Of a stretch of DNA of 64,000 nucleotides, positions 1 to 64,000 are shown in pieces (the first letter of the stretch is position 1; every line of letters begins with the position of its first letter). The notes beneath the pieces were generated by a model, which saw nothing but the letters and a program-made list of their open reading frames with translations, was not told the origin of the DNA and searched no databases. The translations under genes and the position numbers were made by a program. This DNA is from Microbacterium trichothecenolyticum. Lineage in GTDB: Bacteria; Actinomycetota; Actinomycetes; Actinomycetales; Microbacteriaceae. Where the stretch lies: the NCBI RefSeq assembly GCF_030818955.1, contig NZ_JAUTBF010000001.1:2666001-2730000 (forward strand), given 5' to 3'.

Positions 1-1
1 C

Positions 2-214
2 CGCAGCGGCGACACCGCGTACCGCGCGGGCCGCGCGATCGAGGCCGGTCGCGTGTGGACGAACACCTACCACCAGTACCCCGCGCACGCCGCGTTCGGC
101 GGGTACAAGCAGTCGGGAATCGGCCGCGAGAATCACCTCAAGATGCTCGATCACTACCAGCAGACGAAGAACCTGCTGGTGTCGTATGCCGAAGGAGCCA
201 TGGGCTTCTTCTGA
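2..214 (+). CDS. Aldehyde dehydrogenase, C-terminal end (5' truncated by window)
   Basis: The last 70 residues of an NAD(P)-dependent aldehyde dehydrogenase are readable from base 2. They contain the family's C-terminal stretch [20 protein letters not shown] followed by QSGIGREN and the end [18 protein letters not shown]. This end closely matches the acetaldehyde dehydrogenase (ExaC/AldA-like) subgroup, which oxidises aldehydes to acids in the cytosol. The catalytic Cys and Glu lie outside the window. The DUF779 gene 60 bp downstream is a typical partner of this subgroup, so the two are probably co-transcribed. The exact substrate cannot be told from this piece. Confidence 0.93.
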
Positions 215-274
215 GCCGTCGACCGGGGTCCCGGGTTCTACCCGGGGCCCTTCGACCTGTCGAAGGAGGAACGG

Positions 275-685
275 ATGCCGGAACTCTCGCGCGTGGACGT
301 GACGGATGCCGCGGCTGCGTTGCTGCGCGACCTGACGGCGAAGCATGGCCCGCTGATGTTCCACCAATCCGGCGGCTGCTGCGACGGCAGTTCGCCCATG
401 TGCTACCCGGTGGGGATGTTCCTCATCGGACCGAGCGACGTGCACCTCGGCTCGATCGAGGTCGGGTTGGATGACCCGATCGACGTGTACATGTCGGAGT
501 CGCAGTTCGCGTACTGGAAGTTCACGCACCTCACCATCGACGTCGTACCCGGCCGCGGAGCGGGTTTCTCGATAGAGGGACCGACGGGGATGCGGTTCCT
601 GATCCGGTCGCGAATGCTCGCGGAGGAGGAGGCGGTCGCGTTCGGTGTCGATCGCGCCGACGAGAGCGTCGCCACAGGACCCTGA
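275..685 (+). CDS. DUF779 family protein
   Basis: This 136-residue cytosolic protein has the DUF779 hallmark near residues 31-46: paired cysteines in QSGGCCDGSSPMCYP, then a hydrophobic GMFLIG segment. No reaction is established for the family. It is habitually encoded next to acetaldehyde dehydrogenases, as here (60 bp after the aldehyde dehydrogenase stop, same strand). The ATG has a strong Shine-Dalgarno (AAGGAGG) about 6 bases upstream, which fixes the start. The conserved cysteines suggest metal or redox chemistry in aldehyde metabolism, but that is inference. Confidence 0.88.
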   Translation: MPELSRVDVTDAAAALLRDLTAKHGPLMFHQSGGCCDGSSPMCYPVGMFLIGPSDVHLGSIEVGLDDPIDVYMSESQFAYWKFTHLTIDVVPGRGAGFSIEGPTGMRFLIRSRMLAEEEAVAFGVDRADESVATGP

Positions 686-833
686 GGTCGTGCGGGCGAA
701 CGTGGCGGTCACACGGGTGAAGTGAAGCCCGCCCGGCCCTCCCCTCCGCACGTGTGTCGTTAGCGTGTCGTCGATACGGGCTCGATGCCCGACCCGCTCG
801 CGACCCACGCGGGCGTCTGCGCGAGGGGTGCCG

Positions 834-1106
834 ATGAGAATCAGTGCTGGTCGCCTCGTGGTCGCAGCCGTTGCTCCATTCATCGCCGCGGGCATGGTCG
901 CGGTCGTGCTCATGCTGCTCGCCATCGTCGCGACCGAGGTGGCGACGACGATCGACATCCCCTACCTCGTGACCTATACCGGAACGAAGGACCCCGGTGG
1001 TGGCGGTCGCACGCTGTACATCGACGGTTCGTGGACGGTGGCGGTCGCGATCGCGGGGATTCTCGCCTGCCCCATGATGGCTCTGGCGCTCTTCCTCCCC
1101 GACTGA
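834..1106 (+). CDS. Small two-helix membrane protein, unknown function
   Basis: This 90-residue protein has two predicted membrane helices, roughly residues 7-32 (LVVAAVAPFIAAGMVAVVLM region) and 70-87 (VAVAIAGILACPMMALALF), with a polar loop between them rich in Thr/Gly/Asp. I do not recognise a family. The start is the internal ATG at 834, because the reading frame upstream is Arg-rich and lacks coding character. It sits alone between the DUF779 gene and the convergent two-component operon, only 34 bp from the response-regulator stop. Confidence 0.6.
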   Translation: MRISAGRLVVAAVAPFIAAGMVAVVLMLLAIVATEVATTIDIPYLVTYTGTKDPGGGGRTLYIDGSWTVAVAIAGILACPMMALALFLPD

Positions 1107-1140
1107 CGACTGCTCCTCCGGGCGAGAGCGGCGCGAGGCG

Positions 1141-1746
1141 CTACAGCCACCCCCGCTCGACCGCCACGCGCACGGCATCCGCCCGATTCCGCCCGCCGGT
1201 CTTGCCGATCGCGCTCGACAGGTGATTCTTCACCGTGCCCTCCGACAAGTGCACCATGCGCGCGACGTCGGCGATCGTGCCTCCTGATCGCGCTGCGGCC
1301 AACACGTCCGTCTCCCGCTCCGTCAGCGGTGAGTCCCCGTGCGCGAGCGATTCGACGGCCAGAGCGGGGTCGACCACCCGTAGTCCCTGAGACACCCGCC
1401 GCACCGCGTCCGCCAACTCCGCCGCGGGCGTGTCCTTCACGACGAACCCCGATGCTCCGGCCTGCATCGCACGCGCCAGGTAGCCGGGGCGCCCGAAGGT
1501 CGTGACGATGAGGGCGCGGCATCCGGGAACCTCTGAACGCAGGAGGGATGCCGCGGCGATGCCGTCGATCCCGGGCATCTCGATGTCGAGCAGGGCCACC
1601 GTCGCTCCTGACGCACGTGCCGCCTCGACGACCTCGTCGCCGCGGCCGACCTGCGCGACGACCTCGATGTCGTTCTCGAGGCCCAGCAGAGCGGCGAGAG
1701 CGCCGCGCACGAGCGCCTGATCGTCGGCGATGAGCAGTCTGATCAC
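1141..1746 (-). CDS. NarL/LuxR-family response regulator
   Basis: This 201-residue regulator has an N-terminal receiver domain (IRLLIADDQ with acidic pocket, phospho-acceptor Asp54 in ALLDIEMPGIDG, Lys in VVKDTPAAE) and a C-terminal LuxR helix-turn-helix (LTERETDVLAAARSGGTIAD then VHLSEGTVKNHLSSAIGKTG). It would bind DNA after phosphorylation by the kinase encoded just upstream. Start: GTG at 1744-1746, which overlaps the kinase stop (GTGA). The reading frame stays open far upstream, but that extension lies antisense to the kinase and lacks family similarity. The ABC exporter genes of the same operon are the likely target, as in DesKR/LiaRS-like systems; that is inference. Confidence 0.93.
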   Translation of the reverse strand: MIRLLIADDQALVRGALAALLGLENDIEVVAQVGRGDEVVEAARASGATVALLDIEMPGIDGIAAASLLRSEVPGCRALIVTTFGRPGYLARAMQAGASGFVVKDTPAAELADAVRRVSQGLRVVDPALAVESLAHGDSPLTERETDVLAAARSGGTIADVARMVHLSEGTVKNHLSSAIGKTGGRNRADAVRVAVERGWL

Positions 1747-2888
1747 CAGGTCACCTTCACGTTGAACCCCCCGAGGTCGCTGCGGCCGATCGACAGGCGG
1801 GCGCCGGCGGTCTCGACGCGTTCGCGCAGACCGGTCAGCCCGGAGCCCGTGGATGCCGCCGCCGACGGACCGCCGCCGTCGTCGGCGACCTCGACGCAAC
1901 GCGCGCCGAGGCGGACTCGGCACGAGCGCGCCCCGGCATGCCGCACGACGTTCGTCACCGCCTCGCGCACCACCCACCCCGCGAGTTCGCGACGGTCCGC
2001 GGGCACCTGCTCCGTCGAGCCCGGGAGCTCGGCCGAGACCCCCGCACTCTCCAACGCCGCGCGCGCCGCGGCGAGCTCGCCGCTGATGCTCACCCCGCGG
2101 TAGCCGTGCACGGTGGTGCGGACATCGGCCAGCGCTCCGCGCGCCAGTTCTTCGATCTGGGCGACCTCGTCGCGGGCGGCCGGGGAGCCGGCATCCATCA
2201 GTCGTCCCGCCAGCTCGGCCTTGACCGTGATCACGGTGAGGGAGTGGCCGAGGATGTCGTGGACGTCGCGGGCGACCCGACTGCGCTCGCGCTCGGCGGC
2301 GAAGTCGGCGATCTGCTCCTGGGCGGAACGGAGGCGTTCGAGGGTGGTGATGTTCTCGACGAACGAGAACATCATGAACGACACCGACACGATGACCGCC
2401 GAGTTGAGCGAGCTCAGGAATGTGTCGGTGTCGATCCATGCGCCCACGGCGAAGGAGACGGCCGCGAGAGCGAGCACGAGGGGAAAGATGACCGCGCGGC
2501 CCACTCGCGAAACAGCGACAGCCACGCCCACGAACGTCCACATCCAGCGCACGTCCGGGCCGAGCCAGGGAACGAGCGACAGGCTGAGCCCACACAGCAT
2601 CGCCGCGGGCGCGAGCCGTACCAGGCGGGAGGAAGTGCGTCGGATCACGGGCACCGACACGAGGAAGACCATCGCGAACACCGCGACCATGGCCGTGCCG
2701 ACGACGTGAGCCCCGAAATCGGGCAGTTCCCACAGCGACAGCAGGGTCGGCATCGTCCAGACGAGCGAGAGTCCCGCGCCGATGAACCAGCCCCGGTCGC
2801 TCGGACCGAGATCGGGAACGCGGGCGAACGCTGGATACAGGCCCGGACCCGGGGCGGTCCGTTGCCCCGGTTCTCTTGCCCCACTCAT
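1743..2888 (-). CDS. Sensor histidine kinase (HisKA_3 type)
   Basis: This 381-residue membrane kinase has four to five predicted transmembrane helices within residues 33-180, then a HisKA_3 dimerisation domain with phospho-acceptor His210 in ARDVHDILGHSLTVI, and a C-terminal ATPase domain (VREAVTNVVRHAGA N-box; DDGGG and GSGLTGLRERV G-boxes). The architecture matches DesK/YvfT-like sensors. It lacks a large extracellular domain, so it may sense the membrane or the neighbouring transporter. The start is the ATG at 2886-2888, 20 bp after the permease stop; upstream frame-compatible sequence is antisense to the permease. It is the third gene of a four-gene minus-strand operon. Confidence 0.92.
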   Translation of the reverse strand: MSGAREPGQRTAPGPGLYPAFARVPDLGPSDRGWFIGAGLSLVWTMPTLLSLWELPDFGAHVVGTAMVAVFAMVFLVSVPVIRRTSSRLVRLAPAAMLCGLSLSLVPWLGPDVRWMWTFVGVAVAVSRVGRAVIFPLVLALAAVSFAVGAWIDTDTFLSSLNSAVIVSVSFMMFSFVENITTLERLRSAQEQIADFAAERERSRVARDVHDILGHSLTVITVKAELAGRLMDAGSPAARDEVAQIEELARGALADVRTTVHGYRGVSISGELAAARAALESAGVSAELPGSTEQVPADRRELAGWVVREAVTNVVRHAGARSCRVRLGARCVEVADDGGGPSAAASTGSGLTGLRERVETAGARLSIGRSDLGGFNVKVTW

Positions 2889-2908
2889 GTCGTTCACCCT
2901 AGGGCGGG

Positions 2909-3706
2909 TCACGAACGGCGCGTGTCGCGGCGGAAGAAGTACGCCGTGCCGACGACGAACACCGCGAGCCACACCACCGCGTTGACCAGGCCGCCGAGGT
3001 CGAAGGCATCCCCCGTCAGCGGCGCTCGGGCCAGCTCGGCGATGCCGTACACGGGCGTCAGTTTTCCGATGGTCTGCAGAAAATCGGGCATCGACGACAG
3101 CGGATAGAACAGGCCGCCGAGGAACGACAGCAGCACCACGGCGAGGCTCGTGATCTGTGCGACGTTCTCGCCCGGAACCATGTATCCGACCATGAGGCCG
3201 AGCGTCGTGAAGACCGCGCCGGCCAGCAGCCACGCGGCGAGACCCGTCGAGACCCACTGGAGCGCCGACAGCTCGACTCCGGAGACCGATGCCACGATGT
3301 ACGTCGCCACGACGGCGACGAGACCGAACATCATGCCGGCCGCGAGCTTGACGATCACGTTGACCAGCGGGTTCAGCGGGGTGAGTCGGAGCTGGCGCGT
3401 CCACCCCTGGGCGCGCTCCACCGCCACCGCGGCGCCCGTCTGCGTCGCCGACATCATCGCTCCGTACATCGCCATCGACACCATGATGCGCGCGGCCACC
3501 GACACACCCCCGTCGGCGAGCGACACGTTCGTCAGCGGCTCGTCGAGCCATTGGTACCCGACGATGAAGAACATCAGCACGGGGAACGCCACCGTGAAGA
3601 ACAGTGCACGCGGGTTCCGGAGCTTGCGCACCAGCTCGATGCGCAGGTAGGTCAGCGTGAAGCCGCCGAGCGGCGGAACCGTGCGGTCGAGAGCGATGGC
3701 GGTCAT
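2909..3706 (-). CDS. ABC-2 type transporter permease
   Basis: This 265-residue integral membrane protein has about six hydrophobic helices and the ABC-2 pattern: an amphipathic N-terminus (YLRIELVRKLRNPRALFFTV), a first helix FPVLMFFIVGYQW, and the conserved segment LLSFLGGLFYPLSSMPDFLQ before the last helices. It would form the membrane channel of an exporter with the ATPase encoded 4 bp upstream (ATGA overlap). Drug, lantibiotic or lipid export is typical for such pairs coupled to DesKR-like systems; the substrate is not visible here. Confidence 0.92.
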   Translation of the reverse strand: MTAIALDRTVPPLGGFTLTYLRIELVRKLRNPRALFFTVAFPVLMFFIVGYQWLDEPLTNVSLADGGVSVAARIMVSMAMYGAMMSATQTGAAVAVERAQGWTRQLRLTPLNPLVNVIVKLAAGMMFGLVAVVATYIVASVSGVELSALQWVSTGLAAWLLAGAVFTTLGLMVGYMVPGENVAQITSLAVVLLSFLGGLFYPLSSMPDFLQTIGKLTPVYGIAELARAPLTGDAFDLGGLVNAVVWLAVFVVGTAYFFRRDTRRS

Positions 3707-4632
3707 CGGGATGCTCCGTTCGGAAGGGATGCCGGGTTGTCGGCGGTCAGGGTGAGGAAGACGCTCTCGAGGTTCTGCGCCGTGATCTCCAGGTCGCGTG
3801 CTGCCGTCGCGGTCAGAAGGTGGCGTGCCAAGGTGTCGGAGTCGCGCGTGTGGATCGTCACGCGTTCGCCGGAGGCCTCGACCGAGTCGACACCGGGCAG
3901 GATCGCGAGGGCCGAGAGATCGGCATCCGGGAACGTCGCCTGAACGACCCGACCCGAGACGAGGTTCTTGATCTCGGCCGTCGACCCGTCGGCGACGATC
4001 CGGCCGCCGCTCATGAGCACGATGCGATCGGCGTACTCGTCGGCCTCGTCGAGGTAGTGCGTCGCGAACATCACGGTGCGTCCGCGGGCGGCATCCGCTC
4101 GGATCGCGCTCCAGAACGCGCGGCGGGCCTCGACGTCCATGCCGGTGGTCGGCTCGTCGAGGATCAGCAGCGCGGGGTCGCTCACGAGGGCCATAGCAAA
4201 GCGCAGTCGCTGCTGCTCGCCGCCGGAGCAGAGGCCGACGCGGCGGTTCGCGAGATCCCGGATGCCGGCCCGCTCGAGGGCCTCGTCGACGGGACGCCTC
4301 ACGGCGAACAGGCTCGCGGTGAGCTCCACCGTCGCGCGGACCGTGAGGTCGTTCAGCAAGCCGCCCGACTGCAGCACCGCCGAGACGAGGCCCCGAGAGA
4401 CGGCGCCGCGCGGGGAGTGCCCGAACACCTCGATCGAGCCGGTATCGGGGGTGGTGAGACCGAGGATCATGTCGATGGTCGTGGTCTTTCCGGCACCGTT
4501 CGGTCCGAGGAACGCCACGATCTCGCCGGGCCGGACGGTGAGGTCGATGCCGCGCACGGCATGGACGGAGCCGAAGCTCTTCATGACGCCTCGCGCGTCG
4601 ATCGCGGCGGGCGTGGAGGTGGAGGAGGTCAT
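3703..4632 (-). CDS. ABC transporter ATP-binding protein (exporter, DrrA-like)
   Basis: This 309-residue nucleotide-binding subunit has Walker A GPNGAGKT at residues 43-50, Q-loop LQSGG, signature CSGGEQQR near 135-142 (Cys replaces the usual first Ser/Leu position), Walker B LLILDEPT at 155-162, and an H-loop in MFATHYLDEAD. The C-terminal 80 residues resemble the extra domain of DrrA/CcmA-like exporters. It is the first gene of the operon ATPase-permease-kinase-regulator. Its start ATG at 4630-4632 fits the usual N-terminus (A-I-D-A-R-G-V-M-K-S-F). Confidence 0.94.
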   Translation of the reverse strand: MTSSTSTPAAIDARGVMKSFGSVHAVRGIDLTVRPGEIVAFLGPNGAGKTTTIDMILGLTTPDTGSIEVFGHSPRGAVSRGLVSAVLQSGGLLNDLTVRATVELTASLFAVRRPVDEALERAGIRDLANRRVGLCSGGEQQRLRFAMALVSDPALLILDEPTTGMDVEARRAFWSAIRADAARGRTVMFATHYLDEADEYADRIVLMSGGRIVADGSTAEIKNLVSGRVVQATFPDADLSALAILPGVDSVEASGERVTIHTRDSDTLARHLLTATAARDLEITAQNLESVFLTLTADNPASLPNGASR

Positions 4633-4837
4633 GACTTCATGCTGGCCGCGGAAGCAGGCCCGAGCATGGGGCGTGAGTCACGTCGCGGGGGTGACGTTCG
4701 TCATGGTCGGTTTCCTCGTGTTCGTTCTCGGCGAGTGAGGCACCTATCCCGTCGCCGCTCGAGATGGATCCCACGAGCGAGGATCCGTCTTCGAAGGGTC
4801 CGATCGTCTCCATCGAAGAGGAGGGCGAAATGACTGC

Positions 4838-5085
4838 GTGTTCCCAGAGATCGACTACTCGCCCTAGACGCACCCGGTGGAACCGCCGGCGCGAACCGAC
4901 GCGAACGCCTTCGCCGTGTCCCGCCTGGCTTCGGCCAACGGGTGGCAGTACTTCACCCACGCCGTCGCACAGGAACTGCCTGGCGTCGTGTTCCGCGACC
5001 CTGACGGCAGAGCACGCTTCTCGCAGCGGGCGGTCAACAACGTGCGTATTCCAGGGGCCCCGATGATCGAGGTGGGAGACAGCTC
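4838..5085 (+). pseudogene. Degenerate fragment related to the membrane protein at 18.6-19.7 kb
   Basis: In one plus frame this stretch encodes RLASANGWQYF ... ELPGVVFRDPDGR ... GAPMIEVGDSS. This resembles the core of the intact protein at 18594-19718 ([10 protein letters not shown] ... LPGMIFDQ ... [12 protein letters not shown]). The upstream in-frame piece (FPEIDYSP) is cut by a TAG near 4865, and the frame loses similarity after about 5085. The rest of the 658-bp gap between the ABC ATPase and the ATP-grasp gene shows no convincing gene. I read it as a decayed paralogue; similarity was judged by eye. Confidence 0.5.
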
Positions 5086-5278
5086 TCGCTGTCGGATCGT
5101 TCGCTTCCGCGCCGGGCGTACTCTCGGCATCACCGGTCGTACCGGCGCAATCGCGCGGGGCGCGTGTGAACGGTGGTCGCGTCGGGTTCGGAGGCCGGTG
5201 ACGCTCATACGAGGGGTTTCGGTGTGGCAAGGTGTCTCCGAATGACACGGGTGCGGGCGCGATGTCGCAGGGGCGCGT

Positions 5279-5284
5279 TAGCCT
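5279..5284 (+). promoter_or_regulatory. -10 element (TAGCCT) of a leaderless promoter
   Basis: TAGCCT ends 6 bases before the ATG at 5291 and no Shine-Dalgarno is present. Transcription would therefore start at or next to the start codon. Confidence 0.55.
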
Positions 5285-5290
5285 GGCGGC

Positions 5291-6232
5291 ATGTCGGGCA
5301 AGGTCTATGTCATCCATGAGAACCCTCAGTGGATCCCACCGTTCCAGGCGGCTTTCGAAGCAGAGGGAGTGCCGTTCGAAGAGTGGCTGCTCACCGATGG
5401 GTCGATCGACCTCGGGGTGGAGCCGCCCGAGGGCGTCTTCTGGTCGCGGCTGAGCGCGTCGGCGCACACGCGCGATCACGCCTCCAGCAAGGAGTACGGC
5501 CGGGCCGTCCTGCGGTGGCTGGCGTCGTGGGGTCGCACGGTGATCAACGGCGCCGACATCCTCGAGCTCGAAGTCAGCAAGGTCGCTCAGCACGCGGCAC
5601 TGCGTCATGCGGGCATCGACGTTCCGCGCACGGTCGCCGTGTTCGGCACCGACGGCCTGGCTGCCGAGGCCGAGAAGTTCGGGGCGCCCTTCATCAGCAA
5701 GCACAATCAAGGCGGAAAGGGCCTCGGCGTGCGTCGCTGGGATTCGGTCGCCGAGTTCACCGAGTGGGTCTCCTCCCCCGCGTTCGAGCCGTCGCCCGAC
5801 GGCATCACGCTCCTGCAGGAGCTCCTCGTTGCGAAGGCGCCCTTCGTCACCCGCGCGGAGTTCGTGGCGGGCGAGTTCGTCTACGCCGTGCGCGTCGACA
5901 CGAGCGCCGGCAGCTTCGAGCTGTGCCCCGCCGAGGCGTGCGCGCTGCCCGGTGCCGACGGTGTCGAGCCCGAACCGCTCTTCCGCCGTCGTGACGACGT
6001 CGACCCGGCCCTTATCGACGGCTACCTCGCGTTCCTCGCCGCCGAGGGCATCGGCATCGCCGGCATCGAGTTCATCGAGACGCGCGACGGTCGCACCGTC
6101 ACGTACGACGTGAACACGAACACCAACTACAACCCCGATGTCGAGGCCACCGCCCCCCGCTCCGGCCCGCGCGAGATCGCGCGCTGGCTCGGATCCCTGC
6201 TGCCCCGAGAGGTGGTGGCAGCGCGTGGCTGA
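5291..6232 (+). CDS. ATP-grasp ligase (RimK-like)
   Basis: This 313-residue cytosolic protein has an ATP-grasp fold: N-terminal Rossmann-like part, then ATP-binding segments GAPFISKHNQGGKGLGVRRW (about residues 136-155) and LLQELL, and a metal-binding C-terminal motif IEFIETRDGRTVTYDVNTNTNYN (Glu, Asp and Asn ligands near 263-287). Such enzymes join a carboxylate to an amine or thiol with ATP. The substrate is unknown. The next gene (MetY type) starts inside its last codons, so the two are translationally coupled, which suggests a role in sulfur or amino-acid metabolism. The start ATG follows a leaderless-type -10 box. Confidence 0.85.
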   Translation: MSGKVYVIHENPQWIPPFQAAFEAEGVPFEEWLLTDGSIDLGVEPPEGVFWSRLSASAHTRDHASSKEYGRAVLRWLASWGRTVINGADILELEVSKVAQHAALRHAGIDVPRTVAVFGTDGLAAEAEKFGAPFISKHNQGGKGLGVRRWDSVAEFTEWVSSPAFEPSPDGITLLQELLVAKAPFVTRAEFVAGEFVYAVRVDTSAGSFELCPAEACALPGADGVEPEPLFRRRDDVDPALIDGYLAFLAAEGIGIAGIEFIETRDGRTVTYDVNTNTNYNPDVEATAPRSGPREIARWLGSLLPREVVAARG

Positions 6233-7535
6233 GGCCGCGGCGCCTTACACCGAGTGGGAGGGCTTCGGCTTCGCGACGCGTCAGGTGCACGCGGGTGAGG
6301 TCGAAGACCTGACGCACGGGTCACGTATCACCCCCGTCCATCTCTCGGCGGCATATCGCTTCGCCTCGTTCCAAGAGGCGACCGACCGCTTCGCCGGAGC
6401 CGACCTCGGCCACCTGTACTCCCGCAACCTCAACCCGACGAATCAGGTCGCCGAGCGGCGACTCGCGTCGCTCGAGGGCGGCGCGGGGTCGATCGTGCTC
6501 GGGTCGGGGCAGGCGGCCATCACGATGGCATTGCTCGGACTCGCCGGCAGCGGAGAGCACATCGTCTCGACGGCCAGCATCTACAGCGGCACACGCGTGC
6601 TGTTCGACCGCACCTTCGGCCGGATGGGTGTCACGGTCGAATACGTCTGGGATCCGCTCGACGACGCCGAGTGGGACGCCCTCATCCGTCCCGAGACGAA
6701 AGCGATCTTCACCGAGACGCTCCCCAATCCCAAGAACGACGTCGTCGACATCGGCGCCGTCGCCCGCGTGGCCCGAAGGCACGGCATCCCCCTCGTCGTC
6801 GACAACACGATCGCGACGTCGTTCCTCATCCGGCCGATCGAGCACGGCGCCGACATCGTCGTGCACTCCGCGACGAAGTTCCTCTCGGGGCACGGCGCGA
6901 ACCTCGCCGGAGCGGTCGTCGATGGCGGAACGTTCGACTGGGCGGCATCCGAGCGCTCGTACCCCGGAATCACCGAGACGCCGATCGCCGGGCACGACTC
7001 TTACCTCGACGCCTTCGGATCGCAGGCCTTCGAGTACTACCTGCGTTTCGGGATCGCCAACGACACCGGGCCCGCGCTGTCGCCCCTCAACGGCTTCCTC
7101 CTGCAGCAGGGCATGGAGACGTTGTCGGTGCGTATGCGTCAGCACCTCGCCAGCGCCCGCGAGATCGCGGTCTGGCTCGAAGCTCACGATGCCGTAGAGA
7201 GCGTCGACTACGCCGGACTCCCGTCACACCCGCAGCACGCGCTGGCCGTGCGCGACTACGGCGGACTGTCGGGCTCGGTGTTCTCCTTCACGGTGCGCGG
7301 TGGTCGCGACGGCGCCGAGCGGTTCTTCGACGCTCTCCGTCTTTTCAGCCGCATGACCAACATCGGCGACACGCGCTCGATGGCGCTGCACCCCGCCACC
7401 ACGACGCACCTCGGCTTCACGCAGGAAACCCGCGATCGCCTCGGCATCGGCGACGGGCTCGTACGGTTGTCGATCGGCCTCGAAGATGCCGACGACCTCA
7501 TCGCCGACCTCGAGCAGGCGCTCCGAGCGGTGTAG
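6225..7535 (+). CDS. metY: O-acetylhomoserine/O-acetylserine sulfhydrylase family (MetY-like), PLP enzyme
   Basis: This 436-residue Cys/Met-metabolism PLP enzyme carries GFATRQVHAGE at the N-terminus, the YSRNLNPTNQVAERRLASLEGG substrate/PLP loop, LGSGQAAITMALL, VVDNTIATSF, and the Schiff-base Lys218 in VVHSATKFLSGHG. The length and the INDEL around the WAASERSYPGIT region fit MetY (O-acetylhomoserine plus sulfide to homocysteine) rather than cystathionine gamma-synthase. Start: GTG at 6225, overlapping the ATP-grasp stop by 8 bp. An open frame extends upstream but is antisense/out-of-frame with the ligase. The sulfone/sulfonate monooxygenases downstream would release sulfite for reduction to the sulfide it uses. 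Confidence 0.88.
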   Translation: MAEAAAPYTEWEGFGFATRQVHAGEVEDLTHGSRITPVHLSAAYRFASFQEATDRFAGADLGHLYSRNLNPTNQVAERRLASLEGGAGSIVLGSGQAAITMALLGLAGSGEHIVSTASIYSGTRVLFDRTFGRMGVTVEYVWDPLDDAEWDALIRPETKAIFTETLPNPKNDVVDIGAVARVARRHGIPLVVDNTIATSFLIRPIEHGADIVVHSATKFLSGHGANLAGAVVDGGTFDWAASERSYPGITETPIAGHDSYLDAFGSQAFEYYLRFGIANDTGPALSPLNGFLLQQGMETLSVRMRQHLASAREIAVWLEAHDAVESVDYAGLPSHPQHALAVRDYGGLSGSVFSFTVRGGRDGAERFFDALRLFSRMTNIGDTRSMALHPATTTHLGFTQETRDRLGIGDGLVRLSIGLEDADDLIADLEQALRAV

Positions 7536-7573
7536 GCGCCGCACGACCCGGTCCCGTCCGTCGTCGGGTGGCG

Positions 7574-7633
7574 TTGAGTGTCCAGGACACGCCGCGCCGA
7601 TCCCGGCCCGTGCGGCGTGTCCTGGACACTCAA
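7574..7633. repeat. Palindromic intergenic element, copy 1 (REP-like/bidirectional terminator)
   Basis: Two perfectly complementary 22-base arms (7574-7595 and 7612-7633; core GAGTGTCCAGGACACGCCG) flank a 16-base loop. The element lies between the convergent metY and monooxygenase genes, and its right arm overlaps the monooxygenase stop by a few bases. A second, less perfect copy lies at 18508-18567, also between convergent genes. It could end transcription from both sides, although no U-tract follows. Confidence 0.8.
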
Positions 7634-8691
7634 GCTGAGCGCAGGGCCTCGAGGCGGCGCACGCGCGGGATCACCTCGGCGGCGAAGCGCTGCATCTCGG
7701 GCAGGTGCGGCGAGAACTGCAGCAGCAGCGTCGAGACGCCGACGTTCGCGAACGCGACGATGCGCTCCGCAACCTGGTCGGGAGTGCCGACGAGATTCGG
7801 CCGCAGGCCGCGGTTCGACACGGAGTACTCCTTGAGGTCGACCTGGGTGTCGAGCTTCGACTTGCTCACGAAGTCCTGGTACGACCCGTATGCCGCTCCC
7901 CCGCGGACGTCCGTGATGCGGTCGATCTCGGCCTGCGCCTCTTCCTCGGTGTCGCGGACGATCGCGTACGCGGCCATGCCGAACGCCTCGAACGGCGTCG
8001 CACCGGCCTCGGAGCGCCGACGACGCATGTCGGCGACCTTGACCTCGAGCTCCTCGAGCGTGCCCCCGTGCGTGAGGTACGCGTCGGCGAAGCGGGTGAT
8101 CGAGGCGCGACCGGCCTCGCTCTCGCCGCCGGCATAGAGGCGCGGCAACACCCGCGGCTTCGGCTCGGTGTAGGTGCCCTCGGTGCGGTAGTACTCGCCC
8201 TCATAGGCGAAAGGCGTCTGCGTCCAGAGGCCCCGGAGCACCTCCACCCACTCGATCGTGCGGGCGTAGCGGTCGTCGTGCGCGCTGAACAGACCCTCGT
8301 ACTGCTTCGCCTCTTCAGCCCACCACGCCGAGACGACGTTCAGCGTAAAGCGCCCGCCGCTGATCTCGTCGATCGTCGCCGCCTGCTTCGCCGTGTGGAA
8401 CGGGTTATGGAAGCCGGGACGCACCGCCGTCATGAGCTCGAGCTTCGACGTGACCGCCGCGAGGCCCGCGGTCACCGCCCACGCGTCGAGAGACGGTGCC
8501 TCGACGCCCTTGATGTCGTTGAGGTTCAGCTCCGGAATGAGCGTGAGGTCGAAGCCGCCCTCCTCTGCCGCGCGGGCGATCTCGGCGATGTGGGCGAACG
8601 AGACGGGCGTGTGCTCGTCGTCGACGTTGCGCAGCCATCCGCCGAAGATGGGGGTCCAGTAACCGAAACGCACGCGCTGGGGGGTGGTCAT
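7630..8691 (-). CDS. LLM-class FMN-dependent monooxygenase (SsuD/alkanesulfonate-like)
   Basis: This 353-residue bacterial luciferase-like TIM-barrel protein shows RFGYWTPIFGGWLRNVDD at the N-terminus, AARAAEEGGFD, the FMN-site stretch AVRPGFHNPFHTAKQAATID, and SGGRFTLNVVSAWW, which places it with sulfonate/sulfide monooxygenases that use FMNH2 from a partner reductase. The start at 8691 (ATG) has GGAG about 6 bases upstream; an ATG 48 bp further upstream is possible but lies in the divergent promoter region. It is transcribed divergently from the sfnG-like gene. The precise substrate is not determinable. Confidence 0.85.
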   Translation of the reverse strand: MTTPQRVRFGYWTPIFGGWLRNVDDEHTPVSFAHIAEIARAAEEGGFDLTLIPELNLNDIKGVEAPSLDAWAVTAGLAAVTSKLELMTAVRPGFHNPFHTAKQAATIDEISGGRFTLNVVSAWWAEEAKQYEGLFSAHDDRYARTIEWVEVLRGLWTQTPFAYEGEYYRTEGTYTEPKPRVLPRLYAGGESEAGRASITRFADAYLTHGGTLEELEVKVADMRRRRSEAGATPFEAFGMAAYAIVRDTEEEAQAEIDRITDVRGGAAYGSYQDFVSKSKLDTQVDLKEYSVSNRGLRPNLVGTPDQVAERIVAFANVGVSTLLLQFSPHLPEMQRFAAEVIPRVRRLEALRSA

Positions 8692-8733
8692 GACTCCATC
8701 CTCACCCGACGAAAGACCGCCGGCGTCACAGAG

Positions 8734-8755
8734 CGACATGCTCCGTCATATGTCG
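8734..8755. promoter_or_regulatory. Inverted repeat in the divergent LLM/sfnG promoter region
   Basis: CGACAT and ATGTCG arms separated by 10 bases lie midway between the two divergent monooxygenase starts (8691 and 8815), followed directly by TTGACC. This is a candidate operator for a regulator of both genes. No regulator gene is adjacent. Confidence 0.35.
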
Positions 8756-8814
8756 TTGACCTCTCGTGCGAGCAGTGCGAGCGTAGCCGGGTTCCGATCC
8801 GCGAGGAGGATCCC

Positions 8815-9948
8815 ATGACCGAGACCACCCCCACTCACGAGCCGTTGAAGTTCGCCTACTGGGTGCCCAACGTCAGCGGCGGCCTGGTGATCAGCTCCAT
8901 CGAGCAGCGCACCGACTGGGGCTACGACTACAACGTCAAGCTCGCGCGGACGGCCGAACGCGTCGGCTTCGAGTACGCGCTGAGCCAGGTGCGCTACGCC
9001 TCGAGCTACGGGGCCGCTCAGCAGCACGAGTCGACCTCGATCAGCCTGGCCCTGCTCCTGGCCACCGAGAAGCTCAAGGTCATCTCGGCCATCCACCCCG
9101 GGATCTGGCATCCCGCGGTCCTCGCCAAGTTCATCAACACCGCCGACCAGTTCTCCCACGGTCGTGCCGCCGTCAACGTCGTGAGCGGTTGGTTCAAGGA
9201 CGAGTACACCGACCTCGGTCTGGAGTGGCTCGAGCACGACGAGCGGTACGAGCGCGCGGCCGAGTTCATTCAGGTGCTGCGCGGTCTGTGGACCCAGGAG
9301 AAGTTCTCGTTCCACGGCAAGTACTACGACATCACCGACTTCACGCTGCGTCCGTTCCCGTACGACGTGCCCGGGCGTCCGCACCCCGAGATCTTCCAGG
9401 GCGGCAACTCGACCGCCGCACGCTTCAACGGCGGCGCCTTCTCGGACTGGTACTTCTCCAACGGCAAGGACTTCGACGGCTTCACCGAGCAGTACGACGA
9501 CGTCACCCGCATCGCCGCCGAGCACGGCCGCCGGACGCGCTTCGGCCTGAACGGCTTCGTCATCCAGCGCGACAGCCGCGCCGAGGCCGAGCAGCAGCTG
9601 CGCGAGATCATCGCGCATGCCGACGACAGCGCGGTCGAGGGTTTCCGCAAGAGCGTGCAGGAGGCGGGTAACGCCACGAAGGACAAGAAGGGCATGTGGG
9701 CCGACTCCACCTTCGATGACCTCGTGCAGTACAACGACGGTTTCCGCACGCAGCTCTTCGGCGACGCACAGCAGATCGCCGAACGGATCATCGAGTACAA
9801 GAAGCGCGGCGTCGACCTGTTCCTGCTCGGCTTCCTGCACTTCCAAGAAGAGCTCGAGACCTTCGGCGAGACGGTCATCCCGATCGTGCGCGAGCTCGAG
9901 GCAGAGCTGGAGCGGACCGGCGACCCGATCGGCGTCGCCGCGCGCTGA
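8815..9948 (+). CDS. sfnG: Dimethylsulfone monooxygenase SfnG-like
   Basis: This 377-residue LLM flavin monooxygenase matches the SfnG pattern along its whole length: LKFAYWVPNVSGGLVISSIE, QRTDWGYDYN, FEYALSQVRYASSYG, AAVNVVSGWFKDEYT, WLEHDERYERAAEF, RPHPEIFQGGNS and a C-terminal VDLFLLGFLHFQEE. SfnG converts dimethylsulfone to methanesulfinate with FMNH2 and O2 during sulfur starvation in the cytosol. A good Shine-Dalgarno (GAGGAGG) precedes the ATG at 8815. No flavin reductase gene is seen nearby, so FMNH2 must come from elsewhere. SfnG is known mainly from sulfur-limitation regulons, which fits the MetY and ABC/LLM neighbours. Confidence 0.88.
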   Translation: MTETTPTHEPLKFAYWVPNVSGGLVISSIEQRTDWGYDYNVKLARTAERVGFEYALSQVRYASSYGAAQQHESTSISLALLLATEKLKVISAIHPGIWHPAVLAKFINTADQFSHGRAAVNVVSGWFKDEYTDLGLEWLEHDERYERAAEFIQVLRGLWTQEKFSFHGKYYDITDFTLRPFPYDVPGRPHPEIFQGGNSTAARFNGGAFSDWYFSNGKDFDGFTEQYDDVTRIAAEHGRRTRFGLNGFVIQRDSRAEAEQQLREIIAHADDSAVEGFRKSVQEAGNATKDKKGMWADSTFDDLVQYNDGFRTQLFGDAQQIAERIIEYKKRGVDLFLLGFLHFQEELETFGETVIPIVRELEAELERTGDPIGVAAR

Positions 9949-10026
9949 CGTCGATGACGAGGGGGCTGGATGCCGGGGCATCGGCCTCCTCGCCCGCTCG
10001 GCGAGCTCAGGTGACGGCCGCCGTCG

Positions 10027-10032
10027 TAGGCT
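10027..10032 (+). promoter_or_regulatory. -10 element (TAGGCT) of a leaderless promoter
   Basis: TAGGCT ends 6 bases before the ATG at 10039 and no Shine-Dalgarno is present. Confidence 0.55.
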
Positions 10033-10038
10033 CGGCAT

Positions 10039-10884
10039 ATGCCCGAGACCGCATACGTGGCGCCCGATCGCAGCCGCATCGAACCGCTCGTCGTGTCCGC
10101 GCTGCGAACGGCCGGACATTGCGCGGAGCCGAAGAGCTGGCGCTGGATCGAGCACGGATCGGCGAACCTGGTCGTCCTCGCGGGCGACGTCGCCGTCCGA
10201 GTCGGTCGCACGGCGGCGGCTTCTGCGCAGTCGGTGCGGGCTCAGCAGCTCATCGACGGTCTGCCCGCCCTGCCCTTCGCCGTGCCGCGAGCCGTCGTGG
10301 ATCCGCTGTGGGATGGCGACATGGTCGCCGTCGTGCAGCGGCGGCTGGACGGCATCCCGCACCCGGGCGGTCACGGCGAACCCGCCGCGCTCGAAACACT
10401 CCTGGACGCGCTGGAAGACGCCCGGATCGCGGAGCTCGCACCGCACCTGGCCACCCCGCACGCGTTCATGGGCGCGCAGCGGTGGCACGCCGTCATGGTG
10501 GACGAGGCGATCCCTCTCCTCGCCCCTGCCGCCCGTGACGCAGCGCGACGCGCAGCCGACGCCCTCGCCGACCTCGCACCGGTCCGGCCGGTTCTCGTCC
10601 ATGGCGACCTGGCCGGTTCGAACGTGCTGTGGCACGAGGGAGCCGTCAGCGGGGTCATCGACTGGGACCTGGCGACGGCCGGCGACCCGGCCATCGACGT
10701 CGCGGCGCTCGCCGTCTGGCACGGCTGGGACGTGATCGCGCGCGTGCGACCCGCCGAGGTCGTGCGGCGGGCCCGCGTGATCGCCGCGACCCACCCGCTG
10801 CAGGTGCTCTGTTTCACGATCGTCGACAGGCGTCCCGAGCCTGAGCGTCTTCGCGCGGCAGAACGGGCGAGCGCGCGCATGTGA
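10039..10884 (+). CDS. Aminoglycoside phosphotransferase-fold (APH) kinase
   Basis: This 281-residue protein of the APH/choline kinase family has the catalytic Brenner motif VLVHGDLAGSNVLWH and the metal-binding IDWDLATAGDPAIDVA, both about residues 190-220, and an N-terminal lobe with VAVRVG as the ATP-lysine region, where Arg replaces Lys. It would phosphorylate a small hydroxylated molecule; the family includes antibiotic, choline, homoserine and sugar kinases. Position between two sulfur-metabolism units does not specify the substrate. The start follows a leaderless -10 box. Confidence 0.8.
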   Translation: MPETAYVAPDRSRIEPLVVSALRTAGHCAEPKSWRWIEHGSANLVVLAGDVAVRVGRTAAASAQSVRAQQLIDGLPALPFAVPRAVVDPLWDGDMVAVVQRRLDGIPHPGGHGEPAALETLLDALEDARIAELAPHLATPHAFMGAQRWHAVMVDEAIPLLAPAARDAARRAADALADLAPVRPVLVHGDLAGSNVLWHEGAVSGVIDWDLATAGDPAIDVAALAVWHGWDVIARVRPAEVVRRARVIAATHPLQVLCFTIVDRRPEPERLRAAERASARM

Positions 10885-10981
10885 CAGCGAATATGACGAG
10901 GTGTGTCGCCCCGAGATGCGCGGATTCTCGGCCTGGGCTGGACTGATTCCCACCTCGCCCACAGCACACCCGGGAGTACCC

Positions 10982-12646
10982 ATGCCCCTGCCCCGCCCTC
11001 TTCGCCGCGTCGCGCTCGCCGCGACCGCCGCGGTCGCCGCCGCGGCCCTGCTCGCCGGATGCTCGGCCGGGGGCGCATCCTCCGGCGCTTCCGTCAACGC
11101 GGAGCCCGTGACCGGCGGAACGCTCACCTACCTCGAGCCGCAGACGTGGACGACGCTGTACCCGCCGTCCGCCGGTTTCTACCCCAACGGCGGCATCGTC
11201 AACAACATCACCGATCGTCTGCTCTACCAGGATCCCGCCACGCTCGAGCTGCAGCCGTGGATCGCGACCGCTCTTCCCGAGGTGAACGAGGATGCCACGC
11301 AGTACACGTTCACGATCCGCGAGGGCGTGACGTACTCCGACGGCACTGCGCTGGACGCCGCCAACGTGGTGGCGAACATCGACCTGTTCGGCAAGGGCGA
11401 CTCGAGCCGTAAGCTCACCCAGTCCGAGGCGATCAACAACTACGACCACGGCGAGGTCGTCGACGCGACCACGGTCCGCTTCTTCTTCACCGCTCCCTCC
11501 CCCGGGTTCGCCCAGGCGGTGTCGACCATCAACTCCGGTCTCGTCTCGAACTCGACCCTGGCCAAGACAGCCGAGACCTTCGGCCCCGGCAACGCCACCA
11601 CCGTGATCGGCTCGGGTCCGTTCGTGATCGCCGCCGAAGAGGTCGGCACGAAGATCACGCTGAAGGCCCGCGACGACTACGACTGGGCGCCCCCGTCGCG
11701 CGAGCACCAGGGCCGGCCCTACCTCGACGGCATCGACCTGATCGTCGCCGCCGAAGACAGCGTTCGGGTCGGCACGGTCGTGGCGGGTCAGGCGGATGCC
11801 GCGCGCCAGATCGAGGCGCCCGATGAGGCGCAGTTCGCGGCCCCCGGTCTGGCACTGGTCGCCGCTTCGACCAACGGCGTGAACAACGGCCTGAGCTTCC
11901 GGTTCCGCAACCCGCTGCTGGCCGACATCCGCGTGCGACAGGCGATCATCGCCGGCATCGACCGCCAGGACATCGTCGACACCCTCTTCACCGCGAACTA
12001 CCCGCTCGCCACCGGTGCGCTCGCCAAGACCGCGCTCGGTTACACCGACACCTCCTCGTTCTACGCGTACGACCCCGTGAAGGCCGCAGCGCTCCTCGAC
12101 GAGGCGGGATGGGTGCCCGGAGCCGATGGCATCCGGGTCAAAGACGGTCAGCGTCTGGCGATCGCGTTCAACGAGGCGCTTCCTCAGCCCCGTTCGGCCG
12201 AGGTCGTCACGATCATCCAGGAGCAGCTCGCGAAGCTCGGCATCGAGGTGTCGCTGACCCCCGGCGACATGGCCGCCCAGACCGCCGCCTCCCTCGACGA
12301 GAACATCGTGCAGGTGTACCACTCGATGGTCGGTCGCGCCGACTTCGACGTCTTGAAGTCGCAGTACTTCTCGAAGAACCGCAACACGCTGCTCAACCTG
12401 CACCGCGCCGACGGTTCGATCGGCGACTCGCAGCTCGACACCCTGCTCGCGGCGATCGCCTCGACCCCCACGGCCGAGGGCCGCACCGCCGCCTCGGCCG
12501 CCGCCCAGCAGTATCTCGCCGAGCAGGCGTACATCCTGCCGATCTTCGAGGAACCGCAGGTGTTCGGCCTCCGCGGTGATGTGAAGGGCTTCCACACCGA
12601 GTCGGTGGGCCGTCCGAGCTTCGCCGAGGTGTGGCTGGACCGCTGA
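10982..12646 (+). CDS. ABC transporter substrate-binding lipoprotein (SBP_bac_5; KPN_01854-like)
   Basis: This 554-residue exported lipoprotein has a twin-basic N-region, a hydrophobic stretch ALAATAAVAAAALLAG and lipobox LAGC, so Cys would be lipidated and the protein tethered outside the membrane. The mature part is a family-5 (peptide/nickel/opine) binding protein: GGTLTYLEPQTWTTLYP, YTFTIREGVTYSDGTALDAA, and RQAIIAGIDRQDIV. The start is the ATG immediately before the signal peptide. It opens a six-gene operon whose downstream LLM monooxygenase and CMD protein match the KPN_01854/01858-Avi_7169/7170 gene set. The ligand is probably an organosulfur compound, by inference. Confidence 0.9.
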   Translation: MPLPRPLRRVALAATAAVAAAALLAGCSAGGASSGASVNAEPVTGGTLTYLEPQTWTTLYPPSAGFYPNGGIVNNITDRLLYQDPATLELQPWIATALPEVNEDATQYTFTIREGVTYSDGTALDAANVVANIDLFGKGDSSRKLTQSEAINNYDHGEVVDATTVRFFFTAPSPGFAQAVSTINSGLVSNSTLAKTAETFGPGNATTVIGSGPFVIAAEEVGTKITLKARDDYDWAPPSREHQGRPYLDGIDLIVAAEDSVRVGTVVAGQADAARQIEAPDEAQFAAPGLALVAASTNGVNNGLSFRFRNPLLADIRVRQAIIAGIDRQDIVDTLFTANYPLATGALAKTALGYTDTSSFYAYDPVKAAALLDEAGWVPGADGIRVKDGQRLAIAFNEALPQPRSAEVVTIIQEQLAKLGIEVSLTPGDMAAQTAASLDENIVQVYHSMVGRADFDVLKSQYFSKNRNTLLNLHRADGSIGDSQLDTLLAAIASTPTAEGRTAASAAAQQYLAEQAYILPIFEEPQVFGLRGDVKGFHTESVGRPSFAEVWLDR

Positions 12647-12654
12647 TTCCGCGC

Positions 12655-12686
12655 GGGGCCGGTCCCTCCTCCGAGAGGCCGGCCCC
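12655..12686 (+). terminator. GC-rich hairpin between binding-protein and permease genes (attenuator?)
   Basis: GGGGCCGG (12655-12662) pairs with CCGGCCCC (12679-12686) right after the substrate-binding-protein stop. More complementary GGCCGG blocks follow up to about 12715, and no T-tract is present. Such hairpins often stabilise the binding-protein mRNA and reduce read-through into permease genes. Confidence 0.4.
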
Positions 12687-12740
12687 CTCCCGCGACGGGC
12701 CGGTCGACGGGCCGGCTCCCCTCTCCGCGAAGGATCCCCG

Positions 12741-13670
12741 ATGACCTACGTGCTGCGCCGCCTGGGACAGGCGGCTGTGGTGTTGCTGTTGGCCTACACC
12801 GTGGCGTACGTGCTGCTCGCAGCCCTCCCCGGCGATGCCGTCGTCGCGCGGTTCGCGAGCCCTGAGCTCGGCCTGTCGCCCGAACAGCTCTCTGTCATCC
12901 GCGAGGCGTACGGCTTCGACCGGCCGCTGTGGGAGCGCTACCTGGAGTCGGTGTTCGCGTTCGTGCGCGGTGACTTCGGGTACTCGGTGCAGACGGGGGC
13001 GTCGGTCTCGACGCTGCTCGCCACCGCGCTGCCCTCGTCACTGGTGCTCGCGGCGTGGGGCCTGGGCGCCGCGATCCTCCTGGCGGTGGGCATCGCGGTG
13101 ACGGCGACGTTCGGACCGCGCGTCATCCGCCGCGGATTCCGGTCGCTGCCGCCGCTGTTCGTCTCGATCCCCGTGTTCTTCGTCGGCATCGTGCTGATCC
13201 AGGTGTTCTCGTTCCGCCTCGGACTCATCCCCGTGATCAACGCCACCCCCGTGCAAGCCCTCATCCTTCCCGTCGCCACCCTCGCGATCCCGCTCTCGGC
13301 ACCGCTCGCCCAGGTGCTCATCCGCAGCATCGACGAGGTGCGCGCCCAGCCGTTCGTCACCGTGGTCCGCGCGCGCGGTGCCTCGACGTCGTGGCTGCTC
13401 TGGCGCAACGTCGCCCGCAACGCCGTGCTGCCCGCCCTGACGATGGCGGGCCTGATCTTCGGCGAACTCGTCGGCGGTGCGGTCGTGACCGAGAGTGTCT
13501 TCGGACGCGCCGGCGTGGGACAGCTCACCGCGCAGGCGGTCGCCGCACGCGATGCGCCCGTGCTGCTGGCGGTGGTCGTGTTCTCGGCGTTCGCCTTCGT
13601 CATCATCAACCTTCTGGTCGATCTCGCCTACCCGGTGCTCGACCCCCGCCTGCGAGGAGCCCGCCGATGA
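12741..13670 (+). CDS. ABC transporter permease (DppB/OppB-like)
   Basis: This 309-residue membrane protein has six predicted helices, beginning MTYVLRRLGQAAVVLLLAYT. The EAA-type cytoplasmic loop (VVRARGASTSWLLWRNVARNAV region) contacts the ATPase, and the N-terminal ectodomain (LPGDAVVARF, LSPEQLSVIREAYGFDRPLW) is typical of the OppB family. It pairs with the next permease (4-bp ATGA overlap) to form the channel for the lipoprotein's ligand. GGATCC-like spacing before the ATG leaves only a weak Shine-Dalgarno (GAAGG). Confidence 0.93.
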   Translation: MTYVLRRLGQAAVVLLLAYTVAYVLLAALPGDAVVARFASPELGLSPEQLSVIREAYGFDRPLWERYLESVFAFVRGDFGYSVQTGASVSTLLATALPSSLVLAAWGLGAAILLAVGIAVTATFGPRVIRRGFRSLPPLFVSIPVFFVGIVLIQVFSFRLGLIPVINATPVQALILPVATLAIPLSAPLAQVLIRSIDEVRAQPFVTVVRARGASTSWLLWRNVARNAVLPALTMAGLIFGELVGGAVVTESVFGRAGVGQLTAQAVAARDAPVLLAVVVFSAFAFVIINLLVDLAYPVLDPRLRGARR

Positions 13671-14530
13671 CCGGTACCGCCGCCGCCCTGATGACGGACC
13701 CCGTCGCCCCCGCGCGCGCCGACCGGTGGCGTCGGCGCCCGGCTCTCGGCATCCTGTTCTCGCTGCTCGTGCTCGCCGTCGCGATCGCGTGGGCGCTCGT
13801 GCCGTGGCTGTTCGCCCCGGGCGACCCGACCGCGGGCGTCGGTACGCAGGCTCTTCAGCCGCCGAGCGCGGAGCACTGGTTCGGAACGGATGCCACGGGC
13901 CGGGACCTCTACACGCGTGTGGTGCACGGGGCGTCGCAGTCGCTCCTCGGCGCCGTGATCGCGGTGGGCGTGGGCTTCGTCGCGGGAACCGCCATCGGCG
14001 TCATCGCGGGCTCGCGGCCGGGACCCGTCGACGACACGCTCATGCGCGGCGTCGACGTGCTGCTCGCGATCCCCGGGCTGCTGCTGTCGCTCAGCATCAT
14101 CATCCTGCTCGGCTTCGGCACGGCCAACGCGGCGCTCGCCGTGGGCGTCACCTCGATCGCGGCGTTCGCGCGCCTCGCGCGCTCCCAAGTGGTGAGCGTG
14201 CGGGTGAGCGACTTCGTCGAGGCCGCGTTCGGCAGCGGCGGCACCTTCTGGACGGTGCTGTGGCGGCACGTCCTGCCCAACTCCCTCACCGCGGTGCTCG
14301 CGCTCGCCGCTCTGCAGTTCGGCTCGGCCGTGCTGCAGATCGCGACGCTCGGCTTCCTCGGGTACGGCGCTCCCCCGCCGACGCCCGAGTGGGGCCTGCT
14401 GGTGTCGGAGGGGCGCAACTACATCGCCACCGCGTGGTGGCTCACGACGCTGCCCGGCATCGTGATCGCGCTCGTCGTGCTCTCGGCCAACCGGCTGAGC
14501 GGCGCCATCCGCCGAGGAGGCACCCCGTGA
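13667..14530 (+). CDS. ABC transporter permease (DppC/OppC-like)
   Basis: This 287-residue second permease has an N-terminal helix (LGILFSLLVLAVAIAWALVP), the OppC-family signature EHWFGTDATGRDLYTRVVHG, and the EAA loop (VVSVRVSDFVEAAFGSGG ... VLWRHVLPNSL). Start ATG 13667 overlaps the previous stop. The frame is open upstream for several hundred bases, but that part is out of frame with the real DppB-like gene. The stop overlaps the GTG of the ATPase gene (GTGA). Confidence 0.93.
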   Translation: MTGTAAALMTDPVAPARADRWRRRPALGILFSLLVLAVAIAWALVPWLFAPGDPTAGVGTQALQPPSAEHWFGTDATGRDLYTRVVHGASQSLLGAVIAVGVGFVAGTAIGVIAGSRPGPVDDTLMRGVDVLLAIPGLLLSLSIIILLGFGTANAALAVGVTSIAAFARLARSQVVSVRVSDFVEAAFGSGGTFWTVLWRHVLPNSLTAVLALAALQFGSAVLQIATLGFLGYGAPPPTPEWGLLVSEGRNYIATAWWLTTLPGIVIALVVLSANRLSGAIRRGGTP

Positions 14531-16167
14531 CCGGCTCGCTTCTCGACATCCGCGGTGTGACCGTCGACTACGTCACCGATCGCGGCCGCCACACCGCGGT
14601 GCGCGACGTCTCGCTCACGGTCGGTCCCGGCCGTGTCACGGCGCTCGTCGGAGAGTCGGGCTCGGGCAAGTCCACCCTCGGCCAGGCCGTGCTGGGGCTT
14701 CTCCCGAGCGCCGCGCGGGTGGCATCCGGGAGCATCCGTCTGGGCGATCTCGAGCTGCTCGGGCTTTCCGAGCGGCGTCTGCGGACCCTGCGCGGGGCGC
14801 GCATCGGGCTCGTGCCGCAGGATCCGACCGGCTCTCTCAACCCCGTGCGGACAGTGGGCGCGAGCATCGCCGAGACCTTCCGCGTGCACGGCGACCGCGA
14901 CCACGCGAAGATCCGCCGTCGCGTTCTCGAACTGCTCGAGCGCGTCGGCATCGACGACCCCGCCACCCGCGCCCGACAGTTCCCGCACGAACTGTCGGGC
15001 GGCATGAAGCAACGCGTGCTCATCGCCTCGGCGATCGCGCTCGAGCCCGATCTCATCGTCGCCGACGAACCCACGAGCGCCCTCGATGTGACGGTGCAGA
15101 AGACCGTGCTCGACCTCATCGACAACCTCCGTCGCGAGAGCGGAACGGGCGTGCTGCTCATCACGCACGACCTCGCGGTGGCGGCCGACCGCGCCGACGA
15201 CGTGGTCGTGCTGCGCGGGGGCACCGTACAGGAGACGGGCCGTGCCGCCGACGTGCTCGCGCATCCCACGGCGGACTACACGCGCACCCTTCTCGCCGAC
15301 GCGCCCTCGCTGTCGAGCGTGGTCGAGCGACGGGTTCCGGATGCCACGACCGCCCGGCCCCTCATCGAGGTGGAGGGTCTGCGTCGGGAGTACGCGCGCC
15401 GCGGGGCCGAGCCCTTCGTCGCGGTCGACGATGTGTCGTTCACGGTCGCGGCGGGCACGACGCACGCGCTCGTGGGCGAGTCCGGCTCGGGCAAGACCAC
15501 CACGGGTCGGGCGATCGCCGGCTTCCAGCGGCCGACGGCCGGGACCGTTCGCGTCGACGGGATCGATGTCACGGCGCTGTCGGGCCGGGGGCTGCGCGAC
15601 TACCGCCGCACCGTGCAGCTCGTGTACCAGAACCCCCTGGCATCCCTCGATCCGCGCCAGCGCGTGGGGCGGGCGATCGAGGAGCCGCTGCGCAACTTCG
15701 GGCTGGGCGACGCTTCGGCGCGCCAGCAGCGCGTGCGGCACCAGCTCGAGCAGGTCGCCCTCGACCCTGCCCTCGCCTCGCGCTATCCGGCCGAGTTGTC
15801 GGGCGGGCAACGTCAGCGCGTCGCGATCGCCCGAGCCCTCGTGCTCGATCCGCGGGTCGTCGTGCTCGACGAGGCCGTGTCGGCGCTCGACGTGACCGTG
15901 CAGGCGCAGATCCTGCGTCTTCTCGCCCGGTTGCAGGAAGAACTGGGTCTGACCTACCTGTTCATCTCGCACGATCTGGCCGTCGTGCGTCAGATCGCGG
16001 ATACCGTATCGGTGCTGCGCCGCGGGCGACAGGTCGAGACCGGCCCCGTCGAGTGCGTGTTCAGCGATCCGCGCAGCGATGACACCCGGCGGTTGCTCGC
16101 GGCTATTCCGGGAACGGCATACAACGACGAGACGGCCCACGGGGCGGAAACGGAGGCCACGCGATGA
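14527..16167 (+). CDS. Dual ABC ATPase (fused DppD-DppF-type)
   Basis: This 546-residue protein contains two complete nucleotide-binding domains. The first has Walker A VGESGSGKST near residues 42-51, signature LSGGMKQR and Walker B LIVADEPTSALD. The second (from about residue 280) has GESGSGKTT, LSGGQRQR and VVVLDEAVSALD; Ala-Val replaces Pro-Thr after the Asp-Glu. Each domain ends with a short peptide-transporter C-terminal tail (HPTADYTRTLLADAP; DPRSDDTRRLLAAIPG). One polypeptide therefore powers the importer instead of the usual DppD plus DppF. The GTG start is fixed by a 4-bp overlap with the permease. Confidence 0.93.
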   Translation: MTGSLLDIRGVTVDYVTDRGRHTAVRDVSLTVGPGRVTALVGESGSGKSTLGQAVLGLLPSAARVASGSIRLGDLELLGLSERRLRTLRGARIGLVPQDPTGSLNPVRTVGASIAETFRVHGDRDHAKIRRRVLELLERVGIDDPATRARQFPHELSGGMKQRVLIASAIALEPDLIVADEPTSALDVTVQKTVLDLIDNLRRESGTGVLLITHDLAVAADRADDVVVLRGGTVQETGRAADVLAHPTADYTRTLLADAPSLSSVVERRVPDATTARPLIEVEGLRREYARRGAEPFVAVDDVSFTVAAGTTHALVGESGSGKTTTGRAIAGFQRPTAGTVRVDGIDVTALSGRGLRDYRRTVQLVYQNPLASLDPRQRVGRAIEEPLRNFGLGDASARQQRVRHQLEQVALDPALASRYPAELSGGQRQRVAIARALVLDPRVVVLDEAVSALDVTVQAQILRLLARLQEELGLTYLFISHDLAVVRQIADTVSVLRRGRQVETGPVECVFSDPRSDDTRRLLAAIPGTAYNDETAHGAETEATR

Positions 16168-17210
16168 GCGGCGCGAGACTCGGATTCTTCACACGACTCC
16201 TGGATGCCGGAACCGACAGCGAGCGGTACCGCCGGGCGCTCGCGCAGGTCCGCGCCGCAGAGCAGCACGGCTTCGCCTCGCTCTGGATCGCGCAGCACCA
16301 CTTCGACCGTGACGAGGGCGGACTGCCTTCCCCCTTCCCGTTCCTCGCCGCTGCCGCCGTGCAGACCGAGCGCATCGCGCTGGGGACCGGGATCGTGACC
16401 CTGCCCATCGACGACCCCGTGCGAGTCGCCGAAGACGCCGCGGTCGTGAACGCGCTGAGCGGGGGCCGCGTGCAACTCGGCATCGGCACGGGCGGCACGC
16501 CCTCCTCGTTCGCGGCCTTCGGCCGATCCTCGGATGAGCGTCGATCGATTCAGGCCGAGCACGTCGAGGTGCTGCGCGACGCGTTCGGTGGGCGCGGTAT
16601 CCGGGGCACGGCGTCGGTGCTCAACCCGCCGGCCCCCGACCTCGCGGTGCGCCTGTGGCAGGCGACGTTCTCGGTCGAGGGCGGCCGTCGAGCCGGTCTC
16701 GACGGCGATGGACTGCTCCTCTCGCGCACGCAGCCGAAGGAACCGGGGCAGTCGTTGCACGATGTGCAGCTGCCGATCATCGAGGCCTATCTCGAGGCGC
16801 TTCCCGCGGGCGTCGAGCCGCGTATCCTCGCGTCGCGGACGGCTGTCGTCGTCGACCCCGCCGATCTCGACGAGGCGTGGCGCGCGGCAGACCCCGGCCT
16901 CCGCCGCCTCGCGCGGACCTTCCTCAAGCAGGACGGCGCGGGCGATGTGCGCGACATCGCCCGACTGACCGACACGCACCTCGGCACGGTCGACGAGGTC
17001 GTCGCCTCGCTCGAGACCGATCTCACCCTCGGACGGGCGACCGACGTCGCCTTCCAGGTGCACTCCGTCGACCCGTCGCACGAGATCACCCTGCGCTCGA
17101 TCGAGTTGCTCGCGACGAGCGTCGCGCCTCGCCTCGGCCTGCGCACGGGCGCCGAAGCCGCCGCCGAACTGCAGAACCTGACCGCCCAGACCACAGGAGT
17201 ACCCGCATGA
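16164..17210 (+). CDS. LLM-class FMN-dependent monooxygenase, KPN_01858-like
   Basis: This 348-residue luciferase-like flavoprotein shows LGFFTRLLDAGTDSERYRRA, HGFASLWIAQHHFDRDEGGL with the active-site His pair, ERIALGTGIVTLPIDDPVRV, and GGRVQLGIGTGGTPSSF. This matches the putative FMN-dependent monooxygenase family that accompanies KPN_01854-type importers. It probably oxidises the imported compound in the cytosol, for example breaking a C-S or C-N bond. ATG 16164 overlaps the ATPase stop (ATGA). Confidence 0.87.
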   Translation: MSGARLGFFTRLLDAGTDSERYRRALAQVRAAEQHGFASLWIAQHHFDRDEGGLPSPFPFLAAAAVQTERIALGTGIVTLPIDDPVRVAEDAAVVNALSGGRVQLGIGTGGTPSSFAAFGRSSDERRSIQAEHVEVLRDAFGGRGIRGTASVLNPPAPDLAVRLWQATFSVEGGRRAGLDGDGLLLSRTQPKEPGQSLHDVQLPIIEAYLEALPAGVEPRILASRTAVVVDPADLDEAWRAADPGLRRLARTFLKQDGAGDVRDIARLTDTHLGTVDEVVASLETDLTLGRATDVAFQVHSVDPSHEITLRSIELLATSVAPRLGLRTGAEAAAELQNLTAQTTGVPA

Positions 17211-18460
17211 CCGATGTGATCGACCTTCTCGCCGGCCTCTCCGCGGACGGACCCCTGGATGCCGTGCGCCACCGTCGCTCGCAGGCGCGGGAGAACGCGC
17301 AGCGCAGCTTCGCCGCCCTGTTGGAGCCGAGCGCAGACCGCGGTTTCACGCTCGCCGAGCGGTACGCGGTCGCGACCTTCGTCTCCGCCCTGCACGACGA
17401 CGACGCGGCCGTCCGGTTCTACGGCGACCTCCTCGCCGACGAGGATGACGCGTTGCTGGCGGCGGTGCTGGTCGCCGCGACGGCGGGGCGCACGTCGGGG
17501 CCCGTCGGCCGATACCGTGAGCCCGGTCTCTCCGCGGAGAGCATTCCCGTCGACGCATATGGTGTTCCGGATGCCGTGTCCTCCGCGCTCGGCGACCGCC
17601 TCACGGCCGCGTTGGAGCACGCGCATCTTCTCGTGTTCCGCCCGCGCGAGAGCTCCGCCGACGCGTTGCGTCGCCTGGTCGGTGCGGGATGGGACGCGGA
17701 TCAGATCGTCTCGCTCTCGCAGCTCGTGTCGTTCCTCGCGTTCCAGCTGCGCGCGGTCGCCGGGCTGCGGGTGGTGTCGGGGCGCGCCACGCAAGCGTGG
17801 GCCGGGCCCGAGACCGTTGCTGCCGGACACCCTCACACGGCACCCGCCGCGACCGACCTGGTGACCGAGCACGACGGCATCCGTCGCCCGGACGCGTTCA
17901 CTCAGGACGGCCTCGGTTGGGTTCCGTGGCTCGCGCCCGTCGAGCGCGAGGACCTGACGCCCGAGCAGATCGAGGCCCTGATCGAGCCGGCGCGTGCCGC
18001 GATGCCGTACTTCCGACTGCTCGCCCGTGACCCCGCGGCTCTGGAGGCTCGGACTCTCACCGACCTCGACATCTTCACCAACACCGACGGCGGTCTCCCC
18101 CGCGCCGCTCGTGAGCTCTCCGCCGCGACCGCCTCGCGGCTCAACGGCTGCGTGTTCTGCGCCTTCGTGCACGCGGCCTTCGCGACGCGCGAGTCGGGCC
18201 GCCGTGACGATGTGCAGCGCCTGCTCGACGACGGCGTCGCCGCCGAGCTCGGCGACGAGCAGTGGAACGCGGTCGCCGCGGCATCCGCTGCTCTCGCCGT
18301 GACTCCCCCGGCGCTGAGCGAGGTGCACGTCGCCCGCCTGCGGGACGCGGGGCTGGATGACGCCGCGATCGTCGACGCCGTCAACGGTGCCGCGTTCTTC
18401 AGCTGGGCGAACCGCCTGATGCTGTCGCTCGGCGAGCCCGAGGTGCCCGCGCGGCGCTGA
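17207..18460 (+). CDS. Fused CMD / alkylhydroperoxidase-domain protein (Avi_7170 + Avi_7169-like)
   Basis: This 417-residue protein appears to be two carboxymuconolactone-decarboxylase-fold halves in one chain. Residues about 1-190 ([17 protein letters not shown] ... [20 protein letters not shown]) lack a CXXC pair. Residues about 195-417 ([20 protein letters not shown] ... [18 protein letters not shown]) have a redox CXXC like AhpD. In other bacteria these halves are separate genes beside the same transporter and monooxygenase. It may remove peroxide or finish oxidation in the pathway; the reaction is unproven. Start overlaps the previous stop (ATGA). A 30-bp tandem duplication covers its stop codon. 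Confidence 0.85.
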
Positions 18461-18496
18461 CACGCGCCCGAGGTGCCCGCGCGGCGCTGACACGCG
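18437..18496 (+). repeat. 30-bp perfect tandem duplication across the CMD gene stop
   Basis: Unit 18437-18466 is repeated exactly at 18467-18496. It includes the last seven codons, the TGA and six bases beyond, so the second copy is untranslated. It looks like a recent slippage/duplication event or an assembly artefact. Confidence 0.9.
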
Positions 18497-18507
18497 CCGC
18501 CGCGACG

Positions 18508-18567
18508 TCGAGTGTCCAGGACACGCCGCGACGGTCTCGCACATGACGGCGCGTCTTGGACACTCAA
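18508..18567. repeat. Palindromic intergenic element, copy 2
   Basis: An imperfect inverted repeat has the same arm sequence as the element at 7574-7633 (GAGTGTCCAGGACACGCCG against a right arm with two substitutions). It again lies between convergent genes (CMD protein and the membrane protein at 18594). Confidence 0.75.
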
Positions 18568-18593
18568 CCCCGGAACCGTGCCCGCCCCGTGCG

Positions 18594-19718
18594 TCAGCGC
18601 GACACCACGTCCGTCACGATGCTCAGGATCCAGTACCCGACGACGACGACGCCCACGACGACCGTCACCCACGACACCCCGCGCTTCAGCCGCCGCCCCT
18701 GCTGCGCCACGCCGGCCGGCGGGGGCGTGAGCAGGGGAGCCGCAGTGCCCGTGGCCGGCGCGCGCCCCGCGCCCTGCGCGGCAGCGGGTTCGAGATCCGA
18801 CAACCGCTCATCGCGCCACCGCGCCCACTGCGCCATCTTCTCCTCGATCGCGGCGACCGTGGCGAACAGCCACCGCCACGTCGCGGGATCGAGTGTGCTG
18901 AGGTCGCGGCGGGCGTAGAGGAACAGCCAGTCGTCGACGATCTCGACGTCGAGGGCGGCCGCGTTGTCGACGAAGCGCGCCATCACATCGGGGGTGAAGA
19001 GGTACAGCGCGTCGCGTTCATAGCCCTCGGGGCAGTACAGCGCGAAGTGCTTGTCGAAGTCGCCCTCGAGGCTCAGGCGCTGGCCACGGGTGAAGCTGAT
19101 CGGCAGGTTCGACGCGCCGAACAGGCCGTTGTTGCCCACGGCATCCAGAACGATGTGGGGGAGAGGGCTATCGAGCCGCATCGCGACGTAGCCCCACTTG
19201 TGCGTCGTCTCGCTCTTTCCCGAGCCCGTCTTGTACGAGTAGTTCGCCACCTCGAGAAAGCGAGGGCGCCGACCGTTGACGATGTCGCTCGCCCCGCGCG
19301 AATGCCCCTGGTCGAAGATCATTCCGGGCAGGCGCGGGTCGTCGAGGTCTCCGCGCCAGGTGAGACCGTTGGCGCGGGCGAAGCGGTCGAGTCGATAGCG
19401 CTTCTCCGACGCCCCGCGCACCGACCGCACGACGGCGAGGCCGATGAGGCCGATCACCGCGACGAGGAAGAGTGCGAAGAGGATCGACACGGGGCTCACG
19501 GAGTTCATGCCCGTGACGATCGCGAAGATCAGCCCGAAGAGGGCAGGCACCGCGAACAGCACGGACGCCGCGGCGACGACCGCCACCGCGACGATCTGCA
19601 CGACGCGCCCCTTCCGGGCTCCGCTCCGGCGCAACTCGGCGGTGAACGAACGCACGTCGGCGCGGTCGACCGGCTCGGTCAAGGGCGTCGTGTCGACGGG
19701 GAGAGTCTCGGATGCCAC
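18594..19718 (-). CDS. Membrane protein of unknown function (actinobacterial family)
   Basis: This 374-residue protein has two predicted helices around residues 35-85 ([40 protein letters not shown]), a large soluble domain ([20 protein letters not shown], then [20 protein letters not shown]), and a C-terminal helix ([20 protein letters not shown]). I recognise it as a conserved uncharacterised type in Microbacteriaceae but can assign no function. The GTG at 19718 with AAGGGGTGG upstream is the preferred start over an Arg-rich 14-residue extension. A decayed relative appears at 4838-5085. Confidence 0.8.
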
Positions 19719-19834
19719 GGGCCACCCCTTCTGCGGACGATCTCGACGGCCGCGCCTCACGTTACCGACCCCCGTGCGCCACCCGGAGGGGGCGGCGCCG
19801 CAGATCTTGATTCCCCCGAGTCCGCGGCATCCGT

Positions 19835-19840
19835 TAGACT
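19835..19840 (+). promoter_or_regulatory. Candidate -10 box (TAGACT) for the rpsF operon
   Basis: TAGACT sits 113 bases before the rpsF start and a TTGATT lies upstream, but the spacer is longer than standard. The implied leader of about 105 nt could hold regulation by S6:S18, as known in other bacteria. I did not identify a clear structure. Confidence 0.35.
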
Positions 19841-19953
19841 ACGAAGGTTGTCCGGCGACGCCTCTGCGCGTGTGAGCCCGCGACGACGTGCAACACACCC
19901 TCCTGCTGCCGGGAAATGCCCGTCAGCCGTTCTAGTCCGAAGGAGGTGGGTTA

Positions 19954-20346
19954 GTGACGCACCAGTACGAACTCATGGTCATCTTCGATCCCGAGGTCGA
20001 CGAGCGCCAGGTCGCTCCGAAGCTCGACGGTTTCCTCAAGGTCATCACGGCCGATGGAGGAACCATCGACAAGGTCGACATCTGGGGCCGCCGTCGCCTG
20101 GCCTACGAGATCCGCAAGAAGAACGAGGGCATCTACGCCGTCGTCAACTTCGTTGCGACCAGCGAGGCCACGAACGAGCTCGACCGTCAGCTGAAGCTGA
20201 ACGAGCAGATCATGCGCACCAAGGTCCTGCGCGCCGAAGAAGCGATCGCCCAGGTCGCCGCCGAGGCGAAGCGCTCCGAGGAGAAGGCCGCCCGCAAGGC
20301 CGCCGCTCCCCGCAAGGTCGAGTCCGCCGAGAAGGCTGCGAAGTAA
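19954..20346 (+). CDS. rpsF: 30S ribosomal protein S6
   Basis: This 130-residue S6 begins [19 protein letters not shown] and has the [14 protein letters not shown] and [12 protein letters not shown] segments of the family. The Ala/Lys-rich tail after residue 100 is a common actinobacterial extension. It binds S18 on the 30S platform. The start is a GTG with a perfect AGGAGGTGG Shine-Dalgarno 5 bases before it. It is first in the operon rpsF-ssb-rpsR-rplI. Confidence 0.98.
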
Positions 20347-20351
20347 CGACG

Positions 20352-20867
20352 ATGGCCGGCGAAACCGTCATCACCGTCGTGGGCAACCTCACCGCTGACC
20401 CCGAGCTGCGTTACACGCAGAACGGCCTGCCGGTGGCGAACTTCACGATCGCGTCGACCCCCCGCACGTTCGACCGTCAGGCGAACGAGTGGAAGGACGG
20501 CGAGGCGCTCTTCCTGCGCGCCTCGGTGTGGCGCGAGTTCGCCGAGCACGTCGCCGGTTCGCTGACGAAGGGCAGCCGTGTCATCGCGACCGGTCGCCTC
20601 AAGCAGCGTTCGTACCAGGACCGCGAGGGCAACAACCGCACCTCCATCGAACTCGAAGTCGATGAGATCGGCCCCTCGCTCCGCTACGCGACCGCCCAGG
20701 TCACCCGTGCCGCCGGCGGCGGCGGTGGTGGTGGCGGCCAGCGCCCGCAGGTGCAGCAGTCGAACGACGAGCCGTGGTCGACCCCCGGCTCGAGCAACGG
20801 CGGCGGTAACAGCGGCGCAGACGCGTGGAGCACTCCCGGTTCCTACGGAGACGACACCCCGTTCTGA
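20352..20867 (+). CDS. ssb: Single-stranded DNA-binding protein
   Basis: This 171-residue SSB has an N-terminal OB-fold ([54 protein letters not shown]), a Gly/Gln/Ser-rich flexible linker, and an acidic tip GDDTPF, the actinobacterial form of the DDxPF tail that recruits replication and repair partners. It starts 5 bp after rpsF. The frame is open far upstream, but that is a shadow of rpsF and the membrane protein gene. Confidence 0.97.
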
Positions 20868-20968
20868 TCTTCGCTGCGCCTCCCGGCGCGACGACCCCCG
20901 AAATTCCGGATGCCATGCCCCGGTCCGCGTGACCGGCCCGGCATACGAACCACACGAAAGAAGGAAGC

Positions 20969-21223
20969 ATGGCTGGCAAGGCCACTGGCGACCGCCGCAA
21001 GCCGCGGAAGGGCGCGAAGAACGCAGCCCCCGCGAAGGCGATCCGCGTCGGCGTCATCGACTACAAGGACGTCGCAACCCTCCGCAAGTTCATCTCGGAG
21101 CGCGGCAAGATCCGCGCCCGTCGTATCACCGGTGTCTCCGTGCAGGAGCAGCGCCTGATCGCCCGCGCCATCAAGAACGCGCGCGAGATGGCTCTCCTGC
21201 CCTACGCCGGCGCCGGCCGCTAA
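20969..21223 (+). CDS. rpsR: 30S ribosomal protein S18
   Basis: This 84-residue S18 has the conserved [37 protein letters not shown] and [11 protein letters not shown] segments. No N-terminal zinc-binding CXXC is present, so this is the zinc-independent (C-minus) form, which in actinobacteria usually coexists with a second, zinc-containing S18 elsewhere. AGAAGGAAG precedes the ATG. Confidence 0.97.
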
Positions 21224-21233
21224 GGAGCACCCG

Positions 21234-21686
21234 ATGGCAAAGCTGATTCTCACGAATGAGGTCACCGGGCTCGGTAGCGCCGGTGATGTTGTCGAGGTCA
21301 AGAACGGGTACGCCCGCAACTACCTCATCCCGCAGGGCTTCGCCGTGGCCTGGAGCCGCGGTGGCGAGAAGCAGGTCGCGTCGATCCGCGCCGCTCGCGA
21401 GTCCCGCGCGATCCACGCGCACGAAGACGCCGTGGCCCTGAAGAACACGCTCGAGTCGAACACCGTCAAGCTCGCCGTCAAGGCCGGCAACGAGGGACGC
21501 CTCTTCGGTTCGGTCAAGCCCGCCGACGTCGCCGACGCCGTCAAGGCCGCCGGTCTCGGCGAGCTCGACAAGCGCAAGATCCAGATCACCTCCGCGATCA
21601 AGTCGGTCGGCGAGCACGAGGCGACCGTTCGCCTGCGTGACGACGTCACCGCCGTGATCACCCTCCAGGTGGTCGCCGCGAAGTAA
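21234..21686 (+). CDS. rplI: 50S ribosomal protein L9
   Basis: This 150-residue L9 has the signature [20 protein letters not shown] at residues 12-31 and IPQGFAVAW, a long connecting helix, and a C-terminal rRNA-binding domain ending [17 protein letters not shown]. It starts 10 bp after rpsR with AAGGAG as Shine-Dalgarno. It is the last gene before a strong terminator, so dnaB, about 6.6 kb away here, is not in this operon. Confidence 0.98.
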
Positions 21687-21699
21687 TTCGCGACCCACG

Positions 21700-21738
21700 A
21701 AAAGGCCCCGCTCCTGCTTCGGCAGGGCGGGGCCTTTT
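21700..21738 (+). terminator. Intrinsic terminator after rplI
   Basis: AAAAGGCCCCGC (left arm) and GCGGGGCCTTTT (right arm) form a strong stem closed by a TTCG-containing loop, 14 bp after the rplI stop, ending in TTTT. It is symmetric enough to work from both strands. Confidence 0.88.
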
Positions 21739-21757
21739 CGCGTCCTCGGCGCAGGTC

Positions 21758-21799
21758 CTGAGCGTGTCGAAGGTTCGGGGCTGGCGTCGACGGGCTCAG
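21758..21799. repeat. Inverted repeat resembling a dispersed Microbacteriaceae intergenic palindrome
   Basis: CTGAGCGTGTCGA (21758-21770) pairs with TCGACGGGCTCAG (21787-21799) at 11 of 13 positions. Downstream, a 13-bp direct repeat GCGCCCCGAACGG occurs at 21874-21886 and 21893-21905. No gene is evident between rplI and 22035. Confidence 0.6.
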
Positions 21800-22021
21800 C
21801 CACCGTGGCCCGCGATCCCGGGGGTCTGCCGATGGGTTCGGGGCGTGGTCTGCCATTTGGGGCGGGGTATTCCGCGCCCCGAACGGAGGATCGCGCCCCG
21901 AACGGTGCCCGAGGGCGCCGCGAGCGACCGGATGGTGAAGCGGCGCGTGCACTGCGGGCCTCTCGGTGGCTCCGGCGAGCACAGCCCACAGCGCCCGCAC
22001 GGGCACCCGCATCCGCGACCG

Positions 22022-22027
22022 TAGGCT
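22022..22027 (+). promoter_or_regulatory. -10 element (TAGGCT) of a leaderless promoter
   Basis: TAGGCT ends 7 bases before the GTG at 22035 and no Shine-Dalgarno is present. Confidence 0.55.
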
Positions 22028-22034
22028 GAACCCC

Positions 22035-23411
22035 GTGACCGACCCTCGCGCACCCGAGCGCATCGTCCGGCGCTTCGCGCGCGCGTCCAATCTCATGCTC
22101 GCCGGCCGCCCCTTCGCCGTGCGGGGCGCCGACGTGTCGGGCCTGCACGATCTGCTCGTGCGGCTGGGTGGCATCCCGAGTTCCGAACCGACCCCCGGGC
22201 GGGTGGAGTTCGACCCGGATGCCGACACCATCACCCTCGACGGTGCCCCGCTGCCCGAGCGCGGCGACGCCGCCGGCCGCATCGCCTTCGCCCGCACCCA
22301 CATGCCCGTGTCGGCCGCGATGGCCGAACGTCTCGACCTGACCGGCCTGCGCGTGGGGGTGGCGATGGTGCTCGAGCCCAAGACCGCGGTGCTGTCGCTG
22401 CTGCTGCGCGAGCGCGGGGCCGAGGTGTCGGTGTACGCGCACCCCGACGAGACCGACCCGGCGGTGGCCGACGCGCTGCGGGCGCAGGATTTCGCGGTCA
22501 CAGCCGATCCGGCGCTGAGCGGGGCGGCGGAGCTCGCCGCCGCCCGCGCCTTCCTGCGCGCACGCCTCGACGTGCTGCTCGACGATGGGGCGCACCTCAT
22601 CCGCCTCGCCCACGACGACGATCCTGCCCTCGTCGCCGGGTGGATCGGCGCGTGCGAAGAGACCACGAGCGGGTTGACGCCCCTGCGCCGGATGCAGGAT
22701 GCCGGGATGCTGCGCACCGCGGTGATGGCGGTCAACGACGCCCGCACCAAGACCATGTTCGACAACCGCTACGGCACCGGCCAGTCGTGCGTGTTCGCGA
22801 TCGCCGATCTGCTCGAGGAACGGGGGATCGCGGTCACCGACCAGCCGGCGCTCGTGCTCGGGTACGGCCCCGTCGGCCGGGGCGTGGCGGCGCACCTGCG
22901 CGCGCTCGGCGCGGAGGTGCGCGTCGCCGAGACCGACCCGGTGCGGGCGCTCGAGGCGCGTCACGACGGCTATCCCACCGGGCGGGCGGTGTCCCTGTCG
23001 CAGGGCGCTCTCGTCGTATCGGCGACCGGCGTCCCCGCAACCGTCACCGCTGAGATCGCCCGGGCGGCGCGGGTGATCGCCGTGGCCGGGGGAGTGCCCG
23101 GCGAGGTCGTGACGGATGCCGAGCCCGAAGCTGTGCTGCTCGGCGGGGGAGGAGCCGTGAACATCACCGCGGCCGAGGGCAATCCCATCGAGATCATGGA
23201 CCTGTCGTTCGCCGTGCAGCTCGCCGCCCTCGGCGAGCTGCTTCACCGTCGCCCCGCGCCGGGCGTGCACGCCCTGGGTCCCGACGTCGACGACCTCGTC
23301 GCGCGGGAGGCGCTCCGCGTGCGCGGCGCCGAGATCGACCCGCCCCGGCCCCTCGACCCCGAGGGCCTCGATGAGTGGCGCTCACCGCGCTATGCCGGAG
23401 GTGCGCGATGA
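22035..23411 (+). CDS. S-adenosylhomocysteine hydrolase-like protein
   Basis: This 458-residue protein has SAHH landmarks: the active-site region EETTSGLTPLRRM and NDARTKTMFDNRYGTGQS (canonical enzymes have K-x-FDN-x-YG), then the NAD-binding LGYGPVGRGVAAHLRALGAE. It diverges strongly from canonical SahH: the catalytic His/Asp context differs and the C-terminal PDxYRY tail is missing. It may act on a related thioether nucleoside. ATGA overlap links it to the amidohydrolase gene, suggesting a joint SAH/nucleoside salvage step. Start is a leaderless GTG. Confidence 0.72.
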   Translation: MTDPRAPERIVRRFARASNLMLAGRPFAVRGADVSGLHDLLVRLGGIPSSEPTPGRVEFDPDADTITLDGAPLPERGDAAGRIAFARTHMPVSAAMAERLDLTGLRVGVAMVLEPKTAVLSLLLRERGAEVSVYAHPDETDPAVADALRAQDFAVTADPALSGAAELAAARAFLRARLDVLLDDGAHLIRLAHDDDPALVAGWIGACEETTSGLTPLRRMQDAGMLRTAVMAVNDARTKTMFDNRYGTGQSCVFAIADLLEERGIAVTDQPALVLGYGPVGRGVAAHLRALGAEVRVAETDPVRALEARHDGYPTGRAVSLSQGALVVSATGVPATVTAEIARAARVIAVAGGVPGEVVTDAEPEAVLLGGGGAVNITAAEGNPIEIMDLSFAVQLAALGELLHRRPAPGVHALGPDVDDLVAREALRVRGAEIDPPRPLDPEGLDEWRSPRYAGGAR

Positions 23412-24703
23412 GGGTGTACTCGGCATCCCTCGTCCTTCCGATCACGGCGCCGCCCATCCCGGGTGGGGCGATCGCGGTGGCGGGCGGGCGCATCCGGCAC
23501 GTCGGCGACCGTGAGTGGGTCGTGCACGAGCTGCGGGCGCGGGGCGTCGCCTTCGACGAGGTGCACTGGCCGGGCGTGCTCACCCCGGGCCTGGTCAACG
23601 CGCACTCGCACCTGCAGTACACCGGCATGGCCGAGGTGGGTCGTGGGTCGTACGCGGGCTTCGACGACTGGGACGACGCGTTCACCCCGGTCTACCGCGC
23701 GGGTCACGACTGGGCTCAGGATGCCGCCGCGGGCGCGCTGCAGATGATCGCGGCGGGCACGACCGCCGTCGCCGACATCGTCACCGACGTCGAGGCCGCT
23801 TCGGCCCTGCACGACGCACGGCTGCACGGCATCACCTATTGGGAGGTGATGAGCTGGACCAACGCCGCCTGGGCCGAGCGGGGACGCGCCGAGGTGGAGG
23901 CCCGGCTCGACGCGCTGCCCGCACCTCCCGGCACGGGGCTCTCGCCGCACGCGCCGTACTCGCTCGACGTGGAGCCGCTGCTGGAGATCCCCGACATCGT
24001 GCGCGAGCGGGGGAGCCGCCTGCACCTGCACCTGGGCGAGGCCGCGTTCGAGCGGGAGCACGGCGACGCCGCGCCCTGGCAGGAGCGGCGACCCGCCAGC
24101 TTCCGGGCGCTGCGCGACCAGGGGTTCGGCACCGGCGCCACCGAGTTCGTCGACGAGCTCGGCGTGCTCGGCCCCGACTGTCATATCGCCCACGGGGTAT
24201 ATATGACCGCGCGCGACCGTGCCACCCTCCGCGCCCGCGGAACGACGGTGGCCCTGTGCCCGCGATCGAACGCCGTGATCGGACTCGACGAGCCGCCCGT
24301 GGCGGCCTACCTCGTCGAGGGGAATGCGCTCGCCGTGGGCACCGACTCGTTGGCATCCAGTCCCTCGCTCGACCTCTTGGCCGACCTCGCGGTCTTGCAT
24401 CGCCTCGCACGGGCCCAGGGGTACGCCAACCGCGACCTGTCGGAGCTGCTGCTGCGCGCGGCGACGCTGGGCGGGGCGCACGCGATGGGCCTCGACACGG
24501 GCCCCGCGCGCACGGGCTACCTGGCGGTGGGGGCCGTCGCCGACCTCGCGTTCTTCGACATCCCGGTGTCGGAGGTCGCTGACACCATCGAGCACCTGGT
24601 GACGGGCGGCGCCGGCAGCGCGGCCGCCACCCTCATCGACGGCGTGGTGCGCTCGGCATCCGCCGCGTTCACGAGAGAGACCGGAGTATCCGCTCATGAC
24701 TGA
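23408..24703 (+). CDS. Amidohydrolase (MtaD/SAH-deaminase-like, TRZ/ATZ type)
   Basis: This 431-residue cytosolic metal-dependent hydrolase has metal ligands in NAHSHLQYTGM (HxH), LHLHLGEAAFEREH, CHIAHGVYM and the Asp in VGTDSLASSPSLD, with N- and C-terminal composite-sandwich halves. The arrangement fits deaminases of S-adenosylhomocysteine, methylthioadenosine or aminofutalosine. Coupling to the SAHH-like gene favours a SAH-type substrate, but menaquinone-pathway aminofutalosine deaminase remains an alternative. No other menaquinone gene is adjacent. Confidence 0.8.
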   Translation: MRVYSASLVLPITAPPIPGGAIAVAGGRIRHVGDREWVVHELRARGVAFDEVHWPGVLTPGLVNAHSHLQYTGMAEVGRGSYAGFDDWDDAFTPVYRAGHDWAQDAAAGALQMIAAGTTAVADIVTDVEAASALHDARLHGITYWEVMSWTNAAWAERGRAEVEARLDALPAPPGTGLSPHAPYSLDVEPLLEIPDIVRERGSRLHLHLGEAAFEREHGDAAPWQERRPASFRALRDQGFGTGATEFVDELGVLGPDCHIAHGVYMTARDRATLRARGTTVALCPRSNAVIGLDEPPVAAYLVEGNALAVGTDSLASSPSLDLLADLAVLHRLARAQGYANRDLSELLLRAATLGGAHAMGLDTGPARTGYLAVGAVADLAFFDIPVSEVADTIEHLVTGGAGSAAATLIDGVVRSASAAFTRETGVSAHD

Positions 24704-25127
24704 CGACCGCCCCACCACCGCCCGCCTGCTCGATCTCGAGCCGCACCCCGAGGGCGGCTGGTTCCGGCGCATGTGGACGGGGTCGTACCGGGTCGAGACG
24801 CCGGCGGGTGAGCGGCCGGCCGCCACGTGCATCCACTACCTGCTCACCCCCGGTGAAGAGAGCGCGTGGCACGTCGTCACGAGCGACGAGGTGTGGCTCT
24901 GGCACGGCCCGGGCGCGCTCGAGCTGTCGCTCGGCGGCGACGGTGACGAACCCGGTGCCGCGCAGACAGTGACCCTCGGGGCCGATCTGGCCGCGGGGCA
25001 CGTGTTGCAGCACACCGTTCCCGCCGGGGTGTGGCAGGCGGCGCGACCCTCGGGCGATGCCGAGGTGGTCGTCAGCTGCCTCGTCTCGCCCGGTTTCACC
25101 TTCGACGACTGGCGCCTCGCGGAGTGA
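24696..25127 (+). CDS. Cupin, DUF985 family
   Basis: This 143-residue single-domain cupin shows LLDLEPHPEGGWFRRMW at the N-terminus, then CIHYLLTPGEESAWHVVTSD with the His-based metal motif, and HVLQHTVPAGVWQAA as the second cupin motif, all typical of DUF985. No reaction is known. It starts inside the last codons of the amidohydrolase gene (8-bp overlap), so it is the third gene of the SAHH-like operon. Confidence 0.87.
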   Translation: MTDDRPTTARLLDLEPHPEGGWFRRMWTGSYRVETPAGERPAATCIHYLLTPGEESAWHVVTSDEVWLWHGPGALELSLGGDGDEPGAAQTVTLGADLAAGHVLQHTVPAGVWQAARPSGDAEVVVSCLVSPGFTFDDWRLAE

Positions 25128-25231
25128 GTCGTCGAGTGTCGCCCGTGACCACGGCCGAAACACGCACTGGGTACGATGTGCACATCACAGCACTCCGGGG
25201 ATGACCCCGATACGTCCACGAGGAGAAAACC

Positions 25232-26098
25232 GTGAACGCTTTCGCACGCCTGCGCCGCGTCGCCGCCCTGACCGCCGTGGCTGCCGCCACGGTCGTCTCG
25301 CTCACCGCCTGCGCTTTCGCCCCCACCGGCTCCGACGCCGGGTCGGCCCCCGCCACCGACGGGGCACTGCAGACCGTCACCGCGGGCAAGCTCACCATCG
25401 CCACCGGCGAGCCCGCCTTCTCGCCGTGGGTCGAGAACGACGACCCCGCCTCGTGCGAGGGCTTCGAGGCCGCCGTTTCGTGCGCCGTGGCCGAGAAGCT
25501 CGGCTTCGCCGCGAGCGACATCGTGTGGGTGCGCTCGAACTTCGACAGCGCCATCGCGCCCGGTCCGAAGGACTGGGACATGAACATCCAGCAGTTCTCG
25601 ATCACCGACGAGCGCAAGCAGGCCGTCGACTTCTCGTCGCCCTACTACACCACCACCCAGGCGGTCGTGACGACCGGCACCTCGCCGGCCGCCTCGGTCA
25701 CCTCGGTCGCCGAGCTGAAGAACCTGCCCGTCGGCGTGATGAGCGCGACCACGAGCTACACCGTCGCGGCCGACCAGCTCGGCACCGCCAACCTCAGCGT
25801 CTTCAACTCCAACGACGACGCCGTCGCAGCGCTGCAGTCGGGCCAGGTCGACGCGATCGTGGTCGACCTGCCGACCGCGTTCTACCTCGCCGGTGCCGTA
25901 CTCGACGATGGCAAGGTCGTGGGTCAGTTCCCCGACTCCTCGGCCGGAGGCGACGAGCTCGCGTACGTGCTGCCCAAGGGCTCGGCACTGACCACGCCGG
26001 TCTCCGACGCGATCGACGCCCTGCGCGCCGACGGCACGCTCGAGCAGCTGCAGCAGAAGTGGCTCGCCGACGCGGTCGACGCACCCGTCCTGAAGTAA
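25232..26098 (+). CDS. Amino-acid-type ABC substrate-binding lipoprotein (SBP_bac_3)
   Basis: This 288-residue exported lipoprotein has a signal peptide ending in VVSLTACAF, so the lipidated Cys is about residue 24. The mature protein is a type-3 binding domain: LTIATGEPAFSPWVENDDPA, WDMNIQQFSITDERKQAVDF, VGVMSATTSYTVAAD. It would bind a polar amino acid or related compound and feed the permease/ATPase encoded downstream. GTG start with AGGAGA 8 bases upstream. Confidence 0.92.
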   Translation: MNAFARLRRVAALTAVAAATVVSLTACAFAPTGSDAGSAPATDGALQTVTAGKLTIATGEPAFSPWVENDDPASCEGFEAAVSCAVAEKLGFAASDIVWVRSNFDSAIAPGPKDWDMNIQQFSITDERKQAVDFSSPYYTTTQAVVTTGTSPAASVTSVAELKNLPVGVMSATTSYTVAADQLGTANLSVFNSNDDAVAALQSGQVDAIVVDLPTAFYLAGAVLDDGKVVGQFPDSSAGGDELAYVLPKGSALTTPVSDAIDALRADGTLEQLQQKWLADAVDAPVLK

Positions 26099-26103
26099 CA
26101 CCC

Positions 26104-26971
26104 GTGGCATCCCCCGCACCTGCGGCCGTGTGGCGCCCGAGCGAGCTGGAGCTCGGTCGGCGCGCCACGCGGCGGCAGCAGTCGACGAAATCGGTGCTCA
26201 TCGCGCTGGTCAGCTCGGTGGTCTTCGTCGTCGTGGTCGGCTGGGCGGTGCTGTCGAGTCCCGGCTGGGAAGACGTGCGGCGGGCCTTCTTCGACCCCGA
26301 CATCGCGCTCAAGAGCTTCCCGTCGATCCTCGCCGGGCTGTGGGTCAACATCCAGGTGCTGATCGTCGCGGCGATCGCGGTGGCGATCCTCGGCACCACG
26401 CTGGCGGTGCTGCGCTCGCTGCGCGGGCCGGTGTTCTTTCCGCTGGCGGGCGCTGGCGACGATCTACACCGACCTGTTCCGCGGCATCCCGCTGCTGATC
26501 GTGCTGTACCTGGTGGGTTTCGGTCTGCCGGCGCTCGGGATCTTCGGGCGCGTGCCGGTGGTGCTGTGGGGCACGATCGCCATCGTGCTGACGTACTCGG
26601 CGTACATCGCCGAGGTGCTGCGCGCGGGTATGGAGGCCGTGCATCCCTCGCAGCGCGTCGCCGCCCGCTCGCTGGGGTTGACGCACGGCCAGACGCTGCG
26701 CATCGTCGTGATCCCCCAGGGTGTGCGCAAGGTCGTGCCCGCGCTCATGAACGACTTCGTGTCGATGCAGAAAGACGTCGGGCTCATCTCGGTTCTGGGC
26801 GCGGTGGATGCCGTGCGCGCGGCGCAGATCTCCGCGGCGCAGTACTACAACTTCACGCCGTACATCGTGGCGGCGCTGCTGTTCGTGGCGATGGCGCTGC
26901 CGATGATCCGCCTGACCGACTACGTCTCGGCGCGGCTGGCGAAGCGCGAGCAGATGGGCGGCATCGTATGA
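26104..26971 (+). pseudogene. Amino-acid ABC transporter permease (HisM/GlnP-like), frameshifted
   Basis: The reading frame from GTG 26104 gives an N-terminal cytosolic tail and two helices (VLIALVSSVVFVVVVGWAVL; VNIQVLIVAAIAVAILGTTL), then breaks around 26444-26450. The natural continuation (RALATIYTDLFRGIPLLIVL ... EVLRAGMEAVHPSQRVAARS) lies in the +1 frame to 26971. Deleting one G in CTGGCGGGCG restores a full permease of about 288 residues. The stop overlaps the ATPase ATG. If the extra base is real, the transporter lacks a normal permease; if it is a sequencing error, the operon is intact. Confidence 0.85.
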
Positions 26972-27711
26972 GCGTGCTTGACGTCAAAAGCGTGCGCAAG
27001 GCCTTCGGCGACCACGTCGTGCTCGACGGGATCGACCTCTCGATCGATCAGCACGAGGTGGTCGTGCTGATCGGAGCCTCGGGCTCGGGAAAGTCGACAC
27101 TGCTGCGCACCGTCAACCTCATCGAGCGCGTCGACGACGGTCAGATCCTGCTGAACGGCGACGACCTCACCGACCCCGCCATCGATCAAGACGCCGCGCG
27201 CGCCCGCATCGGCGTGGTCTTCCAGCACTTCAACCTCTTTCCGCACCTGCGCGTGATCGAGAACGTCACGCTGGCCGCGCGCAAGGTGCACCGGATGCCG
27301 AAGGCCGAGGCCTACGCCCGCGGCACCGAGCTGCTGGAGCAGCTGGGACTCGGGGCCAAGGCCCGCGAGTTCCCCGATCGCCTGTCCGGCGGGCAGCAGC
27401 AGCGCGTGGCGATCGTTCGCGCCGTGATGACCGATCCCGAGTTGCTGCTGCTCGATGAGATCACGTCGGCGCTCGACCCGCAGCTGGTGGGTGAGGTGCT
27501 CGATCTCGTGCGCGTGCTGCGCGACCGCGGCTCGACCATGCTCATGGCCACGCACGAGATGTCGTTCGCCCGCGAGGTGGCCGACCGCATCGTGTTCATG
27601 AAGGGCGGACGCATCGTCGAGCAGGGCACGCCGGCGCAGATTCTCGACGCGCCGCAGCACCCCGACACGATCGCGTTCCTCGAGCGCGAGCGACGCGGCG
27701 GCGCGCTCTGA
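26968..27711 (+). CDS. Amino-acid ABC transporter ATP-binding protein (GlnQ/HisP-like)
   Basis: This 247-residue ATPase of the polar amino-acid uptake family has Walker A GASGSGKST near residues 34-42, VFQHFNLFPHLRVIENVTLA Q-loop, signature LSGGQQQR and Walker B LLLLDEITSALDP (Ile replaces Pro after DE), then H-loop MATHEMSFAREV. It completes a three-gene importer with the lipoprotein and the frameshifted permease. ATGA overlap with the permease. Confidence 0.94.
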   Translation: MSVLDVKSVRKAFGDHVVLDGIDLSIDQHEVVVLIGASGSGKSTLLRTVNLIERVDDGQILLNGDDLTDPAIDQDAARARIGVVFQHFNLFPHLRVIENVTLAARKVHRMPKAEAYARGTELLEQLGLGAKAREFPDRLSGGQQQRVAIVRAVMTDPELLLLDEITSALDPQLVGEVLDLVRVLRDRGSTMLMATHEMSFAREVADRIVFMKGGRIVEQGTPAQILDAPQHPDTIAFLERERRGGAL

Positions 27712-27888
27712 GCGCTGTTTTCGCCCTCTCGGCCTCAGGGTCGCGGGGGTGTTGGTGGTGCCTCAGCGAGGCCCCTGTGACGCCTGGGGAACGGGTTAAC
27801 ATCGCCTGTCGTCGGAGTGTCCGAACGACACGCCGAGTGTGACAGAAAACTTGACAGGTTCGCACGCCGTCGGTAGGCATCGCGGGAG

Positions 27889-28099
27889 TTATCCCCCGAG
27901 TTGTGCACATGCATACTTCGCGCGGGCAACCTTCAACGAAAACTTCACACCGGATTTCCCCAGGAAACCTGTGGACAAATAATGGCCAGGTCAGGACGGC
28001 TATCTTGGTCAAAACTCACATCCATCCACCGAGTTGTCCACAGTAGTTGTGCACAGACGTGTCGGCGTTTCCCGCAGTCTCTCCACAGAGTTATCCACA
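27889..28099. other. Cluster of DnaA-box-like sequences upstream of dnaB
   Basis: Within 211 bp there is one perfect DnaA box (TTATCCACA, 28091-28099), two TTGTCCACA boxes (28034-28042 plus strand; 27970-27978 minus strand), two TTGTGCACA variants (27901-27909; 28047-28055) and weaker matches at 27889-27897 and 28079-28087. The whole 573-bp gap (27712-28284) has no gene and is visibly more AT-rich than its surroundings. It could be a DnaA-binding regulatory region for dnaB, a DnaA-titration locus, or less likely an origin, since dnaA/dnaN are not in view. Confidence 0.75.
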
Positions 28100-28284
28100 G
28101 GCACATTTGCGCGGGAGGAGGGGTGCTCTTAACGTGGGTCCAGCCCCTCGGTCTTCGTCTCGCGGCCACACGGCGTCGATGTCGGACGTTGGTGATTCGA
28201 TGCTCCCGAGGTCGTTCCATCTCCCTCCATCCGAGCCCGCGCGGAGCGAGGTGAGCGGGGTCCCCGAGAACTGAAGGAGAGCCT

Positions 28285-29652
28285 GTGTCGATCGCTGACA
28301 TCGCCGAAGAGCGTCTCGGAAAAGCCCCGCGCCCCGAGCGCACCCCGCCGCACGACATGCTCGCCGAGCAGAGCGCCCTGGGCGGCATGCTGCTGTCGAA
28401 GGATGCCGTGGCCGACGTCATCGAGACGCTCCGCGGCCCCGACTTCTACGTGCCGAAGCACGAGCTGATCTTCGAGGCGATCCTCACCCTCTACTCGCAC
28501 GGCGAGCCGACCGACGTCGTCGCGGTGACCGACGAACTCATCAAGACCGGTGAGCTGCAGCGCGCCGGGGGAGCGGACTACCTTCACACCCTCACCTCGA
28601 TCGTTCCCACCGCGGCCAACGCCGGCTATTACGCGTCGATCGTGTCGGAGCGCGCGATGCTCCGCCGTCTCGTCGAAGCGGGCACCCGCATCGTGCAGAT
28701 GGGCTACGCCGGCGAGGGCGACCCCACCGAGCTCGTCAACAGCGCCCAGGCCGAGATCTACAACGTCTCGGGCGACGACAGTGCCGAAGACTACATCCCC
28801 CTGACGGTGGCCGTGGATGCCGCGGTCGACGAGATCGAGGCCGCCCGCGGGCGCGACGGCTCGATGACCGGCATCCCCACCGGCTTCGCCGGTCTCGACC
28901 AGTTGACGAACGGCCTGCACCCCGGCCAGATGATCGTGCTCGCGGCCCGCCCCGCCATGGGTAAGTCGACGCTCGCGCTCGACTTCGCCCGCGCCGCCGC
29001 GATCAAGTCGAACGCGCCGTGCATCTTCTTCTCGCTCGAGATGGGCCGCTCCGAGATCGCGATGCGCCTGCTCAGCGCCGAGGGAGCCATCCCGCTGCAG
29101 AGCATGCGCAAGGGCACGCTCGACTCCCGCGACTGGACCACCGTCGCCGCCACCCGCGGCCGCATCAACGACGCGCCCCTCTATATCGACGACAGCCCCA
29201 ATATGACGCTGGTCGAGATCCGCGCCAAGTGCCGTCGCCTGAAGCAGCGCGAGGGTCTGAAGATGGTCGTCATCGACTACCTGCAGCTGCTCACCAGCGG
29301 TAAGCGGGTCGAGTCGCGTCAGCAGGAGGTCAGTGAGTTCTCGCGCGCGCTGAAGCTGATGGCGAAGGAGTTGCAGGTTCCCGTCATCGCCCTGTCGCAG
29401 CTGAACCGTGGTGCCGAGCAGCGCGCCGACAAGAAGCCGGCCCTGAGCGACCTGCGTGAGTCGGGCTCGATCGAGCAGGATGCCGACATGGTGGTGCTCC
29501 TGCACCGCGAGGCGGCGTACGAGAAGGACTCCCCGCGTGCCGGTGAGGCGGATCTGATCGTGGCGAAGCACCGTAACGGCCCGACGGACACGATCACGGT
29601 GGCGTTCCAGGGGCACTATTCGCGGTTCGCGGATATGGCGCCGGGGATGTAG
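28285..29652 (+). CDS. dnaB: Replicative DNA helicase DnaB
   Basis: This 455-residue hexameric helicase has an N-terminal primase-interacting domain (PPHDMLAEQSALGGMLLSKD), a linker, and a RecA-fold motor with Walker A ARPAMGKS at residues 221-228, MVVIDYLQLL Walker B, and DADMVVLLHRE near the C-terminus. It unwinds DNA ahead of the replisome. There is no intein insertion, unlike in many actinobacterial DnaBs. The start is a GTG with GAAGGAG 6 bases upstream. The preceding DnaA-box cluster suggests DnaA-linked expression. Confidence 0.97.
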   Translation: MSIADIAEERLGKAPRPERTPPHDMLAEQSALGGMLLSKDAVADVIETLRGPDFYVPKHELIFEAILTLYSHGEPTDVVAVTDELIKTGELQRAGGADYLHTLTSIVPTAANAGYYASIVSERAMLRRLVEAGTRIVQMGYAGEGDPTELVNSAQAEIYNVSGDDSAEDYIPLTVAVDAAVDEIEAARGRDGSMTGIPTGFAGLDQLTNGLHPGQMIVLAARPAMGKSTLALDFARAAAIKSNAPCIFFSLEMGRSEIAMRLLSAEGAIPLQSMRKGTLDSRDWTTVAATRGRINDAPLYIDDSPNMTLVEIRAKCRRLKQREGLKMVVIDYLQLLTSGKRVESRQQEVSEFSRALKLMAKELQVPVIALSQLNRGAEQRADKKPALSDLRESGSIEQDADMVVLLHREAAYEKDSPRAGEADLIVAKHRNGPTDTITVAFQGHYSRFADMAPGM

Positions 29653-29906
29653 TTCTTCTGTAGCTTCCGACGACGACTTCTGCGAGAACGGGCACCACGC
29701 CCGGGCGCCGGAGCCGTTTGCTCTCCGACGTGCGCTTCGGCAGCATCCGGCATGAATCGACCACCCGCGCGGCGTTTCAAGAGTGTTTCCGCGCGTGAAT
29801 TCCCGGGAACGGCTGCCCGGTCCGGCTCGATCAGTGTTCAGTCAGGGCTTAACGGCGAAGGCGCCGGGGGTGACCGAGGCCACCCTCGCGGGAGGGGAAC
29901 ATCACG

Positions 29907-31403
29907 ATGACGACGGCGGACGACAAAGCGGCGAAGGCCGCCGCACGCAAGGCACGGGCGGGCGCGAACGGGGTCGACACGATCCCGCCGCTGGCGAAGC
30001 TCTTCCCCCTCGGGCTGCAGCACGTTCTCGCGCTCTACGCCGGTGCGGTCGCCGTGCCGCTCATCGTGGGAGGCGCGCTCGGATACAGCGCGCAAGACCT
30101 GGCGTTCCTCATCAGCGCCGACCTGTTCATCGCGGGCATCGCCACGATCGTGCAGTCCGTCGGCTTCTGGCGATTCGGTGTGCGCCTGCCGCTCATGCAG
30201 GGCGTCACGTTCGCCGCGGTCGGTCCGATGATCGCGATCGGCACGCAGCATGGCATCCAGACGATCTTCGGCTCCGTGATCGCGTGCGGGCTGTTCATGA
30301 TCCTCGTCGCGCCGTTCTTCGCGCAGCTGCTGCGCTTCTTCCCGCCGATCGTGACGGGTACCGTCATCCTGATCATCGGCCTGTCGCTCATGCGCGTCGC
30401 CGCGGGCTGGATCACGACCGGATCGACCGCCGACGAGCCCGGCGCTCCGCCCATCAACATCGCGTTCGCCTTCGGGACGCTCCTGCTCATCGTTCTCATC
30501 GAACGCTTCGCGCCCGCGGCGATCGCGCGCGTATCGGTTCTCCTGGGTCTCGTCCTGGGAACGCTGGCGGCCCTGTTCGTCCCGGGGATGGTCGACTGGT
30601 CGAACGTGGGTGAGGCCGGGTGGTTCGCAATCGTCACGCCGTTCCACTTCGGGCTGCCGGTGTTCGAGTTCGCCTCGATCCTGTCGATGGTCATCGTCGG
30701 CATCGTCATCATGACCGAGACGACGGGCGACATGGTCGCCGTCGGCGAGATCGTCGAGAAGCCCGTCACGCGGCGTCAACTCGCCGACGGCCTGCGTGCC
30801 GACGGCCTGGGTACCGTCCTCGGGGGAATCTTCAACACCTTCCCGTACACCGCGTTCGCGCAGAACGTCGGTCTCGTCTCGCTCACCGGCGTGCGCTCGC
30901 GCTACGTCGCCACCATGGCGGGAGCGATCCTCGTCGTCCTCGGCGTCGTCCCCAAGGTGTCGGCCATCGTCGAGGGCGTGCCGCGTGCGGTGCTGGGCGG
31001 CGCGGGCATCGCCCTGTTCGGGATGGTCGCCGCCAGTGGCATCCGGACGCTCGCGAAGGTGAAGTTCAACAACAAGAACGTTCTGATCGTCGCCCTGTCG
31101 GTGGGCGTCGCTCTGCTGCCGACGGTGTCGCCCACGATCTACGACCGCTTCCCGACCTGGTTCCAGCTCATCTTCGACTCGGGCATCTCGGCCGGCGCCA
31201 TCGTCGCGATCCTGCTGAACCTGCTGCTCAACAGCTCCGATGTGCGAGCGCAGGCCGCGACCGAGCCCGCGCTCGGGGCGTACGACGCCGTCCGCGGCCC
31301 CGCCGCAGCCGCTCTCGTACACCCCGAGGCGGAGGGGACCGGCCTCATCCCCACCGCGGCGCTGGATGACCCGGAAGAAAAGAAGTCGACCCCCTCGGCG
31401 TGA
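29907..31403 (+). CDS. NCS2-family nucleobase:cation symporter (xanthine/uric acid type)
   Basis: This 498-residue membrane transporter has about 13-14 helices. Family marks are LGLQHVLALYAGAVAVPLIV near the start, LPLMQGVTFAAVGPMIAIG, the TGTVILIIGLSLMRVAAGW helix, and the substrate-site ETTGDMVAVGEIV plus FNTFPYTAFAQNVGLV segments typical of purine (xanthine/urate) members. It imports a nucleobase with H+ or Na+. The convergent nucleoside phosphorylase fits a nucleoside/nucleobase salvage locus. GGGAGGGG precedes the ATG. Confidence 0.92.
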   Translation: MTTADDKAAKAAARKARAGANGVDTIPPLAKLFPLGLQHVLALYAGAVAVPLIVGGALGYSAQDLAFLISADLFIAGIATIVQSVGFWRFGVRLPLMQGVTFAAVGPMIAIGTQHGIQTIFGSVIACGLFMILVAPFFAQLLRFFPPIVTGTVILIIGLSLMRVAAGWITTGSTADEPGAPPINIAFAFGTLLLIVLIERFAPAAIARVSVLLGLVLGTLAALFVPGMVDWSNVGEAGWFAIVTPFHFGLPVFEFASILSMVIVGIVIMTETTGDMVAVGEIVEKPVTRRQLADGLRADGLGTVLGGIFNTFPYTAFAQNVGLVSLTGVRSRYVATMAGAILVVLGVVPKVSAIVEGVPRAVLGGAGIALFGMVAASGIRTLAKVKFNNKNVLIVALSVGVALLPTVSPTIYDRFPTWFQLIFDSGISAGAIVAILLNLLLNSSDVRAQAATEPALGAYDAVRGPAAAALVHPEAEGTGLIPTAALDDPEEKKSTPSA

Positions 31404-31451
31404 CTGCTCGATGAGGGCCGACCAACTTCCCCCGTCGCGCTTCTCGGCGCC

Positions 31452-32220
31452 TCAGAGCTCGAGCTCGACGGCCGTCTCGAGAGCCGCCTCGATCGACCGC
31501 ATCCAGCCGTCCTTGAGGGCGGTGTTCGCCTCGTCGTAGAGCGAGGCGCCGTCGACGAGGTTGCTCGAGCACGCGCACACCATGCCGGCGCGGAGCCCCC
31601 GCAGTCGCGCCACCACGAAGAGAGCGGATGCCTCCATCTCGACGTTCAGCAGGCCCATGCGGTGCAGCTGGTCGATCCATTCCGGGGTCTCGGCGTAGAA
31701 GGCGTCGTCGCTGACACTGATCCCTGCGTGCGCGGTGGTGCCGGATGCCTCGGCGAGGCGGGTGCTGTGGCGTGTCAGGGCGAGGGTGAGCTCGGCATCC
31801 GGAACCGCCGGGAAGCCCTTGGGCACGTAGGCATCCGTGGTGCCGTCGTTGCGGAAGCTGCCCTCGCTCACGAGCAGGTCGCCCGGGACGATGCCAGGCT
31901 GAAGGCCCGCGGAGCTGCCGACGCGGATGAAGCTCGTCACGCCCACGGCGGGCCAGCTCCTCGACGGCGATCGCGGTCGACGGGCATCCCATCCCGGTGG
32001 ACGTGGCGGTGATGTGGCGACCCTTGTACCAACCGGTCATCGTGCGGTGCTCGCGGTTGTGCGCGACCTCCTTCACGTCGGTGAGGAACTCGGCCACGAA
32101 GGGAACGCGGAACGGATCCCCGGGGAGAAGGGCGACGGATGACACCTCGCCGGGCGCGATACCGATGTGGTACTGCCGCGCGGTGAGACCGGCCTGGGAC
32201 TTATCGACGACGCTGGACAT
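31452..32220 (-). pseudogene. Nucleoside phosphorylase (uridine phosphorylase-like), frameshifted
   Basis: Two adjacent frames together give a PNP/UDP-family enzyme. The N-terminal part (YHIGIAPGEVSSVALLPGDP, HRTMTGWYKGRHITATSTGM, STAIAVEELA) runs from ATG 32220 to about 31950. The rest (VGVTSFIRVGSSAGLQPGIV ... LLNVEMEASALFVVARLRGL) is in the shifted frame to 31452. Removing one base in GGCGGGCC (31947-31954, plus strand) restores about 255 residues. The substrate-binding EMEAS and phosphate-binding Arg regions are present, and the overall pattern is closer to uridine phosphorylase (Udp) than DeoD. It lies convergent to the nucleobase transporter gene. Confidence 0.85.
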
Positions 32221-32438
32221 GCTGAACGACCTCCGGTGGGAAATGTGACGATGGGTATCGCCGCAGTCCCCGCCCTGTCGCCAAGCGTCATGGTTGATAG
32301 GACACGCAGTGCGCCGACGCTATCACGGTGGGTGGGTAGGGGATGTGGTGTTCGCGGGGTGGGCCGCGGGCGGTGGTGGATCCCCGCGCGACGGCAACCT
32401 GGTCGCCGCGCTCGGGGTCGGTGTCTGAGTCGCCTTCG

Positions 32439-32444
32439 TAGACT
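32439..32444 (+). promoter_or_regulatory. -10 element (TAGACT) of a leaderless promoter
   Basis: TAGACT ends 6 bases before the ATG at 32451 and no Shine-Dalgarno is present. Confidence 0.6.
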
Positions 32445-32450
32445 CGGCGC

Positions 32451-32861
32451 ATGAGTGTGAGCCTGCGAGTGGGTCCGATCGCGTATCCGATCGGTCGCGC
32501 CGACTTCCTCGGCTCGTTCTTCGATACGGTCGCGGTTCGGCTGGAGGGCGGTTCGCGCGGGTCTCGGTTCCCGACGCTCGCGGCGCTCTATCGCGACGGT
32601 GAACTGTCTGCGGATGCCGCGAGCTCAGCGCGCGACGAACTCGTGCGCGCGGAGCACGAGCTGGGTCAGCACCCGCCGACGGCCGTGGTCTGGGACATCC
32701 ACCGGCCGGGCGTTCTTCCGCCCTGGGGGAGTGACATCGCCGCCACGATCACGTCGCTCGGCGACTACTTCGTCACGGCTGACGGGCGGCCGCTGAACGC
32801 GGTGATGGATGCTGCGTTCGATGCGAGTGCCCGCACGGGCAAGCCGGCGCGGATTGCCTGA
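32451..32861 (+). CDS. Immunity 70 (Imm70) family protein, orphan
   Basis: This 136-residue soluble protein fits Imm70: SLRVGPIAYPIGRADFLGSF, FFDTVAVRLEGGSRGSRFPT, a helical middle, VVWDIHRPGVLPPWG and the end LGDYFVTADGRPL. Imm70 proteins are predicted antidotes of polymorphic toxins, encoded after a secreted toxin gene. No toxin gene is adjacent here: the neighbours are a nucleoside phosphorylase (divergent) and a TetR gene. It may protect against toxins of competing kin. The start follows a leaderless promoter. Confidence 0.78.
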   Translation: MSVSLRVGPIAYPIGRADFLGSFFDTVAVRLEGGSRGSRFPTLAALYRDGELSADAASSARDELVRAEHELGQHPPTAVVWDIHRPGVLPPWGSDIAATITSLGDYFVTADGRPLNAVMDAAFDASARTGKPARIA

Positions 32862-33012
32862 CGCTCAGTTCGAGTTCGCCCCACTGCTTTGGAGCGGGGG
32901 CGAGGAAGTCAGCGGGGTCGACCTGGTCGATGACCTCGCGGATGGCGGCGTCGGCGTGGAGGAAGAGGGTGGCTGGGGTCGTGGCGGTGACGGTACTCCG
33001 GGGTGGCGACAT
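32862..33012 (-). pseudogene. Possible remnant of a maleylpyruvate-isomerase-type (DinB-like) protein
   Basis: The minus frame reads STVTATTPATLFLHADAAIR then EVIDQVDPADFLAPAPKQWG from an ATG at 33012. This looks like the N-terminal helix of small DinB/maleylpyruvate-isomerase-like proteins. It loses any family character where it meets the Imm70 gene end. It could equally be chance coding. Confidence 0.22.
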
Positions 33013-33043
33013 GGGTCAGACCCGCCGCATCGCATGCTGAGTG

Positions 33044-33742
33044 TCAGGCGTCTCGAACGCGTTCTCCAGAGCGCTCGATTCCGGCCAGGAGCACGTCGAT
33101 CGCGAAGTCGCGTCGCGCTGCGTCGTCGGGGCCGGTGAGCAACGACGCGGAGCGAGCAACGTGCGGGAATCGGTCGGGGTCGGCGCCGTCGTATGCGGCG
33201 CGCACGTGTTCACGATCGTCGCCGATGTCCCCCCGGTTGAGCCGGACGGTCCGCTCGACGGCGGTCGACGCGGCGAACTGCGCAATGAGGTCGACCGCGA
33301 GAGCGGCGCGGTCGGCGGGAACACCGCCCGCCTCCATGAGCGCCAACTCGTGTTCCGCGAGACGGAGAGCACCGGGGAGGACCGGGATCGAGCCGAGCGC
33401 GATCGTGCCGAGGCCGGGGTAGGTCTCCAGCGTCTCGATCGTGTGGACGATGGTGCCGGCGAGGGCGTCTCGCCAGTCGTGGCCGTCGTCGGTGGCATCC
33501 ACGAGGGACACCTCCGCGTACGCGGCATCCAGGACGTGCTCGAGCAGGATGTCGCGGTTGCCGAAGTACGCGTAGAGCGAGGCGGGGCCGGTTTCGACCC
33601 GTGCCGCGACGTGTCGCAGGCTGACCGCGTCGACGCCGTTCTCGCGGATCAGGGCCACCGCCGCCTCGAGGATCGACTGCCGGGACAGCGGCGCCTTCGC
33701 GGGGCGGGCGCGGCGCGAGACCGGTTCTGCGGCTGACGGCAT
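33044..33742 (-). CDS. TetR-family transcriptional regulator
   Basis: This 232-residue repressor has an N-terminal TetR helix-turn-helix (LSRQSILEAAVALIRENGVD, VSLRHVAARVETGPASLYAY, FGNRDILLEHVL) and a C-terminal ligand domain related to TetR_C (YPGLGTIALGSIPVLPGALR region). Start at ATG 33742: a TACCGT -10 box lies 6 bases upstream (33749-33754, minus strand), so the mRNA is probably leaderless. It is divergent from the NAD(P)-binding protein gene, and tandem palindromes lie between them. Confidence 0.9.
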   Translation of the reverse strand: MPSAAEPVSRRARPAKAPLSRQSILEAAVALIRENGVDAVSLRHVAARVETGPASLYAYFGNRDILLEHVLDAAYAEVSLVDATDDGHDWRDALAGTIVHTIETLETYPGLGTIALGSIPVLPGALRLAEHELALMEAGGVPADRAALAVDLIAQFAASTAVERTVRLNRGDIGDDREHVRAAYDGADPDRFPHVARSASLLTGPDDAARRDFAIDVLLAGIERSGERVRDA

Positions 33743-33773
33743 GCGGACACGGTACCACTTGACACGATCGGCA

Positions 33774-33806
33774 TTCGTGACGAACATTGTTCGCGAACGC
33801 TGTTCG
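33774..33806. promoter_or_regulatory. Tandem TetR-type operators in the tetR/nmrA divergent promoter
   Basis: Two back-to-back 13-mers, CGAACATTGTTCG (33781-33793) and CGAACGCTGTTCG (33794-33806), both fit CGAAC-N3-GTTCG. A further palindrome TTCGTGACGAA overlaps from 33774. TTGACA at 33759-33764 with AACATT 18 bp later forms the plus promoter, so repressor binding would cover the -10 and run up to the AAGGAG of the downstream gene. The TetR next door is the obvious ligand. Confidence 0.72.
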
Positions 33807-33819
33807 TGAAGGAGTGATC

Positions 33820-34656
33820 ATGTCAATTCTTGTTGTCGGTGCCAGTGGCGCCGTGGGTGGTGCGGTCGTCGCGGGTCTGCTCGATCGGGGGGAGCGGGTG
33901 CGCGCGACCAGCCGCACGCCGCAGAAGCTGGCTCTGCCGGCGGAGGTGGAGGTGTTCGCGGCGGACCTCGATGACCCAGCGTCGTTCACCGACGCCCTGA
34001 GGGGTGTCGAGCGCGTCTTCCTCTACGCCGACCTCGCCGAGCCGGAGGCATTGTTGGCGACCTTCGCGACCGCGGGCGTGCGTCACGTGGTCGTCCTGTC
34101 GTCGTCGTCCGTGACGTTTCCGGGCGCGGCCGAGGACTTCAACGGGTCGCGCTTCCTCCGGGTGGAGGAGGCCGTCGTGCGGTCGGGCCTCGCGTACACG
34201 TTCCTGCGGCCGGGCGGATTCGCGAGCAACGCGGCCCGCTGGAGCTGGGGCGTGAAGGGTGAGAGCGCCGTTCCGCTGCCGTACCCCGAGGCGGTGCAGG
34301 CGCCCATTCACGAGCAGGACATCGCCGATGTCGCCGTGGTCGCCCTCACCACCGACGCCCTCGTGGGTGCCGCGCCGGTGCTCACCGGACCGGAGCGTCT
34401 GACCCTGCGCGAGCAGGTCGCGCTGATCGGTGACGTCATCGGACGCCCGGTGGCGGTGATCGAACAGACCGAGGCGGAGTCGTCGGCGATGCTGTCGCGG
34501 TTCGTCCCCGAGGTATGGGTGCGGCAGATCATCAAGGACTGGCGCGAGGCGGTCGGCGCGACCCCGCCCATCTCCGACGAGTACACCCGCATCACGGGAC
34601 GCCCGTCGCGCACCTTCCGCGGGTGGGTCGTCGACCACGCCGATCTGTTCCGCTGA
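33820..34656 (+). CDS. NmrA-like NAD(P)-binding protein (atypical SDR)
   Basis: This 278-residue protein has a Rossmann nucleotide site SILVVGASGAVGGAVVAGLL at the N-terminus, RATSRTPQKL for NADP preference, and the FLRPGGFASNAARW and PIHEQDIADVAVVALT segments of NmrA/quinone-oxidoreductase-2-like SDRs. It lacks the classical YxxxK pair. Such genes are often induced by electrophiles or quinones through a divergent TetR or HxlR regulator, as here. AAGGAG sits 7 bases before the ATG and overlaps the operator. Confidence 0.87.
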   Translation: MSILVVGASGAVGGAVVAGLLDRGERVRATSRTPQKLALPAEVEVFAADLDDPASFTDALRGVERVFLYADLAEPEALLATFATAGVRHVVVLSSSSVTFPGAAEDFNGSRFLRVEEAVVRSGLAYTFLRPGGFASNAARWSWGVKGESAVPLPYPEAVQAPIHEQDIADVAVVALTTDALVGAAPVLTGPERLTLREQVALIGDVIGRPVAVIEQTEAESSAMLSRFVPEVWVRQIIKDWREAVGATPPISDEYTRITGRPSRTFRGWVVDHADLFR

Positions 34657-34889
34657 GGGGGCGGGCGGGATAGTTGACGGCAATCCGTGCTCTGGACCGA
34701 GGAGGTGCTCCGCGTGAGATGCGGACGTACGGGGGCGACGTTCGGGATCGCGGAAGCGTCGCGAGCTGCTCGATCGATTGATGGGCCGATGCGTTCTCGC
34801 CGAGGGCGACCGAGGCGTCGGCATGGCTGCGCGCTTCACCCCCGGCCCTGAGCGACGTGCGTGACTCCAGTCGCTTGAGTGCTCGGAAA

Positions 34890-34907
34890 ATTACATTTGA
34901 GTGTAAT
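34890..34907. promoter_or_regulatory. Inverted repeat upstream of the AbiE operon (autoregulatory operator?)
   Basis: ATTACA and TGTAAT arms with a 6-base spacer sit 27-44 bases before the antitoxin start, in a short AT-rich island. AbiEi antitoxins repress their own operon by binding inverted repeats, so this is the probable site. A TTGAGT (34875-34880) upstream may be the -35. Confidence 0.6.
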
Positions 34908-34933
34908 GTTAAAAGCGTTCGAGGGGGTGTTGC

Positions 34934-35701
34934 GTGCGTGCTGTGGATGCGTTGGAGGCCCTCGAGCTTGCGGGTTCGACTCAGCGCGGTCTGGTGACGA
35001 CCGCTCAGGCGCGCGAAGCGGGCCTGAGCGGGGTCGACCTGACACGCCTTGCCGACGCAGGCAAGCTTCTTCGTGTCCGCCACGGCGTGTACGTACTGCC
35101 GTCGGCCGGTTCGGATCGTCTACAGGATTTGCGGGCTGCATGGTTGGCAGCCTCAGCGAACGGAGAGGTCGTCGTCTCGAGGGCGTCGGCGTCGGCCGTG
35201 CACGGCCTCGGCGATCTCGTCCCGGCGGCGCACGAGTTCACCGCGGCCGTGCGGCGGCAGAGCACGCTTCCCGATGTTCGCTTCCACCGTGCCGCTCTCG
35301 AAGACGTCGATGTGACCGTGGTCGATGGCCTGCCCGTCACGACCGTGGTCCGCACGGTCGGCGATCTCGTCGCGTCATCGCTGGATTCGGATCAGCTCGC
35401 GCGGGTGCTGTCCGATGCGGTGGAGCGTCCCGGTGTCGACGTGGAGGCTCTCGTGACCGTGCTCACACCCTATGCTGCTCGGTACGGATTCGATTCGGGA
35501 CGCGCAATGCTGGCGGAGGTGGCGCCCGGATACCTCGCTGCGACGCTTCGCAGCGTTGTTGACGAAGCCGTGATGCTTTCGAGCCAGTTTCGACAGCAGG
35601 CGCTGGACCTTCTCGAAGAGCCGGGCGGCGCGAACGCGCTCTTGGCGCTCTTCCACGACCGGCTCGCCCGCGGCGATTCACCCGTGCGGAAGGACACGTA
35701 G
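34934..35701 (+). CDS. AbiEi-family antitoxin (type IV toxin-antitoxin)
   Basis: This 255-residue protein has an N-terminal winged-helix domain (STQRGLVTTAQAREAGLSGV, LTRLADAGKLLRVRHGVYVL), the AbiEi_4 arrangement, followed by the PF11459-like part (VVSRASASAVHGLGDLVPAA, VTVVDGLPVTTVVRTVGDLV). It is the cognate antitoxin and repressor for the next gene, with which it shares one base (TAGTG). GTG start. AbiE aborts phage infection and stabilises DNA segments. Confidence 0.88.
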   Translation: MRAVDALEALELAGSTQRGLVTTAQAREAGLSGVDLTRLADAGKLLRVRHGVYVLPSAGSDRLQDLRAAWLAASANGEVVVSRASASAVHGLGDLVPAAHEFTAAVRRQSTLPDVRFHRAALEDVDVTVVDGLPVTTVVRTVGDLVASSLDSDQLARVLSDAVERPGVDVEALVTVLTPYAARYGFDSGRAMLAEVAPGYLAATLRSVVDEAVMLSSQFRQQALDLLEEPGGANALLALFHDRLARGDSPVRKDT

Positions 35702-36636
35702 TGGCGCTGACAGCAGTCGAGCTCGCCCGCTTTGCTCGTTCGGTCGGCGCGAAGCTGAACACGGAGGCTCGCCACCGCGGCGTCGCAGCGGATGTCATCC
35801 GTAAGCAGTACGTTTTCACGCTGTTCTTGAGCAGGCTCTTCGGCGCGGACCCTCAGCCGCCATGGGTGCTCCTCGGGGGGAACGCGCTCCTCATCCGAAC
35901 AGGTGGAGGGCGGTTCACGCAGGACATCGACCTGGCTCGCCAGAGTGCATGGACAACAGCCGAAGACGTGCGATGCGAGCTGCAGTCGCTCGCTGATGCT
36001 CCTGCTGCTCGAGACCCGTTCACGTTCATCATCGCCTCGGTCGAAGCGCACTCCGAAGTCGACCCGTTCGGCTATGGAGCGAAGACGGCAAGCGCGAAGG
36101 TGCAGGCCCGACTCGGTTCACAGGTGTTCGAGGTGTTCACTATCGATCTCACGGAGCGACGCCACCTCGATGTTCCCGTCGACCACGTGCCGTTGAGGGT
36201 GGTAATCCCGCACGCGACTCTCTCTGAGCTTCCATCGGTGCCGACGACCCCGCTGGAGAATCACCTGGCCGACAAGGTATGCGCGATGTATGAGTTGCAC
36301 GGCCGTGACCGAACCTCTCCGTCGACTCGATACCGGGACCTCGCCGACATCGTTCGCATCTTGGATGCCGGTCCCCTCAACGCAGAGCGTTTGATCACGG
36401 TGCTGGGCCGTGAATCGGGTCGACGCAGGATGACCTTGCCAGAGCGACTGGTGGCGCCTTCAGATCAGTGGCGCGATGCGTTCCCGCGCCAGGCAAGGAC
36501 ATTCGCCGAATACCCGAGCCGGCTCTATCCGCTCGACGCGTCCTTGGACGAGGCCCGTTCGTGTCTGGACCCGATTCTGTCGGGTGAACGAACATCGGGT
36601 ACGTGGGATTCCGAGACGCGGTCCTGGTTCGAATAA
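35701..36636 (+). CDS. AbiEii-family nucleotidyltransferase toxin
   Basis: This 311-residue toxin has the nucleotidyltransferase core GGNALLIR at residues 59-66 and RFTQDIDL at 71-78, with the metal-binding Asp75/Asp77 pair. Later it has ENHLADKVCAMYE and RYRDLADIVRIL, typical AbiEii helices including the Lys and Asp expected for catalysis. AbiEii transfers nucleotides to an RNA target (tRNA in mycobacterial homologues) and stops growth when unopposed. GTG start overlaps the antitoxin stop by one base. All key residues are present, so the pair looks functional. Confidence 0.9.
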   Translation: MALTAVELARFARSVGAKLNTEARHRGVAADVIRKQYVFTLFLSRLFGADPQPPWVLLGGNALLIRTGGGRFTQDIDLARQSAWTTAEDVRCELQSLADAPAARDPFTFIIASVEAHSEVDPFGYGAKTASAKVQARLGSQVFEVFTIDLTERRHLDVPVDHVPLRVVIPHATLSELPSVPTTPLENHLADKVCAMYELHGRDRTSPSTRYRDLADIVRILDAGPLNAERLITVLGRESGRRRMTLPERLVAPSDQWRDAFPRQARTFAEYPSRLYPLDASLDEARSCLDPILSGERTSGTWDSETRSWFE

Positions 36637-36696
36637 ATCGGGTGGGTCCGCGCGCGCAACATGCATGTCCGAGCCCCGACCTACGCTGTAACCGAT

Positions 36697-36930
36697 ATGG
36701 ACCTGGAAGAAGTAGACCGGCTGTGGGAGCAGCATCCGGCGTGGAGACTGCTGCGGGCGCGCAACGCGCCGCTCGTCCTTGCCTTTCTCGGTGAGCGATT
36801 TATCGATGATCGATTGGGAATGGGCGATGGCCCGCCTGGGCAGGTGACATCCGCACGTCCCGTCGGAGTCCTTGCCTCCGGGGGCGTGACCGGGTCTCAC
36901 TTCGCGGCCAGTTCTTCGATATCGGCATGA
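36697..36930 (+). pseudogene. Truncated JetA (DUF3375) N-terminus, Wadjet remnant
   Basis: The first about 45 residues read MDLEEVDRLWEQHPAWRLLR and NAPLVLAFLGERFIDDRLGM, a very good match to the start of DUF3375/JetA, the kleisin-like subunit of the Wadjet plasmid-defence SMC complex. After about 36830 the frame (GPPGQVTSARPV...) no longer resembles the family and stops at 36930, against about 480 residues for the intact protein. jetB, jetC and jetD are not found nearby. It is a deletion scar left between AbiE and the large helicase gene. Confidence 0.72.
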
Positions 36931-37044
36931 CATCCACCGTCAGACGACGCGAGCAAGTCAGAAGAGTTCGCGTTCCGGAAGCGCGCACACGATCATCTAG
37001 GCTCCGATACCACGGCCGAGTCGAACGGACGTCGGGGGGATGTC

Positions 37045-40000
37045 ATGACTATCGATACACGTCACATCATCGGCGGGTCCGTCGACGACCTGGCAGAGGG
37101 TCTTCGTCCATTCATCGAGCGAGTGTTCGCGGAGCGTCTCCCGGACGGGCCGTCGTGGGTGCAGATTCTCGCGCACAAAGACGAGCTTGCGGGCAGACCC
37201 ACCTCGCACCATCACGCGAATGATGTCGGACTGATGCTGCGGGTGATGACCGAGAAGTTGGGCAACCTCGGCTACCCCTTCGACGGGCGTCTTTCCCGAC
37301 AGGCGACGAACTGGTCGAGTGAGCTGCGTGAGGTGCGTAACAAGTACGCGCATCAGGTCGATTTCAGTCTCGCCGAGACGTATCGGGCGCTCGATTCGGC
37401 CGAATTGCTCCTGCGCGAGATCGGTGCGGAGGACGAAGCGCAGCGGATTGCGGCGCGCAAGTCGGCGGTGCTGGCGGCGCTGGGCGGTGGCGTCACGGGC
37501 CGCCCGCTTCCGTCACCGCCCAGTGCCCCGCTCCCCGCGCCACCTGTTGTTCCACCTCCTGCGACGGCTCCGCCGGAGACCGCCACCTCACCATCCCCCG
37601 AGTCGGAGGCCGCGGAAACGTTGCCGCTCACCCGCCGTCAACGGCGCGAGCAGCCCGAAACGGACGAGTCCGCGACACCACCCAGTCCGGCGTCGAGCGC
37701 GCATCTGTCGCTCGACGCGGTCAGCGAGCTCAGCTACGCCATGGCACACGCGCGCATCGTGCCGGTGCAGGAGGTTCGGGTCTTGTACACCGGGCCCGAG
37801 CTTCGCGGAGCATCCCTCGCGATCGAGGCCAGCACGGCGAACGGTTCGCTGGGGGCGCCCAAAGTCGTGATTCTCGACCTCGCGCCCGGTCTCAAGACGC
37901 TCGTTGGGCTCGACCTGCTGTCGCTCGATCCCGCTGCGATGCTCCAAGTCGACACGGAGCAGCCTGGCTCCATCACCCTCACTCTGCGTGGCCCGGACGG
38001 CGCGGTGATCGCCGATCATCGGCATCCGGTCACTGTTCTTGCGGCGAACCAGTGGATCGCCCGGGAGCTGCACCTCGGCCTCGAGCTCCTGGCATCCTTC
38101 GCTCAGCCGCAGTCGGCCGCGCTGACGCCGGTCCTGCGACGAGCCTCGGACGTGCTGGGACAGTCGAGCGGCCGCACAGAGCTCGACGGGTATCAGAGCG
38201 ACAACCCGGCGCGGGTGGACGCGATGGTCGCGGCCATCTGGGATGCCGTGCGCGAACTCGACATCCGCTATGCGGAGCCTCCGGCGAGTTGGGGCCTGCG
38301 AGGTCAGAAGATCCGCACGCCGCAAGAAGTGCTTGAGGGACGACTCGGAACGTGCCTCGATACGACCTTGACGCTCGCCGCGTTGCTCGAGCAGGTCGGA
38401 ATCAACTCGACGCTGTGGGCCGTGGACGGTCACATCTTCCTCGGGTACTGGCGTGAGAACGGCAGCCTCGGCCTGCCCGCGACCACCGACATCGAAGAAG
38501 CGGTCAACCTCGCGAAGCTGGGCCGAATCTCACTGCTTGAGACGACACAGGTGACCGGCGGCGCGGGATCCGCCCCGTTCGACGTCGCCCGCGCCACGCC
38601 GCAGCCCTACCTCGAGTCGCGCCGCGGCGAGATTCTCGGCATCACCGACGTGCGCGCGGCCCGCGAGAACGGAATCTTCCCGCTCCCCAGCCGCACGGTG
38701 GATGCCGACGGCGAGGTGACCGTCGTCGAGTATCGCCCGCTGGACCGCGTGCTGGCGCCTTTCGTCGCCGACCAGCGCGATGCGCAGGGCCGCGCAGTGG
38801 CTCCGCCGCGCGTGGCGCAGTGGAAGAACGCTCTGCTCGATCTGAGTCTGCGCAATCGCCTCATCAACTTCACGAGTCGCGCGGGCTATCAACTCGCGGT
38901 GCCGGGGGCGGCACTGGGCCGCCTCGAGGACATGATCAACGGGGGAGCGAGCGTCACGCTTCTCGCGTCCGACGACGTCCCCGAGATCGCGCGCGAGCGT
39001 GGCATCCGCTTCGGTCGCGACCGCGACGCGGCCGAACGAGAGGCGCTTCTGGCCGACAAGAGGCAGGCGCACCTGACCGACGTCACACAGGCGGCCTACA
39101 CGACGAGGCTGCGCGCTTTGGCCGCGAAAGCGAAGACCGTCACCGAAGAGACCGGCGCGAACAACCTGTACCTCGCCTTCGGCACCCTGCGATGGGAGTT
39201 CAACGACCGGCAGCTGCAATCCCCGCTCGTTCTCGTCCCGGTGACTCTGGAGAGCGTGTCGCGTGGTCAGTCCTTCCGTCTCGTCCTCGACGAGGCCGGT
39301 GCGTCCACGCCGAACTACTGCCTCCTCGAGAAGCTGAAGGTGAGTTTCGGCATCGAGGTGCCCGGGCTCGCGAATCCGTCGACGGATGCCGCGGGGATCG
39401 ACCTCGGCGCGGCGTTCGACGCGGTGCGCCAGGCGATGGTCGACGCCAAGCGGCCCTTCGTCGTGGAGGACACCGTTCACCTCGGCATCCTGCAGTTCGC
39501 GAAGTTCCGGCTCTGGAAGGATCTCGACGACAACTGGGAAGAGCTCGCGACGAACTCGCTCGTCACCCACCTCATCCAGTCGCCGAATGAGGCCTACATC
39601 GATGCGGTACCGGCGCCGGTCGACGTCGATCTCGATGCGCTGTCGGCGCAGGTCCCCGTCTCCGCGGACTCGTCGCAACTCGAGGCCGTGGTCGAAGCCG
39701 TCGAGGGCCGCACGTTCGTGCTCGAAGGCCCCCCGGGCACCGGCAAGTCGCAGACCATCACGAACCTGCTGGCCCGGTCGTTGGCATCCGGGAAGCGCGT
39801 GCTGTTCGTGGCGGAGAAGCGTGCGGCGCTGGAGGTCGTGAAAGACAGATTGGATGCCGTCGGGCTCGGCGCCTTCTCGCTCGACCTGCATGACAAGGGT
39901 GCACGGCCGAATGCCGTGCGCGAGCAACTCCGGGCGGCGCTCGACGCCACTGCCCGGCCCGATCGCGCGGCGCTGACGGCGCAGCGCGAGGCGGCGGAGT

Positions 40001-43000
40001 CCAGCCGCGGCACGCTGTCGCGCTACGCGCAGCGGGTGCACGAACCGAACGCGGCGGGTCTGTCCCTGTACTCGGCTCGATCGCAGATGTTGGCATCCGC
40101 CGCGGACATCCCGCCCTTGGACGTGCCGCATTCCCTGGTTGCGTCGGGCGATCACATCGACCAGCTGCGCACACTTCTGCGAGAGCTGCCGGCGGTCAGT
40201 GATCTCGCCCGCCCGGCACCGACGCATCCGTGGGGCTTCGTCGATGATCCCGATATCGACGCGGCCGCTCTGCATCGCGCGGCCCGCGACTTCGACGACG
40301 CGCTCGCAGCCATCGGTCCGAATGACCTGCTGTCTCGCGTGCAGACGCCGCAACAGGTGGAAGCGTGGGCGGGTGTCGCTCGCGCGCCGCGCCATGCTCT
40401 CGACGACGTCGACCGAGTGCAGCCCGGGTCGATCGATGACCTCGCTCGGCGGCTTGCAGCGGCGGCCGCGCAGCCGCCCGCATGGCTCGCCCAGGTCGAT
40501 CCGCGGGTGCTCTCGCGAAACGTTCGCGAGATTCACGCGGCCGCCCAGGCCGCGGATGCGTCCTCTTTCTTCGGTCGCAAGAAGCGTCGGCGTGCCGTGC
40601 TGGCCCAGTTTGCGACCGACCTGCGCGTCGATCAGGCCGCGATCGACCTGCGCAGGCTGTCGACACTCACCGGCGCCATGGTCGAGACGGCCGCACAGGT
40701 CGACGAGCTGCGCGGCGAGCTGCAGCGACAGCCCGTCGTCGTCGCGTCCCCGGACGTCAACCCCTACCTGCCTGGCTCGGCGGAGCAGGTGGGAGCCGCC
40801 CTGACGTGGGTGGGGTGGCTCTCGATGGCGCTCGCGTCCGATGCCTCGGCTGCCGGAGACCTGCGCTCAGACCTGCGCCGTGTCTACGAGACCACGGCCC
40901 CGGATGCAGCGTCGGCCGAGCGATACGCGGCGCTCGCCGCCGCATGGCGGGCAATGGCAGCTGCAGCGGGAGGTGGCGCGTCTCCTGACCAGCTCGCCCT
41001 CTGGGCCGGGGATGAAGGAGTTGCGGCGACCTGGGAACGCACTCGTACGGCGCGCAACCTCGCGACGACCGAACCGGTCACGCTCGGCCGCTGGATCGAC
41101 CTGCTCCGACACGTGGAACCTCTGCGGCGCCACGGGATGGATGAAGCGCGGGAGGCGATTCTGGCCGGGCGCGTCCGTGCCGACGACGCGGCGCTCGCCT
41201 TCGACAAGGGTGTCGCCTCGGCATCCATCGATGAACGCGAAGACGCCACCGCGCTCAGCGACTTCGATCCTGCGGCACACAACCGCACGATCGCCCGGTT
41301 TGCCGCGAGTTCGGCAGCCATCCGTGGTGAGCTTCCGCGGGCTCTGCCCGCTGACATCCTGTCGCAGCGGCGGTTCGATCCGACCTTCGACGGCGGCGAC
41401 ATGGGCGCGCTCAAACGTCAGCTCTCGAGGCAGCGCGGCGGGGACAGCGTGCGGACGCTCATGGACAAGTACGGCGATCTGATCACGCAGATCACGCCGT
41501 GCATGCTCATGAGTCCGGAATCGGTCGCGCGGTTCTTCCCCGCCCGCGCCGGGATGTTCGACATCGTGGTGTTCGACGAGGCGTCGCAGATTCGTGTGGC
41601 GGATGCCGTGGGCGCGATGGGGCGAGCGCGTTCCGTCGTGGTGGTGGGAGACTCCAAGCAGATGCCGCCGTCGACCTTCGCCGAGGTGACGGCCGACGTC
41701 GACGAGGCGGAGGCCGATGCGGGCGTCGTCGCAGATGAGGAGTCCATCCTCACGGAGTGCACGCAAGCGCGAGTTCCGAGCAAGTGGCTGTCGTGGCACT
41801 ACCGCAGTCAGGACGAGGCGCTCATCGCCTTCAGCAACCACCAGTACTACGAGAGCCGACTGTCGTCGTTTCCGGCGCCGCTGCGTGACTTCACGGCGTC
41901 CGTGTTCGACGGACGCGCCGCGAAGAAGCCCGACTACGGGCTCTCACTCGTGCGGGTCGACGGCCAGTTCGAACGTTCGGGTGGGCGCGGAATCCTTCGC
42001 ACCAACCGCGTCGAAGCGCAGATGATCGTCGATGAGGTGATTCGGCGGTTCGCCGCAGCCGGCGACACCGCACCGTCGATCGGCATCATCACGTTCAACG
42101 TTCAGCAGCGCGACTTGATCGACAACATGCTGCGCGACGCTCCGGATGAGCGCATCGGTCGCGCGCTCGACGAGCGCGATGGATTGTTCGTGAAGAACCT
42201 CGAAAGCGTGCAGGGCGACGAGCGCGACACCATTCTGTTCTCGGTCGCCTTCAGCAAGAACGACCGCGGAATGCTTCCGCTGAACTTCGGACCGCTGTCC
42301 CGCGCAGGGGGAGAACGCCGGCTGAACGTCGCGGTGACTCGTGCGCGACGACAGGTCGTGCTGTACGCGAGCTTCGATCCCGCGGAGCTTCGTGCCGAGC
42401 AGACTTCGGCCCGTGGGCTCAAAGACCTGAAGTCGTATCTCGAGCTCGCCGCGCGCGGAGTCGCGCCGACGGACGATTCCACGATCCGCGTGCCCGTCAT
42501 CGATCGCCACCGTGACGAGATCGCCGCGGTCCTCACCGAGCGCGGACTCGTCGTGAAGACGGACGTCGGGCTCTCGGACTTCCGTATCGATCTCACGCTC
42601 GCCTCCGCGTCCGACCCCGCGCAGCCGCTCGTCGCCGTCCTGCTCGACGGAGAAGGCTGGCGTGCGCGCCGAACGGTGGCTGATCGCGATGGTCTGCCCG
42701 TCGATGTCCTCGGTAGGCTCATGCGCTGGCCGGGCATTGAGAGGGTGTGGCTGCCGGAGTGGCTCGATGATCCGGATGGCACGGCCGACCGACTTGTCGC
42801 GGCGGTGGAGGCGGCTGAGGCTGGCGGCTTGTCCGTTGCAGCCGCGGCGGTTGCGGCAGCCGATGATCTCGTTCCACTCGCGACGGAGGAGCCGCTGGAG
42901 GCTCTGCGTGACGGAACACCGCCGGGGGTGGAGGACGAGGAAGTCGTCGCTGTGACGCATCCGCACGTCCGCCCCTTCGTGCCCTGGCCGATGACGACGT

Positions 43001-43521
43001 CCGGGGGAGTCGGCGTGCTCGATGCGCTTCCGAGCCGATCTGCTGTTGAGCGGGTTCGCGCCGCCCTGGTGGAGGTCATCGCCGCCGAGGGGCCAATCTC
43101 GCGAGCACGCTTGGTGAGACTGGTGGCGGAATCGTTCGGACTGTCTCGTGTATCAGGCGCGCGGGCTGCGGCGATCCTCGAGCTGATTCCGGCTACTTCC
43201 CTTCGCCCGGGGGACGAGCAGTTCGTCTGGCCGACGGACGTGGATGTCGCCACCTGGCGCGATGTTCGCACGAGTGCTCCGGGGGAGAGCCGACCGCTTG
43301 AGTCCGTCGCGCTGGAAGAGATCGCGAACGCGATGGCCGTCGTCGCTCAGCTCGGGGGTGGGGTGCGCGAGGACGAGATCAAGCGAGAGGCTCTGCGGCT
43401 GTTCGGGGGGAAGCGGATGACGCCCCAGATCTCCGAGCGACTTGCCGAGGCTTTGACGGTGGCGGTGGCCACTCGACGGGTCGAGCTTGCGCCGTCGGGG
43501 GCCTATCTCGCGCGTTTCTGA
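37045..43521 (+). CDS. HEPN-DUF4011-SF1 helicase-nuclease (Hhe-like anti-phage protein)
   Basis: This giant 2158-residue protein has the following order. A Swt1-type HEPN-like domain spans residues about 1-130 with an RX4H motif (Arg98-His103 in VRNKYAH). A Pro-rich linker covers about 150-215, followed by a transglutaminase-like/DUF4011 region (LEGRLGTCLDTTLTLAALLE; QWKNALLDLSLRNRLINF near 590). The SF1 helicase has Walker A GPPGTGKS 895-902, Walker B DEAS 1511-1514, GDSKQMPP 1535-1542 and HYRSQ near 1585. The Vsr/MTES_1575-type nuclease has Asp1868 and Glu1870 in LLDGEGW, and a DUF3320-like tail follows. This architecture matches the reported DUF4011-helicase-Vsr (Hhe) defence system. Start ATG has GGGGGG upstream. 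The exonuclease gene follows 62 bp later. Confidence 0.88.
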   Translation: MTIDTRHIIGGSVDDLAEGLRPFIERVFAERLPDGPSWVQILAHKDELAGRPTSHHHANDVGLMLRVMTEKLGNLGYPFDGRLSRQATNWSSELREVRNKYAHQVDFSLAETYRALDSAELLLREIGAEDEAQRIAARKSAVLAALGGGVTGRPLPSPPSAPLPAPPVVPPPATAPPETATSPSPESEAAETLPLTRRQRREQPETDESATPPSPASSAHLSLDAVSELSYAMAHARIVPVQEVRVLYTGPELRGASLAIEASTANGSLGAPKVVILDLAPGLKTLVGLDLLSLDPAAMLQVDTEQPGSITLTLRGPDGAVIADHRHPVTVLAANQWIARELHLGLELLASFAQPQSAALTPVLRRASDVLGQSSGRTELDGYQSDNPARVDAMVAAIWDAVRELDIRYAEPPASWGLRGQKIRTPQEVLEGRLGTCLDTTLTLAALLEQVGINSTLWAVDGHIFLGYWRENGSLGLPATTDIEEAVNLAKLGRISLLETTQVTGGAGSAPFDVARATPQPYLESRRGEILGITDVRAARENGIFPLPSRTVDADGEVTVVEYRPLDRVLAPFVADQRDAQGRAVAPPRVAQWKNALLDLSLRNRLINFTSRAGYQLAVPGAALGRLEDMINGGASVTLLASDDVPEIARERGIRFGRDRDAAEREALLADKRQAHLTDVTQAAYTTRLRALAAKAKTVTEETGANNLYLAFGTLRWEFNDRQLQSPLVLVPVTLESVSRGQSFRLVLDEAGASTPNYCLLEKLKVSFGIEVPGLANPSTDAAGIDLGAAFDAVRQAMVDAKRPFVVEDTVHLGILQFAKFRLWKDLDDNWEELATNSLVTHLIQSPNEAYIDAVPAPVDVDLDALSAQVPVSADSSQLEAVVEAVEGRTFVLEGPPGTGKSQTITNLLARSLASGKRVLFVAEKRAALEVVKDRLDAVGLGAFSLDLHDKGARPNAVREQLRAALDATARPDRAALTAQREAAESSRGTLSRYAQRVHEPNAAGLSLYSARSQMLASAADIPPLDVPHSLVASGDHIDQLRTLLRELPAVSDLARPAPTHPWGFVDDPDIDAAALHRAARDFDDALAAIGPNDLLSRVQTPQQVEAWAGVARAPRHALDDVDRVQPGSIDDLARRLAAAAAQPPAWLAQVDPRVLSRNVREIHAAAQAADASSFFGRKKRRRAVLAQFATDLRVDQAAIDLRRLSTLTGAMVETAAQVDELRGELQRQPVVVASPDVNPYLPGSAEQVGAALTWVGWLSMALASDASAAGDLRSDLRRVYETTAPDAASAERYAALAAAWRAMAAAAGGGASPDQLALWAGDEGVAATWERTRTARNLATTEPVTLGRWIDLLRHVEPLRRHGMDEAREAILAGRVRADDAALAFDKGVASASIDEREDATALSDFDPAAHNRTIARFAASSAAIRGELPRALPADILSQRRFDPTFDGGDMGALKRQLSRQRGGDSVRTLMDKYGDLITQITPCMLMSPESVARFFPARAGMFDIVVFDEASQIRVADAVGAMGRARSVVVVGDSKQMPPSTFAEVTADVDEAEADAGVVADEESILTECTQARVPSKWLSWHYRSQDEALIAFSNHQYYESRLSSFPAPLRDFTASVFDGRAAKKPDYGLSLVRVDGQFERSGGRGILRTNRVEAQMIVDEVIRRFAAAGDTAPSIGIITFNVQQRDLIDNMLRDAPDERIGRALDERDGLFVKNLESVQGDERDTILFSVAFSKNDRGMLPLNFGPLSRAGGERRLNVAVTRARRQVVLYASFDPAELRAEQTSARGLKDLKSYLELAARGVAPTDDSTIRVPVIDRHRDEIAAVLTERGLVVKTDVGLSDFRIDLTLASASDPAQPLVAVLLDGEGWRARRTVADRDGLPVDVLGRLMRWPGIERVWLPEWLDDPDGTADRLVAAVEAAEAGGLSVAAAAVAAADDLVPLATEEPLEALRDGTPPGVEDEEVVAVTHPHVRPFVPWPMTTSGGVGVLDALPSRSAVERVRAALVEVIAAEGPISRARLVRLVAESFGLSRVSGARAAAILELIPATSLRPGDEQFVWPTDVDVATWRDVRTSAPGESRPLESVALEEIANAMAVVAQLGGGVREDEIKREALRLFGGKRMTPQISERLAEALTVAVATRRVELAPSGAYLARF

Positions 43522-43583
43522 GGTGTTCGGATCGAGTTCAGACGACGGATAGAGTGACCCCGATCAACACATGGGGGCGCACT

Positions 43584-44804
43584 ATGGGGCGAGGATTCGC
43601 GGTCGTCGATCTCGAGACGACAGGTCTCTTTCCGCAGAAGCACGATCGCATCGTCGAGGTGGCGATCGTGCATGTGTCGCCGACCGGCGTCGTCGAGGGG
43701 GTCTGGGAAACACTCGTCAATCCGATGCGCGATACGGGTGCGCAGCGCATCCACGGCATCAGTGCCGCTGCTGTCGCGCGGGCTCCGGAGTTCGGTGCAC
43801 TGGCACCGTCCATCGCCTCGCTTCTGCGCGGGCGGGTGCCTGTCGCGCACAACGCGAGTTTCGACGCGCGGTTCTTGGCCCACTCCATGGAGCAAGCCGG
43901 TCTGGCGTGTCCCGAGTACGAGTACTGGATGTGCACGATGCAGCTCGCGGGCACATTCCTGCCGGGCAATCGGAGTCTCGCCGACTGCAGTGCCGCGATC
44001 GGGTACGCGATGCAGAACGCCCATCGCGCTTCGGCGGATGCTCTCGCCGCGGCGGCGCTCCTTCGCGCCTACATCGGCGCGGGTCACGATCCCGCGTGGT
44101 GGGATGGGTGGCTCGCTACCGCGGGGGAGTGGCCGGATGAGCCGTGCGACACGACAGCTTGGCTGGCGCGCACGGACTCCGACACGGCACCGCGGTCAGT
44201 TCTCGAGCGTTTGCACGTGGACGTCGCGGCCGACGCCGCCGTCGACGACGGCGCCCTGAATCTCGACTACCTCGCTCTGCTCGATCGCGTCCTCCTCGAT
44301 CGGTACATGTCCGCGACCGAGACCGACGACCTCATTCGATTCGCCGCGGAGCTCGGTCTTTCAAGCACCGCGGTGCGCCGTCTCCACCGTGCCTACTTCG
44401 ACGGGTTGGTCTCGGCGGCCTGGGCGGACGATCAGCTCACCGCCGACGAGTGGGCTGATATCCAGAAGATCGGTGGCCTGCTCGAGATCGACGCGGAAAC
44501 GATCGCCGGAGCCGCTTCGAAACCGGATGCCGCGGCCCCGACCCTCACCACCGGCTTCCGCCTTTCACCGGGAGACACCGTCGTCATCACCGGCGACACG
44601 CGCCGAGATCGAGCGGCGTGGTTCCAGATCCTCACCCAGCGCGGTCTCATCCCGAAAGACAGCATGGTGAAGAAGGCCAAGGTGCTTGTGGCCGCCGACC
44701 CCGACTCGATGTCGGGGAAGGCGCGGCAGGCGCGAGCGTGGGGGATTCCGATCGTCACGGAGGAGGGGCTGGAGAGGTTGATGGGGCTGGGGGTCGCTGA
44801 GTAG
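43584..44804 (+). CDS. DEDDh exonuclease (DnaQ/epsilon-like) with C-terminal BRCT domain
   Basis: This 406-residue protein begins with a 3'-5' exonuclease domain: FAVVDLETTG (Exo I, Asp-Glu), VAHNASFDARFL (Exo II) and HRASADALAAAALLRAYI (Exo III, DEDDh His and Asp). A middle helical TerB-like segment (LDRVLLDRYMSATETDDLIR ... WADDQLTADEWADIQ) follows. The BRCT domain near the end (DTVVITGDTRRDRAAWFQIL ... VAADPDSMSGKARQARAWGI) can bind phosphoproteins or DNA ends. Start ATG 43584 is preferred; a GTG at 43554 adds ten residues. Its position behind the helicase suggests a joint nucleolytic role, but similar proteins also occur alone as repair factors. Confidence 0.85.
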   Translation: MGRGFAVVDLETTGLFPQKHDRIVEVAIVHVSPTGVVEGVWETLVNPMRDTGAQRIHGISAAAVARAPEFGALAPSIASLLRGRVPVAHNASFDARFLAHSMEQAGLACPEYEYWMCTMQLAGTFLPGNRSLADCSAAIGYAMQNAHRASADALAAAALLRAYIGAGHDPAWWDGWLATAGEWPDEPCDTTAWLARTDSDTAPRSVLERLHVDVAADAAVDDGALNLDYLALLDRVLLDRYMSATETDDLIRFAAELGLSSTAVRRLHRAYFDGLVSAAWADDQLTADEWADIQKIGGLLEIDAETIAGAASKPDAAAPTLTTGFRLSPGDTVVITGDTRRDRAAWFQILTQRGLIPKDSMVKKAKVLVAADPDSMSGKARQARAWGIPIVTEEGLERLMGLGVAE

Positions 44805-44890
44805 CGGCGCCGAGAAGCCGCAGCGTCCAGGGCGGCGACCCAGCAATTTATGGCGTTATGTGACCGTGCCCACCGCGTTGTGCGGCGGTG

Positions 44891-45860
44891 TCATTGGTGC
44901 AGCTGTTCTGCCTGATGTGAGGTGTCAGGCGACACGAGCACGAACGTAGTCTGCTCGCGGAAGGCCACCCCAAGGCCGGCGTCGCTGAGAAAATCTCGAA
45001 GGTCAGCGGTAGGGCGTTCGGGAAGGAGCACCGAACAGCGTAGATCGTCGACGTGCACGTGTCGGCGGTAGTCGTAGAGCTGGCCGACCGCCATACGGAG
45101 GTCCGAGCGGCTGACAATTGCCTTCGCCTCATAGAGGGTGTGATCGGATTCGTCGTAGATATCGGTGAGCAGCCGGGTGTGCTCGGCGGGTAGGTTTATC
45201 GCCCACCGAGTGAAGTTGTGCCCCACCCGATGTGCGATGAACTCGTCGACAAGCCGCGACTCCCGCCGTACCGCCAGGCCACCCACGCGATCCGCCGTTT
45301 CGAAGAACTCGGTTGAGTTAATTTCGACGGGGACCGAAACGGCATTCGGTTGGCGCGTCATTTCTGAGTAACCGACGAGCTCAACGACTCTATCTGGGAT
45401 CACGCTCACTGGCAGCAGTCGGAAGACGAGCACTGTGCGCAGCGCTCGCGGTTCGATCGAGCGCTGGCATGCGCTCGAATGGCACGTCGGGGTCGAGGAT
45501 GAACTCTCCGATGTACCGTTGAAGCTTTGTGCTCGACCCCGCCACGACGCCCGCTGCGCTAAACGCGTGGAGGGAGCGTCCTTTCGCGGCGTGGGTCAGG
45601 ATTGGTGAGTTGCTGCCGCTGAGCTTCTGGTCTCCATCGCGGCCCGCGCCGGTGTAATGGAACACCGCGCCGTCCGGGGAGAAGCCGTCGTAGACGTACC
45701 CGAACTGTTTGCCCTCGGCGGGGTCTGTGAACACAAAGACGGAGTTCGAAGTGTTGCTCGGAACGATGCCACCAGACTGAGCGCTGCCGCCATACTCGAC
45801 CACGAGGTCGGCACGTGTGACGATGTCGCCTGCGCGGAGGCGGACGACGGGCGATGGCAC
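44891..45860 (-). pseudogene. ScoMcrA SRA-like domain protein (type IV restriction-related), frameshifted
   Basis: The upstream frame from GTG 45860 reads LRAGDIVTRADLVVEYGGSA, SGGIVPSNTSNSVFVFTDPA, then FGYVYDGFSPDGAVFHYTGA and GDQKLSGSNSPILTHAAKGR. This is the SRA-like domain of actinobacterial ScoMcrA-type modification-dependent restriction proteins. The continuation (RTVLVFRLLPVSVIP ... HTLYEAKAIVSRSDLRMAVG, LYDYRRHVH) is in the +1 frame to 44891. The Glu-Ala-Lys near LYEAKA resembles a PD-(D/E)XK core. Deleting one base near 45430-45455 restores about 323 residues. A TATGTT -10 lies 6 bases before the start (leaderless), divergent from the mazG-like gene. Confidence 0.65.
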
Positions 45861-45968
45861 GTGCTCAACATATCGATCAGATCGAATTGACGGCGACATC
45901 ACTCGCGGGCGGGGGGACGCTACGACGAGCACGAACGTCGCCTCGCGAAGCCTGCGTCCGCACCCTGA

Positions 45969-45974
45969 TACGGT
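45969..45974 (+). promoter_or_regulatory. -10 element (TACGGT) of a leaderless promoter for the MazG-helicase pair
   Basis: TACGGT ends 7 bases before the GTG at 45982. The opposite strand has TATGTT 6 bases before the divergent start at 45860, so the 121-bp gap is a divergent leaderless promoter. Confidence 0.5.
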
Positions 45975-45981
45975 CGCAATC

Positions 45982-46302
45982 GTGACGAGTCAGCATGTTC
46001 AGAGGGCTCTCGAGGACTTCGTTCGCGAGCGTGACTGGGCCCAGTTTCATACCCCGGCGAACCTTGCCAAGAGCATTGCGATTGAGGCGGGCGAGCTACT
46101 GGAGTGCTTCCAGTGGAGCGACGATGCGGACGAGGCGCAGGTGCAAGCCGAGCTCGCTGACGTGGTGACCTATTGCATGCTGCTTGCGGCACGGCTTGGG
46201 GTCGACCTGGACGAGATCGTGCTCGAGAAACTCGCCATGACTCGGGAGAAGTACCCGGTCGATCGGGCCAGGGGACGGAGTGCAAAGTATGACGCCCTTT
46301 GA
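45982..46302 (+). CDS. MazG-like nucleotide pyrophosphohydrolase
   Basis: This 106-residue all-alpha NTP pyrophosphohydrolase has the metal-binding pattern Glu35-X2-Glu38 (IAIEAGELLECFQW) and Glu57-X2-Asp60 (ELADVVTYCMLLAARLG), then EKLAMTREKYPVDRARGRSA. Related enzymes hydrolyse dCTP or other (d)NTPs to monophosphates. It overlaps the helicase gene by 14 bp, so the two are translationally coupled and probably act together. Nucleotide depletion or removal of modified phage nucleotides would fit defence; that is inference. Confidence 0.85.
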   Translation: MTSQHVQRALEDFVRERDWAQFHTPANLAKSIAIEAGELLECFQWSDDADEAQVQAELADVVTYCMLLAARLGVDLDEIVLEKLAMTREKYPVDRARGRSAKYDAL

Positions 46303-48040
46303 GATTGATCGCCTGAACTTCACGCCGAGCGCGATTTCGGATTGGACGGCGGGTGACGAGCGCCGAACAAATTGGCCTGTCGTTTATGTGCTTGATGGTG
46401 CCGACTCGGCTGGCGCCGGGGCCGTGTACGTCGGTGAGACGGTCAACGCCGTTGCGCGCATGCGTCAGCATCTCTCCAACCCCGCCAAGCAAGTATTTCG
46501 ACACGTACGCGTAGTAATCGACGACACCTTCAACAAGTCGGCGTGCCTCGATCTGGAATCTCACCTGATCCGCTGGCTCGCCGGCGACGGACAGTTCACG
46601 GTGATGAACGGTAACGAGGGGATTATCGACGCTCGGTACTTCGAACGCGACCGCTACCGGCATAGCTTCCGCGACATCTTCGAGAAGCTGCGTTCTGAAG
46701 GAGTCTTCCAGCGCAGCATCCCTGAAATCGAGAACAGCGACCTCTTTAAACTGTCGCCGTTCAAAGTGCTCACGCCAGAGCAAGCGATCGCCGTCGAAGA
46801 CATCGTGGAAGGGCTCCTGGCTGATATCAAGGGCGGAGCGTCATCCGCGAGTGTGATCGAGGGACAGCCTGGCACCGGCAAGACCATTGTCGCGATCTTC
46901 CTGATGAAGCTTCTCGCCGACATCCGTGACCACGCTGATGCGGAAGAAGTCGAACCGGATTCGATGTTCGCCGACTTCTTTGTCCCCGGTAATCGCGAGT
47001 TGCTCGCGGGGCTTCGGGTCGGTTTCGTGGTACCGCAGCAGTCCTTGCGGGAATCCATTAGGCGTGTATTCAAGAAGACACCGAAGGTCACAGAAGCTCA
47101 GATTGTGACGCCCTTCGACGTGGGGGCATCAGACCAGCCATGGGATTTGCTCATTGTCGACGAGACTCATCGGCTGAACCAGCGCGCGAACCAGTCGTCG
47201 GGCGTTAACAACAAGCGATTCATCACGATCAACGAGAAGCTCTTCGGCGTTGACGACCCATCAAAGACGCAGCTGGACTGGATCCGCGCTCAGAGCCGGC
47301 ACCAGATCTATCTGGTCGACGTTGAACAGACTGTGAGGCCGGCTGACCTGCCTTCGAGCGTCCTACGCTCACTCGTGGACCAGGCAAGGTCGACGCATCG
47401 CCGGTACCCGCTGTCTTCCCAGATGCGCGTGCGTGCTGGCGCCGACTATGTGCAATTCATTCGGGAGTTGCTGCGGGGACAGGTCAACGCGACGGAGGGC
47501 CCCGACTTCGGTGACTACGACCTGAGGTTCTTCGACAACCTCGCGACGATGCGACGAGAGATCTCAAACCGCAACGACGAGCATGGCCTCGCCCGGCTGA
47601 TCGCCGGTTACGCGTGGGACTGGAAGAGCAACCGCGATAAGGAAGCGTTCGATATCGAGTTGGACGGCGTGCGCCTTCGCTGGAACAGTCAAGCCAAGGA
47701 CTGGATCAACAGTCCAGCATCCGTCCACGAGGTTGGGTCAATTCACACCGTCCAGGGCTACGACCTTAACTACGCGGGCGTCATCATTGGCAACGACCTA
47801 CGCTACGACCCCGGCTCCCGACAGCTCTACGTCGACCGCGCCTCGTATCGGGACGCCAAGGGCAAAGAGAACAATAAGCAACGCGGGATCGTCTACTCCG
47901 ACGACGACCTCTTGGAATTCATCCGCAACATCTACGGGGTCCTCCTGACGAGGGGCATTCGTGGCACGTACGTGTACGTGTGTGACGCGGCGCTACGCGA
48001 GTACATTTCGCATCACATTGAACGTCGTGTCACCCGCTAG
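46289..48040 (+). CDS. GIY-YIG nuclease / DUF2075 (Schlafen-type) helicase fusion
   Basis: This 583-residue protein has an N-terminal GIY-YIG endonuclease (VVYVL at 31-35, YVGET at 47-51, Arg58, catalytic Glu90 in CLDLESHLIRWL, Asn107), followed by a DUF2075 P-loop motor: Walker A GQPGTGKT 192-199, Walker B LLIVDETHRL with Asp291, YLVDVEQTVRP, a sensor in YPLSSQMRVRAG, and late motif SIHTVQGYDLNYAGVIIGND. It probably cuts DNA as it translocates. ATG 46289 (GGAG 8 bases before) is preferred over GTG 46280. Base composition is lower in GC than flanking core genes. Confidence 0.87.
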   Translation: MTPFEIDRLNFTPSAISDWTAGDERRTNWPVVYVLDGADSAGAGAVYVGETVNAVARMRQHLSNPAKQVFRHVRVVIDDTFNKSACLDLESHLIRWLAGDGQFTVMNGNEGIIDARYFERDRYRHSFRDIFEKLRSEGVFQRSIPEIENSDLFKLSPFKVLTPEQAIAVEDIVEGLLADIKGGASSASVIEGQPGTGKTIVAIFLMKLLADIRDHADAEEVEPDSMFADFFVPGNRELLAGLRVGFVVPQQSLRESIRRVFKKTPKVTEAQIVTPFDVGASDQPWDLLIVDETHRLNQRANQSSGVNNKRFITINEKLFGVDDPSKTQLDWIRAQSRHQIYLVDVEQTVRPADLPSSVLRSLVDQARSTHRRYPLSSQMRVRAGADYVQFIRELLRGQVNATEGPDFGDYDLRFFDNLATMRREISNRNDEHGLARLIAGYAWDWKSNRDKEAFDIELDGVRLRWNSQAKDWINSPASVHEVGSIHTVQGYDLNYAGVIIGNDLRYDPGSRQLYVDRASYRDAKGKENNKQRGIVYSDDDLLEFIRNIYGVLLTRGIRGTYVYVCDAALREYISHHIERRVTR

Positions 48041-48687
48041 TTCATTAGGGAAGCTCTCAGGGCGCACGGCCTGTTCTGTCCGTCTCACCGAGTATCCGCG
48101 AGGTGCCAGTTACTAGCCGCGCCGTTGACGGCTGCGATGCAGATCGGGTGGGCTGCTCGCCAGCTGCGTGGTCAAAGCAAGAGCACGCTTCGGCCCAAGA
48201 CCAGCCGCCAATGAGAGGTCAGCCTCCCGCAAGAAATTTGAGCTAGAAAGACCACAAATCAACGGTCGCGCGATACTGTCCGCGACTACGCCAGCTGTCG
48301 CATCCGCTACCGGGGAGACTGACTGACTTTAGCCCCTCCGACCTCATCGCACACGATCCCGCAATAAGCAACCTTCGCTCCGGGAGAAACGTGGGCGCGG
48401 TTCTCCGAGTAGTTGGATCCAGGCGGCTATGTTCGAGAATCAAGTCCCGCGAGTCGACTGCCCGAGGTTCAGACGGCCTCCGTAAATCCGGCACCCGGAT
48501 ACCTGCAGGGCGAAGCTCCCCGATCGGCGCTCGCGGAGAACCCGTTCCTCCATGGCATCTGCACTCGGCCCACATCGAGTGTTTGCACAGTGCACTCGCA
48601 TCGCGAGTCGGCAGTGAGGGCGATGCGCTGCGGTTACAGACCCCCGTTGCTCGCCACTCGGTTCTCCGCCCGCTCTGTTGCCTCAAC
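48041..48687. other. Gene-poor gap between the helicase and the broken GNAT gene
   Basis: No convincing gene is seen in this 647-bp stretch. A short minus-strand frame ending at TAG 48113-48115 (NFLREADLSLAAGLGPKRAL, ALTTQLASSPP) has protein-like composition and could be a C-terminal stump of an unidentified gene. The remainder has mixed composition and frequent stops. Confidence 0.5.
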
Positions 48688-49319
48688 TCAAAGGCGCTGC
48701 CCAAACGCGCCCCGTTCTGGCGGGATCAGCGCGCGAATCTCGGGGCTGTCTAAGCCCGCGACCGCTTGTGCTACCCGTGGCGGTAACGCTTGCTCCATCG
48801 GCCCGACTCCTGTCTGCAGGCGACGCCTCAGCTCGAGGGTGGCATCGAGGACAGGTCGACCGCTCCGGCGCGGAAAGCAGTAGCGGTCTAGCAGCGCGCC
48901 GGGAACTATCACCTTATGCGCGACGATCGGATAGGCCGGGTCGGGGTCGACCCCGTCGGCCAGCAACAAACCCGCTGACCCGTTCTCAATCCAAGCGAAG
49001 CCGAACTGTTCCCTTTCAACAGCCCAACCACGACCACGGTAAAGCGATACCGCCGACCTTGGTATGTGTGCTGTCAAGACCAGCTCACGCCTCGATTGTG
49101 CGTCGGCCTCGATGTGGTCAATCAGGTCCGACGCAATCCCGCGACCTCTGTGCTCGGGAAGCACTCCGACGTACTCCAGGTATCGCGCTCGCACGAAGGC
49201 CCCCCGAACCCCTCAAGCGGCAAGGGGTGGGCGAAAGCGAAGCCGACCGCCTCGTCGTCTTCCATTGCGACCAGAATCGAAGCCATCGCAGCCACCTCAA
49301 ACTGGGTGAGCGGGAAGTC

Positions 49320-50670
49320 GGGACTGTCTGATTTCCGGTGTTTCTGGGTCGGCCTGACCGAGAGGAACAGGCCGTGAGGGACACGACCGAGATGATCGAT
49401 CCTGTGACCGGGGAGATCATCGATGAGCAGCAGCTCGCGGAGCAGCTGCTGAGGCAAGCGAAGGAGCAGGGTGTCGACTTGTTGGGCCCGGACGGGTTGC
49501 TGAACGGGTTGACGAAGCGAGTGCTGGAGACCGCGCTGGATGCGGAGATGACCGAGCACCTCGGCCGCGACAAGCACCAGCCCGCCGAGGGTGGCAACAT
49601 CCGAAACGGGACGAGGTCGAAGAGGGTGCTCACCGAGGTCGGCCCGGTGGAGATCGATGTGCCCCGGGACCGAGACGGATCCTTTGACCCGAAGATCGTC
49701 CGCAAGCGGCAACGCCGGTTGACCGGTGTCGACGAGATCGTGCTCTCGCTCACCGCTCGCGGGCTCACGACCGGAGAGGTCGCTGCGCACTTCGATGACG
49801 TCTACGGGGCGTCAGTGTCGAAGGACACGATCTCGAGGATCACTGACAAGGTGATCGAGGAGATGACGGATTGGCAGAACCGTCCGCTGGATCGCGTCTA
49901 CCCGGTGGTGTTCATCGACGCTCTGGTGGTGAAGGTCCGGGACGGCCAGGTGCGGAACAAGCCGTTCTACATCGCCGTCGGCGTGACAGTGAACGGTGAA
50001 CGCGACATCCTCGGGATCTGGGCCGGCGATGGCGGCGAGGGCGCGAAGTTCTGGCTCGGCGTGATGACCGAGATCAAGAATCGTGGCGCCGAGGATGTCT
50101 GCATCGTCGTCTGCGACGGCCTCAAGGGGCTGCCCGAGTCGATCAACACCGCGTGGCCGCTGGCGACCGTCCAGACCTGCATCATCCACCTGATCCGCAA
50201 CACGTTCCGGTTCGCATCTCGCCACTACTGGGAAGAGATGGGCAAGGACCTCCGCCCCGTCTACACCGCCCCAACGGAGGCGGCCGCAGCGGAGCGGTTC
50301 CGCGAGTTCGACGCGAAGTGGGGTCAGCAGTATCCCGCGATCACGAAGCTCTGGCAGAACGCGTGGGCCGAGTTCGTGCCGTTCCTGGACTGGGACGTGG
50401 AGATCCGCCGCGTGATCTGCAGCACGAACGCGATCGAGTCGCTCAACGCCCCGCTACCGCCGTGCGGTCCGGGCACGCGGGCACTTCCCGAACGACGCCG
50501 CGGCGCTGAAGTGCCTCTACCTCGTGACCCGCTCGCTTGACCCGACAGGTCGGGGCAGGGCACGCTGGGCCACGAGATGGAAGCCGGCACTGAACGCGTT
50601 CGCGATCGCCTTCGAAGGCCGTATCAACTAATGACCGCCGGCCCAGAAACACCGTTCATCGGAAAGACCC
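49320..50670 (+). mobile_element. IS256-family insertion sequence
   Basis: This 1351-bp element has imperfect terminal inverted repeats of about 33 bp (left GGGACTGTCTGATTTCCGGT; right end, reverse strand, GGGTCTTTCCGATGAACGGT; both continue GTTTCTGGG). The perfect 8-bp target duplication GGGAAGTC occurs at 49312-49319 and 50671-50678, as expected for IS256. It inserted into the GNAT gene. Fresh target repeats and intact ends indicate a recent event. Confidence 0.95.
49374..50631 (+). pseudogene. IS256-family transposase, frameshifted near the C-terminus
   Basis: This is a mutator-type DDE transposase of about 418 residues once corrected. It includes LTKRVLETALDAEMTEHLGR, RLTGVDEIVLSLTARGLTTG, VVFIDALVVKVRDGQVRNKP (first Asp), CDGLKGLPESINTAWP (second Asp) and STNAIESLN with the catalytic Glu. 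At the C4 run 50449-50452 one extra base shifts the frame. Removing it gives RYRRAVRARGHFPNDAAALK and an end at TAA 50629-50631. GTG 49374 is the likely start. As read, the enzyme loses its last 60 residues and may be inactive. Confidence 0.88.
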
Positions 50671-50777
50671 GGGAAGTCGGCAGCGAATACGGGATGAGCG
50701 CCAGGAAAAAGAGCCACCTCAAGCTCGAGGAGCTTAGGTAAGTCCTCCGCCGTGGCCAGGCGGATGCTATGTGACAC

Positions 50778-51313
50778 GTGGAGCTCCTTCGTTAATCAGC
50801 TTCGCCACTGTACCCAGCCGGTGGTGGATGCGCACGACGCGGGCCATGAACGTCTGGCTCCAGCGATAAACGCACCGGGGCTACTCGCATTGAAGACTGC
50901 TACCGGCGTTAGGCAATTGAAGGCTGACGCGAGCTGGCGCAGTAAGTCACCGGCGGCTCAACTGCCTGCTGTGCTGCCGCAGGCTGAACGCCGTGCGCGC
51001 GCCAAGGCCGGACATGCGGTGTGCGGGGAGAATCCAGGAGGCATCGATCGGTCGGCCGTCGGTGATCCGAGCGTCGAGCGTGTTACCAGGGATGGGGATG
51101 TGATGGTCGCTCACACGACGGGTGGCGACCGGGCAGCTTTTGGCCAGAAAGCAGGCCCCCACCGCGACTCGACGGCGCAGAGGATCCGCCGTATCGCGTC
51201 GCATGTCTTGGCGCGCTGAGGCGGGCGTGCTGTGCGTGGCTGGCCACGGCTGCGTGTAGTGAGTCGCTCGTCGCTGTGTCGTATGCAACACCTCGTCGCG
51301 GAAAGGAATCGAG
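50778..51313. other. Gap without recognisable gene
   Basis: The 536 bp between the GNAT start and the sce7726 gene have open frames on both strands, but none has a family pattern, a Shine-Dalgarno-supported start or consistent codon bias. I see no repeat or RNA feature in it. Confidence 0.45.
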
Positions 51314-51970
51314 ATGCGTAGTGTTGCTGACCATGTGTGCGAGCATCATCCGCAGGGCGATTGGGGAAGGCGACTGATGCGCGATGCAGACGTGCGACTG
51401 GCACTTCACAGATGGCTGCGCGAGCAGCACCACAACGAGAGCCACCAGACCCGCATCGTCGACGAGCTGGCGATTGCTGGCCAAGTGCGAGTCGACACCG
51501 CCGTGTTGAATGGCTCCTTCGCCGGATTCGAGATTAAGAGCGCAAGCGACACCCTCCGTCGGCTTCCCCGACAGGTCGAGGTGTATTCGGCTGTCCTTGA
51601 CTACGCGACGCTTGTGGTGGCACGTAACCATGCGGCCAAAGCCAGGGAGCTCCTCCCACGCTGGTGGGGCGTGATCGAGGCAGTTTCCGTGGCCGGCGGA
51701 GACCCTGTCGTCCTACGGACAGCCCGCGAGCCACGGCCGAACCCTCGCCTGGAGCCGCGGCTGCTGTGCACCCTTCTGTGGCGGAGTGAAGCACTAGACG
51801 AACTGGAACTGCGGGGCATCGCGGCAGGTGTGCGCAGCAAGCCGAACCGCGTGCTTTGGGACCGGCTGTGCGACTCACTGGATTCCGCGGAGGTCCGCCA
51901 GATCGTGCGCGAGCGCCTGAAGGCTAGATCAGGGTGGAGAGCTGAAACGCCACCACTTCAATGTGCCTGA
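51314..51970 (+). CDS. sce7726 family protein
   Basis: This 218-residue protein has the sce7726 pattern MRDADVRLALHRWLREQHHN, then RIVDELAIAGQVRVDTAVLN, GSFAGFEIKSASDTLRRLPR and QVEVYSAVLDYATLVVARNH. The Asp ... Glu-X-Lys (FEIKS) spacing looks like a PD-(D/E)XK nuclease core. Two starts are plausible: ATG 51314 (AAAGGA upstream) or ATG 51377 (GGGGAAGG upstream), the latter matching the usual N-terminus better. The 3' end overlaps the convergent beta-family gene by 47 bp. sce7726 and sce7725/beta proteins are a recurrent pair in accessory DNA. Confidence 0.82.
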   Translation: MRSVADHVCEHHPQGDWGRRLMRDADVRLALHRWLREQHHNESHQTRIVDELAIAGQVRVDTAVLNGSFAGFEIKSASDTLRRLPRQVEVYSAVLDYATLVVARNHAAKARELLPRWWGVIEAVSVAGGDPVVLRTAREPRPNPRLEPRLLCTLLWRSEALDELELRGIAAGVRSKPNRVLWDRLCDSLDSAEVRQIVRERLKARSGWRAETPPLQCA

Positions 51971-53000
51971 CCGTGCCCCACTCACGCCATTTCCCGGGGT
52001 TACCCGGAGTGGCAGAGCCGGCCACGACGGCTTCGATCCAGGCATCGGCTTGACTGCGCACGGGCGTTGCGTACTCCGCATGACGAGTGAGTTCATCGAG
52101 CGCGGGGATGAGCGCCGCCCCACCTTTGCCCGACCCACCCTGCCCCTTGAACAGTTCTCCCTTCGCGAGGAGGAAGTCATTAGTCACGGTGTAGCGGAGA
52201 GCCGCACTGATGCTTATGAAGCGAGGGTCTACGCCGAGTTCAATGGTGTCCGGCTTCAGGACGAGGTTGTCGAAAAAGTCTGGTGTCGGCTGGCTCATCG
52301 ACGCGAGTTTCGCGTGGACGGCGCTGTAGATGCGCCACTCATCACGTGGGTACTCGGTTGTCCCGCGGGGCACACCATTCACATCCGGAAAGCCCGCGCC
52401 GCCGACTGTTATCGATCGGAATGGGCCGAGGGCGCGTAAGGAGGTCAATTCCGCGATCACTGCAACCTCAATCACGGCCCCTTCTGCGCTTTCGAAGTCG
52501 ACGAACACATCGACCACGTCGGGGGCTACACCCAGGTCTCCGAGCAGCGCCGTGAGTCGGGCAGGGTCAATTGTGGTCCAGTCGAGCTGACGGAGTCGGA
52601 TACCGACGCCGGTTCCATGCGCAACGTGCAGGCTTGCCGCGGCCGCCTTCGCAGCGGCCGAGGACGACACCTCTACGAGCGGTGCGAGCTGAGTACCCGC
52701 GACGCGCGTCTGCGCCGCTAGCCACGCCAGCGGGTGCTGGCCGTCGATGATCGGTTCCGAGTCGAGCATCGAGACGTCCACGTATCCGGACCCGCCGCCC
52801 CACACCGCGGCAAGTTTCTCCGGGAGAGGTGCCAAGTGTGCCGGAATGGTCTTGCTGTACCGCTCGTTCTCGTAGTCCCACGTACGTGGGGCAATTTGGA
52901 ACACTGGCACCACAGCTGCCCTCGTTGCTCCGTTGACCCTCGCCAGCGCAGCGAGTTCCCCTGCGCGCGCCAGCGTGAATGGTCGGTATATCTTTCCCAC
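51924..53000 (-). CDS. Beta family protein (T4 beta / sce7725-like)
   Basis: This 358-residue protein of the beta family reads YRPFTLARAGELAALARVNG, AAVVPVFQIAPRTWDYENER, LAPLVEVSSSAAAKAAAASL, and near the end IPALDELTRHAEYATPVRSQ then REWGTVRHIEVVAFQLSTLI. The family was named from a phage T4-like gene; a nucleic-acid role is suspected but unproven. GTG start with GGGGGG upstream. It faces the sce7726 gene tail-to-tail with overlapping ends, whereas homologues usually lie in tandem. The two may form a two-gene system. Confidence 0.82.
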   Translation of the reverse strand: MGKIYRPFTLARAGELAALARVNGATRAAVVPVFQIAPRTWDYENERYSKTIPAHLAPLPEKLAAVWGGGSGYVDVSMLDSEPIIDGQHPLAWLAAQTRVAGTQLAPLVEVSSSAAAKAAAASLHVAHGTGVGIRLRQLDWTTIDPARLTALLGDLGVAPDVVDVFVDFESAEGAVIEVAVIAELTSLRALGPFRSITVGGAGFPDVNGVPRGTTEYPRDEWRIYSAVHAKLASMSQPTPDFFDNLVLKPDTIELGVDPRFISISAALRYTVTNDFLLAKGELFKGQGGSGKGGAALIPALDELTRHAEYATPVRSQADAWIEAVVAGSATPGNPGKWREWGTVRHIEVVAFQLSTLI

Positions 53001-54001
53001 TGCAGCCCCCCGGCCTCAAGCATCGTTGAAGGGGACACTACCGAGTATCTCCGACCCGAGAACGGCGGAAGCGAAGACGGCGTGTTGCGCGAACGCGACG
53101 TGATGGCCTCGTGCTCGGCACCGGGGTCCGCAGCGAGCTGGAGTCAAGCCGCTGCCATTCTTGGGCCCTAGTTGTACCCGGTCAGGAGGTTGGTGCGGTT
53201 CGGCTGGTGGGTGGTGCTCCGATGGCTGAGTGGATGCGTTGAGTGTTGTACCGCTCGATGAAGGGTGCAAGTGCTGCGGCTCGGGCGGTGTTGTTCTCGA
53301 AGGGTTGCCGGTAGGCCCACTCGGTCTGCAGGGTCCGGTTGAAGCGTTCGACTTTGCGGTTGTGCCAGGGGCAGTGTGGTCGGATGAATTTCTGCCGGAT
53401 GCCTCGTTCGACGCAGAGCTGTCGGAGTGAGAACCGGTATGCCCAGGCGTTGTCGGTTATTAATCGCTCGATACGGGCGATCCCGTGATCAGCGAAGTAG
53501 TCGATCGCTCGCTCCAGGAATCCCGCGCAGGTCGGCCCTTTCTCGTCCGGGAGAATCTCGGAGTAGGCGAGCCGGGAGTGGTCGTCGACGAGCGAGTGGA
53601 CATAGTCGAACCCGACCGGCGCATCCCGGTGCCGGTCGGCGATATCGCGGCCGAGGGAGCGCCGGCCGCCGCCGTCGGGGATGCGGCCGAGCTTCTTCAC
53701 GTCCATGTGGACCAGCTCGCCCGGGCGGTCGCGTTCATATCGGATCGCGGTCGCCTTCGATGCTCGAATCACCTCGCCGGTCATCAGATCGAGCCGGGAC
53801 AGATGCGGCTCACCACGACGGGCCAGGATCCTCGACGCGGTCCTGGGCGACACCCCGACCATTGCTGCGAGCTGGTCACGGCCCCAGCGCTGCTCCCGCC
53901 GTAACCGGACCAGCTCGATCTCGACCAGCTCCGGGGTTCGTGACGGCGACGACACCGGCCTAGTTGTACCCGGTCAGCACGTTGGTGACATTCGGATAGG
54001 G

Positions 54002-54053
54002 AGAAGGCCTCCACGATTGGTGGTGTCTAACGTCACCGAAGTGGAGGCCTTCT
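54002..54053 (+). promoter_or_regulatory. Hairpin sequestering the Shine-Dalgarno of transposase B
   Basis: AGAAGGCCTCCAC (54002-54014) pairs perfectly with GTGGAGGCCTTCT (54041-54053). The right arm contains the GGAGG that precedes the TTG start at 54055. Transcripts entering from outside would fold this stem and hide the ribosome site, a common way for IS elements to limit transposase. Confidence 0.65.
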
Positions 54054-54054
54054 C

Positions 54055-55034
54055 TTGGTCCACCGTAATGCGCGGCTCACGGTCGCGGGTCGTCTGATTC
54101 TCGTGCGCCGGGTTCTCGGCGGACGTCCCGTCTCGCACGTTGCCAAGGAGATGGGCGTCTCGCGCCAGTGCGCTCATCGCTGGCTGGCCCGTTACCGCGC
54201 TGCGGGCGAAGCAGGGCTGTCCGATCGGTCTTCGCGTCCGGTGTCGTCTCCGACGGCGACTGCCGCCGCGACAGCAGCCGCCGTCGTTGAGCTGCGCTCG
54301 CGTGAGCGGCTCGGGCGCGACGAGACCGCCCGCGCTTGCGGGACCAGTCCGCGCACCGTTTCCCGGCTGATCGCGAAGGCGGGGCTGCCGGCGCTGCACG
54401 AGCTGGATCCGGTCACCGGCATCGCGTTGCGCGCGTCACGGCGCACCCAGGTCCGCTACGAGCGTGACGCCCCAGGGGATCTGATCCACATCGATGTGAA
54501 GAAGCTCGGCCGCATCCCCGAAGGCGGCGGCTGGCGCGTCCAAGGCCCCGCCACGATCGATCATCACAGCGGTCGAGACCGGAAGGTCAAGCTCGGCTTT
54601 GACTACGTCCATGTCGCCGTCGACGACCACTCCCGCCTCGCGTTCGCGCAGATCCTGCCGGACGAGAAGGGCACCACCTGCGCAGCGTTCCTCGCCGCCG
54701 CAACCGAGTTCTTCACCCGTCACGGGATCCACATCCGTGAGGTCATGACCGACAACGCCAAGAACTACACCGTCTCGGCCGCGTTCCAAGGCCAGCTGTC
54801 CCTCCTCAACGCGAGGCACATCACCACCAAGCCGCACTGCCCCTGGCAAAACGGCAAAGCCGAACGATTCAACCGGACCATGCAGGAACACTGGGTCTAC
54901 CGGGCCCCCTACGTCTCCAACCAGCACCGCGCCGAAGCGCTCGCGCCCTGGCTCGAGCACTACAACTACGCTCGAGCACACACCGCCTGCGGCGGCCGCC
55001 CCCCCCGATCAGCCGGGTGTCACCAACCTCATGA
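54055..55034 (+). pseudogene. IS481 transposase B, C-terminal frameshift in a C-run
   Basis: It has the helix-turn-helix (HVAKEMGVSRQCAHRWLARY) and the complete DDE core (DLIHIDVKKLGRIPEGGGWR, YVHVAVDDHSRLAFAQILPD, VMTDNAKNYTVS, HCPWQNGKAERFNRTMQEHW). At the C8 run 54999-55006 the frame leaves the family end; with two fewer C it would read GRPPISRVSPTS and stop at TGA 55032-55034, like transposase A (APPTSRTAPTS). As written it reads past the element's end. All catalytic residues precede the shift, so activity may persist. TTG start. Confidence 0.85.
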
Positions 55035-55226
55035 CCGGGTACACCTAGACGACCGGTCGTTCAACCCCGCGATGCCCTCGGATCGATGTCGAGCGATCCA
55101 CCGCTGCACGCACCGTCGCGAGACACCCATCGCGGCCGCGATATGCGCCTGCTTCCACCCTGCGGCAGCACGCTCAACGATCAACAGCCGGCCCCGAGGA
55201 GTCAGCCGAGCATTACGGTGGGGCAC

Positions 55227-55280
55227 GAGAACCTCCGGTTCGTGAAGACGTCAGATATCTCCACTCAGCCGGAGGTTCTC
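55227..55280 (-). promoter_or_regulatory. Hairpin sequestering the Shine-Dalgarno of transposase A
   Basis: GAGAACCTCCGG (55227-55238) pairs with CCGGAGGTTCTC (55269-55280), directly upstream of the GTG at 55226 on the minus strand. The GGAGG ribosome site lies in the arm nearest the start codon. The layout is the same as in element B although the stem sequence differs. Confidence 0.65.
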
Positions 55281-55332
55281 CTCATCCACAAGACCCGAAC
55301 CAGCCACCAACCTCCTGACCCGGTACACCTAG

Positions 55333-55807
55333 TGCGTTCGGCCGCATCCCGTCAGCCGCCCTGGTGCACGTGCACATGGACCCGCCGCAGCCGACCCCCG
55401 CGGTCACCCGCCACCGGATGCTCGCGTCGCTGCCCGAAGGGGCTGTCGCTGCGTTCGTGGCGGCATCCGAGGATCCGGGGCTCTTCATCGCCGAGCTGCG
55501 CCACCTCGGCGGGGCGGCCGCAGGCCCGGCGGCGGATGCCGGAGCGGTGTCGGCGGTCGCGGGCGAGGACATCGTGCACGGAATCGCGGTGCCGCCCGTG
55601 CCCGAGGCGGGTCCGGCGGCGGTCGCCGCGTCCACCGGTCTTGTCGACGCGCTCGAGCCGTGGGCCGGGGAGGGTCTCGCGCTGACCTTCCTCGACGGGG
55701 GAGCGGACCGTACGCCGGGGTTCGGGGCGTCGGTCGAACGCCTTCGCGCGCTCAAAGCCGAGTGGCACCCGCGCAACGTGTTCGCTGCGGCGAATCCGGT
55801 GAGGTGA
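55333..55807 (+). pseudogene. FAD-binding oxidoreductase (berberine-bridge-like), C-terminal stump
   Basis: Starting exactly at the right end of IS481-A, the frame reads AFGRIPSAALVHVHMDPPQP, VAAFVAASEDPGLFIAELRH and ends RLRALKAEWHPRNVFAAANP. This is the typical C-terminus of FAD-linked oxidases with the substrate and BBE domains. The FAD-binding N-terminal half is absent: the DNA left of the IS (53001-53167) does not encode it. An adjacent deletion or rearrangement therefore followed the insertion. An ATG at 55364 could start a short peptide but is unlikely to be functional. Confidence 0.8.
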
Positions 55808-55878
55808 GCGGTCGAGGAATCATGCAGCGTCGAGGAGTCGTCTTCACCAGGGTGTCGCCGCCGGACAGCCGGGTAAAG

Positions 55879-56712
55879 CTAGGGTTCAACGACGGCCGCG
55901 ATCTGGTCGGCTATTTCTTCGACGGTGTTGAGTGTTGTATTTGCCGCCAGCACGCCCGCGAGAAGCGGGGAGTGAGCCGTCACCTCTTCTTTAGTTACTC
56001 GATGCCATACCGGCAAGACGAGGTTCTCGCCAGTTGCCATCTTCGCCGAGAAGAGCGCATCCAGCTCCGCGCGCGTCCAATGCTTGTTGAAGAAATCGGG
56101 CGAGAGAATCACAACGCCGAACCGCGCGCGGCCAATTCCCGACTCAATCTCCTGGCGGATGCTTTGCCCGATCTTGATGTTGATTTCGTCGAACCACACA
56201 GACAGCCCCCGAGTCTCCAGCGCCTCCTTCAGCGGTCGCGCGATGTCGTCCTTATCCTCACTCGCATGCGACAGGAACACGTCGACATCAGGTGGTGAGC
56301 TTCTCGCCGCGGGTTCGCGGGCCGGCGCGTCGCTCACTGTACGGATATCCAGCTTGAACTGTCGCACGGCCTCGTCGTTCTGTCGGCGGAGAGCCTCGAA
56401 AGCGCGCTTCTGGTCAGTTTGCTGGGTCTTGATGAACTTTGCCTCAGCTGTCGCGATGCCTCGCTGCTTATCCGCCAGCTTGCGCTCGAGGTCACTCCTC
56501 TGCTTCTCCGCCAGGATCGCATCCCGGTCGGCAGACTCTGCCTCCCGCAGCTTCGATGAGATGGTCGTCTGAGACTTGCTCCGGGAGGCGGCAGTCCGTG
56601 CGGCTGCAGCCTTCTTGCGCTTTGCGGCGACGGTTGCAGACTTGCCAGCGATGTCTGACTGTAGCCGAGCAGCTTCTCGACGCAGGCGCTCGATCTCGCT
56701 CGCTGTAACCAC
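55879..56712 (-). CDS. TIR-domain protein with N-terminal coiled coil
   Basis: This 277-residue protein has a charged heptad-rich coiled coil at residues about 5-118 (EIERLRREAARLQSDIAGKS ... DLERKLADKQRGIATAEAKF), then a TIR domain from about 142: VDVFLSHASEDKDDIARPLK, GLSVWFDEINIKIGQSIRQE, FGVVILSPDFFNKHWTRAEL. Glu216 in WTRAEL is the expected NADase glutamate. It probably depletes NAD+ on phage infection or signals through a partner, but no sensor gene is adjacent. GTG 56712 with GGAGG upstream is preferred over an ATG 36 bp earlier. Confidence 0.88.
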   Translation of the reverse strand: MVTASEIERLRREAARLQSDIAGKSATVAAKRKKAAAARTAASRSKSQTTISSKLREAESADRDAILAEKQRSDLERKLADKQRGIATAEAKFIKTQQTDQKRAFEALRRQNDEAVRQFKLDIRTVSDAPAREPAARSSPPDVDVFLSHASEDKDDIARPLKEALETRGLSVWFDEINIKIGQSIRQEIESGIGRARFGVVILSPDFFNKHWTRAELDALFSAKMATGENLVLPVWHRVTKEEVTAHSPLLAGVLAANTTLNTVEEIADQIAAVVEP

Positions 56713-56816
56713 GTGTCCTCCGCTCAGTGGCTCACAACGATAGATCATGCTTTCGACGACATTGCCCTCATTTGCAAGGCTCGCTCGAGACGCCGCCCAG
56801 AATCAGCAAGGCCGCC

Positions 56817-57273
56817 TCATGTTGCATTGACAGATGCGCTCCACGTCACCCCCAACCGATCCGTCAGCATCCCGAACCCCGCGCTCCACGCCGAAGCCGC
56901 CAGCGGCTCGACGATCGCGGAATCCACCGCCAACCCATCCCAGTAGCCCCCGCAACTCTTCGAGCGTCGGGCAGCTGATCGACACGAACACCGCCTGGTC
57001 GGTGACCGTCGCGTTGTTCTCGCGGTGGGTGGCGCCGCCGCCGGCGATGCCGCCCTCGGTGCGGCCGGGGATGTCGTAGCCCATGAGGCGGAAGCCGTTC
57101 TCGGCGGCGACGCGGCCGAAGACGACCTTGTCGGATCCGGGGATCTCGGCCGGCATCGCGAAGTCGGCGTAGGTGTTGACGACGAGGTGTCCGCCGAAGA
57201 CGGACTGGTAGAACGCGAGCGCCTCACGGGCGTCGCCGCGGAAGTTCAGGTGGGTGGTGGTCTGTACGGACAT
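56817..57273 (-). pseudogene. VOC-family (PhnB/3-demethylubiquinone-like) protein, frameshifted
   Basis: The first frame from ATG 57273 gives TTHLNFRGDAREALAFYQSV, FGGHLVVNTYADFAMP and VFVSISCPTLEELRG. The end (YWDGLAVDSAIVEPLAASAW, GFGMLTDRLGVTW) is in the other frame to 56817. Removing one C from the C5 run at 56947-56951 (plus strand) restores about 151 residues. The first frame alone continues with non-family sequence. It is divergent from the WYL regulator, its likely controller. GAGGAG precedes the ATG. Confidence 0.83.
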
Positions 57274-57358
57274 GTCTGCTCCTCGATGACTCAGCCGGGT
57301 TCGGCTTCTGAAATCACAGTTCCAGCCATGTAGGTCTGTTTATGTCCTAAACCGCGAC

Positions 57359-57364
57359 TACCGT
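57359..57364 (+). promoter_or_regulatory. -10 element (TACCGT) of a leaderless promoter
   Basis: TACCGT ends 7 bases before the ATG at 57372 and no Shine-Dalgarno is present. Confidence 0.5.
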
Positions 57365-57371
57365 CAGAGCC

Positions 57372-58358
57372 ATGGCCGCGACATCCCGATTGCTCGCTCT
57401 GCTGTCGCTGCTGCAGGCTCGGCGCGATTGGCCGGGGTCGGTGCTGGCATCCCGCTTGGAGGTCAGCGATCGCACGGTGCGCCGCGACATCGATCGCCTG
57501 CGCGAGATGGGGTACCGCATCGACGCGACGATGGGTCCCGACGGGGGATACCGCCTCGACGCGGGGGCCGAGATGCCTCCCCTGCTCTTCGACGATGACC
57601 AGGCGCTCGCGGTCGCGATCGCTCTGGGCGCGGCTCCGGCGCTGGGGGCGGGGATCGGCGAGGCCGCGGTGCGCGCGCTTGCGACGACGCGTCAGGTGCT
57701 GCCGTCACGGCTGCGGCACCGGCTCGACGCGGTCGAGGTGACGACGGTGGCGCGGGCGGGTGAGGCGCCAGCGCCGGTCGTTCCGCTCGACGTGCTGTTG
57801 ACGCTCGCGCAGGCGGTGCGTGACCGGGTGACAGTGCGCTTCGACTACCTGCCGCGGGGCGAGGGGAATGCCCAACCCCGCCGGGCGGAGCCGCACCACC
57901 TCGTCGCGTCGCAGGGCCGGTGGTATCTGCTGGGGTGGGACCTCGACCGCGAGGACTGGCGGCTGTACTCGGCGGATCGGGTGCGGCCGCGGATGCCGTC
58001 GGGGGCGCCGTTCACGCCGCGGACGGTGCCGGGTGGCGATGTCGATGCCTTCGTCTCGGCGCGGTCCAAGGGAGCCGACGTGAACGAGTGGCCCTGCCGG
58101 GGGACGGTGCTGTTGCATGCGCCGGCCCGCGACGTGCTGCCCTTCGCCGGGGACGGTGTCGTCACCGCTCTCGACGACGACCGCTGCACCCTCGAGATCG
58201 GTTCATGGTCGTGGGGCGCGCTCGCCGCATCGTTCGGGCGGTTCGAGGTGGCGATGGAGGTCGTGGAGCCGCCGGAGTTGGTGGAGGCGTTCGCGGTGCA
58301 GGCGGGGCGGTTTGCGGCGGCGGGCTCTTCCGCGGCGGAGTCCCGGCGCGGAAGCTAG
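57372..58358 (+). CDS. HTH-WYL transcriptional regulator (DeoR/YafY-like)
   Basis: This 328-residue regulator has an N-terminal winged helix (SRLLALLSLLQARRDWPGSV, LEVSDRTVRRDIDRLREMGY), a short linker (MGPDGGYRLDAGAEMPPLLF), and a WYL domain with HHLVASQGRWYLLGWDLDRE, then WRLYSADRVRPRMPSG, and a WCX-like C-terminal part. WYL proteins sense ligands or nucleic acids. Here, divergent from a VOC gene 98 bp away, it most likely controls that gene and itself. Confidence 0.92.
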   Translation: MAATSRLLALLSLLQARRDWPGSVLASRLEVSDRTVRRDIDRLREMGYRIDATMGPDGGYRLDAGAEMPPLLFDDDQALAVAIALGAAPALGAGIGEAAVRALATTRQVLPSRLRHRLDAVEVTTVARAGEAPAPVVPLDVLLTLAQAVRDRVTVRFDYLPRGEGNAQPRRAEPHHLVASQGRWYLLGWDLDREDWRLYSADRVRPRMPSGAPFTPRTVPGGDVDAFVSARSKGADVNEWPCRGTVLLHAPARDVLPFAGDGVVTALDDDRCTLEIGSWSWGALAASFGRFEVAMEVVEPPELVEAFAVQAGRFAAAGSSAAESRRGS

Positions 58359-58362
58359 CGGC

Positions 58363-58500
58363 CTGACCCAGCCACTCCGCTACGCCATCGACTTCACCCT
58401 CGACGGCTGCGTTCACCCATGGGGCGGGCCTGCCGCCGGATGCCGAGTCCCTGGCGTTCTGGAGCGACGAACTCCGGCGTGAGGCGGCGTCACGCAGCCT
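58363..58500 (+). pseudogene. Dihydrofolate reductase-family N-terminal remnant
   Basis: LTQPLRYAIDFTLDGCV matches the start of actinobacterial RibD/DHFR-family proteins, and the continuation LPPDAESLAFWSDELRREA is found in another frame. The fragment ends after about 45 residues. It lies just behind the WYL gene and before the glycosidase promoter. It is clearly not functional. Confidence 0.6.
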
Positions 58501-58616
58501 GCGAAATTAATTTCGCAAGCAGAGATGCGCGGAGAGCTGTCACCGCCGCCTACCGTCTCGCATCGTTTCAGTTTCCCCATCAGGAGCAACCTGATCGGGA
58601 TATTTCCTCACAAAGG

Positions 58617-58672
58617 TTGACAGACCGACGCGCCTGCATCATGGTAAGGGCGTTGCGAAAGCGCTTTAACAA
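58617..58672 (+). promoter_or_regulatory. Promoter and LacI-type operator of the glycoside hydrolase gene
   Basis: TTGACA at 58617-58622 is a consensus -35; CATGGT (17-bp spacer) is a possible -10. Downstream, TTGCGAAAGCGCTTTAACAA (58653-58672) is a 20-bp near-palindrome centred on AAAGCGCTTT, the classic LacI/GalR-family operator core. It lies between the -10 and the start at 58699, a repressing position. The same core recurs before the sugar-acid kinase gene at 63836-63845. Confidence 0.75.
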
Positions 58673-58698
58673 CAGTGCTGCTCAAAGAGGAGACAACG

Positions 58699-61600
58699 AT
58701 GAATGACGCGTCAACGATGACCGCCGTCCGCCCCAGACGCCGCGCGCGATGGGGGGTGCTCGCCGCAGCGGCGCTGCTCGTCGCACCCCTCCTAAGTGCG
58801 GGTGCCGTCACCGCCGCCGTCGCCGCGCCGGGAGACGGCTATTCACCGATCCCGGTGGTGCTGAGCGAGTTCAAAGACCCGGCGCAGTGGCAGGTCTACA
58901 CCAACGACGGCGCGCAGGGGACCTTCCGGATCGACCCGTCGGCATCCGTCACCGGTGACTCGTCGGGGCTGCTCGACATGAGCATTCCGAGCGGCACGGT
59001 CGAGATCGCGGCCGATGTGCCGGCGACCGATCTCGCGGCGCTGCGGTTCTCGGTGCGCTCGACGACGATCGACAGCGTGGCGGTGCGTCTCGTCGACAGC
59101 ACCGGTCAGGTGCATCAGCAGCGGGTCGAGCTCGATCCCGCGGCCGCGGGGTGGCAGACCATCGTCCTGGAGTCGTTCGACTCGGGGGCGAACTACGTCG
59201 CGTGGGGTGGACCCGCCGACGGCGTCTGGCGCGGACCGGTCACGCGAGTGGCGTTCGTGGTCGACAAGTGGGGCACGCTCGACGGGGCGACCACCGGTTC
59301 TCTCCACATCGACGCGCTGCAGGCCCTCCTCCCCGTTCCGCCGTTCGCGGTGGTCCCGACCACGGTCGGCAATGCCTTCGACGTCGGCCAGCCCGTCACG
59401 CTCGGGTTCGTCTCGAGCGCGCAAGACCTCGCGTGGACGGTCCGCGACGCGAGCGGCACGGTCGTCGACAGCGGTTCGGGACAGGTGGCCGACCTCGACG
59501 GGGTGATCCCGGTCGACGCCACCGCCCCCGGCTGGTACCAGGCGCAGATCCTCGCCACCGACGCCGACGGCACGGTCCACGAGGGAGGAACCGACTTCTC
59601 GATCCTCGAACCCTTCGACTTCACCGGCTCGGACGACAACCGCCTGGCCGCGGCCACGCACTTCGGCGGTACCTGGCCCCTCGACCTGGCCCCGCTGCTC
59701 AGCCGTGCGGGATTCTCGACGGCGCGCGATGAGGCCTACTGGTCGGGCCAGGAGACCACGGCCGGTCAGTTCGTGTGGCAGGAGAAGGTGAACGCCTACC
59801 AGGCGGAACTGGAGCAGCTCGACGTCGACCAACTGCACGTGCTCTCGTACGGAAACCCCCTGTACTTCGCCGACGAGGCTCCGAGCACGCCCGCCGACCG
59901 CTTGGCGTTCGCCAACTACGCCCTGAAGTCGGTCGAGAAGTTCGGCACGGATGACACCATCTACGAAGTCTGGAACGAGTGGAACTGGCGCGACCTCGAC
60001 GGCGCCGCGGGCGGGTCGGCCGAGCAGTACGTCGAACTGCTGAAGGTCGTGAACGACGTCGTCCGGGCCGAGTACCCCGACGTGACGCTGATCGGTCCGG
60101 CACTGGCACCCATGAACGACTGGGCCGGATGGATGCGCGACTTCGCGGAGGCAGGGGGCTTCGACCTCGTCGACGGTCTCTCCACGCACCCGTACACGTT
60201 CCCCCAGGCGCCGGAGGGCTCGACCCGCTACGAGGGTCACATCGCCACGCTCCGCAGCCTGATGACCGAGTTCGGTGCCGACCTGCCGATGTACCTCACC
60301 GAGGTCGGCTGGCCCACCAGCACCAACTCCCAGGGCGTGAGCGAGTTGGTGCAGGCCCGACTCACCACACGCGCCGAACTGCTCGCCCTCGAAGACGGCA
60401 TCGCGCAGTACACGATCTACGACTTCATGGATGACGGACTGGATGCCGCCGAGATGGAGCACCGTTTCGGGATCGTCCGCAACACGAACGATCCGCGCGG
60501 GTCGTTCACGCCGAAACCCGCGTACGTCAGCAATGCCGTGCTCGCCCGTCAGATCCACGAGCGCCCGGTGCTGCGCTCCGAGGACCTCGGGGCCGGACTC
60601 TACGACGTCGTGTTCGACGCCGGCAGCGGCTCCGAGCTGCACGCCGCCTGGTCGACGGTCGGCGGAGCCCTCACGTTCGCCGCGACCGGGCAGGTGACGG
60701 TCACCGACCTCTACGGGGGCACGACGACGCTGACCCCGGATGCCGCCGGCCGCGTGTACGTGTCGGTCGGGGAGGACCCCGTCTACGTCGAGGGCTCCAT
60801 CACGGACGTGACCGCCGGGTCGCCCTTCCGTCTCGCGGTCGACGCGGAGGTCGCGGGAGACGCGACCGCGGGCCGCGTCATCGCGGACAACACCGCGGGC
60901 AGCGCCGCCCTCGCGTTCGAGGCGACGGCCGAGTCGCAGACCACCTCGGGAACGGCCGCGGCCGGCGGGGAGGGCGAAGCGCCGGTGAGCTTCGCGGCTC
61001 AACCGCAGGAGGGCGCGAGGACGTACGCCGCGACGGTCGCCGTCGCCGGTGCCACGGTCGCGCGGGTGACGAAGGCGGGCACCGCCGCGGCGCCGCTGAG
61101 CGTGGTCGGCACGCACGCGATCGCCCCCGACGGGCAGGAGCAGCTCTCGCTCGCGGTGCACAACTCCTCCACCCGCGACGTGACGGTCGCGGGCGTCGAC
61201 TGGAGCGTCGGCGACCAGACCGGCACCGGCCTGGAGGGCCAGAACGTCGCCGCCGGGCAAAGCCTCGTGCTCCCCGTCGCCGTCGACGTCACCGCGGCCG
61301 TCGACTGGTCGGCCGCGGTGCGCCGAGACGGCCTCGCCCCGCTGACGAGTTCGGGGAAACTCGTCCCGGTCGCCGCGACGACGGAGGTTCCGCTGCAGGC
61401 GATCGTGGTGGACGGGGTGGTGGACGCGGCCGTGCAGGCTCTGCCCGCGCAGGACTTCCTCGCCGCCGGCGACCCGCCCATCACCGGCTGGTCGGGACCG
61501 GCGGATGCCTCGGGGTCGCTGTGGCTCACCCACGACGAGCAGAACCTCTACCTCACGGCGCGGATCACCGACGATGCCCACGCCCAGCCCGCGACGGGCG

Positions 61601-62013
61601 GCGACATCTGGCAGGGTGACGGCCTGCAGTGGGGCTTCACCACGGGCGCGCCGGGCGAGTCGCCGCGGGTGCACGAGCTCGGAGCCGCGCTCACCTCCGC
61701 CGGTGTCGACGTGTATCGGTGGGCGCCCACCGACCGCGCCTCGGAACCCGAGGGCGTGCAGTCGGGGATCGTCCGCGATGACGCCGCGGGCGTGACCACG
61801 TACGAACTCGCGGTGCCGTGGAGCACGCTCGAGGCCGATCCGTCGACGCGGCTCTACAGCACCACGGTCGTCGTCAACGACAACGACGGAGGGGGCCGCG
61901 ACGGCTGGCTCACGTGGGGCAAGGGCGTCGCAGAGACCAAGAACGCGGCCCTCTACCAACCGTTGCTGCTCGGCGGTGCGCCCGCTCCTCTGACCCCGGA
62001 GCCGACTCCGTGA
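58699..62013 (+). CDS. Secreted multidomain glycoside hydrolase (GH39/GH5-like TIM barrel)
   Basis: This 1104-residue exported enzyme has an Arg-rich N-region and hydrophobic segment (WGVLAAAALLVAPLLSAGAV) with cleavage probably after VAAP. Residues about 45-215 form a carbohydrate-binding-like beta domain (FRIDPSASVTGDSSGLLDMS). The clan-A TIM barrel spans about 320-660 with acid/base Glu427 in YEVWNEWNWRD and nucleophile Glu535 in MYLTEVGWPTS. Further beta domains follow, and a C-terminal CBM9-like module (LWLTHDEQNLYLTARITDDA; WQGDGLQWGF). No sortase or membrane anchor is seen. Substrate is probably a plant or uronate-containing polysaccharide, judged only from the KDG/KDPG genes sharing its operator. 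AGAGGAG precedes ATG. Confidence 0.87.
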   Translation: MNDASTMTAVRPRRRARWGVLAAAALLVAPLLSAGAVTAAVAAPGDGYSPIPVVLSEFKDPAQWQVYTNDGAQGTFRIDPSASVTGDSSGLLDMSIPSGTVEIAADVPATDLAALRFSVRSTTIDSVAVRLVDSTGQVHQQRVELDPAAAGWQTIVLESFDSGANYVAWGGPADGVWRGPVTRVAFVVDKWGTLDGATTGSLHIDALQALLPVPPFAVVPTTVGNAFDVGQPVTLGFVSSAQDLAWTVRDASGTVVDSGSGQVADLDGVIPVDATAPGWYQAQILATDADGTVHEGGTDFSILEPFDFTGSDDNRLAAATHFGGTWPLDLAPLLSRAGFSTARDEAYWSGQETTAGQFVWQEKVNAYQAELEQLDVDQLHVLSYGNPLYFADEAPSTPADRLAFANYALKSVEKFGTDDTIYEVWNEWNWRDLDGAAGGSAEQYVELLKVVNDVVRAEYPDVTLIGPALAPMNDWAGWMRDFAEAGGFDLVDGLSTHPYTFPQAPEGSTRYEGHIATLRSLMTEFGADLPMYLTEVGWPTSTNSQGVSELVQARLTTRAELLALEDGIAQYTIYDFMDDGLDAAEMEHRFGIVRNTNDPRGSFTPKPAYVSNAVLARQIHERPVLRSEDLGAGLYDVVFDAGSGSELHAAWSTVGGALTFAATGQVTVTDLYGGTTTLTPDAAGRVYVSVGEDPVYVEGSITDVTAGSPFRLAVDAEVAGDATAGRVIADNTAGSAALAFEATAESQTTSGTAAAGGEGEAPVSFAAQPQEGARTYAATVAVAGATVARVTKAGTAAAPLSVVGTHAIAPDGQEQLSLAVHNSSTRDVTVAGVDWSVGDQTGTGLEGQNVAAGQSLVLPVAVDVTAAVDWSAAVRRDGLAPLTSSGKLVPVAATTEVPLQAIVVDGVVDAAVQALPAQDFLAAGDPPITGWSGPADASGSLWLTHDEQNLYLTARITDDAHAQPATGGDIWQGDGLQWGFTTGAPGESPRVHELGAALTSAGVDVYRWAPTDRASEPEGVQSGIVRDDAAGVTTYELAVPWSTLEADPSTRLYSTTVVVNDNDGGGRDGWLTWGKGVAETKNAALYQPLLLGGAPAPLTPEPTP

Positions 62014-62161
62014 CGCCCCCTCCTCGACGAGCGGCAGGGCGGACCCGGCCGAGCGAGGCCGTGACGGGTCTCGCCACCGTCCTGCTGCTCGTCGGGGAGG
62101 GCCTCGGGAGGATCGCGCCGCGACGGGCGACGGAGACCGTCGCGCGGATGACGCGCCGACG

Positions 62162-62764
62162 TCACCCGCGCGAGGCCACCAGCTGCGACAGCTTCTCGAA
62201 CTGGCTCGGATCTTCCAGGGCCGACCCGACGGCGACCGCTGTCGCGCCGGCGGACAGGAACGCGTCGGCGTTGCGCGCGGAGATGCCACCGGATGCCACG
62301 ACGTTCAGGCGCGGGAAGGGGCCGGTCGTCATCGCCGCGAACCACGCCGGGGTCAGCACCGTCGCGGGGAACGCCTTGACCCACTCGCTTCCCCCCGCGA
62401 TCGCCGCCTGGATCTCACTCGCCGTCGCCACCCCGGGGAGGTGGGGAACGCCGACCTCGCGGCTGCGTTCGACGACCCCGCGATCCAGGCCCGGAGCGAC
62501 GGTGAACGACGCTCCCACCCGCGCGCACAGGTCGACCTGCTCGCGCGTGGTCACGGTGCCGGCCCCGCAGCCCACACCTCGCTCTCGCGCGGCGGCGATC
62601 GCCGCTTCGAGGGCGGGCACGGCATCCGGGGTCTGAATCGGCACCTCGATGAGAGAGATGCCGAGGTCGAGCGCGGCGTGGGTGAGACGGACGGTCTCGG
62701 CGACGGAGTGATTGCGCAGCACGGCCATCACGGTGTGATCGCGGAAGGGGGAGGACGGGGTCAT
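62162..62764 (-). CDS. eda: KDPG / 4-hydroxy-2-oxoglutarate aldolase
   Basis: This 200-residue class I aldolase has VMAVLRNHSVAETVRLTHAA, IEVPIQTPDAVPALEAAIAA with the catalytic Glu region, GCGAGTVTTREQVDLCARVG, and the Schiff-base Lys in SEWVKAFPATVLTP, then LNVVASGGISARNADAFLSA. It cleaves 2-keto-3-deoxy-6-phosphogluconate (or -galactonate) to pyruvate and glyceraldehyde-3-phosphate. ATGA overlap with the kinase gene upstream makes a kinase-aldolase operon that finishes the breakdown of hexuronates or aldonates. Confidence 0.9.
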   Translation of the reverse strand: MTPSSPFRDHTVMAVLRNHSVAETVRLTHAALDLGISLIEVPIQTPDAVPALEAAIAAARERGVGCGAGTVTTREQVDLCARVGASFTVAPGLDRGVVERSREVGVPHLPGVATASEIQAAIAGGSEWVKAFPATVLTPAWFAAMTTGPFPRLNVVASGGISARNADAFLSAGATAVAVGSALEDPSQFEKLSQLVASRG

Positions 62765-63804
62765 CGGGCGATCGCTTTCTCGGGGCGGGATTCGTCGGCG
62801 ACTCGGAGGGCGCTCCACTCGTCGTCGTCGAGGTGGCGCAGGCGCTCGAACTCCGCCTCTACGGGGGCGAGCGCGACGTCGGCGGAACTGCGCAGAGCGT
62901 GCGCGGCCATGAGGTGGCCGGACCGCAGGGACAGCCGCGGGTGTTCTTCCGTGAGCCACCCCGCGAGGTATCCCGCCGCGAACGCGTCGCCCGCACCGAC
63001 CGGCTCGACGACGTCGACCGCGAGTGCGGGCACGCGGTGCACGGCATCCGTCCCGTCTGCCGAGACCACGAGCGCGACGGCGTCGACGTCGGCGTCCTTC
63101 ACGACCAGCGTGCGCGGCGAGGGCAGAACCGCGCGCACGCCCTGTGCGTCGGAGCAGCCCCAGAGGCGCTCCGCCTCGTCGCGGCCGACGAACACGACGT
63201 CGGCGGCGTCGGCGAGCACCCGCAGGCGCTCGGCCGCGGTCGCCGTGTCGGGCCACAGCGCGGGGCGGTGGTTGACGTCGAAGCTGACGGCCGCGGTCCG
63301 TGGAGCGCGGAGGATGTGCTCGACGAGCGCGTCGCACCGCGGGGAGAGGGCGGGCGAGATCCCGCTGAGGTGGATCAGCCGGCGCTCGCCGAGGCGCAGC
63401 CCGTCGAGGTCGTCGACCGACATGACGGATGCCGCGGACCCCGCGCGGTAGTAGCGCACGACCGTCGTGTCGCCCCGGCGTTCCTTGAAATACACGCCGG
63501 TCGGGCGGCGCTCGTCGCGCACGACGGCCGGGTGATCCACGCCGTGACGGGTGAGATCGGCGAGAACGCGCTCGCCGAAGGGATCGTCGCCGAGGCGGGA
63601 CCACCACTCGACGGCGACGCCGCGGGCGGCGAGCCCCCGCGCGACGTTCGCCTCGGCTCCGGCGACGTGCAGCCGGACGCTCTCGGCGGTGGAGAGAGAC
63701 GCTCCGTCGGAGACCGCGCCGAGCACCATCGCCTCACCGATGCACAGGACCTCGGATCGGCGGAGAGGGGCACGATCGTGCGGGGGTGTCGCGTCGGGTG
63801 CCAT
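62761..63804 (-). CDS. PfkB-family sugar kinase (2-keto-3-deoxygluconate kinase-like)
   Basis: This 347-residue ribokinase-fold enzyme has VLCIGEAMVLGAVSDGASLS, the substrate loop AGAEANVARGLAARGVAVEW, VYFKERRGDTTVVRYYRAGS and the catalytic VEPVGAGDAFAAGYLAGW (anion hole GAGD with base Asp). The YYRxGSAAS segment is typical of KDG kinases. It would phosphorylate 2-keto-3-deoxygluconate for the aldolase encoded next. ATG 63804 has GAGGAG upstream; an in-frame ATG 84 bp earlier runs into the operator and is rejected. Confidence 0.88.
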   Translation of the reverse strand: MAPDATPPHDRAPLRRSEVLCIGEAMVLGAVSDGASLSTAESVRLHVAGAEANVARGLAARGVAVEWWSRLGDDPFGERVLADLTRHGVDHPAVVRDERRPTGVYFKERRGDTTVVRYYRAGSAASVMSVDDLDGLRLGERRLIHLSGISPALSPRCDALVEHILRAPRTAAVSFDVNHRPALWPDTATAAERLRVLADAADVVFVGRDEAERLWGCSDAQGVRAVLPSPRTLVVKDADVDAVALVVSADGTDAVHRVPALAVDVVEPVGAGDAFAAGYLAGWLTEEHPRLSLRSGHLMAAHALRSSADVALAPVEAEFERLRHLDDDEWSALRVADESRPEKAIAR

Positions 63805-63834
63805 CCGGGTCTCCTCATCGAGCGGCCATGCAAA

Positions 63835-63888
63835 GAAAGCGCTTTCGCACGGTGGCCCCATTGTGAGCGCGGGGAGGAGGAGTGTCAA
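63835..63888 (-). promoter_or_regulatory. Promoter and LacI-type operator of the KDG kinase-aldolase operon
   Basis: On the minus strand, TTGACA (63888-63883) and CACAAT (63864-63859) form a promoter with an 18-bp spacer. The perfect palindrome GAAAGCGCTTTC at 63835-63846 follows, downstream of the start point. The core equals that upstream of the secreted glycosidase. The divergent LacI gene at 63935 is the likely regulator. Confidence 0.75.
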
Positions 63889-63922
63889 GTCAGCGCACCG
63901 TCGGCGGAGCTCCGGTCGGCGC

Positions 63923-63928
63923 TATGCT
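63923..63928 (+). promoter_or_regulatory. -10 element (TATGCT) of a leaderless promoter for the LacI gene
   Basis: TATGCT ends 6 bases before the ATG at 63935 and no Shine-Dalgarno is present. Confidence 0.6.
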
Positions 63929-63934
63929 CGCGGG

Positions 63935-64000
63935 ATGCCGATCAACCGTGATGTGCGACTGGCAGACGTCGCCGCGGTGGCCGGGGTGTCGCTGGCCACC
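63935..64000 (+). CDS. LacI-family transcriptional regulator (3' truncated by window)
   Basis: The first 22 residues read MPINRDVRLADVAAVAGVSL then AT, which is the LacI/GalR helix-turn-helix entry (LADVAxxAGVSxAT). The rest lies beyond the window. It is divergent from the KDG kinase operon with a LacI-type operator between them, so it probably represses that operon and the secreted glycosidase in response to a sugar acid. Confidence 0.9.
   Translation, partial: MPINRDVRLADVAAVAGVSLAT

Follow-up and report, generated by a model that had tools for sequence, protein, structure and literature searches.

The window analysed here, a 64-kb stretch of a Microbacterium trichothecenolyticum genome, contains a small MazG-like gene that runs into a downstream gene for a nuclease-helicase fusion and, divergent from this pair and separated from mazG by 121 bp, a broken gene with an SRA-like half (Table 1). 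The GC content of the pair is 59.4%, as against 70-72% on the flanks, and no tRNA was found within the 64 kb. When the overlap that an initial annotation had described between mazG and the gene for the 583-aa protein was re-computed, the same 14 bp were obtained; judged by alignment positions it is also present in nearer Microbacterium relatives, with a gap in its place in others, and it likely couples the translation of the two genes.

Table 1. Features of the mazG-helicase locus, numbered from the first nucleotide of the window
Feature	Positions	Strand	Size and evidence
mazG-like gene	45982..46302	+	GTG start, 106 aa; PF12643, DCTPP1 structures, acidic residues
GIY-YIG nuclease (residues ~26-111) and SF1 SLFN-g3/DUF2075 helicase (~160-583) in one protein	46289..48040	+	583 aa
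Overlap, mazG 3' end with helicase ATG	46289..46302	+	14 bp
Broken putative SRA-PD-(D/E)XK gene, 5' part (SRA half, from GTG at 45860)	45390..45860	-	PADLOC, ScoMcrA profile, alignment
Broken putative SRA-PD-(D/E)XK gene, 3' part (PD-(D/E)XK-like half, other frame)	44891..45433	-	motif, frame break

The two proteins of the pair

The reading of the first gene as MazG-like was borne out by a protein domain scan (PF12643, 2.7e-19) and by comparison with the DCTPP1/RS21-C6 structures 2a3q and 6sqw in the PDB (3.1e-21, residues 3-104). The metal site of MazG and DCTPP1-like enzymes is marked by an ExxE...ExxD motif, and the corresponding predicted ligands, E35xxE38...E57xxD60, are invariant in 67 of 67 aligned MazG rows (some of which share a genome). 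The protein is predicted to be an active DCTPP1-like dNTP pyrophosphohydrolase; it resembles the DCTPP1/RS21-C6 and MazG-like family in this match and these acidic residues, and is unlike DCTPP1/RS21-C6 in being paired with a nuclease-helicase.

The second protein, annotated from the outset as a GIY-YIG nuclease fused to a DUF2075 motor, proved to be just that at the level of profiles and motifs. Its helicase part matches PF09848 (DUF2075, now termed ‘SLFN-g3_helicase’) at 6e-66 over profile positions 4-354 of 354, and the SF1 helicase motif residues are invariant in 43/43 aligned proteins. The GIY-YIG match in Pfam scored 19.6 bits in the protein scan, short of the cut-off of 22.6, but cleared it with 23.3 bits when whole genomes were searched; the PADLOC model PDC-S14 hits the same N-terminal residues at 6.7e-11. 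Catalysis in this nuclease family depends on a GIY...YIG...R...H...E motif, whose counterparts here (Y33, Y47, G49, R57, H61 and E90) are again invariant in all 43 aligned proteins, and the nuclease joined to the SF1 helicase is predicted to be active.

Recurrence of the pair and exchange of its nuclease

Within Microbacterium the helicase is patchily distributed (35 of 149 genomes), and wherever it occurs mazG adjoins it (35/35); among the 114 genomes lacking the helicase, a mazG match was obtained in only four (Fisher p ~6e-30, uncorrected for phylogeny). Farther afield, 36 loci from Actinomycetota, Bacillota, Bacteroidota, Pseudomonadota, Halobacteria and phage records were examined, and mazG adjoins the helicase in 22 of them (14/20 among other Actinomycetota, 8/16 among plasmid and phage records). 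The association of MazG with the GIY-YIG-DUF2075 protein that the initial annotation had singled out is thus a recurrent one. Fourteen of the wider loci have no detectable adjoining mazG, including one (L133) that holds merely a helicase fragment, and none was detected next to the helicase in two loci (L012 and L013) of a separate set of 12. Both gene orders are seen among the wider loci, along with one divergent case; because adjacency is kept while order and orientation vary, it is not explained by mere operon inertia. Sequence comparison thus shows mazG and the helicase gene to be passed on together, as a unit of two genes, among both bacteria and archaea.

The nuclease is the variable element. 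In 13 of the 22 mazG-adjacent wider loci a PD-(D/E)XK nuclease stands in place of GIY-YIG, so that both types occur, with mazG, on the same helicase; when 19 relatives were searched for proteins with a PD-(D/E)XK head, one full-length match was obtained (G210, which lacks an adjoining mazG). The nuclease type has thus been swapped between lineages, with the helicase and MazG retained. A structure search of the models identified an SLFN11-like helicase fold. A PDB sequence search with the helicase alone returned no match at E 1, and the helicase profile returned general P-loop matches, with SLFN11 at 0.013. The same structure search gave no confirmation of a GIY-YIG fold, the whole-model matches being dominated by helicases, and the PD-(D/E)XK part is weakly modelled (pLDDT blocks of ~53-83). 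Because helicases filled the structure matches of both whole models, the GIY-YIG and PD-(D/E)XK assignments are based on profile hits, on motifs and on secondary structure.

MazG itself may also be exchangeable. Across 35 loci the pairwise identities of MazG and helicase correlate with a Pearson coefficient of 0.63 (kinship ignored), a moderate value on which the idea of tight co-evolution was dropped, and in one genome (G140) divergence is greater in MazG (68%) than in the helicase beside it (87%). Together these observations are easier to reconcile with an enzyme open to exchange than with a tight complex.

Neighbouring genes and the broken SRA gene

Defence-type genes, the proximity of which had been proposed as a test of the locus, lie near the pair both in the window and in other genomes. 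The neighbours in the window include AbiEi/AbiEii, ProA (1715 bits), PDC-S48, an sce7726 family protein and a beta protein. The nearest upstream gene in 7 of 20 other genomes is HNH, DrmB, Vsr, a cytosine methyltransferase, MzaC, Type IIG or PD-Lambda-1 (the last in G140), with a PADLOC match at 1e-5 missing for the remaining 13; cytosine methylases recur around the pair, and ordinary genes are also present in the neighbour set. By comparison, among 120 genes taken from these genomes as controls, matches at 1e-20 were limited to mad3 (four genes) and HerA (one).

The divergent SRA-like gene had been described as a single gene across a 121-bp shared promoter; the spacing is as described, but the coding sequence is split on the minus strand between the ORFs 45390-45932 and 44891-45433, which lie in different frames. 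In four of five aligned relatives the gene is read in a single open frame of 320-338 aa, and in the remaining one, G091, an in-frame stop interrupts it; in G009 and G086 stops fall inside the matched stretch, and the frames are open from the start codon (322 aa and 320 residues, respectively). A programmed frameshift is not favoured, given the single-frame relatives and the lack of a slippery run at the junction when inspected by eye; the break may be a sequencing error in this genome. No Pfam match was found for the ORFs (44891-45860). The SRA half matches PADLOC mREase_IV (4.6e-4), and its family profile matches ScoMcrA (5zmn, 3.6e-4). A PD-(D/E)XK nuclease is suggested for the second half by a motif reading, D233...E244-A-K246...Q260 being invariant in 6/6 aligned relatives. 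ScoMcrA is similar to this gene in the SRA domain and differs from it in carrying HNH where it has a PD-(D/E)XK-like half and in that it is broken; for TagI, an HNH nuclease beside the SRA domain is described in PMC10853773. As judged from its sequence, the gene is probably the remnant of a separate Type IV-like SRA-PD-(D/E)XK enzyme and not a working part of the locus.

Possible functions of the pair

When a named system was sought in PADLOC and NCBIfam, the genes never matched models of one system: the helicase matches in PADLOC are partial, MazG matches no PADLOC model, and neither gene matches NCBIfam above cut-off. A close parallel in architecture is AbiO/Nhi, in which an N-terminal nuclease and an SF1-type helicase are likewise joined in one defence protein. 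AbiO and Nhi act as single genes, whereas the window protein has a GIY-YIG nuclease and a second gene, MazG. The window helicase core matches AbiO at 2.2e-8 and Nhi at 2.5e-7 (best over residues 160-209 only) and the PD-(D/E)XK-headed relatives reach 5.8e-12; these sequence-profile hits begin at profile position 178-182, so that the Nhi-type N-terminal nuclease is not matched. ‘Nhi-like’ is listed with NERD in a review (PMC10952713). Among PADLOC candidates, PDC-S41 hits the window helicase (6e-9) and, with a best value of 4e-17, relatives that carry a PD-(D/E)XK head (in the N-terminal part in L135, best at the C-terminal end in others), and PDC-S14 hits the GIY-YIG part; both differ from the pair in that its MazG partner lies outside these models. 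The human group III Schlafens (SLFN11, SLFN14) differ in their N-terminal nuclease core, which is unrelated to GIY-YIG. GIY-YIG is listed for both of the anti-phage systems PD-Lambda-1 and PD-T4-3 in the review (PMC10952713), and excerpts of that source and of PMC9519451 mention no DUF2075 helicase or MazG partner for either. DefensePredictor (Science 2026, PMC13092281) places MazG among its predicted, non-validated defence domains; the text consulted names no partner for it, and DUF2075, Schlafen and GIY-YIG are absent from the main text. Judged by title and abstract opening, none of the papers that searches of the open-licence PMC literature turned up links MazG to a DUF2075 or Schlafen helicase. 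The pair looks like an uncharacterised antiviral system, often placed among phage-defence genes.

The reading we prefer, at about even odds, is that of a horizontally moving two-gene module directed against phages (or plasmids), the helicase-nuclease of which cuts DNA while MazG hydrolyses dNTPs. The helicase would load on, or move along, invading or replicating DNA, and its N-terminal nuclease would cut the DNA so bound; MazG would hydrolyse a dNTP, most likely dCTP or modified dCTP, and so lower or ‘clean’ the pool available for phage replication, with the result that template and building blocks would both be struck. A narrower form of nucleotide-level restriction, which we hold to be distinctly improbable, would have MazG destroy the modified cytosine nucleotides (for example, 5-hydroxymethyl-dCTP) with which phages disguise their DNA, leaving their genomes cleavable by the helicase-nuclease and by the cytosine-methylation and SRA enzymes often found around it, with the nuclease (GIY-YIG or PD-(D/E)XK) serving as an interchangeable head on an SLFN11-like helicase.

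Two other explanations, each unlikely to a similar degree, do without a joint attack. MazG might be a guard that restrains or licenses a host-harmful nuclease-helicase, in the manner of an antitoxin, for instance by keeping a nuclease-activating nucleotide low. The genus sample, where the helicase never stands alone and mazG can (beside a cytosine-methylase-like gene in G110, and in G063, where the contig stops ~540 bp past mazG), speaks for such a role; the 14 wider helicase loci without adjoining mazG speak against it, as do the variable order and orientation and the apparent exchange of MazG in G140, which are unlike a close antitoxin-toxin fit. Alternatively, the nuclease-helicase might process stalled forks while MazG cleans damaged dNTPs, in repair, recombination or mobile-element upkeep, but the patchiness of the pair in the genus, the restriction and defence genes that repeatedly adjoin it, and the few matches among the control genes argue otherwise.

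A further possibility follows the initial annotation, which had suggested that the three activities could act together: the SRA protein would be a sensor of modified phage DNA under whose direction the other two proteins work. An SRA match is present in 15 of the 149 Microbacterium genomes and is commoner with the pair than without it (8/35 vs 7/114; Fisher p 0.008), within 2 kb in five of those eight, and the recurrent cytosine methylases would suit this scheme. The expected recurrence beside the pair was found in part: the SRA gene adjoins it in five pair genomes, more than chance would give, but is not beside it in the other 30, and 7 of the 15 SRA genomes lack the pair altogether. Clustering in defence islands also explains the adjacency. 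The gene is frame-broken here, is interrupted in G091 and carries a predicted nuclease half of its own, and G071, with a 93% identical helicase, shows no SRA match between an exonuclease remnant and mazG. Different genomes carry different genes on the side of mazG that faces away from the helicase, so that the divergent arrangement alone implies no coupling. Joint action of the three proteins at this locus was accordingly abandoned as a working model and is rated highly improbable.

If the two-gene antiviral reading is correct, a single SLFN11-like helicase core, fitted with one or another nuclease and served by its own dNTP hydrolase, would form one system shared by bacteria and archaea, in which template cutting and control of the nucleotide pool are joined in a single module. 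A predicted MazG defence domain would thereby gain a concrete partner, and the antiviral Schlafens of humans would gain a prokaryotic comparison.

A conserved mazG-helicase pair in Microbacterium

The source genome of the window (3.74 Mb, one contig), assigned to Microbacterium on the basis of closest proteins and loci that belong to that genus, carries a mazG-like gene that overlaps by 14 bp, as the initial annotation had claimed, a gene whose product joins a GIY-YIG domain to a full SLFN-g3 (formerly DUF2075) helicase domain (PF09848, 6e-66). At an E-value of 0.001, this helicase and this MazG are the single matches in the genome to PF09848 and PF12643, respectively; the PF09848 family is itself widespread, with matches in 11 of 14 control genomes (above the cut-off in six). 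The GC content of the pair is 59.4%, versus 70-72% in the outer window.

Sequence searches of 149 Microbacterium genomes identified the helicase in 35, and in every one of them (the window and the other 34 loci of the genus) mazG adjoins it. The corresponding MazG search returned 39 genomes, namely the same 35 and four more: G110, where mazG lacks the helicase and adjoins a gene that reads as cytosine-methylase-like; G063, where it also lacks the helicase and lies close to a contig end; G117, where its setting is unrelated; and G070, where the matches are weak. Within a named genome collection, some of whose 12 loci come from genomes also present in the genus sample, mazG adjoins the helicase in 10 loci and is not beside it in L012 and L013. 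The conserved unit is the pair of mazG and helicase.

Features of the window, and one wider locus, with their coordinates
Feature	Coordinates	Strand	Remarks
AbiEi/AbiEii toxin-antitoxin pair	34934-36636		adjoins ProA
Anti-phage ProA	37045-43521		NCBIfam NF058533, 1715 bits vs 1500 cut-off
PDC-S48 exonuclease	43554-44804		PADLOC; directly after ProA
SRA-PD-(D/E)XK (Type IV-like, probable) gene	44891-45860	-	divergent from pair
mazG-like gene	45982-46302	+	106 aa
GIY-YIG + SLFN-g3 helicase gene	46289-48040	+	583 aa
Transposase-like ORF	49338-50540		within island; recognised by reading the sequence
sce7726-family gene + beta-protein gene	51314-53000		convergent, overlapping; NF033832 and PADLOC 'cll' (sce7726), PD-Lambda-2_C 7.4e-20 (beta protein)
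Direct repeats, two of 54 nt, 76% alike	53167-53220, 53959-54012		at both ends of ORF 53182-53955
mazG + PD-(D/E)XK-headed helicase (motif reading)	3877-6071		L157, Microcystis phage Mwe-JY31 record

Defence genes around the pair and the neighbouring SRA gene

In the window, AbiEi/AbiEii, ProA, the PDC-S48 exonuclease, the sce7726-family protein and the beta protein surround the pair. At the G071 locus (L077), the sce7726-family and beta-protein genes are 94-95% identical to those of the window, the exonuclease is reduced to a fragment in two frames, and the 19.8 kb examined contain no ProA match. In 20 of the other 34 genus loci, the first upstream gene with a product of 120 aa or more was considered, which lies 50 bp to 4.7 kb away; seven of these genes matched PADLOC at 1e-5 (HNH, DrmB, Vsr, cytosine MTase, MzaC, Type IIG and PD-Lambda-1) and two further ones were SRA genes. 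The other 11 gave no match, three of them belonging to a cluster that appears integrase-like from a reading of one member (L084). At 1e-20, PADLOC yielded 73 families from 120 of 186 neighbour genes versus 3 from 120 of 198 control genes drawn from the same genomes, numbers that count families matched rather than genes and that redundancy among the methylase models pushes up.

The divergent SRA-like gene begins 121 bp from the pair, in agreement with the initial annotation, but its reading frame is broken, with the SRA-like residues in one ORF and the remainder in another. Among five aligned relatives, four (G009, G086, G140 and G141) have a single open frame of 320-338 residues and one (G091) an in-frame stop. 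Its second half displays a D...E-A-K...Q pattern, invariant in six of six aligned relatives, that on motif reading is typical of PD-(D/E)XK nucleases; the SRA half resembles ScoMcrA (profile E-value of 3.6e-4) and, on its own, matches proteins of other plasmids that carry the annotation HNH endonuclease or AAA family ATPase. The gene therefore probably encodes a Type IV-like enzyme that stands alone and is broken in the window genome. SRA matches occur in 15 of the 149 genomes, of which eight also have the pair: within 2 kb of it in five (G000, G009, G091, G021 and G076), at about 5 kb in G140, at 10 kb in G071 and on a different contig in G141. This proximity exceeds chance; clustering in defence islands would also yield it. 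On two Streptomyces plasmids (L173 and L174), SRA-PD-(D/E)XK-like relatives immediately precede a DUF4007 gene.

Distant relatives and an interchangeable nuclease head

Helicase matches were found in 30 of 396 Actinomycetota genomes searched (20 of the 28 outside Microbacterium were examined) and in 32 plasmid and phage records, of which 16 were examined, picked by hand. According to profile searches, mazG adjoins the helicase in 14 of these 20 loci and in 8 of the 16 records, the latter comprising Lactiplantibacillus, Ligilactobacillus, the archaeon Halalkalicoccus, Priestia, Halomonas, a Microcystis phage, Marivirga and a fecal contig catalogued as phage. Its position varies, either upstream or downstream of the helicase, divergent in L132 and some 550 bp away in Halomonas. 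In the same searches, 14 of the 36 wider loci had no mazG beside the helicase (L130, L133, where only a helicase fragment is present, L137, L140, L143, L145, L146, L148, L151, L153, L154, L155, L159 and L160); these are real counter-examples to the pairing.

In many distant helicases another N-terminal domain replaces GIY-YIG. Residues E69, D80, E98-L-K100, Q101 and Q131 of this alternative head are invariant in 16 of 16 aligned sequences (a second alignment holds 20 rows, fragments included), a pattern that, as a motif reading, is that of PD-(D/E)XK nucleases. In a model of the L142 protein, helices and strands of the head follow the order that this fold predicts, with low confidence there. 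In 22 wider loci mazG adjoins the helicase; 13 of these appear to carry the PD-(D/E)XK head (L134, L135, L136, L138, L139, L141, L142, L144, L150, L152, L156, L157 and L158) and nine GIY-YIG. Since both head types are found with mazG, helicase and MazG are the constant parts and the nuclease the interchangeable one.

A possible role for MazG in nuclease-helicase defence

Comparison of sequences has established for the pair co-inheritance, intact predicted active sites, a swapped nuclease and a patchy, defence-rich setting. During infection, the helicase-nuclease would process DNA while MazG would hydrolyse dNTPs alongside it; the contribution of MazG could be dNTP depletion, the clean-up of modified dNTPs (DCTPP1 acts on 5-modified dCTP) or a role as a ‘guard’. 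A guard would suit the asymmetry within the genus, where the helicase never occurs without mazG and mazG is sometimes alone, whereas the variable gene order and the diverged MazG of G140 are better suited to a free enzyme. The G140 locus (L079) encodes a helicase 87% identical to that of the window and a MazG only 68% identical, compared with MazG identities of about 85% in other relatives with comparably similar helicases; possibly mazG alone was replaced there. On three Bacillota plasmids (L147, L148 and L152), the helicase is preceded, a few genes upstream, by genes with a (deoxy)nucleoside triphosphate pyrophosphohydrolase or MutT annotation, which extends the nucleotide theme.

Neither gene of the pair matches any NCBIfam model above cut-off. 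The PADLOC candidates PDC-S41 and PDC-S14 show a relationship to the helicase part and the nuclease part, and neither is related to MazG, which DefensePredictor treats as a predicted, unvalidated defence domain (PMC13092281). No description of a DUF2075/Schlafen-helicase and MazG pair was found in searches of open-licence papers. We regard the pair, judged from its sequence, as a candidate variant of nuclease-helicase defence.
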